Part shown: in pieces, positions 1 through 52,081 of the stretch
Numbering within the stretch: position 1 is the first letter of the stretch
Layout of the letters: each line of letters starts with the position of its first letter
NCBI GenBank assembly: GCA_003135135.1
Contig: PLDK01000024.1
Location: 1 to 52,081, forward strand
Direction: 5' to 3'
Origin: Deltaproteobacteria bacterium
GTDB taxonomy: Bacteria > Desulfobacterota > Binatia > Binatales > Binataceae
Length of the DNA stretch: 52,081 nucleotides
Notes under the pieces: generated by a model
Database searches by the model: none
What the model was told of the DNA's origin: nothing
The model's input: only the letters and a program-made list of their open reading frames with translations
Translations under genes and position numbers: made by a program

Positions 1-49
1 AGTCAACTAGGTTATTGCCCAAATTAGGGCACTACCCGGGCGCGACGCG

Positions 50-78
50 TTGTTGCTACGCGGGCTGGAAAATGTAAC
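50..78 (+). promoter_or_regulatory. possible promoter of tRNA-Asp
   Basis: TTGTTG (50-55) and TGTAAC (73-78) are separated by 17 bp and lie 16 bp before the tRNA start. The -35 match is weak and the -10 match is 4 of 6, so this is only a candidate sigma-70 promoter. Confidence 0.3.
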
Positions 79-94
79 AAAGGATGGTTCGGGC

Positions 95-172
95 GGGGTC
101 GTAGTTCAGCCCGGTTAGAACGCCGGCCTGTCACGTCGGAAGTCGTGGGTTCAAATCCCATCGGCCCCGCCA
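95..172 (+). tRNA. tRNA-Asp(GTC)
   Basis: A complete cloverleaf can be folded. The acceptor GGGGTCG (95-101) pairs with CGGCCCC, followed by discriminator G and an encoded CCA (170-172). The D arm begins TAGTTCAG, the anticodon loop CTGTCAC gives anticodon GTC, and the T arm contains GTTCAAATC. G at the discriminator position fits aspartate tRNAs. It ends about 40 bp before the L13 gene. Confidence 0.95.
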
Positions 173-211
173 AAATTAACGTCTATTTCACTTTTGCACT
201 GGTGTACGAAC

Positions 212-658
212 TTGAAGCTGACTGAACAAACCCGAAGCATCTCGCGCGAGAATGGGCTGCGCGACCGCAACTGGGTGGTGATCGATGCAAGCGAGCGAGC
301 GCTGGGACGAGTGGCGTCGCGCGCGGCAAGCCTGCTGACCGGCAAGACCCGGCCCGATTACACTCCCAACCAGGATACCGGCGATTTCGTCGTTATCATC
401 AACGCCGCCAAGGTTCGCCTGACGGGATCGAAATCGCTGAGCAAGCTGTACCATCGCCATACGGGATGGCCGGGCGGAATCCGCACGACGGCGGCGGGCA
501 AGATGCTCGAAGCCAAGCCCGAGCGGCTGCTCGAGATTGCGGTGAAGGGGATGCTGCCGAAGAATCGACTCGGCCATCAGATTTTCAATAAGCTCAAGGT
601 TTATCGCGGCGCCGAGCATCCGCACGCTGCGCAGAAGCCCAAAAGCATAAGCGTCTAA
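212..658 (+). CDS. rplM: 50S ribosomal protein L13
   Basis: L13 is an early-assembling large-subunit protein that binds 23S rRNA. The protein has the family blocks in order: [45 protein letters not shown] and, near the end, [23 protein letters not shown] start at 212 gives 148 residues, close to the usual 142-150, with a weak GGTG seven bases upstream. An upstream in-frame TTG at 194 would add six residues of no family likeness. It is followed after 17 bp by rpsI, the standard L13-S9 operon pair. Family assignment is certain; only the start is unsure. Confidence 0.95.
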
Positions 659-675
659 CAAGGCAGAGTCGTCAC

Positions 676-1074
676 ATGGCAGAAAAGAAAAACATCATCT
701 GGACTACGGGGCGGCGCAAGACCGCGGTGGCGCGCGTCAGAATGCTGCCCGGCAGCGGCACGATCACGATTAACGAGCGCACGCTCGAGGACTACTTCCC
801 GCGTCCGACGTCGCGAATGCGGATTCTGGAGCCGTTCGAGGCCACCGAGACCGTGGGGCAGTACGATGTGCTGGTGAACGTCGAGGGCGGCGGAATCGCG
901 GCGCAGGCCGACGCGGTCCGTCACGGGATTTCGCGCGCGCTGGTCAGCGCAACCGAGACGCTGCGGCCGACGCTGCGCAAGGGCGGGATGCTGACGCGCG
1001 ATCCACGCGAGGTCGAGCGCAAGAAGTACGGGCGTCACAAGGCGCGCAAGCGGCCGCAATACTCCAAACGTTAG
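676..1074 (+). CDS. rpsI: 30S ribosomal protein S9
   Basis: S9 is a small-subunit head protein whose basic tail reaches the P-site tRNA. The 132-residue product begins with the family block [14 protein letters not shown] (about residues 10-23) and ends in the conserved basic tail [14 protein letters not shown]. Length matches the family. ATG at 676 is the first plausible start after the L13 stop, and the two genes form one operon. A hairpin terminator follows at 1130. Confidence 0.96.
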
Positions 1075-1129
1075 GGACCGTCGAGCCGAATCCGCGGGTG
1101 GCCGCCCAGGATTCAGCTTGAGATGACCG

Positions 1130-1161
1130 GGGCGTGAGCGATGCTCGCGCCCTATTCATTT
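1130..1161 (+). terminator. rho-independent-like terminator after rplM-rpsI
   Basis: GGGCGTGAGC (1130-1139) pairs with GCTCGCGCCC (1143-1152) around the loop GAT, a 10-bp stem with one G-T pair. It is followed by TATTCATTT, a modest T-rich tail. It sits 56 bp after the S9 stop. Confidence 0.6.
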
Positions 1162-1193
1162 GCGCTGCTGTGAAAATTACTTACGCGGAGCGG

Positions 1194-1223
1194 TTGACTT
1201 AGCACCGCACGGACAAATACAAA
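1194..1223 (+). promoter_or_regulatory. candidate sigma-70 promoter of the FecR-domain gene
   Basis: TTGACT (1194-1199, 5 of 6 to consensus) and TACAAA (1218-1223, 4 of 6) are separated by 18 bp. They lie 32 bp before the ATG at 1255, which also has AAGGAG upstream. Confidence 0.45.
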
Positions 1224-1254
1224 AAGAGCGCTAGCGGTAAAGGAGCGCGATTAG

Positions 1255-2097
1255 ATGCGTCGAAACCGAAATCATTATAGCGCCGTGTTGGGTGCCGAGC
1301 TTTTGCTCATAAGCGCGCTGGTGCTTGTGGTATCCGGACCGGCGCTGGCGCAGACGGCAGCGGGTTCCTTCTTTTCGGTGAGCGGTCAAGTGCAGATTCA
1401 GCGCACCGGGGCGACAATCGGAGCTGCGTCAGGAGTCGGGGTCGATGTGGGCGATCGAATCGTGACCGGCGCCAGCGGGCACGCGGTTATCGTGCTCAAC
1501 GATCAGAGCCGGCTCGAGCTGGGACCCGTCAGCAGCATCACGCTCGATGAGTTCACGATTACCGGCGGAACCACTTCGACGCGCGTGGGTTTAGTTTCGG
1601 GAGTCCTGCGGTCGCTGGTAAACGCCTCATCGGGCGGCGCACCGGCAAATTACCAGGTGCATACTCCCAACGCGGTCGCGGCAGTGCGAGGCACGAGGTT
1701 CGATACCGCATACACCGAAAATGCAATCAGGCCCGGCTATAAGGGATGCGATCGATATACTGACGTCTCCGTCTATCAAGGGACCGTGAACCTGGCGTCC
1801 TTGGCGGCTCCCAACGCGGGCCATGATATCGGCGCGGGCTACGAGGCGACAGTGCCGTGCAACCAATCTCCGACGACTGCCGGACCACTTTCGATGACCG
1901 GGGCAGTGTCGCTCGACAGCGCAAGCGCGGGCGGCGGGGTCCTCGGGTTTACGGGAACGTCACCGGGATCCAGCGGTGCACCGGCGCCGGCATGTCCGCC
2001 GATGGCGCCGTGGTCACATTCGCCGCCACCACCGCCACCACCGCCACCACCGCCGCCATACGGGGGCATCGTAGGTCCGGGGCTGGGAGCTCGATAG
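1255..2097 (+). CDS. secreted FecR-domain protein with polyproline tail
   Basis: The 280-residue product starts with a signal peptide (hydrophobic core about 11-28, likely cleavage after ALA at 32). A FecR-type domain follows (about 38-200), seen in VDVGDRIVTGASGHAVIVL and TPNAVAAVRGTRFDTAY. FecR domains are periplasmic ligand- or peptide-sensing modules. Residues 257-268 are twelve consecutive prolines, encoded by a CCG/CCA repeat. A strong AAGGAG precedes the ATG. It is the first of a likely three-gene set with the putative outer-membrane protein (15 bp downstream) and the CHASE2 cyclase. No anti-sigma membrane region or sigma factor gene is seen nearby, so a FecR/FecI iron role is unlikely. 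Confidence 0.82.
   Translation: MRRNRNHYSAVLGAELLLISALVLVVSGPALAQTAAGSFFSVSGQVQIQRTGATIGAASGVGVDVGDRIVTGASGHAVIVLNDQSRLELGPVSSITLDEFTITGGTTSTRVGLVSGVLRSLVNASSGGAPANYQVHTPNAVAAVRGTRFDTAYTENAIRPGYKGCDRYTDVSVYQGTVNLASLAAPNAGHDIGAGYEATVPCNQSPTTAGPLSMTGAVSLDSASAGGGVLGFTGTSPGSSGAPAPACPPMAPWSHSPPPPPPPPPPPPYGGIVGPGLGAR
2023..2058 (+). repeat. polyproline-coding CCG/CCA microsatellite
   Basis: Twelve consecutive proline codons in a CCG CCA CCA pattern near the end of the FecR-domain gene. Gain or loss of whole codons would change tail length without shifting the frame. Confidence 0.8.
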
Positions 2098-2112
2098 AGG
2101 AGGAGGTCAGAC

Positions 2113-2883
2113 GTGGCGAAGAAGCGAATTTCCCGCGTTAGCATAATGGCCGTGTTCGTAGTGGTGTTGAGCGCGCTCACGATCGCGCCGGCAGCACATG
2201 CGCAATGGTTTGACGACACGTATCCGGGGTTCTTCTCCCTGCAGACGCCCGGACTCGTCCAGGCGACCGCCTTTGGCGGCGGCTACGTCAGCGACAAATA
2301 TGCCGTCCTTCAGGAGGGCACGCAGGTCGAGCAAAGCGTCACACCGTACATCGGGGTCTTCGGCCGCGCGACCGGCTACCAGCTGTGGATCGGCGGCGGC
2401 TTCGAGAGCCCCCTTGCGCCGTCCAGCGGCAGTTATCCGCGCCTCAACTTCGGACGCTTTCAGGGCGGCCTCGATTTCACGCTGCTCCCCGGTACGCATC
2501 TTTATGTCTCGGGCGGCCACGACGTGGCGGATAGTGATGCCTTCGTGGTCGAGGGCGATTTCTCCAGCTGGATATGTCTGCACAGTCAGCATCCGCTCAA
2601 CGCATCTTTCAGCTCGATGCATGATTTCCAGAATGGCGTGACCAGCACCGAATTCGATCTGCAGGCAATCCTGCTCTCGACCGAAAAGTACATGGTCCTG
2701 GGCGGCGTCGGCGGCGCGATGTACAACGGCGGCTTCCTGGCCGCCTCGCAGGGCCAGGGTGGACCGGATGTCGGCTTCTATTACCGGCCGTGGAAGTTTG
2801 GCGTGAGCGCGCAGGTCGGCTATGGCAACGCTCATCAATACGGCCAGATCAGCATGTACAAGCAGCTCAGCTGGTTAGAGTAG
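2113..2883 (+). CDS. exported, possibly outer-membrane beta-barrel protein
   Basis: GTG at 2113 is preceded by GAGGAGGAGG, a strong ribosome site. Residues 1-30 form a signal peptide ending AHA. The mature part has many alternating aromatic and glycine stretches (GGGYVSDKY, GYQLWIGGGF, GTHLYVSGGHDV, GFYYRPWKFGVSAQVGYG) and an aromatic-rich C-terminus (KQLSWLE). That suggests beta strands and perhaps an outer-membrane barrel, but no family is recognised. It lies 15 bp after the FecR-domain gene and 108 bp before the CHASE2 cyclase, so a shared sensory role is inferred from context only. Confidence 0.6.
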   Translation: MAKKRISRVSIMAVFVVVLSALTIAPAAHAQWFDDTYPGFFSLQTPGLVQATAFGGGYVSDKYAVLQEGTQVEQSVTPYIGVFGRATGYQLWIGGGFESPLAPSSGSYPRLNFGRFQGGLDFTLLPGTHLYVSGGHDVADSDAFVVEGDFSSWICLHSQHPLNASFSSMHDFQNGVTSTEFDLQAILLSTEKYMVLGGVGGAMYNGGFLAASQGQGGPDVGFYYRPWKFGVSAQVGYGNAHQYGQISMYKQLSWLE

Positions 2884-2991
2884 GCGCGACCTTTCACGCG
2901 GATGCGCAACCCGCGCGTGGCGGGTGTTCGGGGCGTCGGCCAGCGCGGTTAGCAGCGCCCGCGCCGTCGAGTTAAGCTCGAATCGGTAACG

Positions 2992-5217
2992 ATGGCGAGC
3001 GCAAAACCGTCACACACGGCTCTCAGATTCTCGTGGCGCACTTTCCTGTTCGGGATCGTGCTGCTGGGGTTGATGTTCGCCTCCCACTACCGCTTCCACG
3101 GTGCATTCGAGCGGATGGATCTGATCGCGTACGACCTTCGAATCAATACCATCGCTCCGCATCCGTCCTCGGGCTTGGTCGCGATCGCCGCGATCGATGA
3201 CCGGAGTATCGCGCAGCTTGGGCAATGGCCGTGGCCGCGGTTCGTGCTCGCCCGGCTGGCCGATGCGCTCAAGGACTACAAGGTCAGCGTCATAGGATTC
3301 GATGCGATCTTCAGCGAACCCGACAAGAGCGATGTAACGCGCGGCGAAATAGGCGAAAAGCTCGCCGGACTCGGCCTCAAGCACGATGCGATCGGCGAGG
3401 TCCTGGGTCCCGGCAATGACCAGGCATTTGCCACCGCGATGAAATCGCACGGCCTGACCGTGGTTGGCTACGCGTTCGAGGGCCACCATACCGAGGGTCA
3501 TTCGGGAAGCGTTAAAATGGCTGGGTTCCTCGACAAGATTCGACCGCCCGGGCCGCTCGGTTACGGAATCGTGCGGCAGGCTCCGGGCAAATCGCCGCAG
3601 CTGATCGAGGCTTATGCGTATTCACCGCCAATTCCGTTGCTTAACGATGCCGCCCACTCGATCGGATACTTCGACGTTGACGCGGACGCCGACGGTGAAA
3701 TCCGCGCCGAGATGACGGTAATCCAATTTGACGGCCGCTACTGTGCGCCGCTATTTATCGCCGTCGCCGACGCGTATGCGGGCGGCGCGTCAATGGTATT
3801 GGGACTCGATCCCAACGGCGTGTCGGGAGTTTCGGTGGCCGGTGTGCAGATACCGGTCGATGACACCGGCCGGATGCTGGTGAATTTCCGGCGCGGCGCC
3901 AATCCATTTCCGCACTACTCCATCTCGGACATCATCAATCGCAGGATTGCGCCTGACAAACTGGCGGGAAAGATTGTCCTGGTTGGCGCAACCGCTCACG
4001 GACTGGGCGATCGCGGTGTAACTCCTGTCGATGGCGACATGGCACGCGTCGAGATTCACGCCAACGCGATCGACAACATGATTCAGGGCGACTTCATTCG
4101 CCGCCCGATCGAGGCTCAGGAAATAGCTATTGTCGCCACGCTTCTGATCGGTATTCTGATGTCGCTCGGCGTCGCGTGGCTATCCGCGCTGTCGTCGGCG
4201 GCGTTGGGCGTGATTCTGCTGGTCGGCTACTATGTTTACGCTCAGACGCGGCTGCTTCACGACGGCCTGGTGATCGGGGTCGTTTTCCCCCTGCTCACCG
4301 CGATTCTCATGTACATGGTTCTGGCCGGCTATCGGTACATCACCGAAGGACGCGAAAAGCGCCACTTGCGCGTCGCCTTCGAGCATTACTTGAACCCAGA
4401 CGTGATCACTTCGGTGCTGGATTCGCCCCAGGGTTTGAAACTCGGCGGCGAGCGGCGTCATCTTGCGATTCTCTTCGCCGATATCGTCAGCTTCACCAAA
4501 CGCGCCGAGCGCACCGAGCCCGAAGATCTGGTCGCGCTGCTGAACACCTACATGACCTCGATGATCGACGTAATCTTCAAGACCGGCGGAGTCGTGGACA
4601 AGTTGATGGGCGACGGAATCATGGCGTTCTGGGGCGCGCCCAACGATCTCGAGAATCCTTCGCGCTCGGCGATCGATTGCGCGCTCAAGATGCTCGAGAA
4701 TCTCCGCGGGCTCCAGAAAAACGATCCGCGCTTCGTTGACCTCGACATCGGCATCGGCATTTCGACCGGCGACGTCGTGGTCGGCAACATTGGCGGCGAA
4801 AACCGCTTCGACTACTCCGTCATCGGCGACACGGTCAACTTTGCCTCGCGGCTGGAGGGACTGACCCGTCATTTCAAGGTGCATCTGCTGGTCAGCCGCG
4901 TGACCTACGCCGAAGCCGGCGCCGGTTTCATCGGGCGCGAACTCGGACTGGTGAAGGTCAAGGGGAAAGAGCTGCTGGTGCCGATCGTCGACGTAGCCGG
5001 GCGTGACAACGACAGCGTCGATCCTTCGTTCTATCGCCACTTCGGCGACGCGCTGGCCATGATTCGCGCGGGCGACGTATTGTCCGCGCGGGCGGAACTC
5101 GAGCGGCTTGGCGAGGCGCGCCCGGATGACACTCCGGTGCGGATTTACCTGGACAAACTCGCGGCCGACCCCGAACATCCGCCCGCCGACATGGTCTTCG
5201 AGTTCGAGACCAAGTAA
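2992..5217 (+). CDS. CHASE2-domain adenylate/guanylate cyclase
   Basis: A 741-residue class III nucleotide cyclase that should make cAMP (or cGMP) in the cytoplasm in response to an extracytoplasmic signal. One N-terminal membrane segment (about 15-32) leads into a periplasmic CHASE2 domain (about 38-340, with VAIAAIDDRSIAQLGQWPWPR). A group of membrane segments follows (about 360-435), then the cyclase domain (about 480-670). The metal-binding aspartates are visible in LFADIVSFTKR (about 496) and KLMGDGIMAFWG (about 539), and the nucleotide-binding segment is FDYSVIGDTVNFASRLEG. The catalytic set looks complete. FecR plus CHASE2-cyclase pairings are a known arrangement. The start has no clear ribosome site. 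Confidence 0.9.
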   Translation: MASAKPSHTALRFSWRTFLFGIVLLGLMFASHYRFHGAFERMDLIAYDLRINTIAPHPSSGLVAIAAIDDRSIAQLGQWPWPRFVLARLADALKDYKVSVIGFDAIFSEPDKSDVTRGEIGEKLAGLGLKHDAIGEVLGPGNDQAFATAMKSHGLTVVGYAFEGHHTEGHSGSVKMAGFLDKIRPPGPLGYGIVRQAPGKSPQLIEAYAYSPPIPLLNDAAHSIGYFDVDADADGEIRAEMTVIQFDGRYCAPLFIAVADAYAGGASMVLGLDPNGVSGVSVAGVQIPVDDTGRMLVNFRRGANPFPHYSISDIINRRIAPDKLAGKIVLVGATAHGLGDRGVTPVDGDMARVEIHANAIDNMIQGDFIRRPIEAQEIAIVATLLIGILMSLGVAWLSALSSAALGVILLVGYYVYAQTRLLHDGLVIGVVFPLLTAILMYMVLAGYRYITEGREKRHLRVAFEHYLNPDVITSVLDSPQGLKLGGERRHLAILFADIVSFTKRAERTEPEDLVALLNTYMTSMIDVIFKTGGVVDKLMGDGIMAFWGAPNDLENPSRSAIDCALKMLENLRGLQKNDPRFVDLDIGIGISTGDVVVGNIGGENRFDYSVIGDTVNFASRLEGLTRHFKVHLLVSRVTYAEAGAGFIGRELGLVKVKGKELLVPIVDVAGRDNDSVDPSFYRHFGDALAMIRAGDVLSARAELERLGEARPDDTPVRIYLDKLAADPEHPPADMVFEFETK

Positions 5218-5292
5218 CTGGCTCGGCGTGCGCAATCATGCTAGGTGAGTGGCTTCGACGGCAATTCGCAAAGGAGCATTGAGATTCGCCAA

Positions 5293-6348
5293 GTGGTTAC
5301 GCACGACAAGGTCAAGGTGGCCGTGGTCGGCGCCTCGGGATACTCGGGTATCGAGGCGGTCCGCATCCTCGCCAGCCATCCGTTCGTCGAGCTGAGCGTG
5401 CTCACTTCCGAGCACTACGCCGGGCGCGAGGTCGCCGACGTTTACCGGCACTTGGCCGGCGTCGACTTGCCGCCGTTTGAGGAATTGCGCGCCGACCTGG
5501 TCCAGGACCGCGCCGAGGTCGTGCTCTCGTGCCTGCCCGAGACGGTTGGCACCGCGCATACCGCTGAACTAATCAAGGCCGGCCTCAAGGTAGTGGACCT
5601 GTCGGCGGATTTCCGGCTCAAGGATGCGGCACAGTTCCGCGCCACTTACGGCATCGAACATCCCGCGCCGCAACTCCTCGCGGAGGCGGTTTACGGGCTA
5701 AGCGAATTCCATCGACATGAGCTTCGCGAGGCGCGCCTGGTTGCGACGCCCGGATGCTTTCCGACCGGCGCGCTGCTCGCGCTGCTGCCGCTTATCAGGC
5801 GCGACTTGATCGAGCCGTCGTCGATAATCATCGACGCGAAGTCGGGCACCACCGGCGCGCGCCGGGCTGCGTCCATCGAGCAGCTGTTCTCCGAAGTCAA
5901 CGAGAATTTTCGCGCCTACAAGGTCGGCAACCATCGCCACGTCCCCGAGATGGAGCAGGAAATCTCCGCCGCGCTCGGCCGCGACATCGCGCTGCTGTTC
6001 GTGCCGCATCTGCTGCCGATCACCCGTGGTCTGCTCAGCTCGATCTTTATGCGCCCGCGCTCCGGCACGACCGAGAGCGACGTTCACGCCGCCTTTGAGG
6101 CCAGCTTTGCCAAGTCGCGGTTCGTGCGAATCCTCAAACCGGGAGAACTTCCCGAACTGCGCAACGTGCGCGCCACCAATTTCTGCGAGTTGGCGTTCAT
6201 CCTCGATCGACGCAGCGAAACCCTGCTCGTGATAACCGCGATCGACAACCTCGGCAAAGGCGCCTCGGGTCAGGCGATCCAGAACATGAACCTGATGCTC
6301 GGCTACGACGAGGCTGCCGGCCTGCTCGGCGCCGCCCCAGTGCCATAA
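5293..6348 (+). CDS. argC: N-acetyl-gamma-glutamyl-phosphate reductase
   Basis: This enzyme reduces N-acetylglutamyl phosphate to the semialdehyde with NADPH, the third step of arginine synthesis. The N-terminal Rossmann motif VAVVGASGYSGIEAVR is at about 10-25. The catalytic cysteine is C155 in ATPGCFPTGALL, followed by KSGTTGARRA, HRHVPEMEQE and the C-terminal GKGASGQAIQNMNLMLG. GTG at 5293 gives 351 residues, matching the family. A GTG at 5245 would add 16 residues; AAGGAG at 5271-5276 is 16 bases from 5293, so the start is not settled. No other arginine gene is adjacent. Confidence 0.95.
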   Translation: MVTHDKVKVAVVGASGYSGIEAVRILASHPFVELSVLTSEHYAGREVADVYRHLAGVDLPPFEELRADLVQDRAEVVLSCLPETVGTAHTAELIKAGLKVVDLSADFRLKDAAQFRATYGIEHPAPQLLAEAVYGLSEFHRHELREARLVATPGCFPTGALLALLPLIRRDLIEPSSIIIDAKSGTTGARRAASIEQLFSEVNENFRAYKVGNHRHVPEMEQEISAALGRDIALLFVPHLLPITRGLLSSIFMRPRSGTTESDVHAAFEASFAKSRFVRILKPGELPELRNVRATNFCELAFILDRRSETLLVITAIDNLGKGASGQAIQNMNLMLGYDEAAGLLGAAPVP

Positions 6349-6610
6349 ACTCGGCAGTCCTAATCGCCTCGCCCTACCAGGAGGTGTCACAGACACGCGG
6401 CCGACGCGAGACCTTGAGCATCGGCTGAGGGTCCGACGCCTAATTCCGACCCCTCTCGCCACTGACTATACGAATTATTCCGTTCATTCCCTGCAAACTT
6501 GCCTTGCTTGACGCCGTCCCATATTTTGAAAACCGCACTCCCTGATTATGTGTTATCATTGCCGTTTGCCACGACCGCGAACTTAACTACGGTCTTCGGC
6601 ACACCTTATT

Positions 6611-9600
6611 ATGTGGATCGTCCGCCTCGCGCTTCGCCGGCCGCTTTCCGTCGCCGTGATGGCGCTGCTGATGCTCGTGCTGGGCGTGCTCAGCTTCGGC
6701 CTCATGAACGTGGACATCTTCCCGTCGATCGATCTGCCGGTCGTCATGGTGGTCTGGAATTACCCGGGCCTGTCAGCTTTCGACGTCGAGCGCCGCATGG
6801 TCTTGATCTCCGAGCGCGCTTACTCGACCACCGTCAACGGCATCGAGCACATCGAATCCGAATCGATCAACGGCATCGGGCTGCTCAAGGTTTATTTCCA
6901 GCCCGGCGCTGACGTCGCCGGCGCGATCGCGCAGATAAACGCGGTGTCCGAAACCATCCTGAGCAACCTGCCGCGCGGTATCCAGCCCCCGCAGATCATT
7001 TCGTACAACGCCAGCAACGTCCCCGTCGCGCAACTCAACGTTTACAGCGACGTTCTTTCGACCAACAAGCTCTTCGACTACGGCCTCAACTTCATCCGCA
7101 TCCAACTTTTCACGATTCCCGGCTTTTCCTCGCCCGCTCCGCTGGGGGGCGTCAGCCGTGCGGTGATGGTCAACCTTGATCCCACCGCGCTCTATGCCAA
7201 TGGGCTCTCCGCCTACGACGTTGGCAACGCACTGGCCGCGACCAACGTCGTCATCCCGTCGGGCACCGCCAAGATGGGAAATTACGAATACAACGTTGAC
7301 TTGAACATGTCGGTGCCGAAAGTCTCCGACTTCAACAAGCTCCCGATCAAATATCTCAACGGAGCACCCGTTTTCCTTGCTGATGTTGGTCCCGTCACCG
7401 ACACCCATCAGCCCCAAACCAACGTTGTGCGCTTCAACGGACAGCAGGCCACCTACCTGCTCGTCGTCAAGCACGCCGATGCTTCCACGCTGACGGTCGT
7501 CGATGCGGTCAAAGCCAAGCTGCCCGAGATCCGCGCCACCGCGCCCAAGGGTTTGAACGTGATGCTCACGTTCGATCAGTCGCAATTCGTTCGCGCCGCG
7601 CTGCAAGAAGTCGTGCAGGAGGCCCTCACCGCCGCGCTGCTGGTCGCGATCATGGTGCTGTTTTTCCTGGGCTCGCCGCGCAGCATGATCATCGTCATCA
7701 CCTCGATTCCGCTCTCGATTCTGACCGCCATCGTCGGTCTCAAGCTCACCGGGCAAACGATCAACACGATGACGCTGGGCGGGATCGCGCTGGCGGTCGG
7801 AATGCTGGTGGATGACGCGACGGTCGAAGTCGAAAACATCCATCGCAACCAGGCGCTGCACAAACCGCTGCTGGTCGCGATTCTCGACGGCGCATCGCAG
7901 ATCGCAGGGCCGACCTTTGTCGGCACGCTTGCCATCTGCATCGTCTTTTTTCCGGTAGTGCTGCTGACTGGAGTCGCGAAATTCCTGTTCACCCCGCTTG
8001 CGCTGGCGGTCGTTTTCGCGATGCTCACGTCGTATCTGCTCTCGCGCACGCTGGTTCCCACCATGGCGCGTCTTCTGCTCCCGGAGGATCACGAGGAAAA
8101 CCTTGGCACCGGCCGATGGGGCCGCATCGTGCGCGCCTTCGACGCCCGCTTCGAGCGGGTCAAGGAGTCGTATCGCTTCGCACTCGCCAAGTTCATCGCG
8201 CGCCGAAATTTCTCGCTGATCTTCGTCGCCATCATCATTCTGTCTTCGTTGGCAATGCTGTTAGTAGTCGGCGAGGATTTTTTTCCCAGCATCGACGCCG
8301 GCATGATGAGCTTGCACGTGCGGATGCCGACCGGAACCCGCATCGAGCATACCGAGTTCATGGTTGACAAGATCGAACGCTCGATTCGTAGCGTGGTGCC
8401 CGCCGATGAGCTGCAAGGCATCAGTGACAACATCGGTCTGCCGCTGTCCTACGACTTGGCGTTCTATCAAACCGACACGATCGGGCCGCAGGATTGCGAC
8501 GTCCTGATCCAGTTGAAGCCCGATCATAAGCCGACCGCCCTCTACCAGAATAAAATTCGCGGCCTGCTCTCGCGCCAGTATCCGAACGTCACCGCGTACT
8601 TTCAGGCCGCCGACATCGTCAGCCAGGTGCTCAATTTCGGCCTGCCCGCGGCTATCGACGCGCAAATTAATGGCAACGATCTGCAATCCGACTACGACAT
8701 CGCGCTGCGCCTGAAGGACAAGATGAGCCTCATTCCCGGCGTCAGCGATCTCAGGATAGCTGAGCCGCAGGACTATCCGACCTTCATGGTCAACGTCGAT
8801 CGCGACAAGGCTCTGCAACTCGGCATCACGCAGCAGGAGGTCGCCTCGAGCATGCTCTCCACGCTCTCCGGCGCCACGCTGTTGCAACCCAATTTCTGGC
8901 TCGATCCGAAATCCGGCGTCAACTACACCGTCGTCGCGCAGTCGCCACAGCATTTGATCGACTCGGTTGCCACGCTGTCAAACATTCCGCTGAGCACGCC
9001 CCCTTCATCCACCGGGACGCAGGGCCAGGCCCAGTTGCTCGGTAACCTCGGCACTATCAGCCACCAATGGGATCCCGCCGTCGTCGCGCATTACACTGTG
9101 CAGCGCGTCATCGACGTCGACGCCGCCGCCAGCGGCCGCGACCTCGGCAGCGTAACTTCCGCCGTACAGCGCGAGATTGATAGCCTCGGCAAGCTGCCCG
9201 CCGGCACTCACGTCGTCATCCGCGGCCAGAGCCAGGCGATGCGCGATTCGTTCCGCACCCTTGGCGAGGGCCTGGTTCTCGCCATCGTCCTCGTCTACCT
9301 GCTGATGGTCGCGAACTTTCAATCGTGGCTCGAGCCTTTCGTCATCATGATGGCGGTGCCGGGCGCGCTCGCCGGCGTGCTCTGGATGCTCGCGATAACA
9401 GGCACGACCATCAACGTCGAATCTCTTATGGGCGCGATCATGGCGGTCGGCGTCGGCGTCGCCAACGGCAACCTGCTGATCACCTTCGCCAACGAGCTGC
9501 GCGAAGAAGGCTATAGTCCGCTCGCCGCGGCCATCGAGGCCGGTCGCATCCGCTTCCGCCCGATCATCATGACCGCGCTCGCGATGATTCTCGGGATGCT

Positions 9601-9796
9601 CCCGATGGCGCTTTCGCTCGGCTCGGGCTCCGAGCAGAATGCCCCGCTGGGGCGTGCTGTGATCGGCGGCCTGATAGCTGCCACAATGATGACGCTGTTC
9701 GTCGTGCCGGCCGTCTATTCGATCTTCGGCCGCGACGTGATCGGAAAAAAAGAGCGCGACGCCGAGATCGAAGCAGTCAACCTGCCGGGCGCATAG
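6611..9796 (+). CDS. RND efflux permease, HAE1-type
   Basis: A 1061-residue inner-membrane transporter of the hydrophobe/amphiphile RND family, driven by the proton gradient. Twelve membrane segments with two large periplasmic loops are expected. TM1 is at about 12-32, followed by MNVDIFPSIDLPVVMV. TM4 carries the proton-relay aspartates in GMLVDDATVEVENIHR (about 396-411). A repeated half begins near FIARRNFSLIFVAIII. In TM10 the motif is VGVANGNLLITFANELREEG; by motif alignment the site of AcrB Lys940 appears to be alanine. It is followed after 9 bp by its adaptor gene. No clear ribosome site precedes the ATG. Substrate unknown. Confidence 0.92.
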   Translation: MWIVRLALRRPLSVAVMALLMLVLGVLSFGLMNVDIFPSIDLPVVMVVWNYPGLSAFDVERRMVLISERAYSTTVNGIEHIESESINGIGLLKVYFQPGADVAGAIAQINAVSETILSNLPRGIQPPQIISYNASNVPVAQLNVYSDVLSTNKLFDYGLNFIRIQLFTIPGFSSPAPLGGVSRAVMVNLDPTALYANGLSAYDVGNALAATNVVIPSGTAKMGNYEYNVDLNMSVPKVSDFNKLPIKYLNGAPVFLADVGPVTDTHQPQTNVVRFNGQQATYLLVVKHADASTLTVVDAVKAKLPEIRATAPKGLNVMLTFDQSQFVRAALQEVVQEALTAALLVAIMVLFFLGSPRSMIIVITSIPLSILTAIVGLKLTGQTINTMTLGGIALAVGMLVDDATVEVENIHRNQALHKPLLVAILDGASQIAGPTFVGTLAICIVFFPVVLLTGVAKFLFTPLALAVVFAMLTSYLLSRTLVPTMARLLLPEDHEENLGTGRWGRIVRAFDARFERVKESYRFALAKFIARRNFSLIFVAIIILSSLAMLLVVGEDFFPSIDAGMMSLHVRMPTGTRIEHTEFMVDKIERSIRSVVPADELQGISDNIGLPLSYDLAFYQTDTIGPQDCDVLIQLKPDHKPTALYQNKIRGLLSRQYPNVTAYFQAADIVSQVLNFGLPAAIDAQINGNDLQSDYDIALRLKDKMSLIPGVSDLRIAEPQDYPTFMVNVDRDKALQLGITQQEVASSMLSTLSGATLLQPNFWLDPKSGVNYTVVAQSPQHLIDSVATLSNIPLSTPPSSTGTQGQAQLLGNLGTISHQWDPAVVAHYTVQRVIDVDAAASGRDLGSVTSAVQREIDSLGKLPAGTHVVIRGQSQAMRDSFRTLGEGLVLAIVLVYLLMVANFQSWLEPFVIMMAVPGALAGVLWMLAITGTTINVESLMGAIMAVGVGVANGNLLITFANELREEGYSPLAAAIEAGRIRFRPIIMTALAMILGMLPMALSLGSGSEQNAPLGRAVIGGLIAATMMTLFVVPAVYSIFGRDVIGKKERDAEIEAVNLPGA

Positions 9797-9805
9797 TAAT
9801 CGTAT

Positions 9806-10951
9806 ATGTCCGAGAAAGAAGACGATCCGAAAAACTTCAGCGTACCCGCCCCCGGGGGATTTTTCTTTGCCGGATGGGTCATCGCCATCATCGTCGCGCT
9901 CGTCGCGACCGCCGGCCTCGTGCTCGTCCGCGAGCTCTGGCTCAAGCGCCAGACGTCGGAACTCGCGAAGCAACAGGAACCCGGTCCGCATGTGCTGGTT
10001 GCCGACGTGTCGCTCGCTCCGCCCACGCGCGATCTGAAACTGCCCGCCACCATTCGCGGCTTCGACGAGACCGATATATACGCAAAAGTCCCCGGCTACC
10101 TGAAGACGATCAAGGTCGACAAGGGTGACCGCATCCACAAGGGACAACTGCTCGCCGTCCTCACGTCGCCCGAACTCGATCAACAGGTCGCCAACGCGCG
10201 CGCCAGCTACAACCTCGCGCTCATCACCGACAAGCGCAACCAGGTCCTCCTGCGCGCAGCCGTCATCGCGCCGCAGCCAGCCGATGAATCCCACGCCGCG
10301 ATGCTGCAAGCCAAAGCTACCCTCGAACAGGACATCGCCAACCAGGCCTACGAGACGATCACGGCGCCTTTCGACGGTATCGTCACCGCGCGCTACATCG
10401 ATCCCGGCCACCTCGTGCCCGCGAACACGACCCCCGGCACACCCGGCGAGGGAGCGATCATCAGTGTCTCCCGGATGGCCCCCCTGCGTGTGTTCACGTA
10501 CGTGCCCCAGAACATCGCGCCGTTCATCAAGAACGGCGACGCAGCTACAATCACGGCCATGGGCTACGCCGGCCAGAAATTCGTCGGCACCATAACGCGC
10601 CATCCCGAAGCGCTCTCCCCCGACACGCGCACGATGCTGGTGGAAGTAGACCTACCCAACGAAAACCAAGCCCTATATCCCGGGATGTACGCAACCGCCG
10701 AATTCACGGTCAAAATGGGCACCGGAGCCCCGATGGTCCCCGATGACGCACTCGTGTTCCGCAACGGCAAGGTCTATGTGCCCGTCGTCCGCAATAACCA
10801 GTTGCGCCTCGCCGAGGTGCGGCTGGGCTACGACAACGGGCAGATGGTCGAGATCATCAGCGGTATCAAGCAGACCGACAAGGTAGCAGTCAACGTAGGC
10901 CAAGCAGCCCGCGACGGCGAAAACGTCCAACCCGTAGCCAACACCAAGTAG
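9806..10951 (+). CDS. RND periplasmic adaptor (membrane fusion) protein
   Basis: A 381-residue HlyD/AcrA-type adaptor linking the permease to an outer-membrane channel. It is anchored by one N-terminal membrane helix (about 16-38) with no lipobox. The lipoyl-like hairpin domain shows DIYAKVPGYLKTIKVDKGDRIHKGQ and AYETITAPFDGIVTARYIDPG. A beta-barrel segment contains MAPLRVFTYVPQNIAPFIK, and a C-terminal domain follows. It starts 9 bp after the permease stop and ends 10 bp before the acetolactate decarboxylase gene, so all three are probably co-transcribed. No TolC-type gene is at this locus; the TolC at 20,524 or one elsewhere may serve it. Confidence 0.9.
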   Translation: MSEKEDDPKNFSVPAPGGFFFAGWVIAIIVALVATAGLVLVRELWLKRQTSELAKQQEPGPHVLVADVSLAPPTRDLKLPATIRGFDETDIYAKVPGYLKTIKVDKGDRIHKGQLLAVLTSPELDQQVANARASYNLALITDKRNQVLLRAAVIAPQPADESHAAMLQAKATLEQDIANQAYETITAPFDGIVTARYIDPGHLVPANTTPGTPGEGAIISVSRMAPLRVFTYVPQNIAPFIKNGDAATITAMGYAGQKFVGTITRHPEALSPDTRTMLVEVDLPNENQALYPGMYATAEFTVKMGTGAPMVPDDALVFRNGKVYVPVVRNNQLRLAEVRLGYDNGQMVEIISGIKQTDKVAVNVGQAARDGENVQPVANTK

Positions 10952-10961
10952 CCTTCTCTCC

Positions 10962-11795
10962 GTGACTCAACACCTAACGCTTCGCGTCCATCTGCCAGCC
11001 GCGCTCGCGCGCCAGCTCGGTGCGCGGCGAAAACAGACCGGACAAAGCCTGTCCGCGATCATCGTGCAGGCGCTCGAGCGGCTACTCGGCGACGAAGACC
11101 AGACCGTATTTCAGACCTCGACCGTAAACGCCCTGATGGAAGGTGCGTCGACCGGGGACATGACGATGGGCGAGCTGAAGACTCACGGCGATTTCGGTCT
11201 GGGCACTTTCGACGGACTCGACGGCGAGATGATCGAGCTCGACGGCAAGGTCTTCCAGGTGCGCTCCGACGGCCACGCGCATCCCGTCGAGGATTCGACG
11301 CGCACGCCATTTGCAACTGTGAGCTTTTTCAAGGCCGACGAGAGCGCGCGGCTCGATCGCCCCTGCGATCAGGCTCAAATGCTTGCGACGGTCGCCACGA
11401 TGCTGCCGTCACAGAACATCTTTCATGCGCTCAGGATCGAAGGGCGCTTCGACTACGTGAAGACTCGCGCAGTCGCCAAACAGGACAAATCAGTCGGCCT
11501 CGAACAGGCTGCGCGCGAAGAACCGGTCTTCGAGTTTCACGACGTCGAAGGAACCATCGTCGGATTCTTCACGCCGGACTACCTGCGCGGTGTCAACGTG
11601 CCCGGCTATCATTTGCATTTCATCACCGCCGACCGCTCGGCCGGCGGCCATATGCTCGATTGCCGGACCGCAGACGTGACGATCAAGATTCATCACACGC
11701 CGGAATTCGAACTCGGCACGCCCGGCACCGAGGAATTCCTCAGAGCCGATCTCTCCCGCGACCACACCGCCGCCATCGCGAAAATCGAACGCTAG
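10962..11795 (+). CDS. alpha-acetolactate decarboxylase with ribbon-helix-helix-like N-terminus
   Basis: The C-terminal part (about 48-270) is acetolactate decarboxylase, which converts 2-acetolactate to acetoin. Seen are MGELKTHGDFGLGTFDGLDG, IFHALRIEGRFDYVKTR and the zinc ligands H217, H219 and H230 in GYHLHF and GGHML. The H-x-H-x10-H spacing equals that of the Bacillus enzyme. Residues 1-45 (LRVHLPAALARQLGARRK, GQSLSAIIVQALERLL) look like a ribbon-helix-helix DNA-binding fold, which the classical enzyme lacks. GTG at 10962 is required to include it; an in-frame GTG near 11061 would remove it but has no ribosome site. The gene follows the efflux adaptor by 10 bp. No acetolactate synthase is nearby. 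Confidence 0.88.
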   Translation: MTQHLTLRVHLPAALARQLGARRKQTGQSLSAIIVQALERLLGDEDQTVFQTSTVNALMEGASTGDMTMGELKTHGDFGLGTFDGLDGEMIELDGKVFQVRSDGHAHPVEDSTRTPFATVSFFKADESARLDRPCDQAQMLATVATMLPSQNIFHALRIEGRFDYVKTRAVAKQDKSVGLEQAAREEPVFEFHDVEGTIVGFFTPDYLRGVNVPGYHLHFITADRSAGGHMLDCRTADVTIKIHHTPEFELGTPGTEEFLRADLSRDHTAAIAKIER

Positions 11796-11836
11796 CGGGA
11801 CAGTATTAAGACCCGTCACCTCCTGCCCGCGCGCGA

Positions 11837-11880
11837 CAACGGAGTGCGGTCTTAACGGTGGGTGCAGGGGTCACCCCTGC
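11837..11880 (-). repeat. 44-nt 3'-end-associated hairpin repeat, copy 1
   Basis: The copy abuts the stop codon of the LOG-family gene (minus strand). It contains the 7-bp hairpin GCAGGGG-TCA-CCCCTGC (11864-11880) followed by CACCCACCGTTAAG read on the minus strand. It is 39 of 44 identical to the copy at 52038-52081. The two stem differences are compensatory (a G-C pair becomes C-G). It may also act as a terminator between the convergent genes, although it has no T tract. Confidence 0.75.
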
Positions 11881-12465
11881 TCACAGCGCGGCGAAATTGC
11901 GATTTTCGTGCGGCCACGGCGGCGCACCGGCGATCGCGTCGAGCACATCCTCGGGGCGTTCGACGAGCGACCACATCGCGCGATGACGCTCGTCCATGAA
12001 ACGCCGCTCGATGCAGCTCTCCAGAAACGCCACGCACTGCGCGTAGAAACCCAAAGTGTTGACCAGCACGATCGGACCGCCGAACAATCCAAGCCGCTTC
12101 CACGTGATCGCTTCGAACAGCTCCTCGAGCGTGCCGCATCCGCCGGGCAACGCGATCACCGCGTCGACATCGTCGATCATCAGGCGCTTGCGCTCGTGCA
12201 GGTCATTTACGATCAGCAACTCGCTCAGTCCGCGATGACCCCATTCGAGGTTGTACATGAAACGCGGCAGGACGCCGATCACGCGGCCGCCTTCGGCAAT
12301 CGCCGCGTCCGCAAGATGCCCCATCGAGCCGACACTGCCGCCGCCATAGACCAACGTCACCTTGTTGCGGGCCAATGCGCGGCCCAGGCGCGCGGCGGCG
12401 TCGTGATAAGCGGGATCGCACTGACGACTCGACGCGCAATAGACGCAAACTCGCTTGATAGCCAT
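11881..12465 (-). CDS. LOG-family phosphoribohydrolase (TIGR00730-like)
   Basis: A 194-residue Rossmann-fold protein of the LOG (lysine-decarboxylase-like) family. Members cleave cytokinin riboside 5'-monophosphates or related nucleoside monophosphates to the base and ribose 5-phosphate. The diagnostic motifs are both present: GGGSVGSMG (41-49) and PGGCGTLEE (107-115). The N-terminus VCVYCASSRQCDPAYHDAA is typical. It is monocistronic on the minus strand. Bacterial LOG proteins are often housekeeping nucleotide-salvage enzymes, so cytokinin production should not be assumed. A fragment of its 5' end is duplicated at 13467-13516. Confidence 0.9.
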   Translation of the reverse strand: MAIKRVCVYCASSRQCDPAYHDAAARLGRALARNKVTLVYGGGSVGSMGHLADAAIAEGGRVIGVLPRFMYNLEWGHRGLSELLIVNDLHERKRLMIDDVDAVIALPGGCGTLEELFEAITWKRLGLFGGPIVLVNTLGFYAQCVAFLESCIERRFMDERHRAMWSLVERPEDVLDAIAGAPPWPHENRNFAAL

Positions 12466-12559
12466 CGCGCGATCGTACCCGAGCGATTCGCGCTCATCCA
12501 GATACCGCGCGATTGCCGTTCCCCGCCATCGGCAGCCCCTTAGGATTGAGCACGCCGAA

Positions 12560-12740
12560 CTGTGCGAGTATCGAGGTCTGATCGTGGACGTACTGCACGT
12601 ACGTCAGTAAAATGACTGCGCACGGGAACAATCGGCGGGCAAAGTGACAGAGCGATCGTTGCGGGGTCTGATTCTGGGGGCGGCGCTCGTCGCGGCTATC
12701 TCAGGCGCCAACGCGATCGTCCGCGCGGCGGGCACGCCGG
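12560..12740 (+). repeat. duplicated leader and signal-peptide segment, copy A
   Basis: This segment covers the upstream region and first 32 codons of the gene at 12644. It matches 13518-13698 with a constant offset of 958 bp and only scattered substitutions; in the coding part 36 of the first 37 bases are shared or identical. A related 50-bp block (12389-12438, inside the LOG gene) matches 13467-13516, so the duplicated unit once ran from the LOG 5' end into this leader. Confidence 0.85.
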
Positions 12741-13429
12741 CCGCGACCATCACAGCCATGCCTACTGCGACGCCGACTTCGACTGCCTCTCCGAATCCCG
12801 TTTTGGCGACGCTGGACGCCAGCCCCAAGTCAATTTCGTTCCCGAGCGAGGTCGTGGGCCATCAGGGCAAGCCGGCGAAGATAACGGTTGTCAACCACGC
12901 TACCGCCGTGCCAGTGAGCTTGTGGCAGCCTGCAGTGAGCAGTGGATTTGTCGTGACCTCGAGCAATTGCCCGGGAGAACTGCAACCCGGCGCCTCCTGT
13001 ACGATCGAAGTCGCATTCGTTCCAACCGCGAAGGGCAAACAACATGGCCTGCTGCAGGTGAACAGCAACGCCGAATTCGGATCGCATACAGTCAAACTGA
13101 AGGGCCGCGGCGTTGCACCGAAGATGAAGGCGCATCCGCAATCGCTAAGCTTCGAGCAAGTGTCAGTTGACACCGTCAGTTCCCCTCAGAGCATGACACT
13201 GGTCAACCTCAGTCCGGCGCCGATCTCATTCGCGACGGCTCCTGCAGCCACTCCGCCATTCAACGTGAGCGCCAGCACCTGCGGCACAATAGCGGCGAAC
13301 GGCGGAAGCTGCATAATCTCCGTCGAGTTCGCTCCGCACGAGCGGGGCAAGTTCGAGGGCACACTCGAACTGCAGGACAATGCGGCCAATAGCCCGCAAC
13401 ACATCAAACTCTTCGGCAGTTCGAAATAG
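12644..13429 (+). CDS. exported protein with two ASH/choice-of-anchor-D-like domains
   Basis: The 261-residue product begins at GTG 12644 with a signal peptide (about 1-29, ending VRAAG). A short Thr/Ala/Pro linker follows, then two Ig-like domains of the ASH/HYDIN (choice-of-anchor D) type at about 62-155 and 158-261. Both show the hallmarks FPSEVVGHQGKPAKITVVNH, NCPGELQPGASCTIEVAF, LSFEQVSVDT and CGTIAANGGSCIISVEF. Paired cysteines suggest disulphides outside the cytoplasm. Its leader is a duplicate of that of the next gene. Function is unknown; surface or envelope binding is a guess from the fold. Confidence 0.75.
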   Translation: MTERSLRGLILGAALVAAISGANAIVRAAGTPAATITAMPTATPTSTASPNPVLATLDASPKSISFPSEVVGHQGKPAKITVVNHATAVPVSLWQPAVSSGFVVTSSNCPGELQPGASCTIEVAFVPTAKGKQHGLLQVNSNAEFGSHTVKLKGRGVAPKMKAHPQSLSFEQVSVDTVSSPQSMTLVNLSPAPISFATAPAATPPFNVSASTCGTIAANGGSCIISVEFAPHERGKFEGTLELQDNAANSPQHIKLFGSSK

Positions 13430-13466
13430 ACAGCGCCACTTCAAGGGTGATTGCCGGGCAGCCTGA

Positions 13467-13516
13467 CGCGCGGCGGCGTCGTGATAAGCGCCGTCGCATT
13501 GACTGCTCGACGCGCA
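13467..13516 (-). pseudogene. duplicated 5' fragment of the LOG-family gene
   Basis: Fifty bases match 12389-12438, which encode about residues 10-26 of the LOG protein. Read on the minus strand they still give a CASS-QCD-AYHDAAAR-like peptide. Start codon and remainder are missing. Relative to the parent copy about 120 bp were lost between this block and the adjacent duplicated leader. Confidence 0.75.
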
Positions 13517-13517
13517 G

Positions 13518-13698
13518 CTGTGCGAGCGTCGACGCCTGAGCATGGACGTACTGCATGTACGTCAGTACAATGCCTGCACACATGAACGACCGGCGGGGAA
13601 AGTGACAGAGCGATCGTTGCGGGGTCTGATTCTGGGGGTGGCGCTCGTCGCAGCTATCTCAGGCGCCAACGTTATCGGCCACGCGGCGGGCACGCCGG
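13518..13698 (+). repeat. duplicated leader and signal-peptide segment, copy B
   Basis: Partner of 12560-12740 at an offset of 958 bp. It carries the same spacing to the GTG start (13602) and an almost identical signal-peptide coding region, then diverges abruptly after the codons for AAGTPG. It supplies the leader of an otherwise unrelated gene. Confidence 0.85.
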
Positions 13699-15629
13699 GG
13701 CAATTGCACTCGGCGCACCGTGGCATTTCCGCGCGTGCGTTGGAACCAGGTTTCACCGGGACACTCCTTTACCGCAATGATAATTTCCGCACCGGGCAAA
13801 ACCTTGCGGAGAGTGTACTGACTCCCTCGACGGTTACCGCGGCGCAATTCGGCCTGCTGTTCACCGACGTGGTCGACGGGCAGATTTATGCGCAGCCGTT
13901 GTACGTGCCAGCGGTGCCGATCCCGAACCAGGGGACGCATAACGTCGTGTACGTCGCGACGGAATTCGACAGCGTGTACGCATTTGACGCGGACACGGCG
14001 GGACCTTGGCTCTGGCGTACAGCCTTCGCCGATCCGGCGAATGGAATCACCCCGGTGCCGTCTTCCGATCTCGGATGCGGCGACCTTACCCCCTGGATTG
14101 GGATTACTGCTACGCCCGTGATCGATCCGGCCACGCAAACCCTCTACGTCATCTCCAAGCTCAAGCTGGGCCCGGATAGTTATCAGCAACAACTTCACGC
14201 GCTTGATATCACGACCGGCCTTGAGCAGGCGAACAGTCCCGTAACGATTGAGGCGACGGTAGCAGGAACCGGAGAGGCCAGCGTTGGCGGGCAAATTTCC
14301 TTCGATCCGCTCTATCACCAGGATCGCCCGGCGCTGACGCTCGCAAACGGCTTGGTTTATCTGAGCTTCGCATCGCATTGCGACATTCAGCCGTACCATG
14401 GATGGATTCTCGGCTATGACGAGACGACGCTGGATCAGGTAGTAGTGTACAACACTACGCCCAACGGCTCCGAAGGCGGCATCTGGCAATCCGGATGCGG
14501 TCCCGGCGTCGATACCAATGGCGATTTGATCGCGATAACCGGTAACGGAACTTTCGAAACTACTACGCCACGAACCGACTATGGCGACAGCTATCTGAGG
14601 CTGACGCCCGGCGGCGGAACATTGTCAGTCAGCAGCTTTTTTACACCGTCCAACCAGCTAATCCTGGATGAGGACGACCTGGACCTGGGCTCGGGTGGCA
14701 ACCTCATGCTGCCTGATCAGACCGACGCGCCAGCTAATCCTCATCTGATGGTCAGCGCCGGCAAGCAAGGCACGCTTTATCTTGTCAATCGCGACGACAT
14801 GGGTGGATTCAATCCTACCGATCAGGTTGTGCAGGAGCTGCCCAAAGCAGTCGGCGGATTGTGGAGCACGCCCGCGTACTGGCGGGGAAGGGTGAAGAGC
14901 CGTCTGCAGAACATGATCTATACGATCGGTGTCTCCGACCAGCCGAAGATGTTCGTCGTCTCCAAGGGACTAATCCAGACGCCGCCCGCATCGATCGCGG
15001 GAGCCTTCACCTTTGGATACCCGGGTGCGTCGCCGGTCATCTCCGCCAATGGCACGACCGGCGGCATCCTGTGGGCGATCGACAGTTCGGCATGGAGTAC
15101 AGGTGGTCCTGCGATTCTCTATGCGTTCGACGCGGCCAACCTGAACACCGAGCTATACGACAGCAACCAGTTCAGCTCGGATGACCCCGGACCGGCAGTG
15201 AAGTTCACCGTTCCGACGGTAGCCAATGGCTCGGTTTATATGGGAACGCAGACCCAACTCGCGGTATTCGGATTGTTACCCAGTACGAGTGCGAATCTGA
15301 CCATCACTCCCGATTCGATCGCATTCGGAGATAAGGTGACAACGGGGACTACCAGTAAGCCCAAGAGGGTAACGATCAAGAATACGAGCAGCAAAAAAAC
15401 AGGTGCGGCGGTGGATATCGAGATGGAGAGCGCGTCGCCGTCGGTGTTCGCAGTGAAGTCGGAATGCAAAAAGACACTCAAGCCCGGCAAGAGCTGCAAG
15501 GCATCGGTGACCTTCAAGCCGACGAACACGACGCCACAAACCGGAAGCTTGATGATTTATGACAACGTGTCCGGCTCGCCACAGTCCGTGGCGCTGTCCG
15601 GAACCGGAATGGCCGCCAAAACGAAATAG
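13602..15629 (+). CDS. exported PQQ-like beta-propeller protein with C-terminal ASH domain
   Basis: GTG at 13602 is chosen because it aligns exactly with the start of the duplicated neighbour; an ATG at 13542 lies in the duplicated non-coding leader. The 675-residue product has a signal peptide (about 1-29), then a long beta-rich region (about 45-580). Repeated blades are suggested by VVYVATEFDSVYAFDADT, TLYVISKLKLG, LVYLSFASHC and NGSVYMGTQTQLAVFG, as in quinoprotein-like propellers. A choice-of-anchor-D/ASH domain follows (about 585-670, with IAFGDKVTTGTTSKPKRVTI and CKKTLKPGKSCKASVTF). No quinone ligand set or catalytic residues can be assigned, so enzymatic activity is not claimed. Confidence 0.78.
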   Translation: MTERSLRGLILGVALVAAISGANVIGHAAGTPGQLHSAHRGISARALEPGFTGTLLYRNDNFRTGQNLAESVLTPSTVTAAQFGLLFTDVVDGQIYAQPLYVPAVPIPNQGTHNVVYVATEFDSVYAFDADTAGPWLWRTAFADPANGITPVPSSDLGCGDLTPWIGITATPVIDPATQTLYVISKLKLGPDSYQQQLHALDITTGLEQANSPVTIEATVAGTGEASVGGQISFDPLYHQDRPALTLANGLVYLSFASHCDIQPYHGWILGYDETTLDQVVVYNTTPNGSEGGIWQSGCGPGVDTNGDLIAITGNGTFETTTPRTDYGDSYLRLTPGGGTLSVSSFFTPSNQLILDEDDLDLGSGGNLMLPDQTDAPANPHLMVSAGKQGTLYLVNRDDMGGFNPTDQVVQELPKAVGGLWSTPAYWRGRVKSRLQNMIYTIGVSDQPKMFVVSKGLIQTPPASIAGAFTFGYPGASPVISANGTTGGILWAIDSSAWSTGGPAILYAFDAANLNTELYDSNQFSSDDPGPAVKFTVPTVANGSVYMGTQTQLAVFGLLPSTSANLTITPDSIAFGDKVTTGTTSKPKRVTIKNTSSKKTGAAVDIEMESASPSVFAVKSECKKTLKPGKSCKASVTFKPTNTTPQTGSLMIYDNVSGSPQSVALSGTGMAAKTK

Positions 15630-15679
15630 AACGGCGGGAAGCCGCTCAGTCCAATCTCACAACCGCGCAAGCATTCGCG

Positions 15680-17014
15680 ATGCAGGCCGCTCCTCCAAAC
15701 AGCTCGTCAGAACAACCGAAAATAGCCCCGTGGATCGCGCGGCCGCGCCGCTATTTGGCTGCGCTGTTTGCGATGCTGATGTCGGCTACGATTTTCGAAG
15801 GCTACGACATCACGATCTTCCATCTGGCGACGCCTGAAATCGCGCGGACCTTTCACCTGGCCGACCCTGCCATCGGCCTGATGGCGACGATCGTGCGGTT
15901 CGGCGGGATGCTGTCGTTCCTGGTGGTAATCCTCGCCGATCGTTACGGCCGAAAGCCGATCATCTCCACGACCGTACTTTGTTACACGATTTTCACTTTG
16001 TTCACGGCGCTTTCGACCGGCGTGAAGTCGTTCGCGATTTTTCAAAGCACCTCGCAGATATTTCTCGCGGCCGAGTTCGGGGTTGCCGTCACGATGATCA
16101 GCGAGGAGTTTCCCGACGCGACACGCGGGCGCGCGATCGCGGCGCTGCACATGGTTGCGTTTCTCGGGGTGACCGCCGCGGCGCTTACCTACGCGATCAT
16201 GGCGGAGTCGCGATGGGGATGGCGCGGTATGTACCTGCTGGGGATCGCGCCGTTGGTGATGGTCGCGTTTTTGCGGCGCGGACTGCGCGAGACCGCGCGC
16301 TTCAATGCGCTCGAGCGGGCGCGGGCTGCAGCCGGCCAGCCGCGTCCCGAATTCTGGACGTCGATTCGCAATTCCCTGGCGCCGTTTGCGGGTCCGTATC
16401 GCTCGCGCCTGCTGGTCATGGCCGGGCTATGGAACTCGATCGGATTGATCGGCGGCCCGACGGTTACCTACTTCAGCCTCTACGCGCGGCGCGATCATCA
16501 TTGGAAGTCGCACCAAGTCGCGGTGGCGATAATTCTCGCCTACGCGATGGGAACGGTCGGCAGCCTCTTGAGCGGATTTCTGATGGACCGGCTGGGACGA
16601 AAGTTTACCACCAGTTTCTTTTACCTGGTGTCGGCGGCCGCAATGTACTTGCTGTTCACCAGCGACAGTTACGGCGCGATCCTTGCGGGGGAAGTCGTCA
16701 CGATGTTTGCGTATCAAGCGGCGCGCACCGCGACCTCGGCGCTCTCGACCGAGTTGTTTCCGACCTCGATTCGAGCAACCGGATATGGTCTGTGCGTGCA
16801 AGTGATTGGGCAGATCTGCTGGATGCTGTCGCCGGTCGTGATCGGGCTGCTCTCGGAGCGGCTCGGCGGTTTGGGCAACGCGGCGTCGCTCTTTGCAGCG
16901 GGCCCGATCCTTGGCGTCGTGATCGTGCTGTGGTTCGTCCCCGAGACTCGTGGCAAGACATTGGAAGAACTCTCGCCGAGCGACGGAGAGACGCCCCCAG
17001 CCGCCGCTGAATAA
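15680..17014 (+). CDS. MFS transporter
   Basis: A 444-residue inner-membrane transporter with about twelve predicted helices. The MFS loop 2-3 signature is ADRYGRKPI (about 93-101), and the equivalent loop in the second half is MDRLGRKFT. TM1 carries MLMSATIFEGYDITIFHLA, the acidic YDI pattern seen in the aromatic-acid/sugar-type MFS groups (AAHS/SHS). The C-terminus ends with PETRGKTLEELSP, usual for that superfamily. The substrate is likely a small organic acid or sugar, but it cannot be fixed from sequence. No ribosome site is obvious before the ATG. Confidence 0.85.
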   Translation: MQAAPPNSSSEQPKIAPWIARPRRYLAALFAMLMSATIFEGYDITIFHLATPEIARTFHLADPAIGLMATIVRFGGMLSFLVVILADRYGRKPIISTTVLCYTIFTLFTALSTGVKSFAIFQSTSQIFLAAEFGVAVTMISEEFPDATRGRAIAALHMVAFLGVTAAALTYAIMAESRWGWRGMYLLGIAPLVMVAFLRRGLRETARFNALERARAAAGQPRPEFWTSIRNSLAPFAGPYRSRLLVMAGLWNSIGLIGGPTVTYFSLYARRDHHWKSHQVAVAIILAYAMGTVGSLLSGFLMDRLGRKFTTSFFYLVSAAAMYLLFTSDSYGAILAGEVVTMFAYQAARTATSALSTELFPTSIRATGYGLCVQVIGQICWMLSPVVIGLLSERLGGLGNAASLFAAGPILGVVIVLWFVPETRGKTLEELSPSDGETPPAAAE

Positions 17015-17139
17015 ATCGATCGCCAATTGCGCCAGCCTGATCGCATCCGTGCACGCCTTTTGAGTGCCGGTTGCGCTTCCGTTCTAAACCGCACTCTGTT
17101 ACGCCTCGCTCATAATGTAATTGCCTGAGGAGAAACGCC

Positions 17140-18414
17140 GTGGATTTTAATATTCCCGCCGATATCATCACCTACCTGGCCGAGCTGGATGCGTTCATCG
17201 AGAAGGAGATCAAGCCGCTCGAACGCGAGAACGACAACATCCGTTTTTTCGATCATCGCCGCGAATGGGCGCGCACCGACTTCGAGCGCGACGGACTGCC
17301 GCGCCATGAGTGGGAAGCGCTGCTGGGCGAGATGCACCGGCGCGCCGACAAGGCGGGGCACTATCGCTACGCGCTGCCCAAAGAATACGGCGGCAGGGAC
17401 GGCACCAACCTCGCGATGGCGATCATCCGCGAGTACCTGGCGGCCAAGGGACTCGGACTGCACAACGATTTGCAGAACGAAAGCTCAATCGTCGGCAATC
17501 TGCCGACCGTGCTGATGTTTCGTGACTTCGGCACCGAGCAGCAGAAAAAGGAAGTTATTCCCAAGCTGCTGGACGGTTCGATGCGGATCGCGTTCGGACT
17601 GACCGAACCCAGACACGGTTCCGACGCGACCTGGATGGAGACACGCGGAGTTCGTGACGGCGATCAATGGCGAATCACCGGCGCCAAGATGTGGAATACG
17701 GGGCTGCATGTTGCCACGCATGATTTCGTGTTCGCACGGACCAGCGGCAAAGATGGCAGCCCGCGCGGCATCACTTGCTTCATCGTTCCGACCAAAAGCG
17801 CGGGCTTCAAGATCGAAGAGTATTTGTGGACGTTCAACATGCCTACCGATCACCCGCGCGTCTCGCTGACTGGCGTCGCGGTGCCGGCCGACTCAATTCT
17901 TGGCGATCTGGAAAATGGGCTGGCGGTGGCGCAGCATTTCGTTCACGAGAATCGCATTCGCCAGGCGGCGAGTTCGCTGGGTGCGGCGCAATATTGCATC
18001 AACGAGAGCGTGAAATACGCCAAGGATCGCAAGCCGTTTGGAAAACCGCTCGCGAGCAACCAGGCGATTCAATGGCCGCTGGTCGAGCTGCACACCGAAG
18101 CCGAGATGATCCGCAACCTCATCCACAAGACCGCGTGGCAGATGGATCAAATGTCGAAGCCCGAGGTTGCGCTCAAACTGTCCGACAAGGTCGCGATGTG
18201 CAACTACCGGGCGAACCGGTTGGTGTGCGAAGCGGCGGACCGCGCCATGCAGGTGCATGGCGCGATCGGGTACTCGCGGCATAAGCCATTTGAGCACATT
18301 TTCAGGCATCACCGGCGCTATCGCATCACGGAGGGCTCGGAGGAAATCCAGATGCGACGCGTGGCGCAATATCTGTTCGGATTTTTCAAAGACAGAAAGC
18401 AGGCCGAAGAATGA
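17140..18414 (+). CDS. acyl-CoA dehydrogenase
   Basis: A 424-residue FAD-dependent acyl-CoA dehydrogenase that should introduce an alpha-beta double bond in an acyl-CoA and pass electrons to ETF. The order of blocks is standard: ALPKEYGGRDG (about 78-88), AFGLTEPRHGSDATWMETRG (about 151-170, FAD and substrate binding), GAKMWNTG, KDRKPFGKPLASNQ, and the C-terminal AMQVHGAIGYSRHKPFEHIF with RITEGSEEIQMRRVAQYL. GTG at 17140 has GAGGAGA seven bases upstream. Substrate chain length is unknown. It stands alone, with no ETF or CoA ligase beside it. Confidence 0.92.
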   Translation: MDFNIPADIITYLAELDAFIEKEIKPLERENDNIRFFDHRREWARTDFERDGLPRHEWEALLGEMHRRADKAGHYRYALPKEYGGRDGTNLAMAIIREYLAAKGLGLHNDLQNESSIVGNLPTVLMFRDFGTEQQKKEVIPKLLDGSMRIAFGLTEPRHGSDATWMETRGVRDGDQWRITGAKMWNTGLHVATHDFVFARTSGKDGSPRGITCFIVPTKSAGFKIEEYLWTFNMPTDHPRVSLTGVAVPADSILGDLENGLAVAQHFVHENRIRQAASSLGAAQYCINESVKYAKDRKPFGKPLASNQAIQWPLVELHTEAEMIRNLIHKTAWQMDQMSKPEVALKLSDKVAMCNYRANRLVCEAADRAMQVHGAIGYSRHKPFEHIFRHHRRYRITEGSEEIQMRRVAQYLFGFFKDRKQAEE

Positions 18415-18601
18415 AGCGTTCGATTCAGCTTCAGCCTGCTTTGACAATCTGAACAACTGTTAAGAAATGGGCGCGCGCTGTGTGCCCTGGCGCTGCTCAA
18501 TGCTCACGTTTCTGGACGATGATGACTGCAATGATTCAGGCCTCATCTACAAGTGTATCGAGCGGGTCCAGTTCGACGTCTTATAAGTGAGGCAAATGAA
18601 A

Positions 18602-19072
18602 ATGAAGCGCAAGATTTTGATGTTGTTGGCACCGTTTCTAGCGCTTGGAATGCTGGCGCTTCAAGGGTGCTACGGCGTGGGTCCCGGATACGGCTACCGT
18701 GGCGGATATGGCTCCCCTGGATATTCCGGCATCGGCATGGGTCCGCCATACGCATATGGCGGGGGATACCCTGTGTATGAACCTGGCTTCCGAGGCGGGA
18801 ACGGCGGATGGGGCGATGGATGGTACGGTGGCCATGATTGGAATCATGGCTTATATCGCGACGCACATGCATTCACTGGCGGACATAACGTTGGTGGCAA
18901 TGCCCTCGCTGGTGGGCATTCATTTGGCGGTGGTCGTTCGGTCGGTGGCAACGGGCATGCAGTTGCAGCGCATGCGGGTGGCGGACACGGAGGCGGCGGA
19001 CACGGAGGTGGCGGACACGGAGGTGGCGGACATGGAGGAGGCGGGCATGGGAATGGTCATGGTCGTAGTTGA
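18602..19072 (+). CDS. Gly/His-rich putative lipoprotein
   Basis: A 156-residue product with a lipoprotein-like signal (hydrophobic 5-20, then LALQGC with the candidate acylated cysteine at 23). The mature protein is almost entirely Gly, His, Tyr and Asn. It ends in five GGGGH-type repeats and HGNGHGRS, encoded by a 15-bp tandem repeat. His-rich tails of this kind can bind metals, which is inference. The GAGG at 18589-18592 best serves ATG 18602; ATG 18596 is the alternative. Codon bias and the signal make it a credible gene, but no family is recognised. Glutamine at -2 in the lipobox is unusual. Confidence 0.65.
   Translation: MKRKILMLLAPFLALGMLALQGCYGVGPGYGYRGGYGSPGYSGIGMGPPYAYGGGYPVYEPGFRGGNGGWGDGWYGGHDWNHGLYRDAHAFTGGHNVGGNALAGGHSFGGGRSVGGNGHAVAAHAGGGHGGGGHGGGGHGGGGHGGGGHGNGHGRS
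18977..19051 (+). repeat. 15-bp tandem repeat, five units
   Basis: Units at 18977, 18992, 19007, 19022 and 19037 follow the consensus GGTGGCGGACACGGA. Each encodes a Gly/His pentapeptide in the tail of the lipoprotein gene. The unit length is a multiple of three, so copy-number change alters tail length without frameshift. Confidence 0.85.
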
Positions 19073-19177
19073 CTGTTGCGAATGAAGCCCTCGATGGTCT
19101 TCTGAATCACGCGCCGGTGCTTGACTCGGCGCGCGATTGTATCTGCATTTTGTTTTTATTCCTGCGCAACTTTTTCT

Positions 19178-19214
19178 CGCACGGCCCTTATAACCCGAAA
19201 TGAAGGGCCGTGCG
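19178..19214. terminator. long perfect hairpin, possible terminator or processing site
   Basis: CGCACGGCCCTT (19178-19189) pairs perfectly with AAGGGCCGTGCG (19203-19214) around a 13-nt loop. No T tract follows on either strand, so a classical terminator is doubtful. It lies between the lipoprotein gene and the universal stress protein gene, about 125 bp before the latter's start. Confidence 0.5.
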
Positions 19215-19338
19215 CCGATTTTCTCAAGGTCCCAATTTTGCGGCGTCTAATGTATACGTCGTAAGGTTTATCAGCAGCGTAAGCGTTTGTGGGCGTTTGC
19301 TCGAAACTGCCGGATTGCGCTTGTCAAAAAGGGACCAG

Positions 19339-19809
19339 ATGCTTCAATTCGAAAAGATTCTCTGTCCGGTTGAGTTCGACCCGAACTCGCTCGTGGCTCT
19401 GCGGCTTGCCTCCGAACTGGCGCAAGAACGCAAAGCAATTCTCTACCTGCTTCACGTAGTTGCAATACCTCCTGGACCTGAGGTGGCGTTGCCTTTCGAT
19501 AAGATGGAGGCTGCCGCGCGAACCAAGCTTGAGCGGCTGGCGCGCGAGAAAGTCGATGGCAAAGCCCGCTACGAAATCGAAGTCATGACGGGCGACCCGG
19601 GCATCGAGGTTCTTCAAGCAGCGAAACGATTGGCCGCCAACCTGATCGTAATGGCGACTCATGGACGCAGGGGTCTTCGTCATTTCGTTCTGGGTAGCGT
19701 TACCGAACGTGTGGTCCGGGAGGCTTCATGCCCGGTGCTCACAGTCAGACCGAAAGCCCCAGCGGCGAAATCATCACCGACTCGGCGGGTGAAAAAGCGA
19801 CCGGCCTGA
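19339..19809 (+). CDS. universal stress protein, UspA family
   Basis: A 156-residue UspA-fold protein. The N-terminus FEKILCPVEFDPNSLVALRL is typical, and the C-terminal nucleotide-binding signature is ATHGRRGLRHFVLGSVTERV with the following VREASCPVLTVRP. The G-2x-G-9x-G-S-like pattern suggests ATP binding. ATG at 19339 is chosen because upstream in-frame residues lack family likeness. It is the left-hand member of a pair of USPs flanking the RND operon and lies on the opposite strand to its partner. Confidence 0.92.
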   Translation: MLQFEKILCPVEFDPNSLVALRLASELAQERKAILYLLHVVAIPPGPEVALPFDKMEAAARTKLERLAREKVDGKARYEIEVMTGDPGIEVLQAAKRLAANLIVMATHGRRGLRHFVLGSVTERVVREASCPVLTVRPKAPAAKSSPTRRVKKRPA

Positions 19810-20021
19810 ATGAAAGGGCCTTCTTAAGAGCGGGCTTCGCCAATATTACCGCCAACGCGGTCACGGTGGCGGGGGCGGAGTATCCGCCGTCGTTGAATCT
19901 GGCAGCGACCCAGGAAATATCGCTCACGTGGTCGCTGGCGAGGCGGGCAGCCCGAAACCTCGGACAGAGATTCGCGCCAAAGCGCGAGAGCCACGCCAGA
20001 AAACGTCGATGACTCTTTCTT

Positions 20022-20486
20022 TTATGGTGAGCCTGAAACAGGCGCCGATGTTGGAAACGTCTCTCGTGTCACAAGCACGGGGCAGGGAGCTTCCCGAATG
20101 ACACGTTCGGCGACGCTACCTAAAGCGAAACGCTTGAAACCAGTGCGCCCGTGTGTAGCTAGTACGATCAAGTCCACTGCGAGGTCGCGAGCAACTCGCA
20201 CGATATCGATATCAGGCGCTCCCGTCCTGACATCGATCACATATTGCACTCCTGCCTTCAGCGTGTCTTTGGCTATTAGCGCGAGCTTGGCTCTGGCTTC
20301 TCTCTCCCAGCGTGGATCGGCATCAAACGGAAGCGGGACGTCCATGTCCTGGCTAGGCACTCTAGCAATGTGCAGTATGTGAAGCGTGCCGTTGTTCTCC
20401 TTGGCTAATGCGCTCGCCAGAAGCAATGCGGCCGTTGAATTTCCATCGAAGTCGAACGCACATAATATCTTGGTATATTTCAGCAT
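20022..20486 (-). CDS. universal stress protein, UspA family
   Basis: A 154-residue UspA-fold protein beginning YTKILCAFDFDGNSTAALLL and ending with ATHGRTGFKRFALGSVAERV then REAPCPVLVTRE, so the ATP-binding signature is present. ATG at 20486 has AAGGAA seven bases upstream. It starts 37 bp after the stop of the TolC gene and is probably the last gene of the RND-adaptor-TolC-USP operon. It resembles the USP at 19339 in architecture, though the two differ substantially. Confidence 0.92.
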   Translation of the reverse strand: MLKYTKILCAFDFDGNSTAALLLASALAKENNGTLHILHIARVPSQDMDVPLPFDADPRWEREARAKLALIAKDTLKAGVQYVIDVRTGAPDIDIVRVARDLAVDLIVLATHGRTGFKRFALGSVAERVIREAPCPVLVTRETFPTSAPVSGSP

Positions 20487-20523
20487 AGCTTTCCTTAGGA
20501 TGCGGAGCCTCGTTGCAAATTGG

Positions 20524-22068
20524 CTATGGCCGCTGGAATTCCGACAGAGATCGGCCCGTCGCTCTGTCAACCGCTGCCTTGGTGATAGAGAATCCATAGA
20601 GAGCGTCGGCGTACGCAGCATCGTCACCAGTGTAGCTGCGCTGCGCATCTTCCAGTTCGATAATACTTGTTAAACCCGCTTCGTAGCGCTTCTCCGCGAG
20701 TTCCAGTTCCGCGCGTGAAGCAGCAAGCGTCTTTTCCGCGCGGGAGATGCGCTGAAGAGAAGCCTGCCAATTGAGAAGCGCGGTATGAACCTGCGCGATT
20801 ACTTCTTGCCGAAGGTCTTCGATCGCGCGAAGGATCGCATGTTGCCGAAGCCTGGTCTCTGCAATTTGATCAGTGGTAAGAAAGCTGTTGAAGATTGGCC
20901 AGGTGATTACTATCCCGGCGTTGAAATTGTTTGCAGCAGGAGTCCCGGTCCCCAACGCCGAGTATCCGCCTACAGCGTTGACAGTAGGATAGTAGTCACT
21001 CTTATACTGGACGATTCTCGCTCCCATCGCCTTTGCTTGATCCTGAAGCGCCGTCAGATCGGGTCTGGACCGGAAAGCGGTGTCAAGCAAAACCTGCAAT
21101 GAATCCTTAACCGGATAGTAAGTTAAGATGTCTGCCGGTTCGTATGCAGGCGCCGAATCACTCAGCCCCAAAGCATTGTCGAGGGCAACCTTTGCATCTG
21201 CGTGATCATTGCGCGCATCGACGAGGTGCAATTGAGATCGCTCGACCTCGGCTTCCGTAACGTAGGTATCGAGCTGAGGCCGCAGACCAGCGTTAGCCTT
21301 AATCTGCGCCTCGTGCAGGTGATACTGGCGCTGCTCCAGCGCTTTTTCGTAAACCCCTATCAATCGTTTCGCCTGCAGCAACGCGAAATATCGTTGAGAG
21401 ACTTCGAAGATCAGATCAAGCTCGGTGAGTTGTTGATCGGCAGCCGCGGCAGCGGCCTCAAACTGGCGTTCCGAAACAAATCCATGCCGGCGGCCGAAGT
21501 CGACAAGAAACTGGGAGAGCATCACACCTCCCATGTAGTTATTGCTGGTGTCCGAAGTTTGCGAAACATCATTTGAAGGCAGGTTGTGATTTGTTCCAGT
21601 CAATCGCGGAAATGCTCCGTCGGGATTGTAGTAACTTGCATTGCCGATGCCATTATCGGTGCTGCGCAAATATTGTGCAGCGCCAAACAGTTGCGGACCC
21701 AAGTATGATCGCGCCTGGCCGATCTGCTGCTGCGCGGCGCTGGTGTTGTCCGCTGCTTCCTGGAGTCTTGGGTGATATTTCAGAGCGATCGCGATTGCAT
21801 CCTTGAGCGTCAATTGGGAGCCTGGCGGAATCGGTCCTCCGGTGGAGTTGGTGGGCTGGGATTGAGCTGCTACGCTGCGGGTCGACGGGTTGACAGTCGA
21901 CGAAGTCCCTAGCGGCCAGTTCTCTCCAGGCATCAGTGGCGTTCCGGGGGCGGACGCTGTAGCTTGCGCATCACCGAGTAATACCGCCGTAGGACCCGCC
22001 GCGTTGACGACTCCGTGCGCCAAGAGAAGCACGCATGCGGAGAGAACGAGGATTCGCGAAGATTGCAT
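20524..22068 (-). CDS. TolC-family outer membrane efflux protein
   Basis: A 514-residue outer-membrane channel subunit. The signal peptide is residues 1-24 (ending VVNAAG). Two OEP repeats follow (about 85-290 and 300-500). Helical hairpin text such as LKDAIAIALKYHPRLQEAADNTSA and the matching second-half YEAGLTSIIELEDAQRSY is characteristic. ATG 22068 is chosen over 22095 because the signal peptide begins directly there. It ends 37 bp before the USP gene and begins 59 bp after the adaptor stop, completing a tripartite pump with the two upstream genes. Confidence 0.92.
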   Translation of the reverse strand: MQSSRILVLSACVLLLAHGVVNAAGPTAVLLGDAQATASAPGTPLMPGENWPLGTSSTVNPSTRSVAAQSQPTNSTGGPIPPGSQLTLKDAIAIALKYHPRLQEAADNTSAAQQQIGQARSYLGPQLFGAAQYLRSTDNGIGNASYYNPDGAFPRLTGTNHNLPSNDVSQTSDTSNNYMGGVMLSQFLVDFGRRHGFVSERQFEAAAAAADQQLTELDLIFEVSQRYFALLQAKRLIGVYEKALEQRQYHLHEAQIKANAGLRPQLDTYVTEAEVERSQLHLVDARNDHADAKVALDNALGLSDSAPAYEPADILTYYPVKDSLQVLLDTAFRSRPDLTALQDQAKAMGARIVQYKSDYYPTVNAVGGYSALGTGTPAANNFNAGIVITWPIFNSFLTTDQIAETRLRQHAILRAIEDLRQEVIAQVHTALLNWQASLQRISRAEKTLAASRAELELAEKRYEAGLTSIIELEDAQRSYTGDDAAYADALYGFSITKAAVDRATGRSLSEFQRP

Positions 22069-22127
22069 TGTTAGATTACCTGCTTGTTCCACCATCGATA
22101 TCGCGTTGACTCTTTGGTTTGTTCAGC

Positions 22128-23297
22128 TCAGTCCGAACTTTGAACCGATGACGATGTGGCCTGCGCGTCTCCGCTCTGGATCCGATAGTCCACCTGGCGT
22201 CCCGGAGTGAGAGTGTTGCTGTAGGTTACGACCACCAGTGATTGGGCGGACAGGCCCGACGTTACTTCGACATAGGCGCCATTGTTGATTCCGGTGTTCA
22301 CCGGAACTTCGACAAGACGATTGTTGCTCACGACCAACAGGCGCGCTGAGTCTCCCGATCCGTGAATCGCTGAGGCCGGGACACTCAAAGCGTCAGGATG
22401 CCGGACCAGCTCGATAGTGACGTGCGCATAGCTTCTCGGGTAAATTATGCGTTTCGGATTGTCTATGTCGATCTCGGTCAGCATTGTCCGCGTTGCGAGG
22501 TCGAGCGACGACGCATATCTGGCAACGGTGCCTTTGAATACTCGATCGGGAAATTCGTCGAAACGCAGAGTCGCCGGGGTCCCATAATGGATGAACGGAT
22601 ATGAAGCTTCTGGGACGTAGGTATAGATACGCAGTTTATCTATGTCAGCAAGCGTGAGGATCGGCCCGCCACCCTCGCGGTGCCCTCCGGCTCCCTCGGT
22701 AGCCCCCGGGGAGATCAACCCCGCGCTCTCATCAACTCCAATGTCACCGCCGCCGGCGCGGATCAGCGCCCCGGGATCGGCGAAGCGGCCCGTGATTACT
22801 CCATCGAAAGGGGCGATGATTTTTGTATATCCGAACATAGTCTGCAGGGTCGCAGCCGCGGCCTGAGCCTCGCGATACTTCGCGTAGGCCATATCGACGT
22901 CTTGCTGTGAGATTAACCGTGAGTCACTCTGCTGAACCCTCTTCAGACGATCGTAAGTTATGCGCTCGATTTCGAGGCTCGCCTGCGAACGCGCCAGGTT
23001 CGACTGCAGTTCCGGTACTTCGATTTCGGCCAGTACCTGACCCGCCTTCACCGAGTCGCCTTTGTCGACGCTAATAGTCTTCAAGTACCCTGTGACCTTC
23101 GAGTGAAGCGCAGCTTCATAGAAACCCACTACATCGCCTGGCAAGTCGATAGTCTTGGCTATTTCACCGCGGCGCGGATGTACAACGTCCACCGTCGCTC
23201 GTTGAGGTGTCGTCAGAGTAACCGGCGCATTGCACCCGCCCGCCGAGAAAACGGCAATCGATAAAATAGCCGCTACCGCCCAACCAATACTCCTCAC
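22128..23297 (-). CDS. RND periplasmic adaptor lipoprotein
   Basis: A 389-residue membrane fusion protein. The N-terminus ends with a lipobox-like SAGGC (cysteine about 22), so it is probably a lipoprotein tethered to the inner membrane. The split biotinyl-lipoyl domain shows VTGYLKTISVDKGDSVKAGQ and TKIIAPFDGVITGRFADPG. The alpha-hairpin lies between them, then a beta-barrel with LRIYTYVPEASYPFIHYG. Residues around 196-215 form a Gly-rich insertion (GATEGAGGHREGGGP), which is unusual. GTG start. It sits between permease and TolC genes in one operon. Confidence 0.9.
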   Translation of the reverse strand: MRSIGWAVAAILSIAVFSAGGCNAPVTLTTPQRATVDVVHPRRGEIAKTIDLPGDVVGFYEAALHSKVTGYLKTISVDKGDSVKAGQVLAEIEVPELQSNLARSQASLEIERITYDRLKRVQQSDSRLISQQDVDMAYAKYREAQAAAATLQTMFGYTKIIAPFDGVITGRFADPGALIRAGGGDIGVDESAGLISPGATEGAGGHREGGGPILTLADIDKLRIYTYVPEASYPFIHYGTPATLRFDEFPDRVFKGTVARYASSLDLATRTMLTEIDIDNPKRIIYPRSYAHVTIELVRHPDALSVPASAIHGSGDSARLLVVSNNRLVEVPVNTGINNGAYVEVTSGLSAQSLVVVTYSNTLTPGRQVDYRIQSGDAQATSSSVQSSD

Positions 23298-23449
23298 TGC
23301 TCTACCTCGTTATTGTCGCGGATCACGCACGCCAGTACTCGCGATGAAGACAGCGCTCACGCAAGCGACCGCCCGCTATGCCGACTTCCTTGCGTCGTGA
23401 CCGATTATCTGTCGTTGCTCCATTGGAAAAACCAGCATGGCCATCGGCC

Positions 23450-26400
23450 TCAGTTCTCGTTGGGCGCCTGAACGGCCGCTGCCTGTTGGATCCGCCGATA
23501 GAAGAACTCGTAGACGCAAGGGACGAGGAACAGCGTGAGCCCGGTGGAAACAATGAGACCGCCCACTGCAGCCCTTGCCAGAGGAGCTGAAGCTTCGGAT
23601 CCCTCGCCTAGTTTCAGCGCGATCGGCATAAGGCCAGCCACTGTCGCCAGGGCGGTCATCAAAATTGGTCGCATTCTTATGCGTGCCGACTCGACCGTCG
23701 CGCGTCTTAACTCTTGTCCTTGGCGACGTCGTTCGTTGGCGAAGTCTACGAGCAGAATCGAATTCGACACAACGATGCCGACCATCACGATGATCCCCAT
23801 GAACGACTCGATGTTAAGCGTGGTTCCTGTTAACCAAAGTGTCCAAATGACTCCTATCAATCCCATCGGGACCGCGAACATGATGATGAGGGGGTCTAGG
23901 AAAGACCGAAATTGAGCCACCATCACCAAGTATAGGAGAATCACCGCCAGCGAGAGCCCGAAACCGAAGCTAGAGAAGGATTTGTGCATCGAGCTTACCG
24001 CGCCACGATACCTAACAGAGACTCCGGGAGGCAGCGTCATCTTGCTCACCTGGTCCTGAATCTTTTCCTGCGTGCCACCCTGATCTTCGGTACTGGGCGC
24101 GACGAGCAGATCGACAACACGTTGAATGCTGTAGTGATCTGCTTCGGAAGGGTGGAATTCGGGAGAAATCGACGCCACATCTCGCAGCAACAGACTCTGC
24201 GCGTGCCCGGTTTCCTTGTTAACGGTCTCGATTGGAATGTTTTGGAGGACCTCCAGAGAATCAAAGCCCTTGTCGGAACCTGGATACTGCACCGTGAGAA
24301 AGTAGTCGTCTTTGTTTGCGCGATCGATCCAGATCGATGGCTTGATATACAGGTTTGAATCGAGTGCGGTGATCACGTTCGATATGACTTCCTGCTGTGC
24401 GACGCCCAAGCGCGCCGCTCTGACGCGATCGACCTGTATGTTTAGTGTCGGATAGTTCGACTCTTGTACGATGAAACTCTGCGAAACCTCCGGCAAATGG
24501 TTAATTCTCTCCTCAAGTTCCTTTGCCGTCGTATTGAGCTCGCTAAAGCTGTTACCGGCAAACTGAACGTCGATCGAGGCCATCATCCCGAGATTGAGAA
24601 CCGAGTCGACTATGCTGCCCGAGGAAAACAGGGTCCGGGCATCCGGAAGTTGTGCAGGGAGAAGTTGCTTCAACTCGGCTACGTAGTATTTGGTCGGATG
24701 CCGGTGGCCGGACTTGAGTGCAACCTGAATGAAACCTGAATCCTGGGCCGCGTTAGGTGAGTAAATCGCGGATATGCTGGGAGCAATCCCGATATTCGAA
24801 ACGACCATGTCGAGGTCGTCTGGTGGAATCACCTTGCGGACGATGACTTCGATTTGACGCGCCATATCAGTGGTCAGTTCGATACGAGTGCCGGCTGGCG
24901 CGCGAAAATTGATCGTGAAGGTTCCGGCATCGGTCTCGGGAAACAGCTCGGTACCGAGACGCGGATACATCGCGAGGCTGACTACGAACAGGATTGCGAC
25001 GCCCGCGATGACCACGGACTTGTGGTCCAGCGCATTTTGAAGAAGACGTTCGTAACCGGAAGCGAATCGCTCATATGCGCGATTGAAGGCCGCGAATATA
25101 CCGGATGTTTCGCCATGTTCCGACGCGAGCGCCTGTTCGCTGGTGAGAAAGCGAGCGCAGTAGAGCGGTATTATGCTCATCGCGACCAGGTACGACGCGG
25201 CCATCGATAACACCACCGCCAGCGCCAGTGCACTGAACAGATACTTGGCGACTCCAAAGAGAAACATGACTGGGAAAAAGACGATGCAGGTAGTTATCGT
25301 CGAGGCTAGAACCGGCAGCGCGACCTCCTCGGCTCCTTCTCGTGCGGCGGCGTGCGGTTCCTTGCCTTCTGCCAGATGGCGGTTGATGTTCTCGAGCACT
25401 ACCACCGAGTCATCGACCAGCCGGCCGATCGCAAGCGCGAACCCGCCAAGCGTCATGATGTTGATGGTCGAGTTATTGATATAGAGACCGAATCCGCCGG
25501 CCAGAATGGAAAGTGGGATCGACAGAAAAATCGCAAAGGTCGATCGGAAGCTGCCGAGAAATATGAGAATCACGAGCGAGGCCAGAACCGAACCGGATAT
25601 AGCCTCATGTTCCAGACTAGCCACCGCTTGCCTGACGTAAATGGACTGGTCGAAGATAGTTTTCAGTTTCATCCCGGCTGGAAGGCCGAAGACCTTCGGA
25701 AGCAGTTGCTTGATGCCATCCACCACCGAAATGGTATTCGCGCCGACCTGCCGGAGAACCGGGACATATACTGACGGTTGCCCGTTAATGAGCACCTTGT
25801 TGTATTGAATCTGAGATGAGTCTTCGACCTTGGCGACATCGTCGATCAGCACTGGTGCCTGACCACGTCCGATCTTCACGGGTATCTGGCCGATATCGGG
25901 CACCTTTTCGATCATGCTGTTTGAGTAGATGTAGTAATCTTTGGATCCGATCTTGACGTCACCGGCGGGCAAGATGAGGTTGGAGGTATCGAGAGCATGG
26001 ACGACGTCCATCAACGACAGGCCACGCGCTTGCAGCGCTTGAGGGTTTGCGTACGCCATCACCTGGCGAAATTTCCCGCCAAAGGGAATCGGCGCGGACG
26101 CGCCCGGCACCGTAGCGAGCTGGTTGCGAATGTTGTAACGCGCTTGATCCTCGAGCTGCGTCTCGTCATAACCCTTCCCCTCAAGGGTGACCAGCACCAC
26201 CGGCAGAGAAGATGCGTCATACTGCAGCACCAGTGGTGGAAGCGTGCCCGGGGGCATGATTCCGAGATCAGCCATCGCCAGCGTTCCCATCTGCGCAGCG
26301 GCAGACTCGATATTGGTGCCTGGCTGAAAGAACACTTTGATGATGCTCACGCCTGACAGTGAACGCGACTCTATATGCTCAATGTTGCTGCCCAGTGTAA

Positions 26401-26605
26401 AAAATCGCTCGTAGCGGAAGGTTATGTTGTCTTCCATGTCAAGCGGAGGCATACCCTGGTAGAAGGTAGCCACCACAACCGCGGGGATTTTAATGTCGGG
26501 GAAGACGTCTACGGCCATCCGCGAAAACGCGGTTACACCCAGAATCACGATCACAAGCGCTCCGACAATGATTATGTACGGATTGCGCAGCGAGAAACTT
26601 GGCAC
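23450..26605 (-). CDS. RND efflux permease, HAE1-type
   Basis: A 1051-residue proton-driven RND transporter. GTG at 26605, with GGGAG eight bases upstream, starts the product at PSFSLRNPYIIIVGALV; a TTG at 26620 would add five residues. TM4 carries the proton-relay aspartates in GRLVDDSVVVLENINRH (about 393-408). TM10 has GIVVSNSILLVDFANERRRQG, with serine where AcrB has Lys940 by motif alignment. It heads a full tripartite operon with the adaptor and TolC. It resembles the 6611 permease in layout but differs clearly in sequence, so they are old paralogues and not a recent duplication. Confidence 0.92.
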   Translation of the reverse strand: MPSFSLRNPYIIIVGALVIVILGVTAFSRMAVDVFPDIKIPAVVVATFYQGMPPLDMEDNITFRYERFFTLGSNIEHIESRSLSGVSIIKVFFQPGTNIESAAAQMGTLAMADLGIMPPGTLPPLVLQYDASSLPVVLVTLEGKGYDETQLEDQARYNIRNQLATVPGASAPIPFGGKFRQVMAYANPQALQARGLSLMDVVHALDTSNLILPAGDVKIGSKDYYIYSNSMIEKVPDIGQIPVKIGRGQAPVLIDDVAKVEDSSQIQYNKVLINGQPSVYVPVLRQVGANTISVVDGIKQLLPKVFGLPAGMKLKTIFDQSIYVRQAVASLEHEAISGSVLASLVILIFLGSFRSTFAIFLSIPLSILAGGFGLYINNSTINIMTLGGFALAIGRLVDDSVVVLENINRHLAEGKEPHAAAREGAEEVALPVLASTITTCIVFFPVMFLFGVAKYLFSALALAVVLSMAASYLVAMSIIPLYCARFLTSEQALASEHGETSGIFAAFNRAYERFASGYERLLQNALDHKSVVIAGVAILFVVSLAMYPRLGTELFPETDAGTFTINFRAPAGTRIELTTDMARQIEVIVRKVIPPDDLDMVVSNIGIAPSISAIYSPNAAQDSGFIQVALKSGHRHPTKYYVAELKQLLPAQLPDARTLFSSGSIVDSVLNLGMMASIDVQFAGNSFSELNTTAKELEERINHLPEVSQSFIVQESNYPTLNIQVDRVRAARLGVAQQEVISNVITALDSNLYIKPSIWIDRANKDDYFLTVQYPGSDKGFDSLEVLQNIPIETVNKETGHAQSLLLRDVASISPEFHPSEADHYSIQRVVDLLVAPSTEDQGGTQEKIQDQVSKMTLPPGVSVRYRGAVSSMHKSFSSFGFGLSLAVILLYLVMVAQFRSFLDPLIIMFAVPMGLIGVIWTLWLTGTTLNIESFMGIIVMVGIVVSNSILLVDFANERRRQGQELRRATVESARIRMRPILMTALATVAGLMPIALKLGEGSEASAPLARAAVGGLIVSTGLTLFLVPCVYEFFYRRIQQAAAVQAPNEN

Positions 26606-26718
26606 GATGCAAACTCCCAATACCCGGCTAAGTGCTTGCGCCGGTGAATTTCAAACTTGACCACAACCGCCCGCGAATACTTGCTCGCGTGCTAGCGAAT
26701 CATGAGTATAAAATTTGC

Positions 26719-27069
26719 TTAGAGCGGGTCTTGGCTTTCCGCGCGCGGGGGGAGCAATTTGTACCGTCTTACTATTGGTCGTACGGAAGGAGTCGTAATT
26801 CTGAAACTCAGTAATGGTGTGGTGGCCTGATCATCCGATATAAGCTTCAGATACTGCGGCAATGGAACGCCATTCGCCTCATATCCAGCCTTGAAATCGG
26901 GCAGACATGACGAATCATCGGTGAACCGCTGTGACCCGGTGAGAGTTGTGTCCCCGGTCGATCTGCAGGAGGGGCGTAAGTGTGGATGCTGCAATCGAGG
27001 CGTGAAGGCCACCATGCTCATCGCGACAAGAATCATGGCAACCAGCTGTAAATGTCGGCGGGGAAGCAT
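26719..27069 (-). CDS. small uncharacterised protein upstream of the RND operon
   Basis: A 116-residue product whose N-terminus (HLQLVAMILVAMSMVAF) is a signal-like hydrophobic segment after basic residues. The remainder is polar with no recognised family. It ends 113 bp before the RND permease start, on the same strand, so it may be the first gene of that operon. A promoter-like pair lies at 27082-27109, only about 13 bp from the start, which would make a leaderless or nearly leaderless message. No ribosome site is visible. Confidence is moderate because length and composition alone support it. Confidence 0.4.
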   Translation of the reverse strand: MLPRRHLQLVAMILVAMSMVAFTPRLQHPHLRPSCRSTGDTTLTGSQRFTDDSSCLPDFKAGYEANGVPLPQYLKLISDDQATTPLLSFRITTPSVRPIVRRYKLLPPRAESQDPL

Positions 27070-27081
27070 CACTCAGAACCT

Positions 27082-27109
27082 ATTTTAGCGTACCGCAGTT
27101 TGAATGCAA
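27082..27109 (-). promoter_or_regulatory. candidate promoter for the 26719 gene and RND operon
   Basis: On the minus strand, TTGCAT (27109-27104) and TAAAAT (27087-27082, 5 of 6 to consensus) are 16 bp apart. Transcription would begin a few bases before the start codon at 27069-27072. Confidence 0.35.
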
Positions 27110-27271
27110 GGGGATACAAATTTCCTTTGTGTTCGCGAAGATTCCAGATTCAGCAAACGACGGTTTATAATGCGTTCGCCGCGGAGTCTGCACACAAAGG
27201 TTATGTCGCGAGTCGCATTGCCTGCGTCCGCGCCGGGCATATCGTCAAAATTGTTTCATCTGGATATCCCT

Positions 27272-27412
27272 TCATTGCAGGCTCGCGCGAATATCAAATC
27301 CGACGGTTGACAGTTTCTTCATGTCAAATCCGGACTTCTGCAGGTTTCTAACGGCCTGCTCCGCTTGAATGTGAGTATCGTGGATGGCTACTACCGAGTT
27401 CACTTGCGGCAT
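27272..27412 (-). pseudogene. truncated general-stress-type protein
   Basis: A 46-codon frame starts MPQVNSVVAIHDTHIQAEQA and continues QKSGFDMKKLSTVGFD, then changes character and stops. From memory, this start matches a family of small stress-linked membrane proteins, usually about 150-200 residues with a glycine-rich hydrophobic middle, often found beside P-type ATPases and USPs. That remainder is absent. A strong AAGGAG lies eight bases before the ATG, so the fragment may still be translated. It is read as a 3'-deleted gene. Confidence 0.6.
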
Positions 27413-27828
27413 GCCTTAGACTCCTTGCCTTTCTGTTTCACCAACCGAATGGTGTTGTGACGAGTTGCCGCCGGGGGGCGAGCCATGTCCGCTTACTCAT
27501 GAACACTCCAGGCGGAGTGTGGCGTACAACGCCATCAAAACGACAAAGCGGCTAGTTATCTGAAGAACCGATAGTGCCGATCGCTGGCTGAGTGTGGCTG
27601 TGAATCTGCTAAGATCAGGTGGCGATGCTGTTCGTGGTACCACCACGGAGCAGGTCTAACTCATGGTGTTGAGAAACGCATTCGGCTTACGGTCCACAAC
27701 TGATGCTCCGCTAGCTCTCGCAGTTGCACAGGTAACAAAAGAATTCTCGGGCTTTGCTCTGCCACCCAGGTCTCGAAATGGTCGCGACGGTTTTCGCTGT
27801 GTGGATGGAATTTGGCAGGAGTTAAAGG
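27413..27828. other. intergenic region between stress-protein remnant and P-type ATPase
   Basis: No convincing gene is seen in these 416 bp. It must hold the divergent promoters of the remnant and the ATPase. Two short palindromes stand out: TGGCGT-ACA-ACGCCA near 27529-27543 and GTGGTACCAC near 27635, either of which could be an operator. AGGAG at about 27818 serves the ATPase start. Confidence 0.4.
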
Positions 27829-30390
27829 ATGGCTACTGAGAAGAAGTCCCCAGAAGATGCGAAGACCTCAGACGCTTCAAAGGACTCCGCGCCGAACGAG
27901 TCCAAGGCAAGTGTTACCAAGTCCAATGAGTCGAAGCCCAGCGCGGGCGAGATTCGCACGCGCGCCTACGAAATATTCCAGGCGCGCCACGGCGGACCGG
28001 GAAGCGAGATCGGCGACTGGCAAAAGGCAGAGGCGTCAATTTCCGCAGATGCGCCCAAGGCTGAGTCCTCCAACGCCACCGATGGCTCAGCGACCGGCCT
28101 TACCAGTGACGAGGCCGACCTCCGGCTTAAGAAGTTCGGCCCCAACGCGATGCCCGACGCCTCGGTGCATCCGTTGCGTTCGGCGTTGAGCAAATTCTGG
28201 ACGCCGGTTCCATGGATGCTCGAGGCGTCGATCGTGCTTGAGGTGGCGCTCGGCAAGTACGTCGAGGCGGCGGTCATCGCGGCCCTGCTGGTGTTCAACG
28301 CGGCGCTCGGATTTTTTCAGGAGTCACGCGCACAGGCAACTCTTGCCGCGCTGAAGTCGCGGCTGGCCCTGAACGCGTCCGTCAGGCGCGACGGTGTATG
28401 GAAGTCTGTGCCAGCGGTCGGCTTGGTGCCGGGCGATGTTGTGAAGCTGTCGCTGGGTGCCGTGGTTGCGGCCGATGTGCACATTGTCGAGGGCTCAGTC
28501 CTTCTCGATCAGTCCATGCTTACCGGCGAATCCATACCTATAGAAGGTGGTGCAGGCGCGCAGACCTATGCTGGCGCGCTGGTGCGGCGGGGAGAGGCGG
28601 TCGCAGAGGTCACGGCGACTGGCACGCGCACCAAATTCGGACGCACCGCCGAGCTGGTCCGCACCGCTCATGTCACGAGTTCGGAGCAAAAGGCGGTGCT
28701 CCGCGTCGTGCGCAATCTCGCGATGTTCAATAGCGTCGTCATCGTCATGCTGGTGGCGTATGCCTACCGGCTCGCGATGCCGCTTGCCGAGATCATACCG
28801 CTGGTGCTGACCGCGATCCTCGCATCGATCCCGGTGGCCTTGCCTGCCACCTTCACCGTTGCGGCTGCTTTGGGCGCCCGGGCGCTAGCGCGCCTCGGCG
28901 TGCTTCCGACGAGGCTCTCGGCCGTGGACGAAGCGGCAAGTATCGACGTCTTGTGCGCGGATAAGACCGGGACGCTGACGCTCAACGAATTGACGGTGAC
29001 TGCCGTCCATCCCGCGCCGGGCTTCGACGAGGCCAGTTTGCTGGGACTCGCGGCGGTCGCGAGCGCGGACGGCGGGCAGGATCCTGTCGATGCCGCCATT
29101 CGCTCGGCGGCCTCGAGCAAGGGCGCCAAGCTGCCGAAACTGATTAAGTTCATCCCCTTCGATCCCGCAAAGAAGACCTCCGAGGCGACTGCCGTGGATC
29201 CAGGCGGAGGCGGCGCCATGCGGATCGTGAAGGGAGCCTATGCCGCGGTGGGCGGCCTTGCACCGCCATTGGCGGAGTTGTCCGCGGCGGCAAAGGAACT
29301 GGAAGCGAAGGGTTTCAGGCTGCTCGCGGTCGCGACTGGTACCGCCGCGGCGATGCGACTGGCGGGGCTGATCGCGCTTAGTGATCCGCCGCGAGCCGAC
29401 TCGGCGGCGCTGGTCACAGAGATGCACACTCTGGGCGTGCGCACCGTGATGGTGACCGGCGACGCGCCCGCGACGGCTGCAATCGTGGCTCGCGCGGTTG
29501 GCCTCGATGGAGCAGTCAGTCCGCCGGGGCCGATTAGCGACGACGTGAAGCCCGAGCAATTCGCGGTCTTTGCCGGCGTCCTGCCGGAGGACAAGTACAA
29601 ACTCGTGAAGGCGTTCCAGAAGGGCGGCCACAATGTTGCGATGTGCGGCGACGGCGCCAATGACGCGCCTGCCTTGCGCCAAGCACAGATGGGAATCGCG
29701 GTATCGACTGCGACCGACGTTGCCAAGTCGGCGGCCGGTATAGTGCTGACGAAGCCTGGACTCGTTGGCATCGTGGCCTCGGTTAAGGAGGGCCGCATGA
29801 CCTTTCAGCGCATCCTGACCTATACGCTGAGCTCGGTTACCAAAAAGATCGTGCAGGTGCTTTTCCTGGCGGTTGGTCTGTTCGTCACGGGACATGCGAT
29901 CCTGACTCCCATGCTGATGGTCCTCATAATGGTTACCGGCGACTTCCTGGGCATGTCGTTGACAACCGACAAGGTGAGTCCCTCGCCGCTGCCAAATTCC
30001 TGGCGAATCGGCAATTTGACGCTGGTCGGGATCTTTATGGGAGTCTGCGAGTTAGCGTTTTGCACGGCGGTTTTGGCCATTGGCAAATTCCGACTGGGGC
30101 TTGGAATCGAAGCATTGCAAACTCTGGCCTTTCTCGCCGTTGTGTTCGGCAATGAAGCATCGCTCTACGCCATCCGCGCACGCCGACGCCTGTGGTCCAC
30201 GCCAAGCCGCTGGCTCGTTCTGTCGTCCGTAGCGGATGTCCTGATCGCCACGACGTTGGCCGTCTGCGGAATCGCAATGACGGCTTTGCCGGTCATCTTT
30301 GTGGCCGGCACTCTGGCCGCGGCAATTGCCTTCGCATTCGTCGCCGATGTAGCGAAATTCCCGATATTGAAGCGCCTTAGGATCGCTTAG
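27829..30390 (+). CDS. P-type ATPase, P3A proton-pump-like, with DUF2934-like N-terminus
   Basis: An 853-residue cation-pumping ATPase resembling plasma-membrane H+-ATPases. Core motifs are complete: MLTGESIPIE (actuator, about 231), phosphorylated D378 in CADKTGTLTLNEL, MVTGDAPATAAIV, and the hinge GDGANDAPALRQAQ (about 607). Membrane helices occur at about 125-165, 305-350 and 665-850. Residues 1-40 are Ser/Lys/Glu-rich. About 43-75 (IRTRAYEIFQARHGGP, then IGDWQKAEA) look like a DUF2934 motif, normally found in small stand-alone proteins. AGGAG precedes the ATG. PPK2 follows after 72 bp. The transported ion is inferred from family only. Confidence 0.9.
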   Translation: MATEKKSPEDAKTSDASKDSAPNESKASVTKSNESKPSAGEIRTRAYEIFQARHGGPGSEIGDWQKAEASISADAPKAESSNATDGSATGLTSDEADLRLKKFGPNAMPDASVHPLRSALSKFWTPVPWMLEASIVLEVALGKYVEAAVIAALLVFNAALGFFQESRAQATLAALKSRLALNASVRRDGVWKSVPAVGLVPGDVVKLSLGAVVAADVHIVEGSVLLDQSMLTGESIPIEGGAGAQTYAGALVRRGEAVAEVTATGTRTKFGRTAELVRTAHVTSSEQKAVLRVVRNLAMFNSVVIVMLVAYAYRLAMPLAEIIPLVLTAILASIPVALPATFTVAAALGARALARLGVLPTRLSAVDEAASIDVLCADKTGTLTLNELTVTAVHPAPGFDEASLLGLAAVASADGGQDPVDAAIRSAASSKGAKLPKLIKFIPFDPAKKTSEATAVDPGGGGAMRIVKGAYAAVGGLAPPLAELSAAAKELEAKGFRLLAVATGTAAAMRLAGLIALSDPPRADSAALVTEMHTLGVRTVMVTGDAPATAAIVARAVGLDGAVSPPGPISDDVKPEQFAVFAGVLPEDKYKLVKAFQKGGHNVAMCGDGANDAPALRQAQMGIAVSTATDVAKSAAGIVLTKPGLVGIVASVKEGRMTFQRILTYTLSSVTKKIVQVLFLAVGLFVTGHAILTPMLMVLIMVTGDFLGMSLTTDKVSPSPLPNSWRIGNLTLVGIFMGVCELAFCTAVLAIGKFRLGLGIEALQTLAFLAVVFGNEASLYAIRARRRLWSTPSRWLVLSSVADVLIATTLAVCGIAMTALPVIFVAGTLAAAIAFAFVADVAKFPILKRLRIA

Positions 30391-30462
30391 CGGCCTGACT
30401 AAGTATCCGCAATACCTGGGAGCGCGTGCGTCGACGGCGAAGGCATAGGAGAACCCACGACA

Positions 30463-31329
30463 ATGAACTACCAGAAGAGATTCGTCGTCGAGCCTGGCGC
30501 CAAGGTCCGGCTCGGCAAGATTGACCCGGCATTCAAAGGCAAGCACGAATCGAAGGACAAGGCGGCGCCGGAGATTCAGAAGCATGTCGAGCGCATGGCG
30601 AAAGCGCAGTATATGTTATACGCCGACGGCAACCGGTCATTGCTGGTCGTCCTGCAAGCGCTCGACGCCGGCGGCAAGGACGGCGTGGTGCGCCACGTGT
30701 TCACCGCCATGAATCCGCAGGGAACGTCGGTCTCTAGTTTCAAGCAGCCGAGTGCGATGGAAGCCGCACACGACTTCCTCTGGCGCGCGCATCTGCCCAC
30801 GCCGGTCAAAGGGGAGGTCGTGATCTTCAATCGGTCGCACTATGAGGACGTGCTGGTGGTGCGCGTGCACCAGCTAGTTCCGAAGGCGGTGTGGTCGAAA
30901 CGGTACGATCTGATCAACGACTTCGAGAAGATCCTCACCGACAACGGCACCCGCGTTCTCAAGTTCTATCTCCACATTAGTCCCGCGGAGCAGCTCGCGC
31001 GTTTCGCGCAGCGGCTCGATGACCCCCTGCGGCAGTGGAAAATCAGCGAGGCCGACTACTCAGAGCGCAAGCTATGGCCGGACTACATCGAGGCGTACGA
31101 GGACGCCATGGAAAGGACGAGCACCAAGCACGCTCCATGGTACGTGATCCCCTCCGACCACAAGTGGTTCCGCAACCTGGCCATCTCCGAGATCCTTGCC
31201 GACGCACTGGAGGACATGGAGTTGAAGCTGCCGCCGACGCGGGTGGACATTGCGGAGATTCGCCGCAAGTATCACACTGCGGCGGCGCGGCAGGGCCGGC
31301 AAGGCCACACGCCACCGAAGGAGAAGTAA
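30463..31329 (+). CDS. ppk2: polyphosphate kinase 2, class I
   Basis: A 288-residue PPK2 that transfers phosphate between polyphosphate and nucleoside diphosphates, mainly rebuilding ATP or GTP from polyphosphate. Walker A is DAGGKDG (68-74) and Walker B is FNRSHYEDVLVVRVH (about 121-135). The lid-type segment RLDDPLRQWKISEADYSERK and the C-terminal WYVIPSDHKWFRNLAIS complete the fold. Length fits single-domain class I enzymes. AGGAGA lies 10-15 bases before the ATG. It closely follows the P-type ATPase and may be co-transcribed with it. Confidence 0.93.
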   Translation: MNYQKRFVVEPGAKVRLGKIDPAFKGKHESKDKAAPEIQKHVERMAKAQYMLYADGNRSLLVVLQALDAGGKDGVVRHVFTAMNPQGTSVSSFKQPSAMEAAHDFLWRAHLPTPVKGEVVIFNRSHYEDVLVVRVHQLVPKAVWSKRYDLINDFEKILTDNGTRVLKFYLHISPAEQLARFAQRLDDPLRQWKISEADYSERKLWPDYIEAYEDAMERTSTKHAPWYVIPSDHKWFRNLAISEILADALEDMELKLPPTRVDIAEIRRKYHTAAARQGRQGHTPPKEK

Positions 31330-31552
31330 ATCCATAAGGCCCAAAGCACAAGGAGCAACCGCATACTTTCGTTCAGTGAGCCGGGACGCGAGGCTCTTTC
31401 GGGCTCTCAGTGGATGAAGGAAATAGCTGTCCTATGGCTTTTTTGCTTTTTGCACAGTCGGGATCTTCGGGGAATTCGACCACGAACCGGCGCCAAAACC
31501 GGCGCCAGTCGATCGAGGCGAAATCGCCGATTCGCGTAACTGGCTGATTTCG
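31330..31552. other. left flank of the island, with a decayed right-arm-like sequence
   Basis: No gene is seen. Bases 31485-31552 align with 39851-39917, the inner side of the island's right end: two GGCRCY boxes 12-13 bp apart, then AATCGCCG, GCGTAA and CTGATTTC at nearly the same spacing. This lies outside the left attachment repeat, so it may be a relic of an earlier, related insertion. Confidence 0.45.
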
Positions 31553-31598
31553 TTGGTGGGCGGTGCAGGTTTCGAACCTGCGACCCCCGGCTTGTAAG
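31553..31598. other. left attachment site (duplicate tRNA-Val 3' end)
   Basis: A 46-bp perfect copy of 39918-39963, covering the 3' part of tRNA-Val(TAC) from the anticodon loop to CCA (minus sense). The tRNA 5' half is missing here, so it is not a working tRNA gene. It is the remnant left when the element inserted and replaced the tRNA 3' end. Confidence 0.92.
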
Positions 31599-31905
31599 AA
31601 CGAAAAGAAGGTTTCCGATACTCCGCGTAGAGCCTCATCTTTCGAGCGGGAAACCCCACGGGCAGAAGGGGTTTCTGTACTAAAGAGTGTCACAGAATAC
31701 CATCAGGCGATATGGCTTGTTGGCTCCACTTTGGCACCGAAGATGGCACTAATCTGGCACTGGAACCTAACATTCGTTAGGCAGGAAACTACATCGCCAA
31801 CCGCCGAAGGGTGCAATGGGTAGTCGAAGCGGCGAAAGCCAGATCATCCCAGGGTCATCCGCTAGTTTGTTCCGCCGTTTGATGGCGCGCTGTGCGGATT
31901 GATTC
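31599..31905. other. left inner end of the island, with arm-type repeats
   Basis: No gene is seen in this stretch beyond the integrase stop. It contains a 23-bp block (31740-31762, three TGGCAC boxes when the preceding bases are included) repeated at 39850-39872. It also has CGAAGGGTGCA (31805-31815), the inverse of an 11-mer present four times at the right end. Confidence 0.7.
31740..31762 (+). repeat. 23-bp terminal direct repeat, left copy
   Basis: Identical to 39850-39872. It contains two TGGCACT boxes 11 bp apart and a third, TTGGCACC, just upstream. Position inside both ends of the element fits a recombinase or excisionase arm site. Confidence 0.8.
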
Positions 31906-33036
31906 TCAGGATGACCGCGCCGCACTGGCGTCGGCCTGTGGCGCCTTTTCGGCTCCGAGCGCGAGCTTGCCGACGGCGGCTTTCATAAACGCATCGCTCA
32001 GGTGCGTGTAGCGGCCGGTCATACGGCCGTCCTTGTGCCCGAGAAGCCCTTGGAGCCCGCGTTGAGGCGTGCCGGCCATCGCCGCGTAGGACGCGAAGCT
32101 ATGCCGCAGATCGTGGAGCCGGAAGTCTGGGATGCCGGCGCGCTCGACGGCGCGGCGAAAGGCGCGGCTGACGCAATGGTCGTCCTTGAACGGGAAGAGG
32201 CGGCCGTCGATTCGGGCAGGGAGCGCCCGTAGAGCCTCGAAAGCGGTGTCGTTGAGATAGACAGTGCGGCTCTCGCCATTCTTGGTCTTGGTGAGCGTCA
32301 GAAAGCGATTGGTCCAGTCGATCGAGCGGCGGGTGAGAGACAGGATCTCGCCGCGGCGCATCCCGGTGTTGAGCGCAACCAGTACGAACGGCTTGAGATA
32401 GGAAGATCGAGACTCGCCGCACGCGACGATCAGACGTGGGATTTCATCGAGGCTCAGGAAACGGCACCGGCCTGACGGTTCCTTGAGCGGGCGCCAGCCT
32501 TGGAGCAGGTAGCGATGCAGGTGATGCCAGGCGACGGCGCGCTTGAGGATATGCCGGAGCACGGCTAGCTCGCGGTTGACCGTGCTTGGCGTGGTGACCG
32601 CCCTTTCCCCGGCGCCCTCGCATTCAGAGCACGCGATGCCGGCGATCTTCTTTTTGCCCTCGCAATCGGGGCAGATGACCGGCTTGAGCCGGCTCGCAAC
32701 GTAGGACTCGACGGCTTCGAGAGTGATCGATCGCAGCAATCCCGTGAAATGCGGGCGGAGATGGTTGTCGAGAATACCGCGCCAGCGTTCGGCGGTTCGC
32801 GGCGCGATCGTCGCGGAGACCTTGGGCCACCAAATCTTTTCGGCGAAGTCCGCGAAATCGGTCGCTGAATCGTCGATGATCCCGAGATACTGGCGCCGGG
32901 CGACCGAACCCAAGAGGCCGTCCAGCACTTCCCGCGCAACGCGCTTGCTCGGGCCGATCCTGCGCCGGCGCCGCACGCCGTCAGCGTCCGAGAAGTCGAT
33001 CCAAAAGGCTCCGTCACGACGGAATACTCTAGCCAT
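31906..33036 (-). CDS. int: tyrosine recombinase (integrase) with zinc-ribbon-like insert
   Basis: A 376-residue phage-type integrase. The catalytic set is complete: R227 (NTGMRRGEIL), H308-x-x-R311 (HDLRHSF), H334 (LLGHKDG) and nucleophile Y343 (GRYTHL). An N-terminal arm-binding domain is at about 1-50 and a core-binding domain at about 60-180. Residues 122-143 hold CPDCEG and CSECEGAG, a CxxC-x10-CxxC pair like a zinc ribbon, unusual inside the core-binding domain. ATG 33036 follows AGGGAG and overlaps the preceding gene by 8 bp. Longer upstream frames lie within that gene and are rejected. It should act on the tRNA-Val site. Confidence 0.93.
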   Translation of the reverse strand: MARVFRRDGAFWIDFSDADGVRRRRRIGPSKRVAREVLDGLLGSVARRQYLGIIDDSATDFADFAEKIWWPKVSATIAPRTAERWRGILDNHLRPHFTGLLRSITLEAVESYVASRLKPVICPDCEGKKKIAGIACSECEGAGERAVTTPSTVNRELAVLRHILKRAVAWHHLHRYLLQGWRPLKEPSGRCRFLSLDEIPRLIVACGESRSSYLKPFVLVALNTGMRRGEILSLTRRSIDWTNRFLTLTKTKNGESRTVYLNDTAFEALRALPARIDGRLFPFKDDHCVSRAFRRAVERAGIPDFRLHDLRHSFASYAAMAGTPQRGLQGLLGHKDGRMTGRYTHLSDAFMKAAVGKLALGAEKAPQADASAARSS

Positions 33037-33772
33037 GATTCTTTTCTCCCTTCCGGCGCCCGAGGCGCTGGACCTTGATGTTCTTTCCAGTCTGTTTCTT
33101 GACGGTCTGCTCGTAGCGCCTATGGCGAAGCTCATACAGACGTTCAGGGCCACGCTTTTCGGCCCACTTCGCGGTGCGCTCGCGCTGCGAGCACAGGGGT
33201 GAGTCATACGCCTGGCCCTTGCTGGCGCTGAACAGCCGGCCGCATTCCCGGTAGCGGCACTCGCGGATGCGGTGCCCGTGGTTTTTCACGAGGTCGAAGG
33301 CGGCCCGGAGAAAGGCGCCAGCGGGCGCTCCGATGTAAAAGGGGATCAATCGCGACTCGCCGGGCCGGCCTGTGATGCCTTCGGTAAAATCGCCCAAGTC
33401 TTCATGCGTGATCGCAAACGAGCGGGGGTGGATTATCTTGTTGCCGCCGCCATGGCTCACGCCCTCAACCCGGCCGAACAGCGCCTCGACACCCTCGCGA
33501 ACCTTGCGCGCGAGCGCATCGACAACATCGCGCGAGGGCGCCCACGGCTCGTCCGCGGGCCAGCGGTAGCCGGCATCCGTCGAGAAGACTTGCATTTCGT
33601 CAACAAGCTCTTGGAACGCTACAGCCGGGAGCTTGCCGGGCTCCCCTTGGGCGAAGGTCAAGAGCCACGTCAGCCGCGCGGAGGGCCTGGTGCCGACTCG
33701 GACTAACGCTCGATCGTGAGGTTCAAAGAGTCGTTTTGTCAAACGCCGTCCACCTGACTTATGCACTTTCAT
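33029..33772 (-). CDS. uncharacterised protein with cysteine-rich finger, coupled to integrase
   Basis: A 247-residue product (ATG 33772 chosen; ATG 33796 is the alternative). The N-terminal part has an alpha/beta look with LTWLLTFAQGEPGKLPAVAFQEL. The middle contains SRLIPFYIGAPAGAFLRAAFDLV. The C-terminal part has CRYRECGRLFSASKGQAYDS and PLCSQRERTAKWAEKR, a treble-clef-like CX4C...C pattern resembling CGNR-type fingers, and a basic tail. Its stop overlaps the integrase start by 8 bp, so translation is probably coupled. A DNA-binding partner of integration is inferred; the family is not firmly recognised. Confidence 0.7.
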   Translation of the reverse strand: MKVHKSGGRRLTKRLFEPHDRALVRVGTRPSARLTWLLTFAQGEPGKLPAVAFQELVDEMQVFSTDAGYRWPADEPWAPSRDVVDALARKVREGVEALFGRVEGVSHGGGNKIIHPRSFAITHEDLGDFTEGITGRPGESRLIPFYIGAPAGAFLRAAFDLVKNHGHRIRECRYRECGRLFSASKGQAYDSPLCSQRERTAKWAEKRGPERLYELRHRRYEQTVKKQTGKNIKVQRLGRRKGEKNHG

Positions 33773-33837
33773 TGTCACAACAATAATCTCTATCATACCT
33801 GTTGTCAAACATGACCATGGACACATATTATCCGTGT
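33773..33837. promoter_or_regulatory. divergent control region of the element
   Basis: About 65 bp separate the divergent starts of the integrase-side operon (33772, minus) and the excisionase-side operon (33838, plus). Both promoters must lie here or just inside the genes. The segment is AT-rich relative to its surroundings and holds the imperfect inverted repeat ACAC-ATATTATCC-GTGT (33821-33837), a candidate operator. This layout is that of a phage-type switch. Confidence 0.5.
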
Positions 33838-34035
33838 ATGCAAACAAACAGCGAGAAGCAGGACCACCGCCGCGTTGCGTTCAGCGTTGCCGAGTTGGCT
33901 GCGCAGCTTGGAGTTTCGGAGGGGCTGTTGAGGCTCGAAATCCAGCGCGGCCGGCTTAAACCCGCCCGTGTTGGCAGGCGGCTTGTGATCATGAAGCCAG
34001 AGCTTGATCGCTACCTCGCCGACGCGCGCGCGTAG
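33838..34035 (+). CDS. excisionase-like helix-turn-helix protein
   Basis: A 65-residue product (from ATG 33838) with a MerR/Xis-type winged helix: FSVAELAAQLGVSEGLLRLE then RGRLKPARVGRRLVIMKPEL and DRYLADARA. This is the excisionase-family DNA-binding pattern, in which the wing follows GR. In-frame ATGs at 33811 and 33817 would add up to nine residues without family likeness. The stop TAG is directly followed by the ATG of the next gene. It is the first gene of the rightward operon and could be the excision directionality factor or the operon regulator. Confidence 0.85.
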   Translation: MQTNSEKQDHRRVAFSVAELAAQLGVSEGLLRLEIQRGRLKPARVGRRLVIMKPELDRYLADARA

Positions 34036-35727
34036 ATGAGCGCGAACGCTGACAATCTCTTGCGCGTCCCGCCGCAGAATCTCGAAGCAGAGCAATCGGT
34101 GCTCGGCGCGATTCTGCTCGACAACGACGCGATCAATCAGGCGCGGGAATTCTTGAGCCCCGACGATTTCTACCGCGATTCGCATCGGCTGATTTTCCGC
34201 GCGATGGTTGAGCTGAAAGATCGCAAACAGCCAATCGACGCGATCACTCTGACGGACGCTCTCACGGCGCGCGGCGCGTTGGAGCGAATCGGCGGTCCGG
34301 CCTATATCGCGGAGCTGGCTTCGATCGTACCGACGGCCGCGAACGTGGTGCACTACGCGCGCATCGTGCATGACAAGGCGCGTCTCCGCGTCGCGGGCCA
34401 AATCGGGCAGGAATTGGCAATAGCCGCTTGCGAGAACGCGGACCCCGACGAAATTACGACTGAGGCGCAGCGCAGCCTTGAGCGGATTCGCTTTCCCCGC
34501 GCCGGCCAGCCGGTGCTCGGACTCCGCGGCGATCAGATTTCGCCAACCGAGACCGATTGGTTTTGGGAAGGGTACATCGCGCGAGGATGCCTGACCCTGT
34601 TCGATGGCGATCCCGGCGAGGGAAAATCGACGCTCACTATCGACCTCGCTGCGCACGTGAGCCGCGGCCGTGACTTTCCAGATGCTTCGCCGTGCCCGCA
34701 AGGAATTGCGATCATTGCTTCCGCTGAAGATTCTCCGTCAGCGACTATTATTCCGCGCTTGATCGCGGCCAGAGCGGACTTGGCAAATGTTCATATAGTC
34801 CCGATCGCTCGCGACACCGCCGACGGGCCTCAATTGCTGACCCTTCCTGAGGATCTCGAAATCCTCGAGAATACGGTTGTGCGAACCCGCGCTATTCTCG
34901 TAATCATCGATCCTTTAAGTGCCTTCACGTCGAACAAAATCAATAGTCGGATCGACACGGATGTCCGGCGCTTACTTGCCGGATTGACCGGCGTCGCCGA
35001 ACGCACCGGGGCCGTAGTCGTCGTGGTCCGCCATCTCAACAAGACCGCCGGTACGAACGCGATTTATCGCGGCGGCGGCAGCATCGGGATCATTGCGGCT
35101 GCGCGAGCCGCCTTCCTGATCGGGGCCGACCCCGACGACGAAGCGAAGAAAATTTTTGCTCCGGTAAAAATGAACCTCGCACCCAAACCGCCCGCGCTGG
35201 CTTTCCGGCTCGTACAAACAGAAGGGGACAGTGTTGCTCACGTCGAGTGGATTGCGGGGGAAACGCCACTCAGCGCGTCTGACTTGCTGCGGGCACCGCT
35301 CGAAGAGCCCGGAACCAACAAGTTTCAGATGGCAGTTGAGGTACTGATGGAGCAACTGGGCGCGGGTCCGGCGCCGGTCAGAGGCGTTGAGACAGCGGCC
35401 AAGGTTAGGGGTGTCTCCGAGCGCACCCTGAACGCCGCGCGCAAGGTTTTGAAGATCGAGGCGTTCAAGGACGGGCTTGGTCCCTGGCTCCTCAAACTGC
35501 CAAACAGTGACGGATCGAAAAACTCCAACGGGGCCGGCGACTCTAGCGCCTCACCGGCTCCCCTACCTCAGTCCGAATCGACCGACGATTCGGATGATGA
35601 TGCTGCGTTCGAAGTTCTGATCAAGGCCGGCTGGATTCGGCCGGCCGACAATTATGATGATGATGAGTTTGACCGCGCGGCGCGCGTGGCTGAGGCGGTC
35701 AACGCGACCTTGGAGGAGGGACTATGA
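34036..35727 (+). CDS. DnaB-N / AAA_25 (RepA-like) replication ATPase
   Basis: A 563-residue chimera. Residues about 8-110 match the DnaB helicase N-terminal domain (PPQNLEAEQSVLGAILLDND, then DDFYRDSHRLIFRAM). About 175-400 is a RecA-like ATPase of the RepA/AAA_25 type with Walker A GDPGEGKST (191-199), Walker B ILVIIDPLSAF and RHLNKTAG. About 430-495 is a winged helix-like end typical of phage AAA_25 proteins (VRGVSERTLNAARKVLKI). An acidic tail follows. The DnaB-type catalytic domain is absent. Likely role: initiator or helicase-like ATPase for replicating the excised element. Start abuts the stop of the excisionase gene; its end overlaps the next gene by 4 bp. Confidence 0.85.
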   Translation: MSANADNLLRVPPQNLEAEQSVLGAILLDNDAINQAREFLSPDDFYRDSHRLIFRAMVELKDRKQPIDAITLTDALTARGALERIGGPAYIAELASIVPTAANVVHYARIVHDKARLRVAGQIGQELAIAACENADPDEITTEAQRSLERIRFPRAGQPVLGLRGDQISPTETDWFWEGYIARGCLTLFDGDPGEGKSTLTIDLAAHVSRGRDFPDASPCPQGIAIIASAEDSPSATIIPRLIAARADLANVHIVPIARDTADGPQLLTLPEDLEILENTVVRTRAILVIIDPLSAFTSNKINSRIDTDVRRLLAGLTGVAERTGAVVVVVRHLNKTAGTNAIYRGGGSIGIIAAARAAFLIGADPDDEAKKIFAPVKMNLAPKPPALAFRLVQTEGDSVAHVEWIAGETPLSASDLLRAPLEEPGTNKFQMAVEVLMEQLGAGPAPVRGVETAAKVRGVSERTLNAARKVLKIEAFKDGLGPWLLKLPNSDGSKNSNGAGDSSASPAPLPQSESTDDSDDDAAFEVLIKAGWIRPADNYDDDEFDRAARVAEAVNATLEEGL

Positions 35728-36239
35728 CCCAACCTGAAATCGCAGAGGCCCAAGGCTTCCTCAAGCGCGTTCACTACCGCCTCGATCGAATCGAAGCGGA
35801 AGTCCTTGCCTCACGCACGCGGGCGAGGGAGCTGCGCCCGATCGCGGATGGCTTTGCGGGCATCGTTGATCGGCAGTTCGCGATCTGGCGATCGGAATTC
35901 GCCCGAGCCCGAGCACAAGGAGCGATCGCGGCTGCTCACTGCGCACTGAAATGGAAAGAAAAGTTTGACGAACTGGCCCGCACGCCTTGGGGCGAGAGGT
36001 CAGCCATTGGTTTTCAGGTGTCGCAGCAAGCGGCATTGAGCCGTGCGCCTTTGCCGCCCATCTTCGATGCCGCGAATTTCTGCGCACGACTCGCGACCCA
36101 AGGTATTTTTCTGACCGTCAGCCCGAGCGGCGAAATTCTCGCGCGCGGCCGACTCGATCCGACCGCAAGGCAGATAATCACCCGTCACAAAGTCGAAATT
36201 GCCGCCTACTTGCAGACCCCGGCTCAAGTCGTAGCGTGA
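35724..36239 (+). CDS. element protein with TubC-N-like C-terminal segment
   Basis: A 171-residue product. ATG overlaps the previous stop (ATGA) and has GGAGG upstream. The first 100 residues are alpha-helical and rich in Arg and Ala. The last 55 (NFCARLATQGIFLTVSPSGE, then ITRHKVEIAAYL) resemble the small TubC-N/primase-associated fold seen at the ends of phage replication proteins. That resemblance is from pattern memory only. Context in the replication-packaging operon suggests an accessory replication role. Confidence 0.7.
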   Translation: MTQPEIAEAQGFLKRVHYRLDRIEAEVLASRTRARELRPIADGFAGIVDRQFAIWRSEFARARAQGAIAAAHCALKWKEKFDELARTPWGERSAIGFQVSQQAALSRAPLPPIFDAANFCARLATQGIFLTVSPSGEILARGRLDPTARQIITRHKVEIAAYLQTPAQVVA

Positions 36240-36252
36240 AGGAAGGCCAACC

Positions 36253-36465
36253 ATGAACGAACAGAATCCGCAGCCACCACTCGACGCGCGCAAATTGCGG
36301 CCGGACACCTACAAACTTATGAAGGCCGATCACCTGGCCGAGCTGCGCAAGCCGCGGCCTGTTGTGTTGCCGGCCGCGTCCAAGCCGCTTGCAGACATGG
36401 ATCGTCGCGAGTACGAAAAGCACCAAAGCGCGACAATGAAGGCGCTTCGCGGGCGAAAACAGTGA
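36253..36465 (+). CDS. small hypothetical protein of the element
   Basis: A 70-residue basic protein rich in Lys, Arg, Pro and Leu, with AAGG about 10 bases before the ATG. It lies 13 bp after the previous stop, and its own stop overlaps the GTG of the next gene (GTGA). No family is recognised. Tight coupling and codon use support a real gene. Confidence 0.65.
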   Translation: MNEQNPQPPLDARKLRPDTYKLMKADHLAELRKPRPVVLPAASKPLADMDRREYEKHQSATMKALRGRKQ

Positions 36466-36911
36466 ACGAGTGCGACAACAACGGCAATGGCGGCCCGCCG
36501 GCGCCCGCCGGCGACACGCGGCTTTTCGTGCGTTCTCGGTACCGGCGCGTTCGCCCGCAGGTTGTGCGGCGCCTTACCGCCAAGGTGCGAGAAATTTGTC
36601 CGTGGGTCCGCGATTGTGATCAACCTCTGGTACGGGCGTGGGCACAAATTGAGTTATTGGCGGATGAAACCTTCGCCAACCTGTACAAGAGTGGGGTGGT
36701 TACTCCGAAAGGCGAGCCTCGGCAGCTAGTGAACACATTGAGGGCGTTGAGAAACACTCAGATCGCTCTCGCGATTCAGCTTGGCCTAAGTCCCCGAGCG
36801 CGCCTTGAGATAACCCGCGGCGATCATCCCGGCGCACTCGACGCGGTGAGCCGAAGAATTCAGGACGCCGTCGCGGCCGACGCGAGCGAGGGCCATGAAT
36901 CCGAATCTTGA
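36462..36911 (+). CDS. terS: terminase small subunit-like protein (P27-type)
   Basis: A 149-residue product from a GTG that overlaps the previous stop. The helical middle (VRDCDQPLVRAWAQIELLAD) and C-terminal NTQIALAIQLGLSPRARLEI follow the phage P27-type small terminase pattern, in which LGLSP-x-R near the end is common. The small subunit recognises the pac or cos site and hands DNA to TerL. Immediate overlap with the large subunit gene (17 bp) supports the call. It is a likely but not certain assignment. Confidence 0.72.
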   Translation: MNECDNNGNGGPPAPAGDTRLFVRSRYRRVRPQVVRRLTAKVREICPWVRDCDQPLVRAWAQIELLADETFANLYKSGVVTPKGEPRQLVNTLRALRNTQIALAIQLGLSPRARLEITRGDHPGALDAVSRRIQDAVAADASEGHESES

Positions 36912-38280
36912 GTTGGCGCAAAATTCATTGCGCCACTTCGCGCCGGCCGTCTATCCAAGCTTCAAAGCTCCGCGTCACCTGCGGATGCTTGTTCACGAGC
37001 TGGAAGCCTTGGAGCGTGGCGACCATGATCGCCTGATCGTCACGATGCCGCCGCGCCATGGGAAAAGCCTGCTCACTTCTGCGATCTTCCCGAGCTGGTT
37101 CATCGGGCGTCATCCCGAGTCCTCGATCATCGCGGCGTCGTATGGACAAGAACTGGCGTCTGACTTCGGCCGGCGCGTCAAGGCGATCGTCACTGACCTG
37201 GCCTTCCGCAGCATCTTTCCTAACGTCCGACTTCTGGAAGATTCGCAAGCGACTCACAGACTGGGGACCATTCAAGGCGGACTGTATTTCGCAGTCGGCG
37301 CCGGCGGCGCGCTCACCGGCCGCGGCGGCGATCTGATCGTCCTCGATGACCCGATCAAGAACCGCGAGGAAGCCGAGAGCGATACTGCGCGCCGCTCATT
37401 GCAGGGTTGGTTCGAAAGCGTTCTGTACCCGCGCCTGGAGCCCGGCGGCCGAATAGCTCTGATTCAAACGCGATGGCATGAGGCCGACCTATGCGGCTGG
37501 TTGCTCTCCGAGCACAAATCTGAAAATTGGCGCGTCGTGAATTTGCCCGCGCTGGCGGAGACAGACGACCCGCTCGGGCGCGCCGAAGGCGAAGCACTCT
37601 GGCCCGCGCGTTACCCGCTCGAAACTCTTGAGCGCATCCGTGAGGCAATCGGGTCAGCCGCGTGGCTATCGCTCTATCAGCAGCGCCCGCAGGCCGCCGA
37701 AGGCGGAATCTTCAAGCGCGATTGGTGGCGGTCCTTCGACCCGGACGATCAGCAGGAGCCCTTGCGGATCACTCTCTCGCTCGATACCGCTTTCTCCGCG
37801 AAGCAATCCGCCGACTACTCAGTCTGCGAAACTTTTGCCGAATGCGCCGATGGCTACTACCTGCTCCACGTCTGGCGCGGGCGAGTCGAGTTTCCGCGAC
37901 TGATCGCAATCGTGAACGAGTTGGCCGATCAGTGGAATCCTCACGCGCTCCTCATCGAAGATGCAGCATCAGGGCAATCGCTCATTCAGGCGTTACGCGC
38001 GTCAACGATCCTTCCTGTGATCCCGGTCAAGCATCAGTCCAGGAGCAAGGAAGCCCGAGCCGCCGCAGCCTCGCCGATGGTCGAAGCCGGCCGCGTGTTC
38101 CTGCCCCGCGAGGCGCCCTGGCTCCCGGCTTTCCTCGATGAATTGTCCTCGTTCCCCAACGGCGCGCACGACGATCAGGTTGACGCGCTGTCGGGGTTTC
38201 TGAACTGGTCGCGACTCTCACCGATCGAGAGCGAGGACTACTCAGATAACAGTGATTTGAACGCCCTCTTTGGGCGATGA
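36895..38280 (+). CDS. terL: phage terminase large subunit
   Basis: A 461-residue DNA-packaging motor. ATPase domain: Walker A MPPRHGKS (about 51-58), Walker B GDLIVLDDPI (about 144-153), and the coupling region ALIQTRWHEADLCGWLL. Nuclease domain with RNase H-like acidic residues: SLDTAFSAKQSADYSV (about 295), LLIEDAASGQSLIQAL (about 352) and GAHDDQVDALSGF (about 427). Both activities look intact and the length is normal. It overlaps TerS by 17 bp. No portal gene follows, which is where one would normally be found. Confidence 0.93.
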   Translation: MNPNLELAQNSLRHFAPAVYPSFKAPRHLRMLVHELEALERGDHDRLIVTMPPRHGKSLLTSAIFPSWFIGRHPESSIIAASYGQELASDFGRRVKAIVTDLAFRSIFPNVRLLEDSQATHRLGTIQGGLYFAVGAGGALTGRGGDLIVLDDPIKNREEAESDTARRSLQGWFESVLYPRLEPGGRIALIQTRWHEADLCGWLLSEHKSENWRVVNLPALAETDDPLGRAEGEALWPARYPLETLERIREAIGSAAWLSLYQQRPQAAEGGIFKRDWWRSFDPDDQQEPLRITLSLDTAFSAKQSADYSVCETFAECADGYYLLHVWRGRVEFPRLIAIVNELADQWNPHALLIEDAASGQSLIQALRASTILPVIPVKHQSRSKEARAAAASPMVEAGRVFLPREAPWLPAFLDELSSFPNGAHDDQVDALSGFLNWSRLSPIESEDYSDNSDLNALFGR

Positions 38281-38303
38281 AATTTTGGAGGTGAACGAAA
38301 GTT

Positions 38304-38525
38304 ATGGCGGCAAAAATCAAACCCGATCGCGAATACAAGCGGCCCGAGCAGCCGCTTCCCGAAAAGCGCGCACAGCGCGCCGGCGGTCCGAGCATGAAAG
38401 TGCCGGGCAGGGGCGGCGTGAAGCGCCAGCCCCTGAACCCCACTCAGGCTGACCGCAGCGCCGTCCACGCCGCTGACGCAATGTCGAGCGTAGGCGGCCC
38501 GGCCGACGAGTACGACCGAGACTAG
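38304..38525 (+). CDS. small basic hypothetical protein
   Basis: A 73-residue basic, Pro/Arg/Lys-rich protein, probably disordered. GGAGG lies 10 bases before the ATG at 38304, and the gene follows TerL by 23 bp, so it ends the rightward operon. No family is recognised. Confidence 0.65.
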   Translation: MAAKIKPDREYKRPEQPLPEKRAQRAGGPSMKVPGRGGVKRQPLNPTQADRSAVHAADAMSSVGGPADEYDRD

Positions 38526-38534
38526 GGCGAGAGG

Positions 38535-38575
38535 GGCGCGGCCAACTCACGGGGCGCGGTATCCTGGCCGCGCAC
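38535..38575. terminator. possible bidirectional terminator between convergent genes
   Basis: CGCGGCCA and TGGCCGCG form an 8-bp stem about 20 nt apart between the stops of the plus-strand operon and the minus-strand 38605 gene. There is no T tract, so it is a weak candidate. Confidence 0.3.
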
Positions 38576-38604
38576 GGGAAACCCGCGAGCCCGCGCCCCC
38601 ATTT

Positions 38605-39057
38605 TCAACGGCAACGCGCTGCGAACTCGGCGCACGCATCGCGGTCGGGATAGTTGGGCGAGTTTGAGTCGTAACAATCCTGGTACTCGCTGGTGCAGTC
38701 CGGGCCGGCATACCCCACGCTGAAGTCTTCGAGGGCGGGCTTGTGGAGCTTGAGTTTCTTGCCGCTCAGGATTTTTTGCTCGTCCTGCCGGCGGTCGGCG
38801 GATGGCACCCCTTGCTCGACTACTTCGCATAGGATCTTGCTGCCGATGTGCACGATTGTCACGGCGCCGCCTGGTCCGTCGAACGTGGTCTCTCGGCCCT
38901 TCTTGCCGTTAAGCTCCGGCGGCACCTTGTAGCTTTTGCAATCAGGAAACGCCGACGCGCCCGCCATTGCCGGACTGGCGGCCAACAGCGGGCTTGCGCT
39001 GGCGATCGCAACTAGCGCGGCGAACGCGGATTTCATCGTCGTCTTTAGTTTTTTCAT
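38605..39057 (-). CDS. small secreted cysteine-containing protein
   Basis: A 150-residue product with a clear signal peptide (basic start KKLKTTMK, hydrophobic 10-25, likely cleavage after AMA near 32). The mature part has six cysteines including CTSEYQDCYDSNSP and ends DACAEFAARCR, suggesting disulphides in the periplasm or outside. No family is recognised. It is placed at the right end of the element, away from the replication operon, where cargo genes usually sit. The second ATG (seven codons in) is an alternative start. Confidence 0.68.
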   Translation of the reverse strand: MKKLKTTMKSAFAALVAIASASPLLAASPAMAGASAFPDCKSYKVPPELNGKKGRETTFDGPGGAVTIVHIGSKILCEVVEQGVPSADRRQDEQKILSGKKLKLHKPALEDFSVGYAGPDCTSEYQDCYDSNSPNYPDRDACAEFAARCR

Positions 39058-39247
39058 TGCGGCCTGGCGCGCCGCTTTATACCGCAGAGACCGTCAGCGC
39101 ATCTACCGCAAAGAGCCACGCCGGCCTTGCTCACTATCCAAACTCCGAGCGGCCGTCGGGCTTCGCATCCGCATCCGCACTGGCAGTCGCTCTCTTTCGG
39201 CGTGTCTGGTTTTTTGGTTGAACCGTCGCTCAGCGGGCACTCAAGTT

Positions 39248-39523
39248 TCATTTGAGCCTTAGTTCGCGAGTGCCTTCAACTTCCTCGGTGAAAAGCATCA
39301 CCTTGTGGCTTATGTGACCGGACGCCTCCCAGACGATGTGTTCCACGTTCAGAATTCTGAGCACGCGCATTGGGGCCTTCGAACCGGTCCAGAGACCCGG
39401 ATTCAAAATATCGCCCTTCGAGAACGCCATGAACGGTTGGAGGGCCTGAAAAGAAACCCACACATCATCGGCGCTACCTGGAAGGTAAATCTCCAGATGG
39501 TATTCGACATTTGTCGCACTCAT
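39248..39523 (-). CDS. small conserved-looking hypothetical protein
   Basis: A 91-residue soluble protein with alternating hydrophobic strands (EYHLEIYLPG, VWVSFQALQPF, PMRVLRILNVEHIVW). A strong AAGGAGG lies 11 bases before the ATG, which makes a real gene likely. No known family or motif is recognised. It is separated by 190 bp from the secreted-protein gene on the same strand and could share transcription with it. Putative cargo or element-maintenance gene. Confidence 0.65.
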   Translation of the reverse strand: MSATNVEYHLEIYLPGSADDVWVSFQALQPFMAFSKGDILNPGLWTGSKAPMRVLRILNVEHIVWEASGHISHKVMLFTEEVEGTRELRLK

Positions 39524-39849
39524 TTTTTTTCATCCTCCTTAGTTCTAACCCAAAATCTAAAAGTTTCCAGCTACACGAGCAGGGGCCGCTGCCCGCACGC
39601 GCGCCGGTGCGCCGATGGTACCCCCCCTCTCTCCTACACACGTTTGCACCCTTTCACCCTTTAATTAAAACCCTTCTTAGAGAATGACTTTAGTGAAGAG
39701 TGCAAGAGATTGCACCCTTCGGTGTTTTGCACCCTTCGTTGCACCCTTCGTAGCGATGCTCCAAGAGGATTGCACCCTTCGTCTCCCGAGCCTGCGGGCC
39801 GCTCAGGCTTCAAGCTCACGGTCGCTTCCGACTGCTACCAAATTAGCAA
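39524..39849. other. right inner end of the element, repeat-rich and gene-free
   Basis: No convincing gene. The stretch is locally AT-rich (TTAATTAAAA near 39661). The perfect 11-mer TGCACCCTTCG occurs at 39711, 39728, 39740 and 39771, with a degenerate copy at 39645. The AT-rich block beside spaced direct repeats could be a replication origin; the same repeats could be arm sites for integrase. Confidence 0.6.
39711..39781 (+). repeat. four direct copies of an 11-mer
   Basis: TGCACCCTTCG at 39711-39721, 39728-39738, 39740-39750 and 39771-39781. Start-to-start spacings are 17, 12 and 31 bp. An inverted perfect copy lies at the left end (31805-31815). Confidence 0.85.
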
Positions 39850-39872
39850 AAGATGGCACTAATCTGGCACTG
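39850..39872 (+). repeat. 23-bp terminal direct repeat, right copy
   Basis: Identical to 31740-31762, in the same orientation, 45 bp inside the right attachment site. Contains two TGGCACT boxes. Confidence 0.8.
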
Positions 39873-39917
39873 AGGGGATTCGCTCGAATCGCCGTGCTGC
39901 GTAAGTGCCTGATTTCA

Positions 39918-39963
39918 TTGGTGGGCGGTGCAGGTTTCGAACCTGCGACCCCCGGCTTGTAAG
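39918..39963. other. right attachment site within tRNA-Val
   Basis: Perfect 46-bp match to 31553-31598. It forms the 3' part of the intact tRNA-Val gene, so the element restored the tRNA on integration. Confidence 0.92.
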
Positions 39964-39993
39964 GCCGATGCTCTACCACTGAGCTAACCGCCC
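39919..39993 (-). tRNA. tRNA-Val(TAC)
   Basis: Read on the minus strand: acceptor GGGCGGT pairs with ACCGCCC, D arm GCTC-AGTGGTA-GAGC, and anticodon stem TCGGC/GCCGG around loop CTTACAA, giving anticodon TAC. The T arm is GCAGG-TTCGAAA-CCTGC. Discriminator A and CCA are encoded. The 3' half is supplied by the integrated element, and the gene is complete. Confidence 0.95.
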
Positions 39994-40011
39994 ACGGCCG
40001 AAGTCCTGGCA

Positions 40012-40056
40012 AAAAAGGGCGCCTGCGTGTGTGTCATCGACACACGGGCCACCCTG
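40012..40056 (-). terminator. terminator after the HU gene
   Basis: On the minus strand GTGTGTC-GAT-GACACAC forms a 7-bp stem, with outer pairing of GGGTG and CGCCC, followed by CTTTTTTG. It lies 34 bp past the HU stop and 19 bp before tRNA-Val. Confidence 0.6.
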
Positions 40057-40089
40057 TTGAACCTGTTTGATCGAGGCCGCGCGAGCCGG

Positions 40090-40410
40090 TCACGAACCGG
40101 CTGACGGCGACGACGACGCCGGCGCAGCGCTGACGCCTTCGTTGAGCGAGTCCTTCAATTGCTTGCCCGGTTTGAACTTGGCCGACCGGCTCGCTGCAAT
40201 CTCGATCGATTCGCCAGTCTTTGGATTGCGGCCAGTGCGCGCCTGCCGTTCCGATACTGAAAACGTTCCGAAGCCTGAGATGTTCACCCGCTCGCCCTGG
40301 CGCAGCGCGGCGATGACGTCGTCGAGCACGATGTTAATTGCGCGTTCGGCATCGGCCTTGTTGAGCGGAAGCTTGTTCGACAGCGCCTCTATGAGTTCAG
40401 CCTTGGTCAT
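40090..40410 (-). CDS. hupB: HU/IHF-family DNA-binding protein
   Basis: A 106-residue nucleoid protein. ATG 40410 begins TKAELIEALSNKLPLNKADA; the DNA-binding arm signature GFGTFSVSERQARTGRNPKT is present. A short Ala/Ser tail (SAAPASSSPSAGS) extends beyond the usual 90 residues. It follows lon on the same strand, an order often seen in proteobacteria. HU versus IHF cannot be fixed with certainty. Such proteins also assist phage integrases, which may matter for the element inserted next door. Confidence 0.92.
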   Translation of the reverse strand: MTKAELIEALSNKLPLNKADAERAINIVLDDVIAALRQGERVNISGFGTFSVSERQARTGRNPKTGESIEIAASRSAKFKPGKQLKDSLNEGVSAAPASSSPSAGS

Positions 40411-40508
40411 ATGTAACCTTCGGCGGTCTTCCCGAATATCCGCGACCGCACATTTGAGCCGCGCACTTCCGGTTCCCACCGGAATTCGCGGTGTCCCCCG
40501 CTCAGAAT

Positions 40509-42983
40509 CTACGACAAGTTCGTGGATACCGTGGTATCCTCTTCGTCCCCTGGCGTCATTCGACCCTTCGGTTCCGGCTCGCGCAGGAACGCGAGGTCGT
40601 CGTCGCCCTTGCCCGGCTTGAAGAACGTATCCGGGTCGGCCAGCACCAGCGCGTGCTTGAGCACTTCGTCCATGTGCTCGACCTGAATCAAGGTGATGCC
40701 CTTCATGATCTGCGGAGGGATCTCCTCGATGTCCTTGGCGTTATCCCTGGGTATCAGGATCGTCTTGATGCCGCCGCGATGCGCGGCGAGCACCTTCTCC
40801 TTGAGTCCTCCGATCGGCAGCACCCGTCCGCGCAGCGTAATTTCGCCCGTCATCGCAAGGTCGTTGCGAATCGGCGAGCGCGTGAGCGCCGACACCAGCG
40901 CGGTCGCAAGGGTGATTCCCGCCGACGGCCCGTCCTTGGGTATGGCGCCTTCGGGAACGTGAATGTGAATGTCGATCCGGTGATAGAAGCCACGATCGAG
41001 GCCGAGCACTTCCGCCCGCGAACGCACATATGAAAGCGCAGCCTGCGCCGATTCCTGCATCACGTCACCGAGCTGGCCGGTGATGGTCAGCTTGCCGCGT
41101 CCCGGAACGATCGTCACCTCGACGCTGAGCAGCTCGCCGCCGAGCTCTGTCCACGCCAGCCCGGTCGCCACTCCCACCTGCGGTACGGTCTCCGCCGTGC
41201 CGTAGCGGAACTTCGGAACGCCGAGGTATTTGCCCAGACTCGAGCTCGAAACCTTGACGTGCGCGTTGCGATCGGTCTTGACGACTTCGACCGCAACCTT
41301 GCGGCAGATCGAGGCGAGTTCGCGCTCGAGATTTCTGACCCCCGCTTCGCGCGTGTAATGGCGGATGATGCCCTGGATTGCGCCGTCGGAGACCTCGATG
41401 TTCTCCGGCCGCAGCCCGTTGGCCTCCTGCTGCTTCTTCAGCAGGTACTTCTTGGCGATATTGAGCTTCTCCAATTCCGTGTAGCCGGGGATCCGGATGA
41501 CTTCCATCCGGTCCTGGAGCGGCCGCGGGATACGGTCGAGCGTATTCGCCGTCGTGATGAACAGCACTTTCGACAAATCGTAATCGCAGTCGAGATAGTG
41601 GTCGTTGAACGTGCAGTTCTGCTCGGGATCGAGAACTTCGAGCAGCGCCGACGACGGATCGCCGCGGAAGTCGGTGGACATCTTGTCCACTTCGTCGAAC
41701 AGCAGCACCGGGTTGGAGGATCCGGCCTTGCGAATCGACTGGATCACCTTGCCCGGCAGCGCGCCGATGTAGGTTCGGCGATGGCCGCGTATTTCGGCTT
41801 CGTCGCGCACGCCGCCAAGCGATACGCGCACGAATTTGCGTCCGGTCGCGCGCGCCACCGACTTGCCCAGCGAGGTCTTGCCGACGCCCGGAGGTCCGAC
41901 CAGGCACAGGATGGGCCCCTTCATCTGGCCGACCAGGGTCTCGACCGCCAGGTATTCCAGGATGCGCAGTTTGACTTTATCCAGGCCGTAATGATCTTCC
42001 TCGAGCACGCGCTCGGCTTCCTTGATGTCAAGTTTGTCTTCGGTGTACTCGAACCACGGCAGCCCAAGAAACCAATCGAGGTAGTTGCGCACGACGGTCG
42101 CCTCGGCGGACATCGGCGACATCATCTTGAGCTTCTTGATCTCGCGCTCGCATTTCTCGCGCGCCTCGGCGGGCATCTTCTTCTGCCGAAGTTTCTCTTC
42201 CAATTCCTGAATCTCGTTCTTGAATTCGTCTTTCTCGCCGAGCTCCTTCTGAATCGCGCGCATCTGCTCGTTGAGGTAATACTCCTTGGACGTCTTCTCC
42301 ATCTGCTTCTTGACGCGCGAGCGGATGCGTTTTTCGACCTCGAGGATTTCCAGCTCCGAGCGCATGTAGCCGAGAATCTTCTCCAGCCGCTCGGCCGGGA
42401 TCGTCGATTCGAGCAACGCCTGCTTGTCTTCGAGCTTGATCCCAAGATGTCCGACCAGCTTGTCGGCCAGGAACGCCGGATCGTCGACGGCCGCGATCGA
42501 GGTCACCATCTCGGGCGGAATCTTCTTGTTGAGCCGCGCGTAGTTGTCGAAGGTGGAGACCACCGAGCGCATCAGCGCCTCGACCTCGGTGGTACGCTCG
42601 CTGACCTCCTCGATCTCCTCCGCCTCGACCTGGAAATATTCCTCGTCGGCGACGTAACGGATCACGCGTGCGCGCTTCTTGCCTTCGACCAGCGCCTTGA
42701 CGGTCCCGTCGGGCAGGCGCAACAGCTGCACGACGACGCCGAGCGTGCCGACCGCGTACAAGTCCTTGGGCGCGGGCTCGGCCACCTTGGGGTCCTTCTG
42801 CGTCACCAGCAGAATCGGGGTCTTCTTGGCCTCGGCGGCTTCCAGAGCCTTAATCGACTTCTGGCGTCCGACGAAGATGGGATAGACTTCGTGTGGGAAA
42901 ACGATCAGTTCGCGCAACGGGAACAATGGCACCACGTTCGTCGTTGCATCGCGATTATCTTTTTTGTCATTGCGAAAAAGCAT
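40509..42983 (-). CDS. lon: ATP-dependent protease Lon
   Basis: An 824-residue cytoplasmic AAA+ protease that degrades misfolded and short-lived regulatory proteins. The LonN substrate domain (about 15-215, [20 protein letters not shown]) is followed by a coiled region and the AAA+ module with [13 protein letters not shown] and LLFDEVDKM. The proteolytic domain has catalytic Ser near 687 in [15 protein letters not shown] and catalytic Lys near 730 in [14 protein letters not shown]. Length is normal for LonA. It lies 24 bp after clpX. Confidence 0.97.
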
Positions 42984-43007
42984 CTTGTAGTTCTCGAGTC
43001 TCCCGGG

Positions 43008-44258
<1,251 letters not shown>

Positions 44259-44273
44259 ACTGCCTCCCGCGGC

Positions 44274-44870
44274 TCACTTGGAGGGCCTTCGGCTAACGAT
44301 TACCTCATCAATCAGTCCGTATTCAACCGCCTGTTGCGGCGACATGAAATAATCGCGATCGGTATCCTTCTCGATCTTACGCAGATTCTGTCCGGTATGC
44401 TTCATTATGATGTTGTTGATGTCCTCCCGAGCGTGCAAAATTTCCTTGGCGTGTATTTCCAGGTCGCTCGCCTGTCCCTGCATCCCGCCCAGCGGCTGAT
44501 GCAGGATGATTCGCGAATGCGGTAGCGCGTAGCGCCGGCCTTTCGCACCCGCCAGCAGCAGGATCGCGCCCATGCTGCCCGCCTGACCCAGGCACAGCGT
44601 CGATACGGGAGGCCGGATGAACTCCATCGTGTCGTAAATCGCCATCCCGGCCGTCACCGACCCGCCCGGCGAATTGATGTAAAAGTTGATCTCTTTTTCA
44701 GGATCTTCGGATTCGAGGAACAGAAATTGAGCCGTAACCAGGTTGGCGACGTCGTCGTTGACTTCGGTGCCGAGAAAAACGATGCGGTCTTTCAGCAGGC
44801 GAGAGTAGATGTCATAGGCCCGCTCTCCGCGGCCGGTCTGTTCGACGACAATCGGTACCAGGTTGCTCAT
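44274..44870 (-). CDS. clpP: ATP-dependent Clp protease proteolytic subunit
   Basis: A 198-residue serine peptidase that forms the ClpP tetradecamer. The catalytic triad is complete: S99 in [11 protein letters not shown]124 in [10 protein letters not shown] and D173 in DTDRDYFM. The processing region and [18 protein letters not shown] are typical. ATG 44870 gives the usual length; an upstream in-frame GTG at 44888 would add six residues. It lies between tig and clpX on the same strand. Confidence 0.97.
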
Positions 44871-44993
44871 AAGTCCGGTCCGCGCCACAGCCAGGTCGCG
44901 ACAATTGAGAGAAGGCCGCTGACGCCTTCAAATTGTAACGTCTGCGAAATGGGGGAGCAACCGTGACTGGCTCCGAGCGAAGTTGCATCGAAG

Positions 44994-46295
44994 CTACTTC
45001 GGCTCGGATGCAGCATCTTCCCGCTTGGCGCGGCTCAGAATAAAGTCGAGCGCCTTCTCGCGGCGCATCGATTGCCGCAGCGCGTCGCGATTTTCCGGGC
45101 TGCGGTAAAACTCGGCGGCGCGGTCGCGATTACGCCCGCTTTGCGTGACGATCGTCGCCACCCGCTCACCCAGCTCCTCGTCATTGATCTCGATCTTTTC
45201 CTGCTCCGCGAGCGCGTCCACGATAAGCCCGGTGCGTGCGCGCTTCTCGGCCCGCGTCTTCAAATCGTCGGCATTCTGCTTGACCCGCTCGTCGGCTTCC
45301 TCATGCGACAGCCCGCCCGCTTCGAGCGTCTGATGCAATTCGGCTTCCATCGCGCTCAACTCGCGCGCGACCAGCGATTCGGGCAGTTCGACGGGATTGC
45401 GCTCGATCACGATATCGAGCAGTCCCTGCCGCGCGCGGGCGTTGGCCTCCTGCTGGGCGTGCGCGAGCAGATCGGCGCGAACGCGGATGCGGAACGCCGC
45501 GAGGTTCTCGTCGCCGAGATCCTTGGCGAAGTCGTCATCGACGGTCGGCAACTCGCGCCGATAGATCTCTTTGGGCGTCGCGCGCCATTCGATCGTTTTG
45601 CCGGCGAGATCTTTGTGGCTGTAGTCGGCCGGGTAGGTCTTCGAGGCCTTCGTCTGCATTCCCAGCTCCGCGCCCTTGAGCACTTCGTACACGCCGTGGG
45701 CGAGCGCGCGCTCGGAAACCTCGACCAGCCGATCGTCGGGCTTGGTGGGCGAGACCGGCTTGCCGTCCTCGAAGGCCTCGACCAGGGCGAGCGCGTAATC
45801 GCCGTCCTGGACGACGGTGCGATCCTCGATCTTCTTGAGGGTCGCTTGCCGCTCGCGAAACCGCTCGATCGCTTCCTCGACTTCCGTGTCGGTGACTTCG
45901 ACCTTGGACTCGGGCACCTTGAGGCCTTCGTAGTCCTTGACCTCGATCTTCGGGCGGAGATCGAACGTCGCGCTGAACTTGAGCGACAGGTCTTTTTGCA
46001 GGTCGGTCTGTTCGGTGACGATTTCGGGCGCGACCACGGGCTTGAGGTCGTGCTCCTCGAGCGCCTTGTCGGTGTATTCCTTGACGAGTTTCTGAATTAC
46101 CTCGCCGCGGACCTGTTCGCCGAAGAATCGCTCGAGCAGATTGCGCGGGGCGTGGCCGGGGCGGAAGCCCTTGAGCACAACGCCGCGTTTGAGTTCGTTG
46201 AATGCGCGATCCAGCTCATGCTTGATTTCGTCGGGTTCGACTTCAATCGTAAGTTTGCGCCGGAGACTATTGGGTTCTTCGATATTTACATTCAT
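44994..46295 (-). CDS. tig: trigger factor
   Basis: A 433-residue ribosome-associated chaperone and peptidyl-prolyl isomerase. The N-terminal ribosome-binding tail contains the signature GFRPGHAPRNLLERFFGEQV (usually GFRxGKxP; here Lys is His). The FKBP-like middle domain has DRTVVQDGDYALALVEAFED. The long helical C-terminal arms carry LHQTLEAGGLSHEEADERVK. It is first in the tig-clpP-clpX-lon cluster and lies 124 bp from clpP. Confidence 0.95.
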   Translation of the reverse strand: MNVNIEEPNSLRRKLTIEVEPDEIKHELDRAFNELKRGVVLKGFRPGHAPRNLLERFFGEQVRGEVIQKLVKEYTDKALEEHDLKPVVAPEIVTEQTDLQKDLSLKFSATFDLRPKIEVKDYEGLKVPESKVEVTDTEVEEAIERFRERQATLKKIEDRTVVQDGDYALALVEAFEDGKPVSPTKPDDRLVEVSERALAHGVYEVLKGAELGMQTKASKTYPADYSHKDLAGKTIEWRATPKEIYRRELPTVDDDFAKDLGDENLAAFRIRVRADLLAHAQQEANARARQGLLDIVIERNPVELPESLVARELSAMEAELHQTLEAGGLSHEEADERVKQNADDLKTRAEKRARTGLIVDALAEQEKIEINDEELGERVATIVTQSGRNRDRAAEFYRSPENRDALRQSMRREKALDFILSRAKREDAASEPK

Positions 46296-46473
46296 GGCGG
46301 TTCAACCTTTACAGATAAACACACCGCAGTCGTGCGGATCAACCGAGCGCATTACTCCAGTACTGTCCTAATTCCAAATTTCAGGCGGACCGTGCTGCGT
46401 CAACCAACAATCGAAAACTCGCCCATCCGCGACGCAGCTTTTTCGTGTACGAGTGGTAATTTGGGCGGCCTTT

Positions 46474-47208
46474 ATGACAGACATGCCCGACTACATCGAA
46501 GCCCGGATCAGACGGCGACGGCCCTCTGGCGGACTGGTCGTGGTAGGATCAACTCCAGTCGTCGCATTCGGGGACGTACGTAAATCAAAGGTTGCAACGC
46601 TTGGCTGGAATCCCAGCAAACGTGAATTTCTCGACCACGACGGCAACGAACTTGTGGGTGGCGAACGTCGGCTCGAAACGTTGAAGTCGGTCGGAGTGAA
46701 TGATCTTGCAGATGCTCCAGTTGAAGCCGTTCGCCGCGTCTTCCAGGCATGTAACAACTATTTTCATCGCCGGCCGTATGGTCGTTGGTTCAATAAGCTG
46801 GAAAAGATTCTCAAACAAGTGGACGCGTCATACTACGATGACTCCGCCTGCCATCTGGATTTGGTGCAGTGGGCTACCGATCCCGTGTGGAGAGATCTTT
46901 CCGGTTCCGATCAGGTCAAACTTATCGAGGCCGACTTGCCTTTCCTCGATCACCAACTCTCGCAAGAAAAATTCCAACTTCTCTTGCTGAATGGCAGGGG
47001 CAGTGTGAAGGCGTACGAAAAACATCTTGGCGGGAAGCTTACGGAGTTGCCTTTTTCAGGTCATGGACGCCTGAAACTTTTTACCGGCCATGACAATCGC
47101 GGCCTGAAAGTAGTGGGCTGGAATATCAACCTTCAAGGAAGTCCTGGCGTTTCGAATAAAGAAATCGAAGAGATTGGTGCTGCAGTCAAGGCGGCGCGCG
47201 AGACCTGA
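46474..47208 (+). CDS. uncharacterised protein, uracil-DNA-glycosylase-like fold suspected
   Basis: A 244-residue soluble protein (ATG 46474; GTG 46453 is the alternative). The segment VVAFGDVRKSKVATLGWNPS, then EFLDHDG, resembles motif A of the uracil-DNA glycosylase superfamily (G-x-N-P). The later LLLNGRGSVKAYEK could be the strand-loop before motif B, and a SGHGRLKLFTGHD segment sits where motif B would be. The catalytic acid or Asn is not certain. Activity is not claimed. It is divergently transcribed from tig across about 180 bp and has lower GC than its neighbours. Confidence 0.6.
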   Translation: MTDMPDYIEARIRRRRPSGGLVVVGSTPVVAFGDVRKSKVATLGWNPSKREFLDHDGNELVGGERRLETLKSVGVNDLADAPVEAVRRVFQACNNYFHRRPYGRWFNKLEKILKQVDASYYDDSACHLDLVQWATDPVWRDLSGSDQVKLIEADLPFLDHQLSQEKFQLLLLNGRGSVKAYEKHLGGKLTELPFSGHGRLKLFTGHDNRGLKVVGWNINLQGSPGVSNKEIEEIGAAVKAARET

Positions 47209-47438
47209 AGATCCGGGGTTCTTCGGCTTGGCTCGGGATGACCCAAAAAGCGCCGAAAGATTCCGCCGTCCGGTGCCGTTCGAACACCCTGCGGATAACT
47301 GGACTTCGTATTCAGGAAAACCTAGACTGCGCCAGATATCCAGAGGGTAATCGCCCGGCTTATGAACGGCGCGATCCAATTACACAGCGGGCGGCGCCCT
47401 AAAACAAACCTCGACCTTTTCAGGAGACTCGGATTGCG

Positions 47439-49712
47439 ATGAGCGAAGCGAATATAGTTCTGCCCACTTTAACCAGCGGACAGGTCATGATCCTGTGGCT
47501 GGTGCTGGTCTCGGCGCTGGTCGCGCTGGCCTACGGAGTTGTGCTGATACGCGTAGTGCTGGCGGCGGACCCCGGACCAAAATCAATGACCGACGTGTCC
47601 GACGCGATCGAACTCGGCGCGATGGCGTACCTCGGACGTCAGGTCAGAACGATGATCTGGTTCGTCGCCGCCATCTTCATCGCGTTGTTCCTCATGTACC
47701 GCAACGTCTATCAGGGCCTGTACCTGCCGCTGGGCATCTCGATCGCCTTCTTGATGGGCGTCACCGCTTCCTACAGCGCCGGTTACGTCGGGATGTGGCT
47801 GGCGGTCAAGGCCAACGTCCGCAGCGCCAACGCCGCGCTGACCAGCTTCAAGGGCGCGATGGAACTGGCATTCAAGGCGGGCGGAGTATCGGGGATGTTC
47901 ACGGTCGGCCTGGGGTTGCTCGGCGCGACGATCATCTTCCTGGTGTTCCGCGAAAACGCGATGAAGGTGCTCGTCGGATTCGGCTTCGGCGGCTCGCTGG
48001 CCGCACTCTTCATGCGCGTGGGCGGCGGAATCTACACCAAGGCGGCTGACGTCGGCGGCGACCTGGTCGGCAAAATCGAGCAGGATCTCCCCGAAGACGA
48101 CCCGCGCAATCCCGCTACGATTGCCGACAACGTCGGCGACAACGTCGGCGACTGCGCCGGCATGGCGGCCGACATCTTCGAGTCCTACGAGGTGACACTG
48201 GTCGCCGCGATCATCCTGGCGGCCTACGCGCTGCAGGAGTCGGACTTTATCGCCATTTATGGCCAGTACGCGGGCGCGTTCGCGGTCAAACTGATCATGT
48301 TCGCGCTCATCCTGCGCGGCGTCGGCGTGTTTTCCTCGATCATCGGAATCATTGCGGTGCGCGTGCCGGCGGGCAAAATGCTCGATCCGATGCGCCCGAT
48401 CACAATCGGCTACATGACCTCGGCGATCGCATCCGTGATCGGATTTTTCGTCGTGAATTATTTTTACCTCGACGATCCGCGCACCGGCGCGACCGATTGG
48501 CGCTTCGCCTGCTGCGCGTCGCTGGGAATCATTCTCGCGGTCGTGACGCTGTGGCTCACCAACTATTTTACGCATCCGGACAAAGGCCCAGTCACCGAAA
48601 CCGCAATGGCGGCGCGCACCGGCCCGGCGACTTTGATCCTGTCGGGCATGGCCGAGGGTCTCGAGTCGTCGGTCTGGGCGCTGCTGGTGATCGCGGCCGC
48701 GATCATGGGCGCGATGGCGATTTTTCACGACTCGCTCGCGCTGCAGTTTTATGGAATCGCGCTGACCGGGCTGGGCTTGCTCACCACCACCGGCTTCATC
48801 CTGGCGATGGACACCTATGGACCGATCACCGACAACGCCCACGGCATCTTCGAGATGGGCGGAATCCATCAGGAGGAGGCGTCCAAGACGCTGTCCTGGA
48901 TGGACGCGATCGGCAACACCACCAAGGCGTTGACCAAGGGCCTGGCGATTGCGACCGCGGTGCTGGCGGCAGTCGCGCTGTTCCGGTCATTCATAGACGA
49001 GGCTCATCTCGGCGCGATCGGCGTGCAGATCAATATGCCCACCGTGTTCGTGGGCCTGATGATCGGCGGTGCGGTGCCGTTCCTGTTCAGTTCATTCGCG
49101 ATTAAGGCGGTCAGCCGCGCGGCCTATCAGATCGTGTTCGAGGTCCGCCGCCAGCTTCGCATGCATCCGGGGATCATGGAGGGCAAAGAGCTGCCCGACT
49201 ACGGCGCGTGCGTCGATATCGTCACGGCCGCTTCGCAGAAAGAGCTGCTGGGGCCGGGAATCCTTGCGGTTTTCTCGCCGCTGCTGGTCGGTTTCGGTCT
49301 CGGCGCGGGCGCACTCGGCGGATTCCTCGGCGGCACGATCCTGACCGGCCAGTTGATGGCGGTCTTCATGTCGAATGCAGGCGCGAACTGGGACAACGCC
49401 AAGAAAAAGATCGAGGACGGATTCCTGGGCGGCAAGGGCACCGACGTGCACAAAGCTTCCGTGGTGGGAGATACCGTCGGCGATCCGTTCAAGGACACGG
49501 CGGGCCCTGCGCTGAACCCGATGATCAAGGTGATGAACCTGGTCGCGATTTTAGCGGCGCCGTTCACCACGGTTGCGCTCGGCCACGTGACTCCGCTGCG
49601 GGTCGCAGTGGTGGTGACGGCGATCATCGCGCTTTCGATCGCGGTCACCTTCTCCAAGCGCGGTTCGATTGCGGAAGAGAGCCTGGCTATCGAGACCAAG
49701 CGGGCCGCCTGA
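47439..49712 (+). CDS. hppA: membrane-bound proton-translocating pyrophosphatase
   Basis: A 757-residue integral membrane enzyme with about sixteen helices that couples pyrophosphate hydrolysis to H+ transport. PPi and Mg-binding motifs are intact: DVGGDLVGKIEQDLPEDDPR (about 203), NVGDNVGDCAGMAADIFESY and, near the end, KASVVGDTVGDPFKDTAGPA. The determinant GNTTKA (about 492-497) has lysine where K+-dependent enzymes have alanine, so this should be the K+-independent H+-pumping class. AGGAG precedes the ATG. A terminator follows at 49739. Confidence 0.96.
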   Translation: MSEANIVLPTLTSGQVMILWLVLVSALVALAYGVVLIRVVLAADPGPKSMTDVSDAIELGAMAYLGRQVRTMIWFVAAIFIALFLMYRNVYQGLYLPLGISIAFLMGVTASYSAGYVGMWLAVKANVRSANAALTSFKGAMELAFKAGGVSGMFTVGLGLLGATIIFLVFRENAMKVLVGFGFGGSLAALFMRVGGGIYTKAADVGGDLVGKIEQDLPEDDPRNPATIADNVGDNVGDCAGMAADIFESYEVTLVAAIILAAYALQESDFIAIYGQYAGAFAVKLIMFALILRGVGVFSSIIGIIAVRVPAGKMLDPMRPITIGYMTSAIASVIGFFVVNYFYLDDPRTGATDWRFACCASLGIILAVVTLWLTNYFTHPDKGPVTETAMAARTGPATLILSGMAEGLESSVWALLVIAAAIMGAMAIFHDSLALQFYGIALTGLGLLTTTGFILAMDTYGPITDNAHGIFEMGGIHQEEASKTLSWMDAIGNTTKALTKGLAIATAVLAAVALFRSFIDEAHLGAIGVQINMPTVFVGLMIGGAVPFLFSSFAIKAVSRAAYQIVFEVRRQLRMHPGIMEGKELPDYGACVDIVTAASQKELLGPGILAVFSPLLVGFGLGAGALGGFLGGTILTGQLMAVFMSNAGANWDNAKKKIEDGFLGGKGTDVHKASVVGDTVGDPFKDTAGPALNPMIKVMNLVAILAAPFTTVALGHVTPLRVAVVVTAIIALSIAVTFSKRGSIAEESLAIETKRAA

Positions 49713-49738
49713 GCGGATTTCACAGCTCGCATTGCTTG

Positions 49739-49776
49739 AAGGGCCGGACGCATCGTCGTGCGGCCCTTTTCTTTTT
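49739..49776 (+). terminator. rho-independent terminator after hppA
   Basis: AAGGGCCG pairs with CGGCCCTT around a short inner hairpin (ACG...CGT), followed by TTCTTTTT. It lies 27 bp past the hppA stop. Confidence 0.8.
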
Positions 49777-49817
49777 GCTTCGTTTCCCGATTTTCCGTAT
49801 CTTCGCGGTTCATCCCG

Positions 49818-50750
49818 ATGGCAATCGAATATCGCGCACTGGGCAAGACCGGACTTCGCGTCAGCACGCTTGGCTTCGGCGGCTCCGAAATCGGCTACCA
49901 GGCGGTCGCGCAGAAGGCCGCCGATAAAATCCTGAACACCGCGCTCGACGCCGGCATCAACGTGATCGATACGGCCGAGTGCTACGCCGGCAGCGAGGCG
50001 CTGATCGGCAAGGCGATTGCCGGGCGGCGCGCCGAAGTTGTTCTGATGACCAAATGCGGGCACGCGCCGCTTGGGTCCGCGTCCGAGCGCGCCGCCGGTT
50101 ACGCGCCGCCGGATTGGGAACCCGCGATGCTCGCGCGGAGCATCGAGCGCAGTCTCAAGAACTTGCGCACCGACCACGTCGATGTGATCCAGTTCCACAG
50201 CCCGCCGCTGGCGACTCTGAGAGACGGCCGCGTGCTCGAGGTCATCCGCAAGGCCTGCGAGCGCGGACAGGCGCGCTTCGCAGGATGCAGCGCCGACTCC
50301 GATGAAGCGGTGTATGCGGTCGAAAGTGGCGCGTTCGACACTGTGCAGATCTCTGTGAACCTCGCGGACCAGGAAGCGATCGACCTCGTGCTGCCCAAGG
50401 CCGCCGCGCGCGCAATGGGCGTGATCGTCAAGCGGCCGATCGCCAACGCGGCCTGGCGCAATGGTAAACAGCCGCCGGGCGATTGGTACGCGCGGCCGTA
50501 TTGGGATCGCATCCAGGCGCTCGACTACGATTTTCTCCGCGGCGGCGTCGAGGATTCGGTCGCGATCGCGCTCAGATTTACGCTCGGCACCGCCGGCGTG
50601 ACCACCGCGATCGTCGGCACGACGCGGCCCGAGCGCATCGCGCAAAATATCGCGCACGCCAACGCCGGGCCGCTGCCGGCCACGCAGTACGAAGCGATTC
50701 GCGCTCGATGGCGCGCGGTCGCGTCGCGTGATTGGATTGGGCAGCGCTAG
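49818..50750 (+). CDS. aldo/keto reductase
   Basis: A 310-residue NAD(P)H-dependent oxidoreductase of the aldo/keto reductase superfamily. It begins IEYRALGKTGLRVSTLGFGG, and the catalytic tetrad is visible as D51 and Y56 (NVIDTAECYAG), K79 (LMTKCGHA) and H127 (VIQFHSPP). The C-terminal segment GTAGVTTAIVGTTRPERIAQ fits the cofactor-binding site. ATG 49818 is chosen because upstream in-frame codons overlap the hppA terminator tail. Substrate unknown. It stands alone after the hppA terminator. Confidence 0.9.
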   Translation: MAIEYRALGKTGLRVSTLGFGGSEIGYQAVAQKAADKILNTALDAGINVIDTAECYAGSEALIGKAIAGRRAEVVLMTKCGHAPLGSASERAAGYAPPDWEPAMLARSIERSLKNLRTDHVDVIQFHSPPLATLRDGRVLEVIRKACERGQARFAGCSADSDEAVYAVESGAFDTVQISVNLADQEAIDLVLPKAAARAMGVIVKRPIANAAWRNGKQPPGDWYARPYWDRIQALDYDFLRGGVEDSVAIALRFTLGTAGVTTAIVGTTRPERIAQNIAHANAGPLPATQYEAIRARWRAVASRDWIGQR

Positions 50751-50893
50751 CGATGCGTTCCACGGACAGCAAACAGACGGGCGATAGTGTCGGCATCGTG
50801 CGGGTCGTCGGTAACCTCGGATGCAGGCCCCATTGACGGGCGACTATCCTCCGGACAATTGTAAAATCAAGCCGCAGGGAGACTACTGGAGCA

Positions 50894-51457
50894 ATGCTTC
50901 TTCGACCGGTACACACCGCTTTCCTTCTCTTCATTGCGATTTGCGCAAGCTTGCGCGGCGGTCTGGTCAACGCTGCTGAACCCTCCGACGCCTTGCTCAC
51001 GTCCGCCAACGCCACGAACGTATGGACTGGCAGGGTGGGCTGGAGCGATCAGCTTACCTACCATGTCGATGCGAAGTTTCCAGCCGCTGAGGTTATCGAT
51101 TCGATTTCCCACAAGCTGCAAAAGGCCGGCTGGGAACCTTTGAAATATGATTTCCTCGACCCCGGGTTGCCATCATCGCAAGTGAGCGGTTGGCAGGAGT
51201 TCCCGCACGGAATTAAGGATCCCAAGCTGTGTGTTCACCAATGGCTTGGCGATTGGAAAGACGCGGCCGGAAATATCGTGCGTTATACGTTCCACTACAA
51301 ACATCCTGGATGCGACACTTCAGATCTGAAGGATCTGGAAGTGAGCGCTGCATACATTCGCGCGGCTGCGGTACAGCAAGCACAGCAGATGTTCAAGCAA
51401 TTGGAGAAGGAGCACACCAACACCGCATCGGGGTCAGGAGGAAAACCTAACCCCTGA
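50894..51457 (+). CDS. secreted hypothetical protein
   Basis: A 187-residue product with a signal peptide (hydrophobic 9-24, cleavage likely after VNAA near 28). The mature part has a compact alpha/beta look (YHVDAKFPAAEVIDSISHKL and LQKAGWEPLKYD), then paired cysteines in KLCVHQWLGDWK and HPGCDTS. The C-terminal 40 residues are an Ala/Gln-rich helix. No family is recognised. GGGAG lies 15 bases before the ATG. It has its own upstream region, so it is probably monocistronic. Confidence 0.7.
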   Translation: MLLRPVHTAFLLFIAICASLRGGLVNAAEPSDALLTSANATNVWTGRVGWSDQLTYHVDAKFPAAEVIDSISHKLQKAGWEPLKYDFLDPGLPSSQVSGWQEFPHGIKDPKLCVHQWLGDWKDAAGNIVRYTFHYKHPGCDTSDLKDLEVSAAYIRAAAVQQAQQMFKQLEKEHTNTASGSGGKPNP

Positions 51458-51585
51458 GCCCTTCGACTGCGCTTAAGATAGCGCGCGACCTGTGGTCGGC
51501 GGTTGCCCGACTTGGGTGCAGGAGGTGGGCGTCTGCTTGCGCGTTTTCCGGTAACGAGTAGATTGGTCGTTCGTACTCACCTCAT

Positions 51586-52047
51586 ATGCGACGCAACCCC
51601 GGCCCCTTCGAGCCATTCATTTACCTCCTGCAGACGCCGGCGATGTTTCGGGTCGTCGGCCTGGGCGGGCTGATCCTGTTCAGTATTTTCGCGCTCTCAA
51701 TCGCATCCGGGCACAGCGCGGGCGCCGCGATCTTCGAGCTTGGGTTGCTGGGCGCGTTGTGGTTCGAGGCGACCAGCAATATCTGCCGGCGATGCCGCTT
51801 TTACGGCACGTGGCATTGCCTGGGGCAGGGGATGCTGGCGTCGAAACTGTTTTCGCGAATCGACGAGCGGCTGGGCGAGTCGGGAACGATGCTGCACGGG
51901 GCGCTGTTGGCCGCCTACTTGATTTACGGGCTGTTCTGGCTATGGCATTCGCCAATGCTCGGATTCATCTTCACGCTATGGGTTCCGATTGCGCTGGTCA
52001 CCGCGAGCGCGCCCGCAGGTTTCTCGTGGCGGCAGGTGCAGGGCTGA
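51586..52047 (+). CDS. membrane protein with cysteine-rich loop
   Basis: A 153-residue protein with about four membrane segments (21-42, 47-62, 102-120 and 125-143). A loop after the second carries CRRCRFYGTWHCLGQGMLAS, with three cysteines that could bind metal or form a disulphide. I do not recognise a characterised family. The stop codon lies inside the hairpin of the 44-nt repeat at 52038. Confidence 0.65.
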   Translation: MRRNPGPFEPFIYLLQTPAMFRVVGLGGLILFSIFALSIASGHSAGAAIFELGLLGALWFEATSNICRRCRFYGTWHCLGQGMLASKLFSRIDERLGESGTMLHGALLAAYLIYGLFWLWHSPMLGFIFTLWVPIALVTASAPAGFSWRQVQG

Positions 52048-52081
52048 GCCCTGCACCCACCGTTAAGGCCGCCCGCCGTTG
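52038..52081 (+). repeat. 44-nt 3'-end-associated hairpin repeat, copy 2
   Basis: Hairpin GCAGGGC-TGA-GCCCTGC (52038-52054) contains the stop codon of the preceding gene in its loop, followed by ACCCACCGTTAAGG. Matches 11837-11880 in the same orientation relative to the host gene's 3' end. The copy may continue past the window. Confidence 0.75.

What the first reader, a model, noticed from the sequence alone, without database searches (positions are those of the whole stretch)
31553..39963. Compact phage-satellite-like element with replication and packaging genes but no particle genes
Seen: a 46-bp perfect tRNA-Val repeat at both ends, a complete integrase, an excisionase-like gene, a DnaB-N/AAA ATPase, and a TerS-TerL pair with intact ATPase and nuclease motifs, in an 8.4-kb element with a divergent phage-like switch. 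No portal, capsid, tail or lysis gene is seen. Known satellites (P4, PICI, PLE) carry subsets of such functions and borrow helper particles. An element bringing its own TerS and TerL but no portal or capsid would be an uncommon layout. A decayed prophage is the alternative, but the overlapping genes and short intergenic gaps argue against random loss.
Basis: partly seen in the sequence, partly recalled or inferred. Interest (0 to 1): 0.8.

Follow-up and report, generated by a model that had tools for sequence, protein, structure and literature searches.

The report
Phage satellite with its own terminase
An 8.4-kb piece of DNA parked in a transfer-RNA gene of a little-known bacterium looks like a parasite of viruses that brings its own DNA-packing motor but no virus shell, and related bacteria carry further elements of this kind.

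Summary
Window 31553-39963 is an intact 8,365-bp element between exact 46-bp copies of a tRNA-Val end. It carries integrase, an HTH_17 excisionase-like gene, a DnaB-N/AAA_25 replication protein, TerS and a TerL with its catalytic residues, about 89% coding. Its largest unassigned gene (247 aa) is too small for a portal. It is not an isolated relic: a sister genus has the same order in an 8,669-bp element at a predicted tRNA-SeC (TerL 58% identical, but interrupted there). Relatives of the TerS mark eight att-bounded elements in Binataceae-like genomes: two with this TerL type, four with an unrelated TerL (phrog_9), two with a weak TerS-like gene only. No portal or capsid gene was found in them with the families tried; some add a tape measure, and an unbounded relative a tail-spike-like gene. 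Best reading: a phage satellite that packages itself with its own TerS-TerL motor into helper procapsids, between SaPIs (TerS only) and cf-PICIs (whole head). Excision, packaging and helper are inferred. The own genome shows no portal or capsid by three families. New variant of a known kind.

The parts
31553..31598 (.). attL: 46-bp copy of the tRNA-Val 3' part
   Evidence: exact repeat with 39918-39963
31740..31762 (.). inner 23-bp repeat, left copy (TGGCAC-type, probable integrase or Xis arm site)
   Evidence: function inferred
31805..31816 (-). 12-bp motif TTGCACCCTTCG, inverted left copy
31906..33036 (-). tyrosine integrase (start taken at 33036)
   Evidence: PF00589 6e-30; 56% identical to the int of element L255
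33029..33772 (-). zinc-finger-like protein, 247 aa from the ATG chosen (272 aa from the first possible start), overlapping int by 8 bp
   Evidence: no Pfam or PHROG match; 28% identical over 212 aa to the gene in the same place in L247, E 3e-17
33838..34035 (+). HTH_17 excisionase/AlpA-like regulator
   Evidence: PF12728 8.9e-8, phrog_66 9.5e-5
34036..35727 (+). replication protein: DnaB N-domain (residues 12-113) plus AAA_25 (166-338)
   Evidence: N-domain 64-69% to DnaB of the own genome and genus, C-part 45% to the element protein in L145
35724..36239 (+). 171-aa protein; its C-terminal part resembles a 208-aa protein of element L255
   Evidence: 36% over 64 aa, E 4e-10
36253..36465 (+). 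70-aa protein of unknown function
   Evidence: no family match
36462..36911 (+). terminase small subunit, Terminase_4-like
36895..38280 (+). terminase large subunit, ATPase and nuclease motifs present
38304..38525 (+). 73-aa protein of unknown function
   Evidence: open frame only
38605..39057 (-). 150-aa protein, possibly exported (signal-like N-end by eye)
   Evidence: homologue beside element L255, 43% over 119 aa; no family match
39054..39251 (-). 65-aa cysteine-rich protein
   Evidence: open frame; no Pfam match
39248..39523 (-). 91-aa protein of unknown function
   Evidence: no family match
39710..39781 (+). four direct copies of TTGCACCCTTCG: candidate replication iterons or packaging site
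   Evidence: function inferred
39850..39872 (.). inner 23-bp repeat, right copy
39918..39963 (.). attR: 46-bp repeat at the tRNA-Val gene
39919..39993 (-). intact tRNA-Val (tac), integration target
   Evidence: ARAGORN

Best explanation
An intact, integrated phage satellite of a Binataceae-like bacterium. Int inserts it at the 3' part of tRNA-Val between 46-bp att sites (shown by sequence). On infection or induction by a helper phage, Xis and Int excise it (inferred). Rep replicates it, perhaps from the TTGCACCCTTCG repeats, using a DnaB N-domain taken from a host to engage the host replisome (inferred). Its TerS selects its own DNA, and its TerL docks on the helper's portal and pumps that DNA into helper procapsids, which the helper then tails (inferred). 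It thus brings the whole packaging motor and borrows the whole particle.
For: Complete att-bounded island, about 89% coding, overlapping or close-set genes in one direction from xis to terL. Three same-genus genomes with a 95.5-96.5% identical right flank lose homology within 12 bp of the tRNA end, and no element protein matched in the stretches fetched there. A second element, at a different tRNA in a sister genus, has the order int-zn-xis-rep-...-TerS-TerL. Eight bounded TerS-bearing elements, 7.4-13.5 kb, each at a tRNA gene, yielded no portal or capsid with the families tried. The TerS family persists while TerL is of two families, and the TerS tree needs at least two changes of TerL type: packaging genes are exchanged, not just lost. 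Two bounded relatives carry a TerS-like gene without TerL, the SaPI condition, though these matches are weak. A quick TerL tree puts the element with loci of the same bacterial family at SH-aLRT 98; one of them, L185, has a major head protein (phrog_334).
Against: No excision, replication or packaging data. The own genome has no Phage_portal, Phage_capsid or Phage_capsid_3 match, so no resident helper was found. Viral-contig scans with Rep and TerS gave no relative, and with the 171-aa protein only one 27-residue match that was not followed. The sister's TerL is interrupted. TerS annotation is weak taken alone. In the TerL tree the same-family loci sit on a long branch (2.0 changes per column), so their grouping is unsure; by identity two viral contigs (L034 51%, L035 48%) are closer than those loci (44-45%). 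Islands of the same Rep-Int type persist without any terminase.
Confidence: 0.7

Rival explanations
1. A prophage that has lost head, tail and lysis genes; what remains is a relic.
For: TerL is of phage origin (2,601 phage records match it, all under 60% identity). The sister copy has an interrupted TerL and the same genome holds a further TerL fragment.
Against: The same reduced order recurs at another tRNA with an only distantly related integrase and a different Rep N-half; no broken gene was seen in the window element; TerL motifs are kept; relatives have another TerL family beside the same TerS family.
Confidence: 0.13
2. A tRNA island whose TerS-TerL pair has been turned to another use, such as interfering with packaging by incoming phages, and which does not package itself.
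For: No helper in the genome by the three families tried; related islands with Rep and Int but no TerS or TerL match exist (L145, L153, L155), so packaging genes are not needed to persist.
Against: Motor with both ATPase and nuclease motifs, own TerS and replication genes in one direction; the wider set includes tape-measure genes, which fit particle use.
Confidence: 0.14
3. An ordinary integrative element mobilised in another way, with terminase genes as recent passengers.
For: The Rep and Int module is shared with islands that lack terminase.
Against: TerS-TerL sit inside the gene block and recur in six bounded elements at five tRNA targets; no relaxase family among the matches of the ten proteins scanned.
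Confidence: 0.03

Closest known systems
PICI / SaPI (phage-inducible chromosomal islands)
   Same: Integrase at an att site, own replication protein, TerS, no capsid genes; some SaPIs encode a TerS to redirect packaging (PMC10690885, passages read). Divergent early genes: recalled.
   Different: SaPIs rely on helper TerL (recalled); here a TerL is encoded beside TerS. No repressor, capsid-size or interference gene was recognised.
Capsid-forming PICI (cf-PICI)
   Same: Encodes both TerS and TerL.
   Different: cf-PICIs also encode major capsid protein, protease, portal and connectors and borrow only tails (PMC10690885, passages); none of these was found here.
PICMI
   Same: Small, int plus AlpA-type regulator (its model accepts PF12728), often a gene overlapping int, no capsid-remodelling genes (PMC10803314, abstract start and passages).
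   Different: Its genome model asks for fis and a DUF3987/DUF5906 primase, and the word terminase does not occur in the paper's main text; here tRNA-Val, DnaB-N/AAA_25, TerS and TerL.
P4-like and PLE satellites
   Same: Integrated elements dependent on helper particles.
   Different: P4 is packaged by the P2 terminase at cos sites (PMC10690885, passages); no P4 or PLE marker was recognised among the matches here, but no dedicated model was run.
Mulch/Flayer satellites of Streptomyces phages
   Same: Carry TerS and TerL.
   Different: Also carry portal and major capsid and lack key replication genes (PMC10690885, passages): nearly the reverse of this element.

Membership tests
Phage satellite (general) | att-bounded, 7-20 kb, integrase, regulatory and replication genes, no virion structural genes (PMC13376191, start of abstract) | tested here: met
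   8,365 bp
Phage satellite (general) | DNA is packaged in particles made wholly or partly by a helper phage | not testable with these tools
   needs reads or virions; viral-contig scans gave no copy
PICI/SaPI | TerS without TerL, helper TerL used (recalled) | tested here: not met
   TerL present; two relatives, L255 and L256, have weak TerS-like genes and no TerL match
cf-PICI | own major capsid, portal and protease | tested here: not met
   0 matches in the own genome for PF04860, PF05065, PF13252; largest unassigned gene 247 aa (272 from its first start), leaving out frames antisense to assigned genes, up to 298 aa
PICMI | DUF3987/DUF5906 primase and fis-linked site | tested here: not met
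   Rep is DnaB-N/AAA_25; site is tRNA-Val
PICMI | int plus AlpA (PF12728 accepted) | tested here: met
P4-like | psu/delta/sid and an alpha-type primase (recalled) | tested here: inconclusive
   no such Pfam or PHROG match among ten proteins; SatelliteFinder models were not run
Decayed prophage | broken genes or remnants of a longer phage gene order | tested here: not met
   no broken gene seen in the window element; same short order in L149, where TerL is interrupted

The most novel reading that the evidence does not exclude
Binataceae-like bacteria hold a satellite lineage with a 'bring your own motor' strategy: a full TerS-TerL holoenzyme, exchangeable between two unrelated TerL families, loads helper procapsids through the helper's portal, and some members add a tape measure or tail spike to re-cut or re-aim the helper's tail. 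This would be the mirror image of cf-PICIs, which make heads and steal tails, and it includes a replication protein fused to a DnaB N-domain taken from a host.
Probability: 0.35. Interest if true: 0.82.

Novelty: new variant of a known kind. Interest (0 to 1): 0.62.

Why it matters
The satellites described in the passages I read either adjust helper packaging (TerS, Rpp, cos sites) or build a whole head. A lineage that carries the complete motor and no portal or capsid would fill the gap between them, and makes testable whether a terminase can work on a foreign portal. It also places satellites in a group for which the one paper found with the terms Binatota and prophage (listing only) was a plant-microbiome study.

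Tried and rejected
TerS structure: AlphaFold2 on the single window sequence gave an all-helical model with mean pLDDT 60, and Foldseek against PDB gave nothing at E 0.001 or better; not used.

Viral-contig scans with Rep, the 171-aa protein and TerS gave no usable relative (the one short match, L144, was not followed). The genome-contig scan with Rep returned five loci with full-length DnaB genes, treated as chromosomal. They were used only to place the host: DnaB of three same-genus genomes is 78-79% identical to that of L031, a record named Candidatus Binataceae; three records titled Proteobacteria or Deltaproteobacteria are about as similar (75-80%). Host naming is therefore inference.

The empty site was sought through lon/HU. 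Right-flank homology ends within 12 bp of the tRNA in the three same-genus genomes read (G149, G243, G414; about 2.1, 18 and 10.3 kb beyond the tRNA were held); in G413 the contig ends at the tRNA, and G411 and G412 were not read there. Left neighbours differ, so a full left-right empty site was not obtained. The window's left flank (31485-31552) resembles DNA beside tRNA-Val in other genomes, so an older element scar there is possible.

I considered whether the 37-39% TerL loci (L159 of the own genome, L186-L188, L190, L195) belong to the same family. Rejected: other gene context, and those that were put in the tree form another clade (L195 was not in it).

Limits and dropped rows: L253 (TerS in two short pieces) was left out of alignment A2. 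The careful TerL tree did not finish; the quick tree is cited, and the TerS tree is quick too. Members L254-L256 are weak TerS matches. Not every unassigned ORF of the relatives was scanned against PHROGs or Pfam (in L252/L257 only the DnaB-like protein, in L256 only the TubC_N and TerS-like proteins, and the L252 TerS). My gene calls in the relatives come from a simple script, not a trained gene finder. After rechecking, I lowered the main confidence from a drafted 0.72 to 0.70 because of the long branch in the TerL tree.
Full report
WHAT IS THERE. The window lies in contig 46 of a 3.73-Mb genome in 51 contigs, 98% complete. The element runs from an exact 46-bp repeat at 31553-31598 to the second copy at 39918-39963, at an intact tRNA-Val gene. 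A 23-bp repeat sits just inside both ends. Gene order: int(-), a zinc-finger-like gene(-) overlapping int by 8 bp, a gap of about 65 bp (62 with the coordinates used), then xis-like(+), rep, 171 aa, 70 aa, TerS, TerL, 73 aa, and a block of three small genes(-). Rep and the 171-aa gene overlap by 4 bp, the 70-aa gene and TerS by 4, TerS and TerL by 17. Coding coverage is 89%; G+C is 0.610 against 0.617 in the flanks. The largest unassigned gene is the one beside int: 247 aa from its ATG, 272 aa from its first possible start; this leaves out frames antisense to assigned genes, the longest 298 aa. It is too small for a portal and improbable as a capsid. A 12-bp motif occurs five times in the window, all in the element, against 0.27 expected.

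FAMILIES. Integrase, HTH_17, DnaB-N, AAA_25, Terminase_6N and 6C are all over Pfam cut-offs; TerL matches phrog_38 at 4e-118. Residues expected for ATP binding and for the nuclease are present in the window and, in an alignment of 45 rows, in 44 for K57, D151, D152, D297 and D427 and in 41 for E355. The small subunit alone is below cut-off (E 0.041). Of its 13 collected members, 7 match Terminase_4 at E up to 0.1, best 7e-8, and 1 matches PHROG terminase small subunit.

REP IS A CHIMERA. Residues 5-151 are 69% identical to the chromosomal DnaB of a same-genus genome, and 5-150 are 64% identical to the own genome's; residues 150-495 match element proteins instead, best 45%. The N-half was probably taken from a host dnaB (inference).

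TERL ELSEWHERE. TerL matches 26 of 395 genomes sampled from the phylum at E up to 1e-20 and 17 of 148 of the class at 1e-10, the own genome included both times. In viral contigs the best are L034 (51%) and L035 (48%). In 50,697 phage records 2,601 match, all under 60% identity; the top row listed is 43.6%.

A SISTER WITH THE SAME LAYOUT. In genome G435, another genus of the same family, L149 holds an 8,669-bp element between 68-bp perfect repeats at a predicted tRNA-SeC, with int, a zinc-finger-like gene, xis, rep, TerS and TerL in the same order. TerL is 58% identical (229 of 395) and TerS 28%; the integrases share 103 of 323 aligned residues and Rep matches only in its C-part, 132 of 336. 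Its TerL is interrupted near the C-end, which tells against use in that copy. Two sites with the same reduced set argue against random loss.

A WIDER SET. The TerS profile (A1) hits 13 of 148 genomes of the class, window genome included. Reading the surroundings (fetched; analysed) gives eight TerS-bearing elements with both ends seen: window (tRNA-Val, 8.4 kb), L149 (tRNA-SeC, 8.7), L251 (tRNA-Ser, 10.2, repeats 91% alike), L246 (tRNA-Ser, 13.0), L258 (tRNA-Arg, 12.5), L252/L257 (tRNA-Arg, 13.5), L255 (tRNA-Glu, 7.4) and L256 (tRNA-Gly, 7.6). The first two carry phrog_38-type TerL (tested by PHROG in the window only; L149 by identity). The next four carry a different TerL: phrog_9 was tested in L251 and L246 and in the unbounded L245, while L258 and L252 were assigned by similarity to these. 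The last two carry only a weak TerS-like match. The L255 integrase is 56% identical to the window's, and a homologue of the window's 150-aa gene lies beside that element (43%). Islands with Rep and Int but no TerS or TerL match also exist: L145, L153, L155.

NO HEAD GENES FOUND. In the 13 TerS-bearing genomes, Phage_portal is found in 3 (none inside an element), Phage_capsid in 1 and Phage_capsid_3 in 0 (the third search also rang in G431, added as a prophage genome). Other portal or capsid families could be missed. Ten further ORFs of the relatives gave no portal or major capsid match (matches to families filed under head and packaging came only with the spike-like ORF). Not every ORF of every relative was scanned. 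Single tail genes do occur: tape measure by PHROG in L245 and L246 (about 1e-48) and more weakly in L250/L258 (1e-6), in L252/L257 by similarity, and a 589-aa spike-like ORF in L247. So 'no particle genes' is true of the window but not of every relative.

HISTORY. In a quick TerL tree of 45 rows, the window, L149 and a fragment of G435 fall with four loci of the same bacterial family (G415, G429, G430, G431), SH-aLRT 98, next to L034 and L035 (87). One of the four, L185, was tested and has a major head protein (phrog_334, 7e-83), so they may be prophages and helper kin. But those four sit on a branch of length 2.0, and by identity (44-45%) they are farther than L034 (51%), so this grouping is tentative. 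In the quick TerS tree the window's TerS sits with phrog_9-paired ones on a branch of support 97 that excludes L149; starred branches force at least two changes of TerL type. TerL partners have been exchanged.

MOBILITY. Three same-genus genomes share the right flank at 95.5-96.5% and lose homology within 12 bp of the tRNA end, without element proteins in the stretches held. G439 has an integrase fragment 61% identical at the same tRNA-Val. No read data were available; excision is inferred.

MECHANISM AND HELPER. Shown by sequence: site, integrase, motor genes with their motifs, no head genes found. Inferred: excision by HTH_17 and Int (in PICMI115 alpA is needed, and its expression in trans suffices, for excision; PMC10803314, passages), replication, self-packaging through a foreign portal. 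The own genome has no resident helper by three families; helpers need not be resident (PMC11389934, passages).

LITERATURE. Ten searches. Passages were read of PMC11389934, PMC13376191, PMC10690885, PMC10803314 and PMC12324425; others were seen only as listings. Nothing I saw describes an integrated satellite with TerS and TerL but no portal or capsid. Most subscription papers are not in that library, and the papers on cf-PICIs, VEIMEs and tycheposons themselves were not read, so this is no proof of absence.

Noticed in passing
L245:6005-8044; L246:6543-8645; L258:8788-11544; L257:468-3245: Tape-measure proteins beside TerS-TerL in elements where no portal or capsid was found: satellites that may set helper tail length.
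   Followed up: partly
L247:10642-12411: A 589-aa tail-spike-like ORF (pectate-lyase and lectin folds) in a TerS-TerL element whose one seen end is near tRNA-Phe.
   Followed up: partly
L159 (own genome C15); L186, L187, L188, L190, L195: Another island type: ParB-methylase (tested in L159 only), a small ORF and a 37-39% TerL; a serine-recombinase-like ORF (recalled motif) lies downstream in the latter five. Possibly a second terminase-bearing mobile element.
   Followed up: no
window 34036-34485: Rep N-domain 64-69% identical to DnaB of the own genome and genus: capture of a host replisome domain by a mobile element.
   Followed up: partly
L149:2830-2929: A predicted selenocysteine tRNA gene (ARAGORN, anticodon tca) used as integration site.
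   Followed up: no
window 31485-31552: Left flank resembles DNA beside tRNA-Val in G420, G427 and G435 (repeat-rich); possible scar of an older element at the same site.
   Followed up: partly
L265:587-1033: Integrase fragment 61% identical to the window's at the same tRNA-Val in G439: shared hotspot.
   Followed up: no
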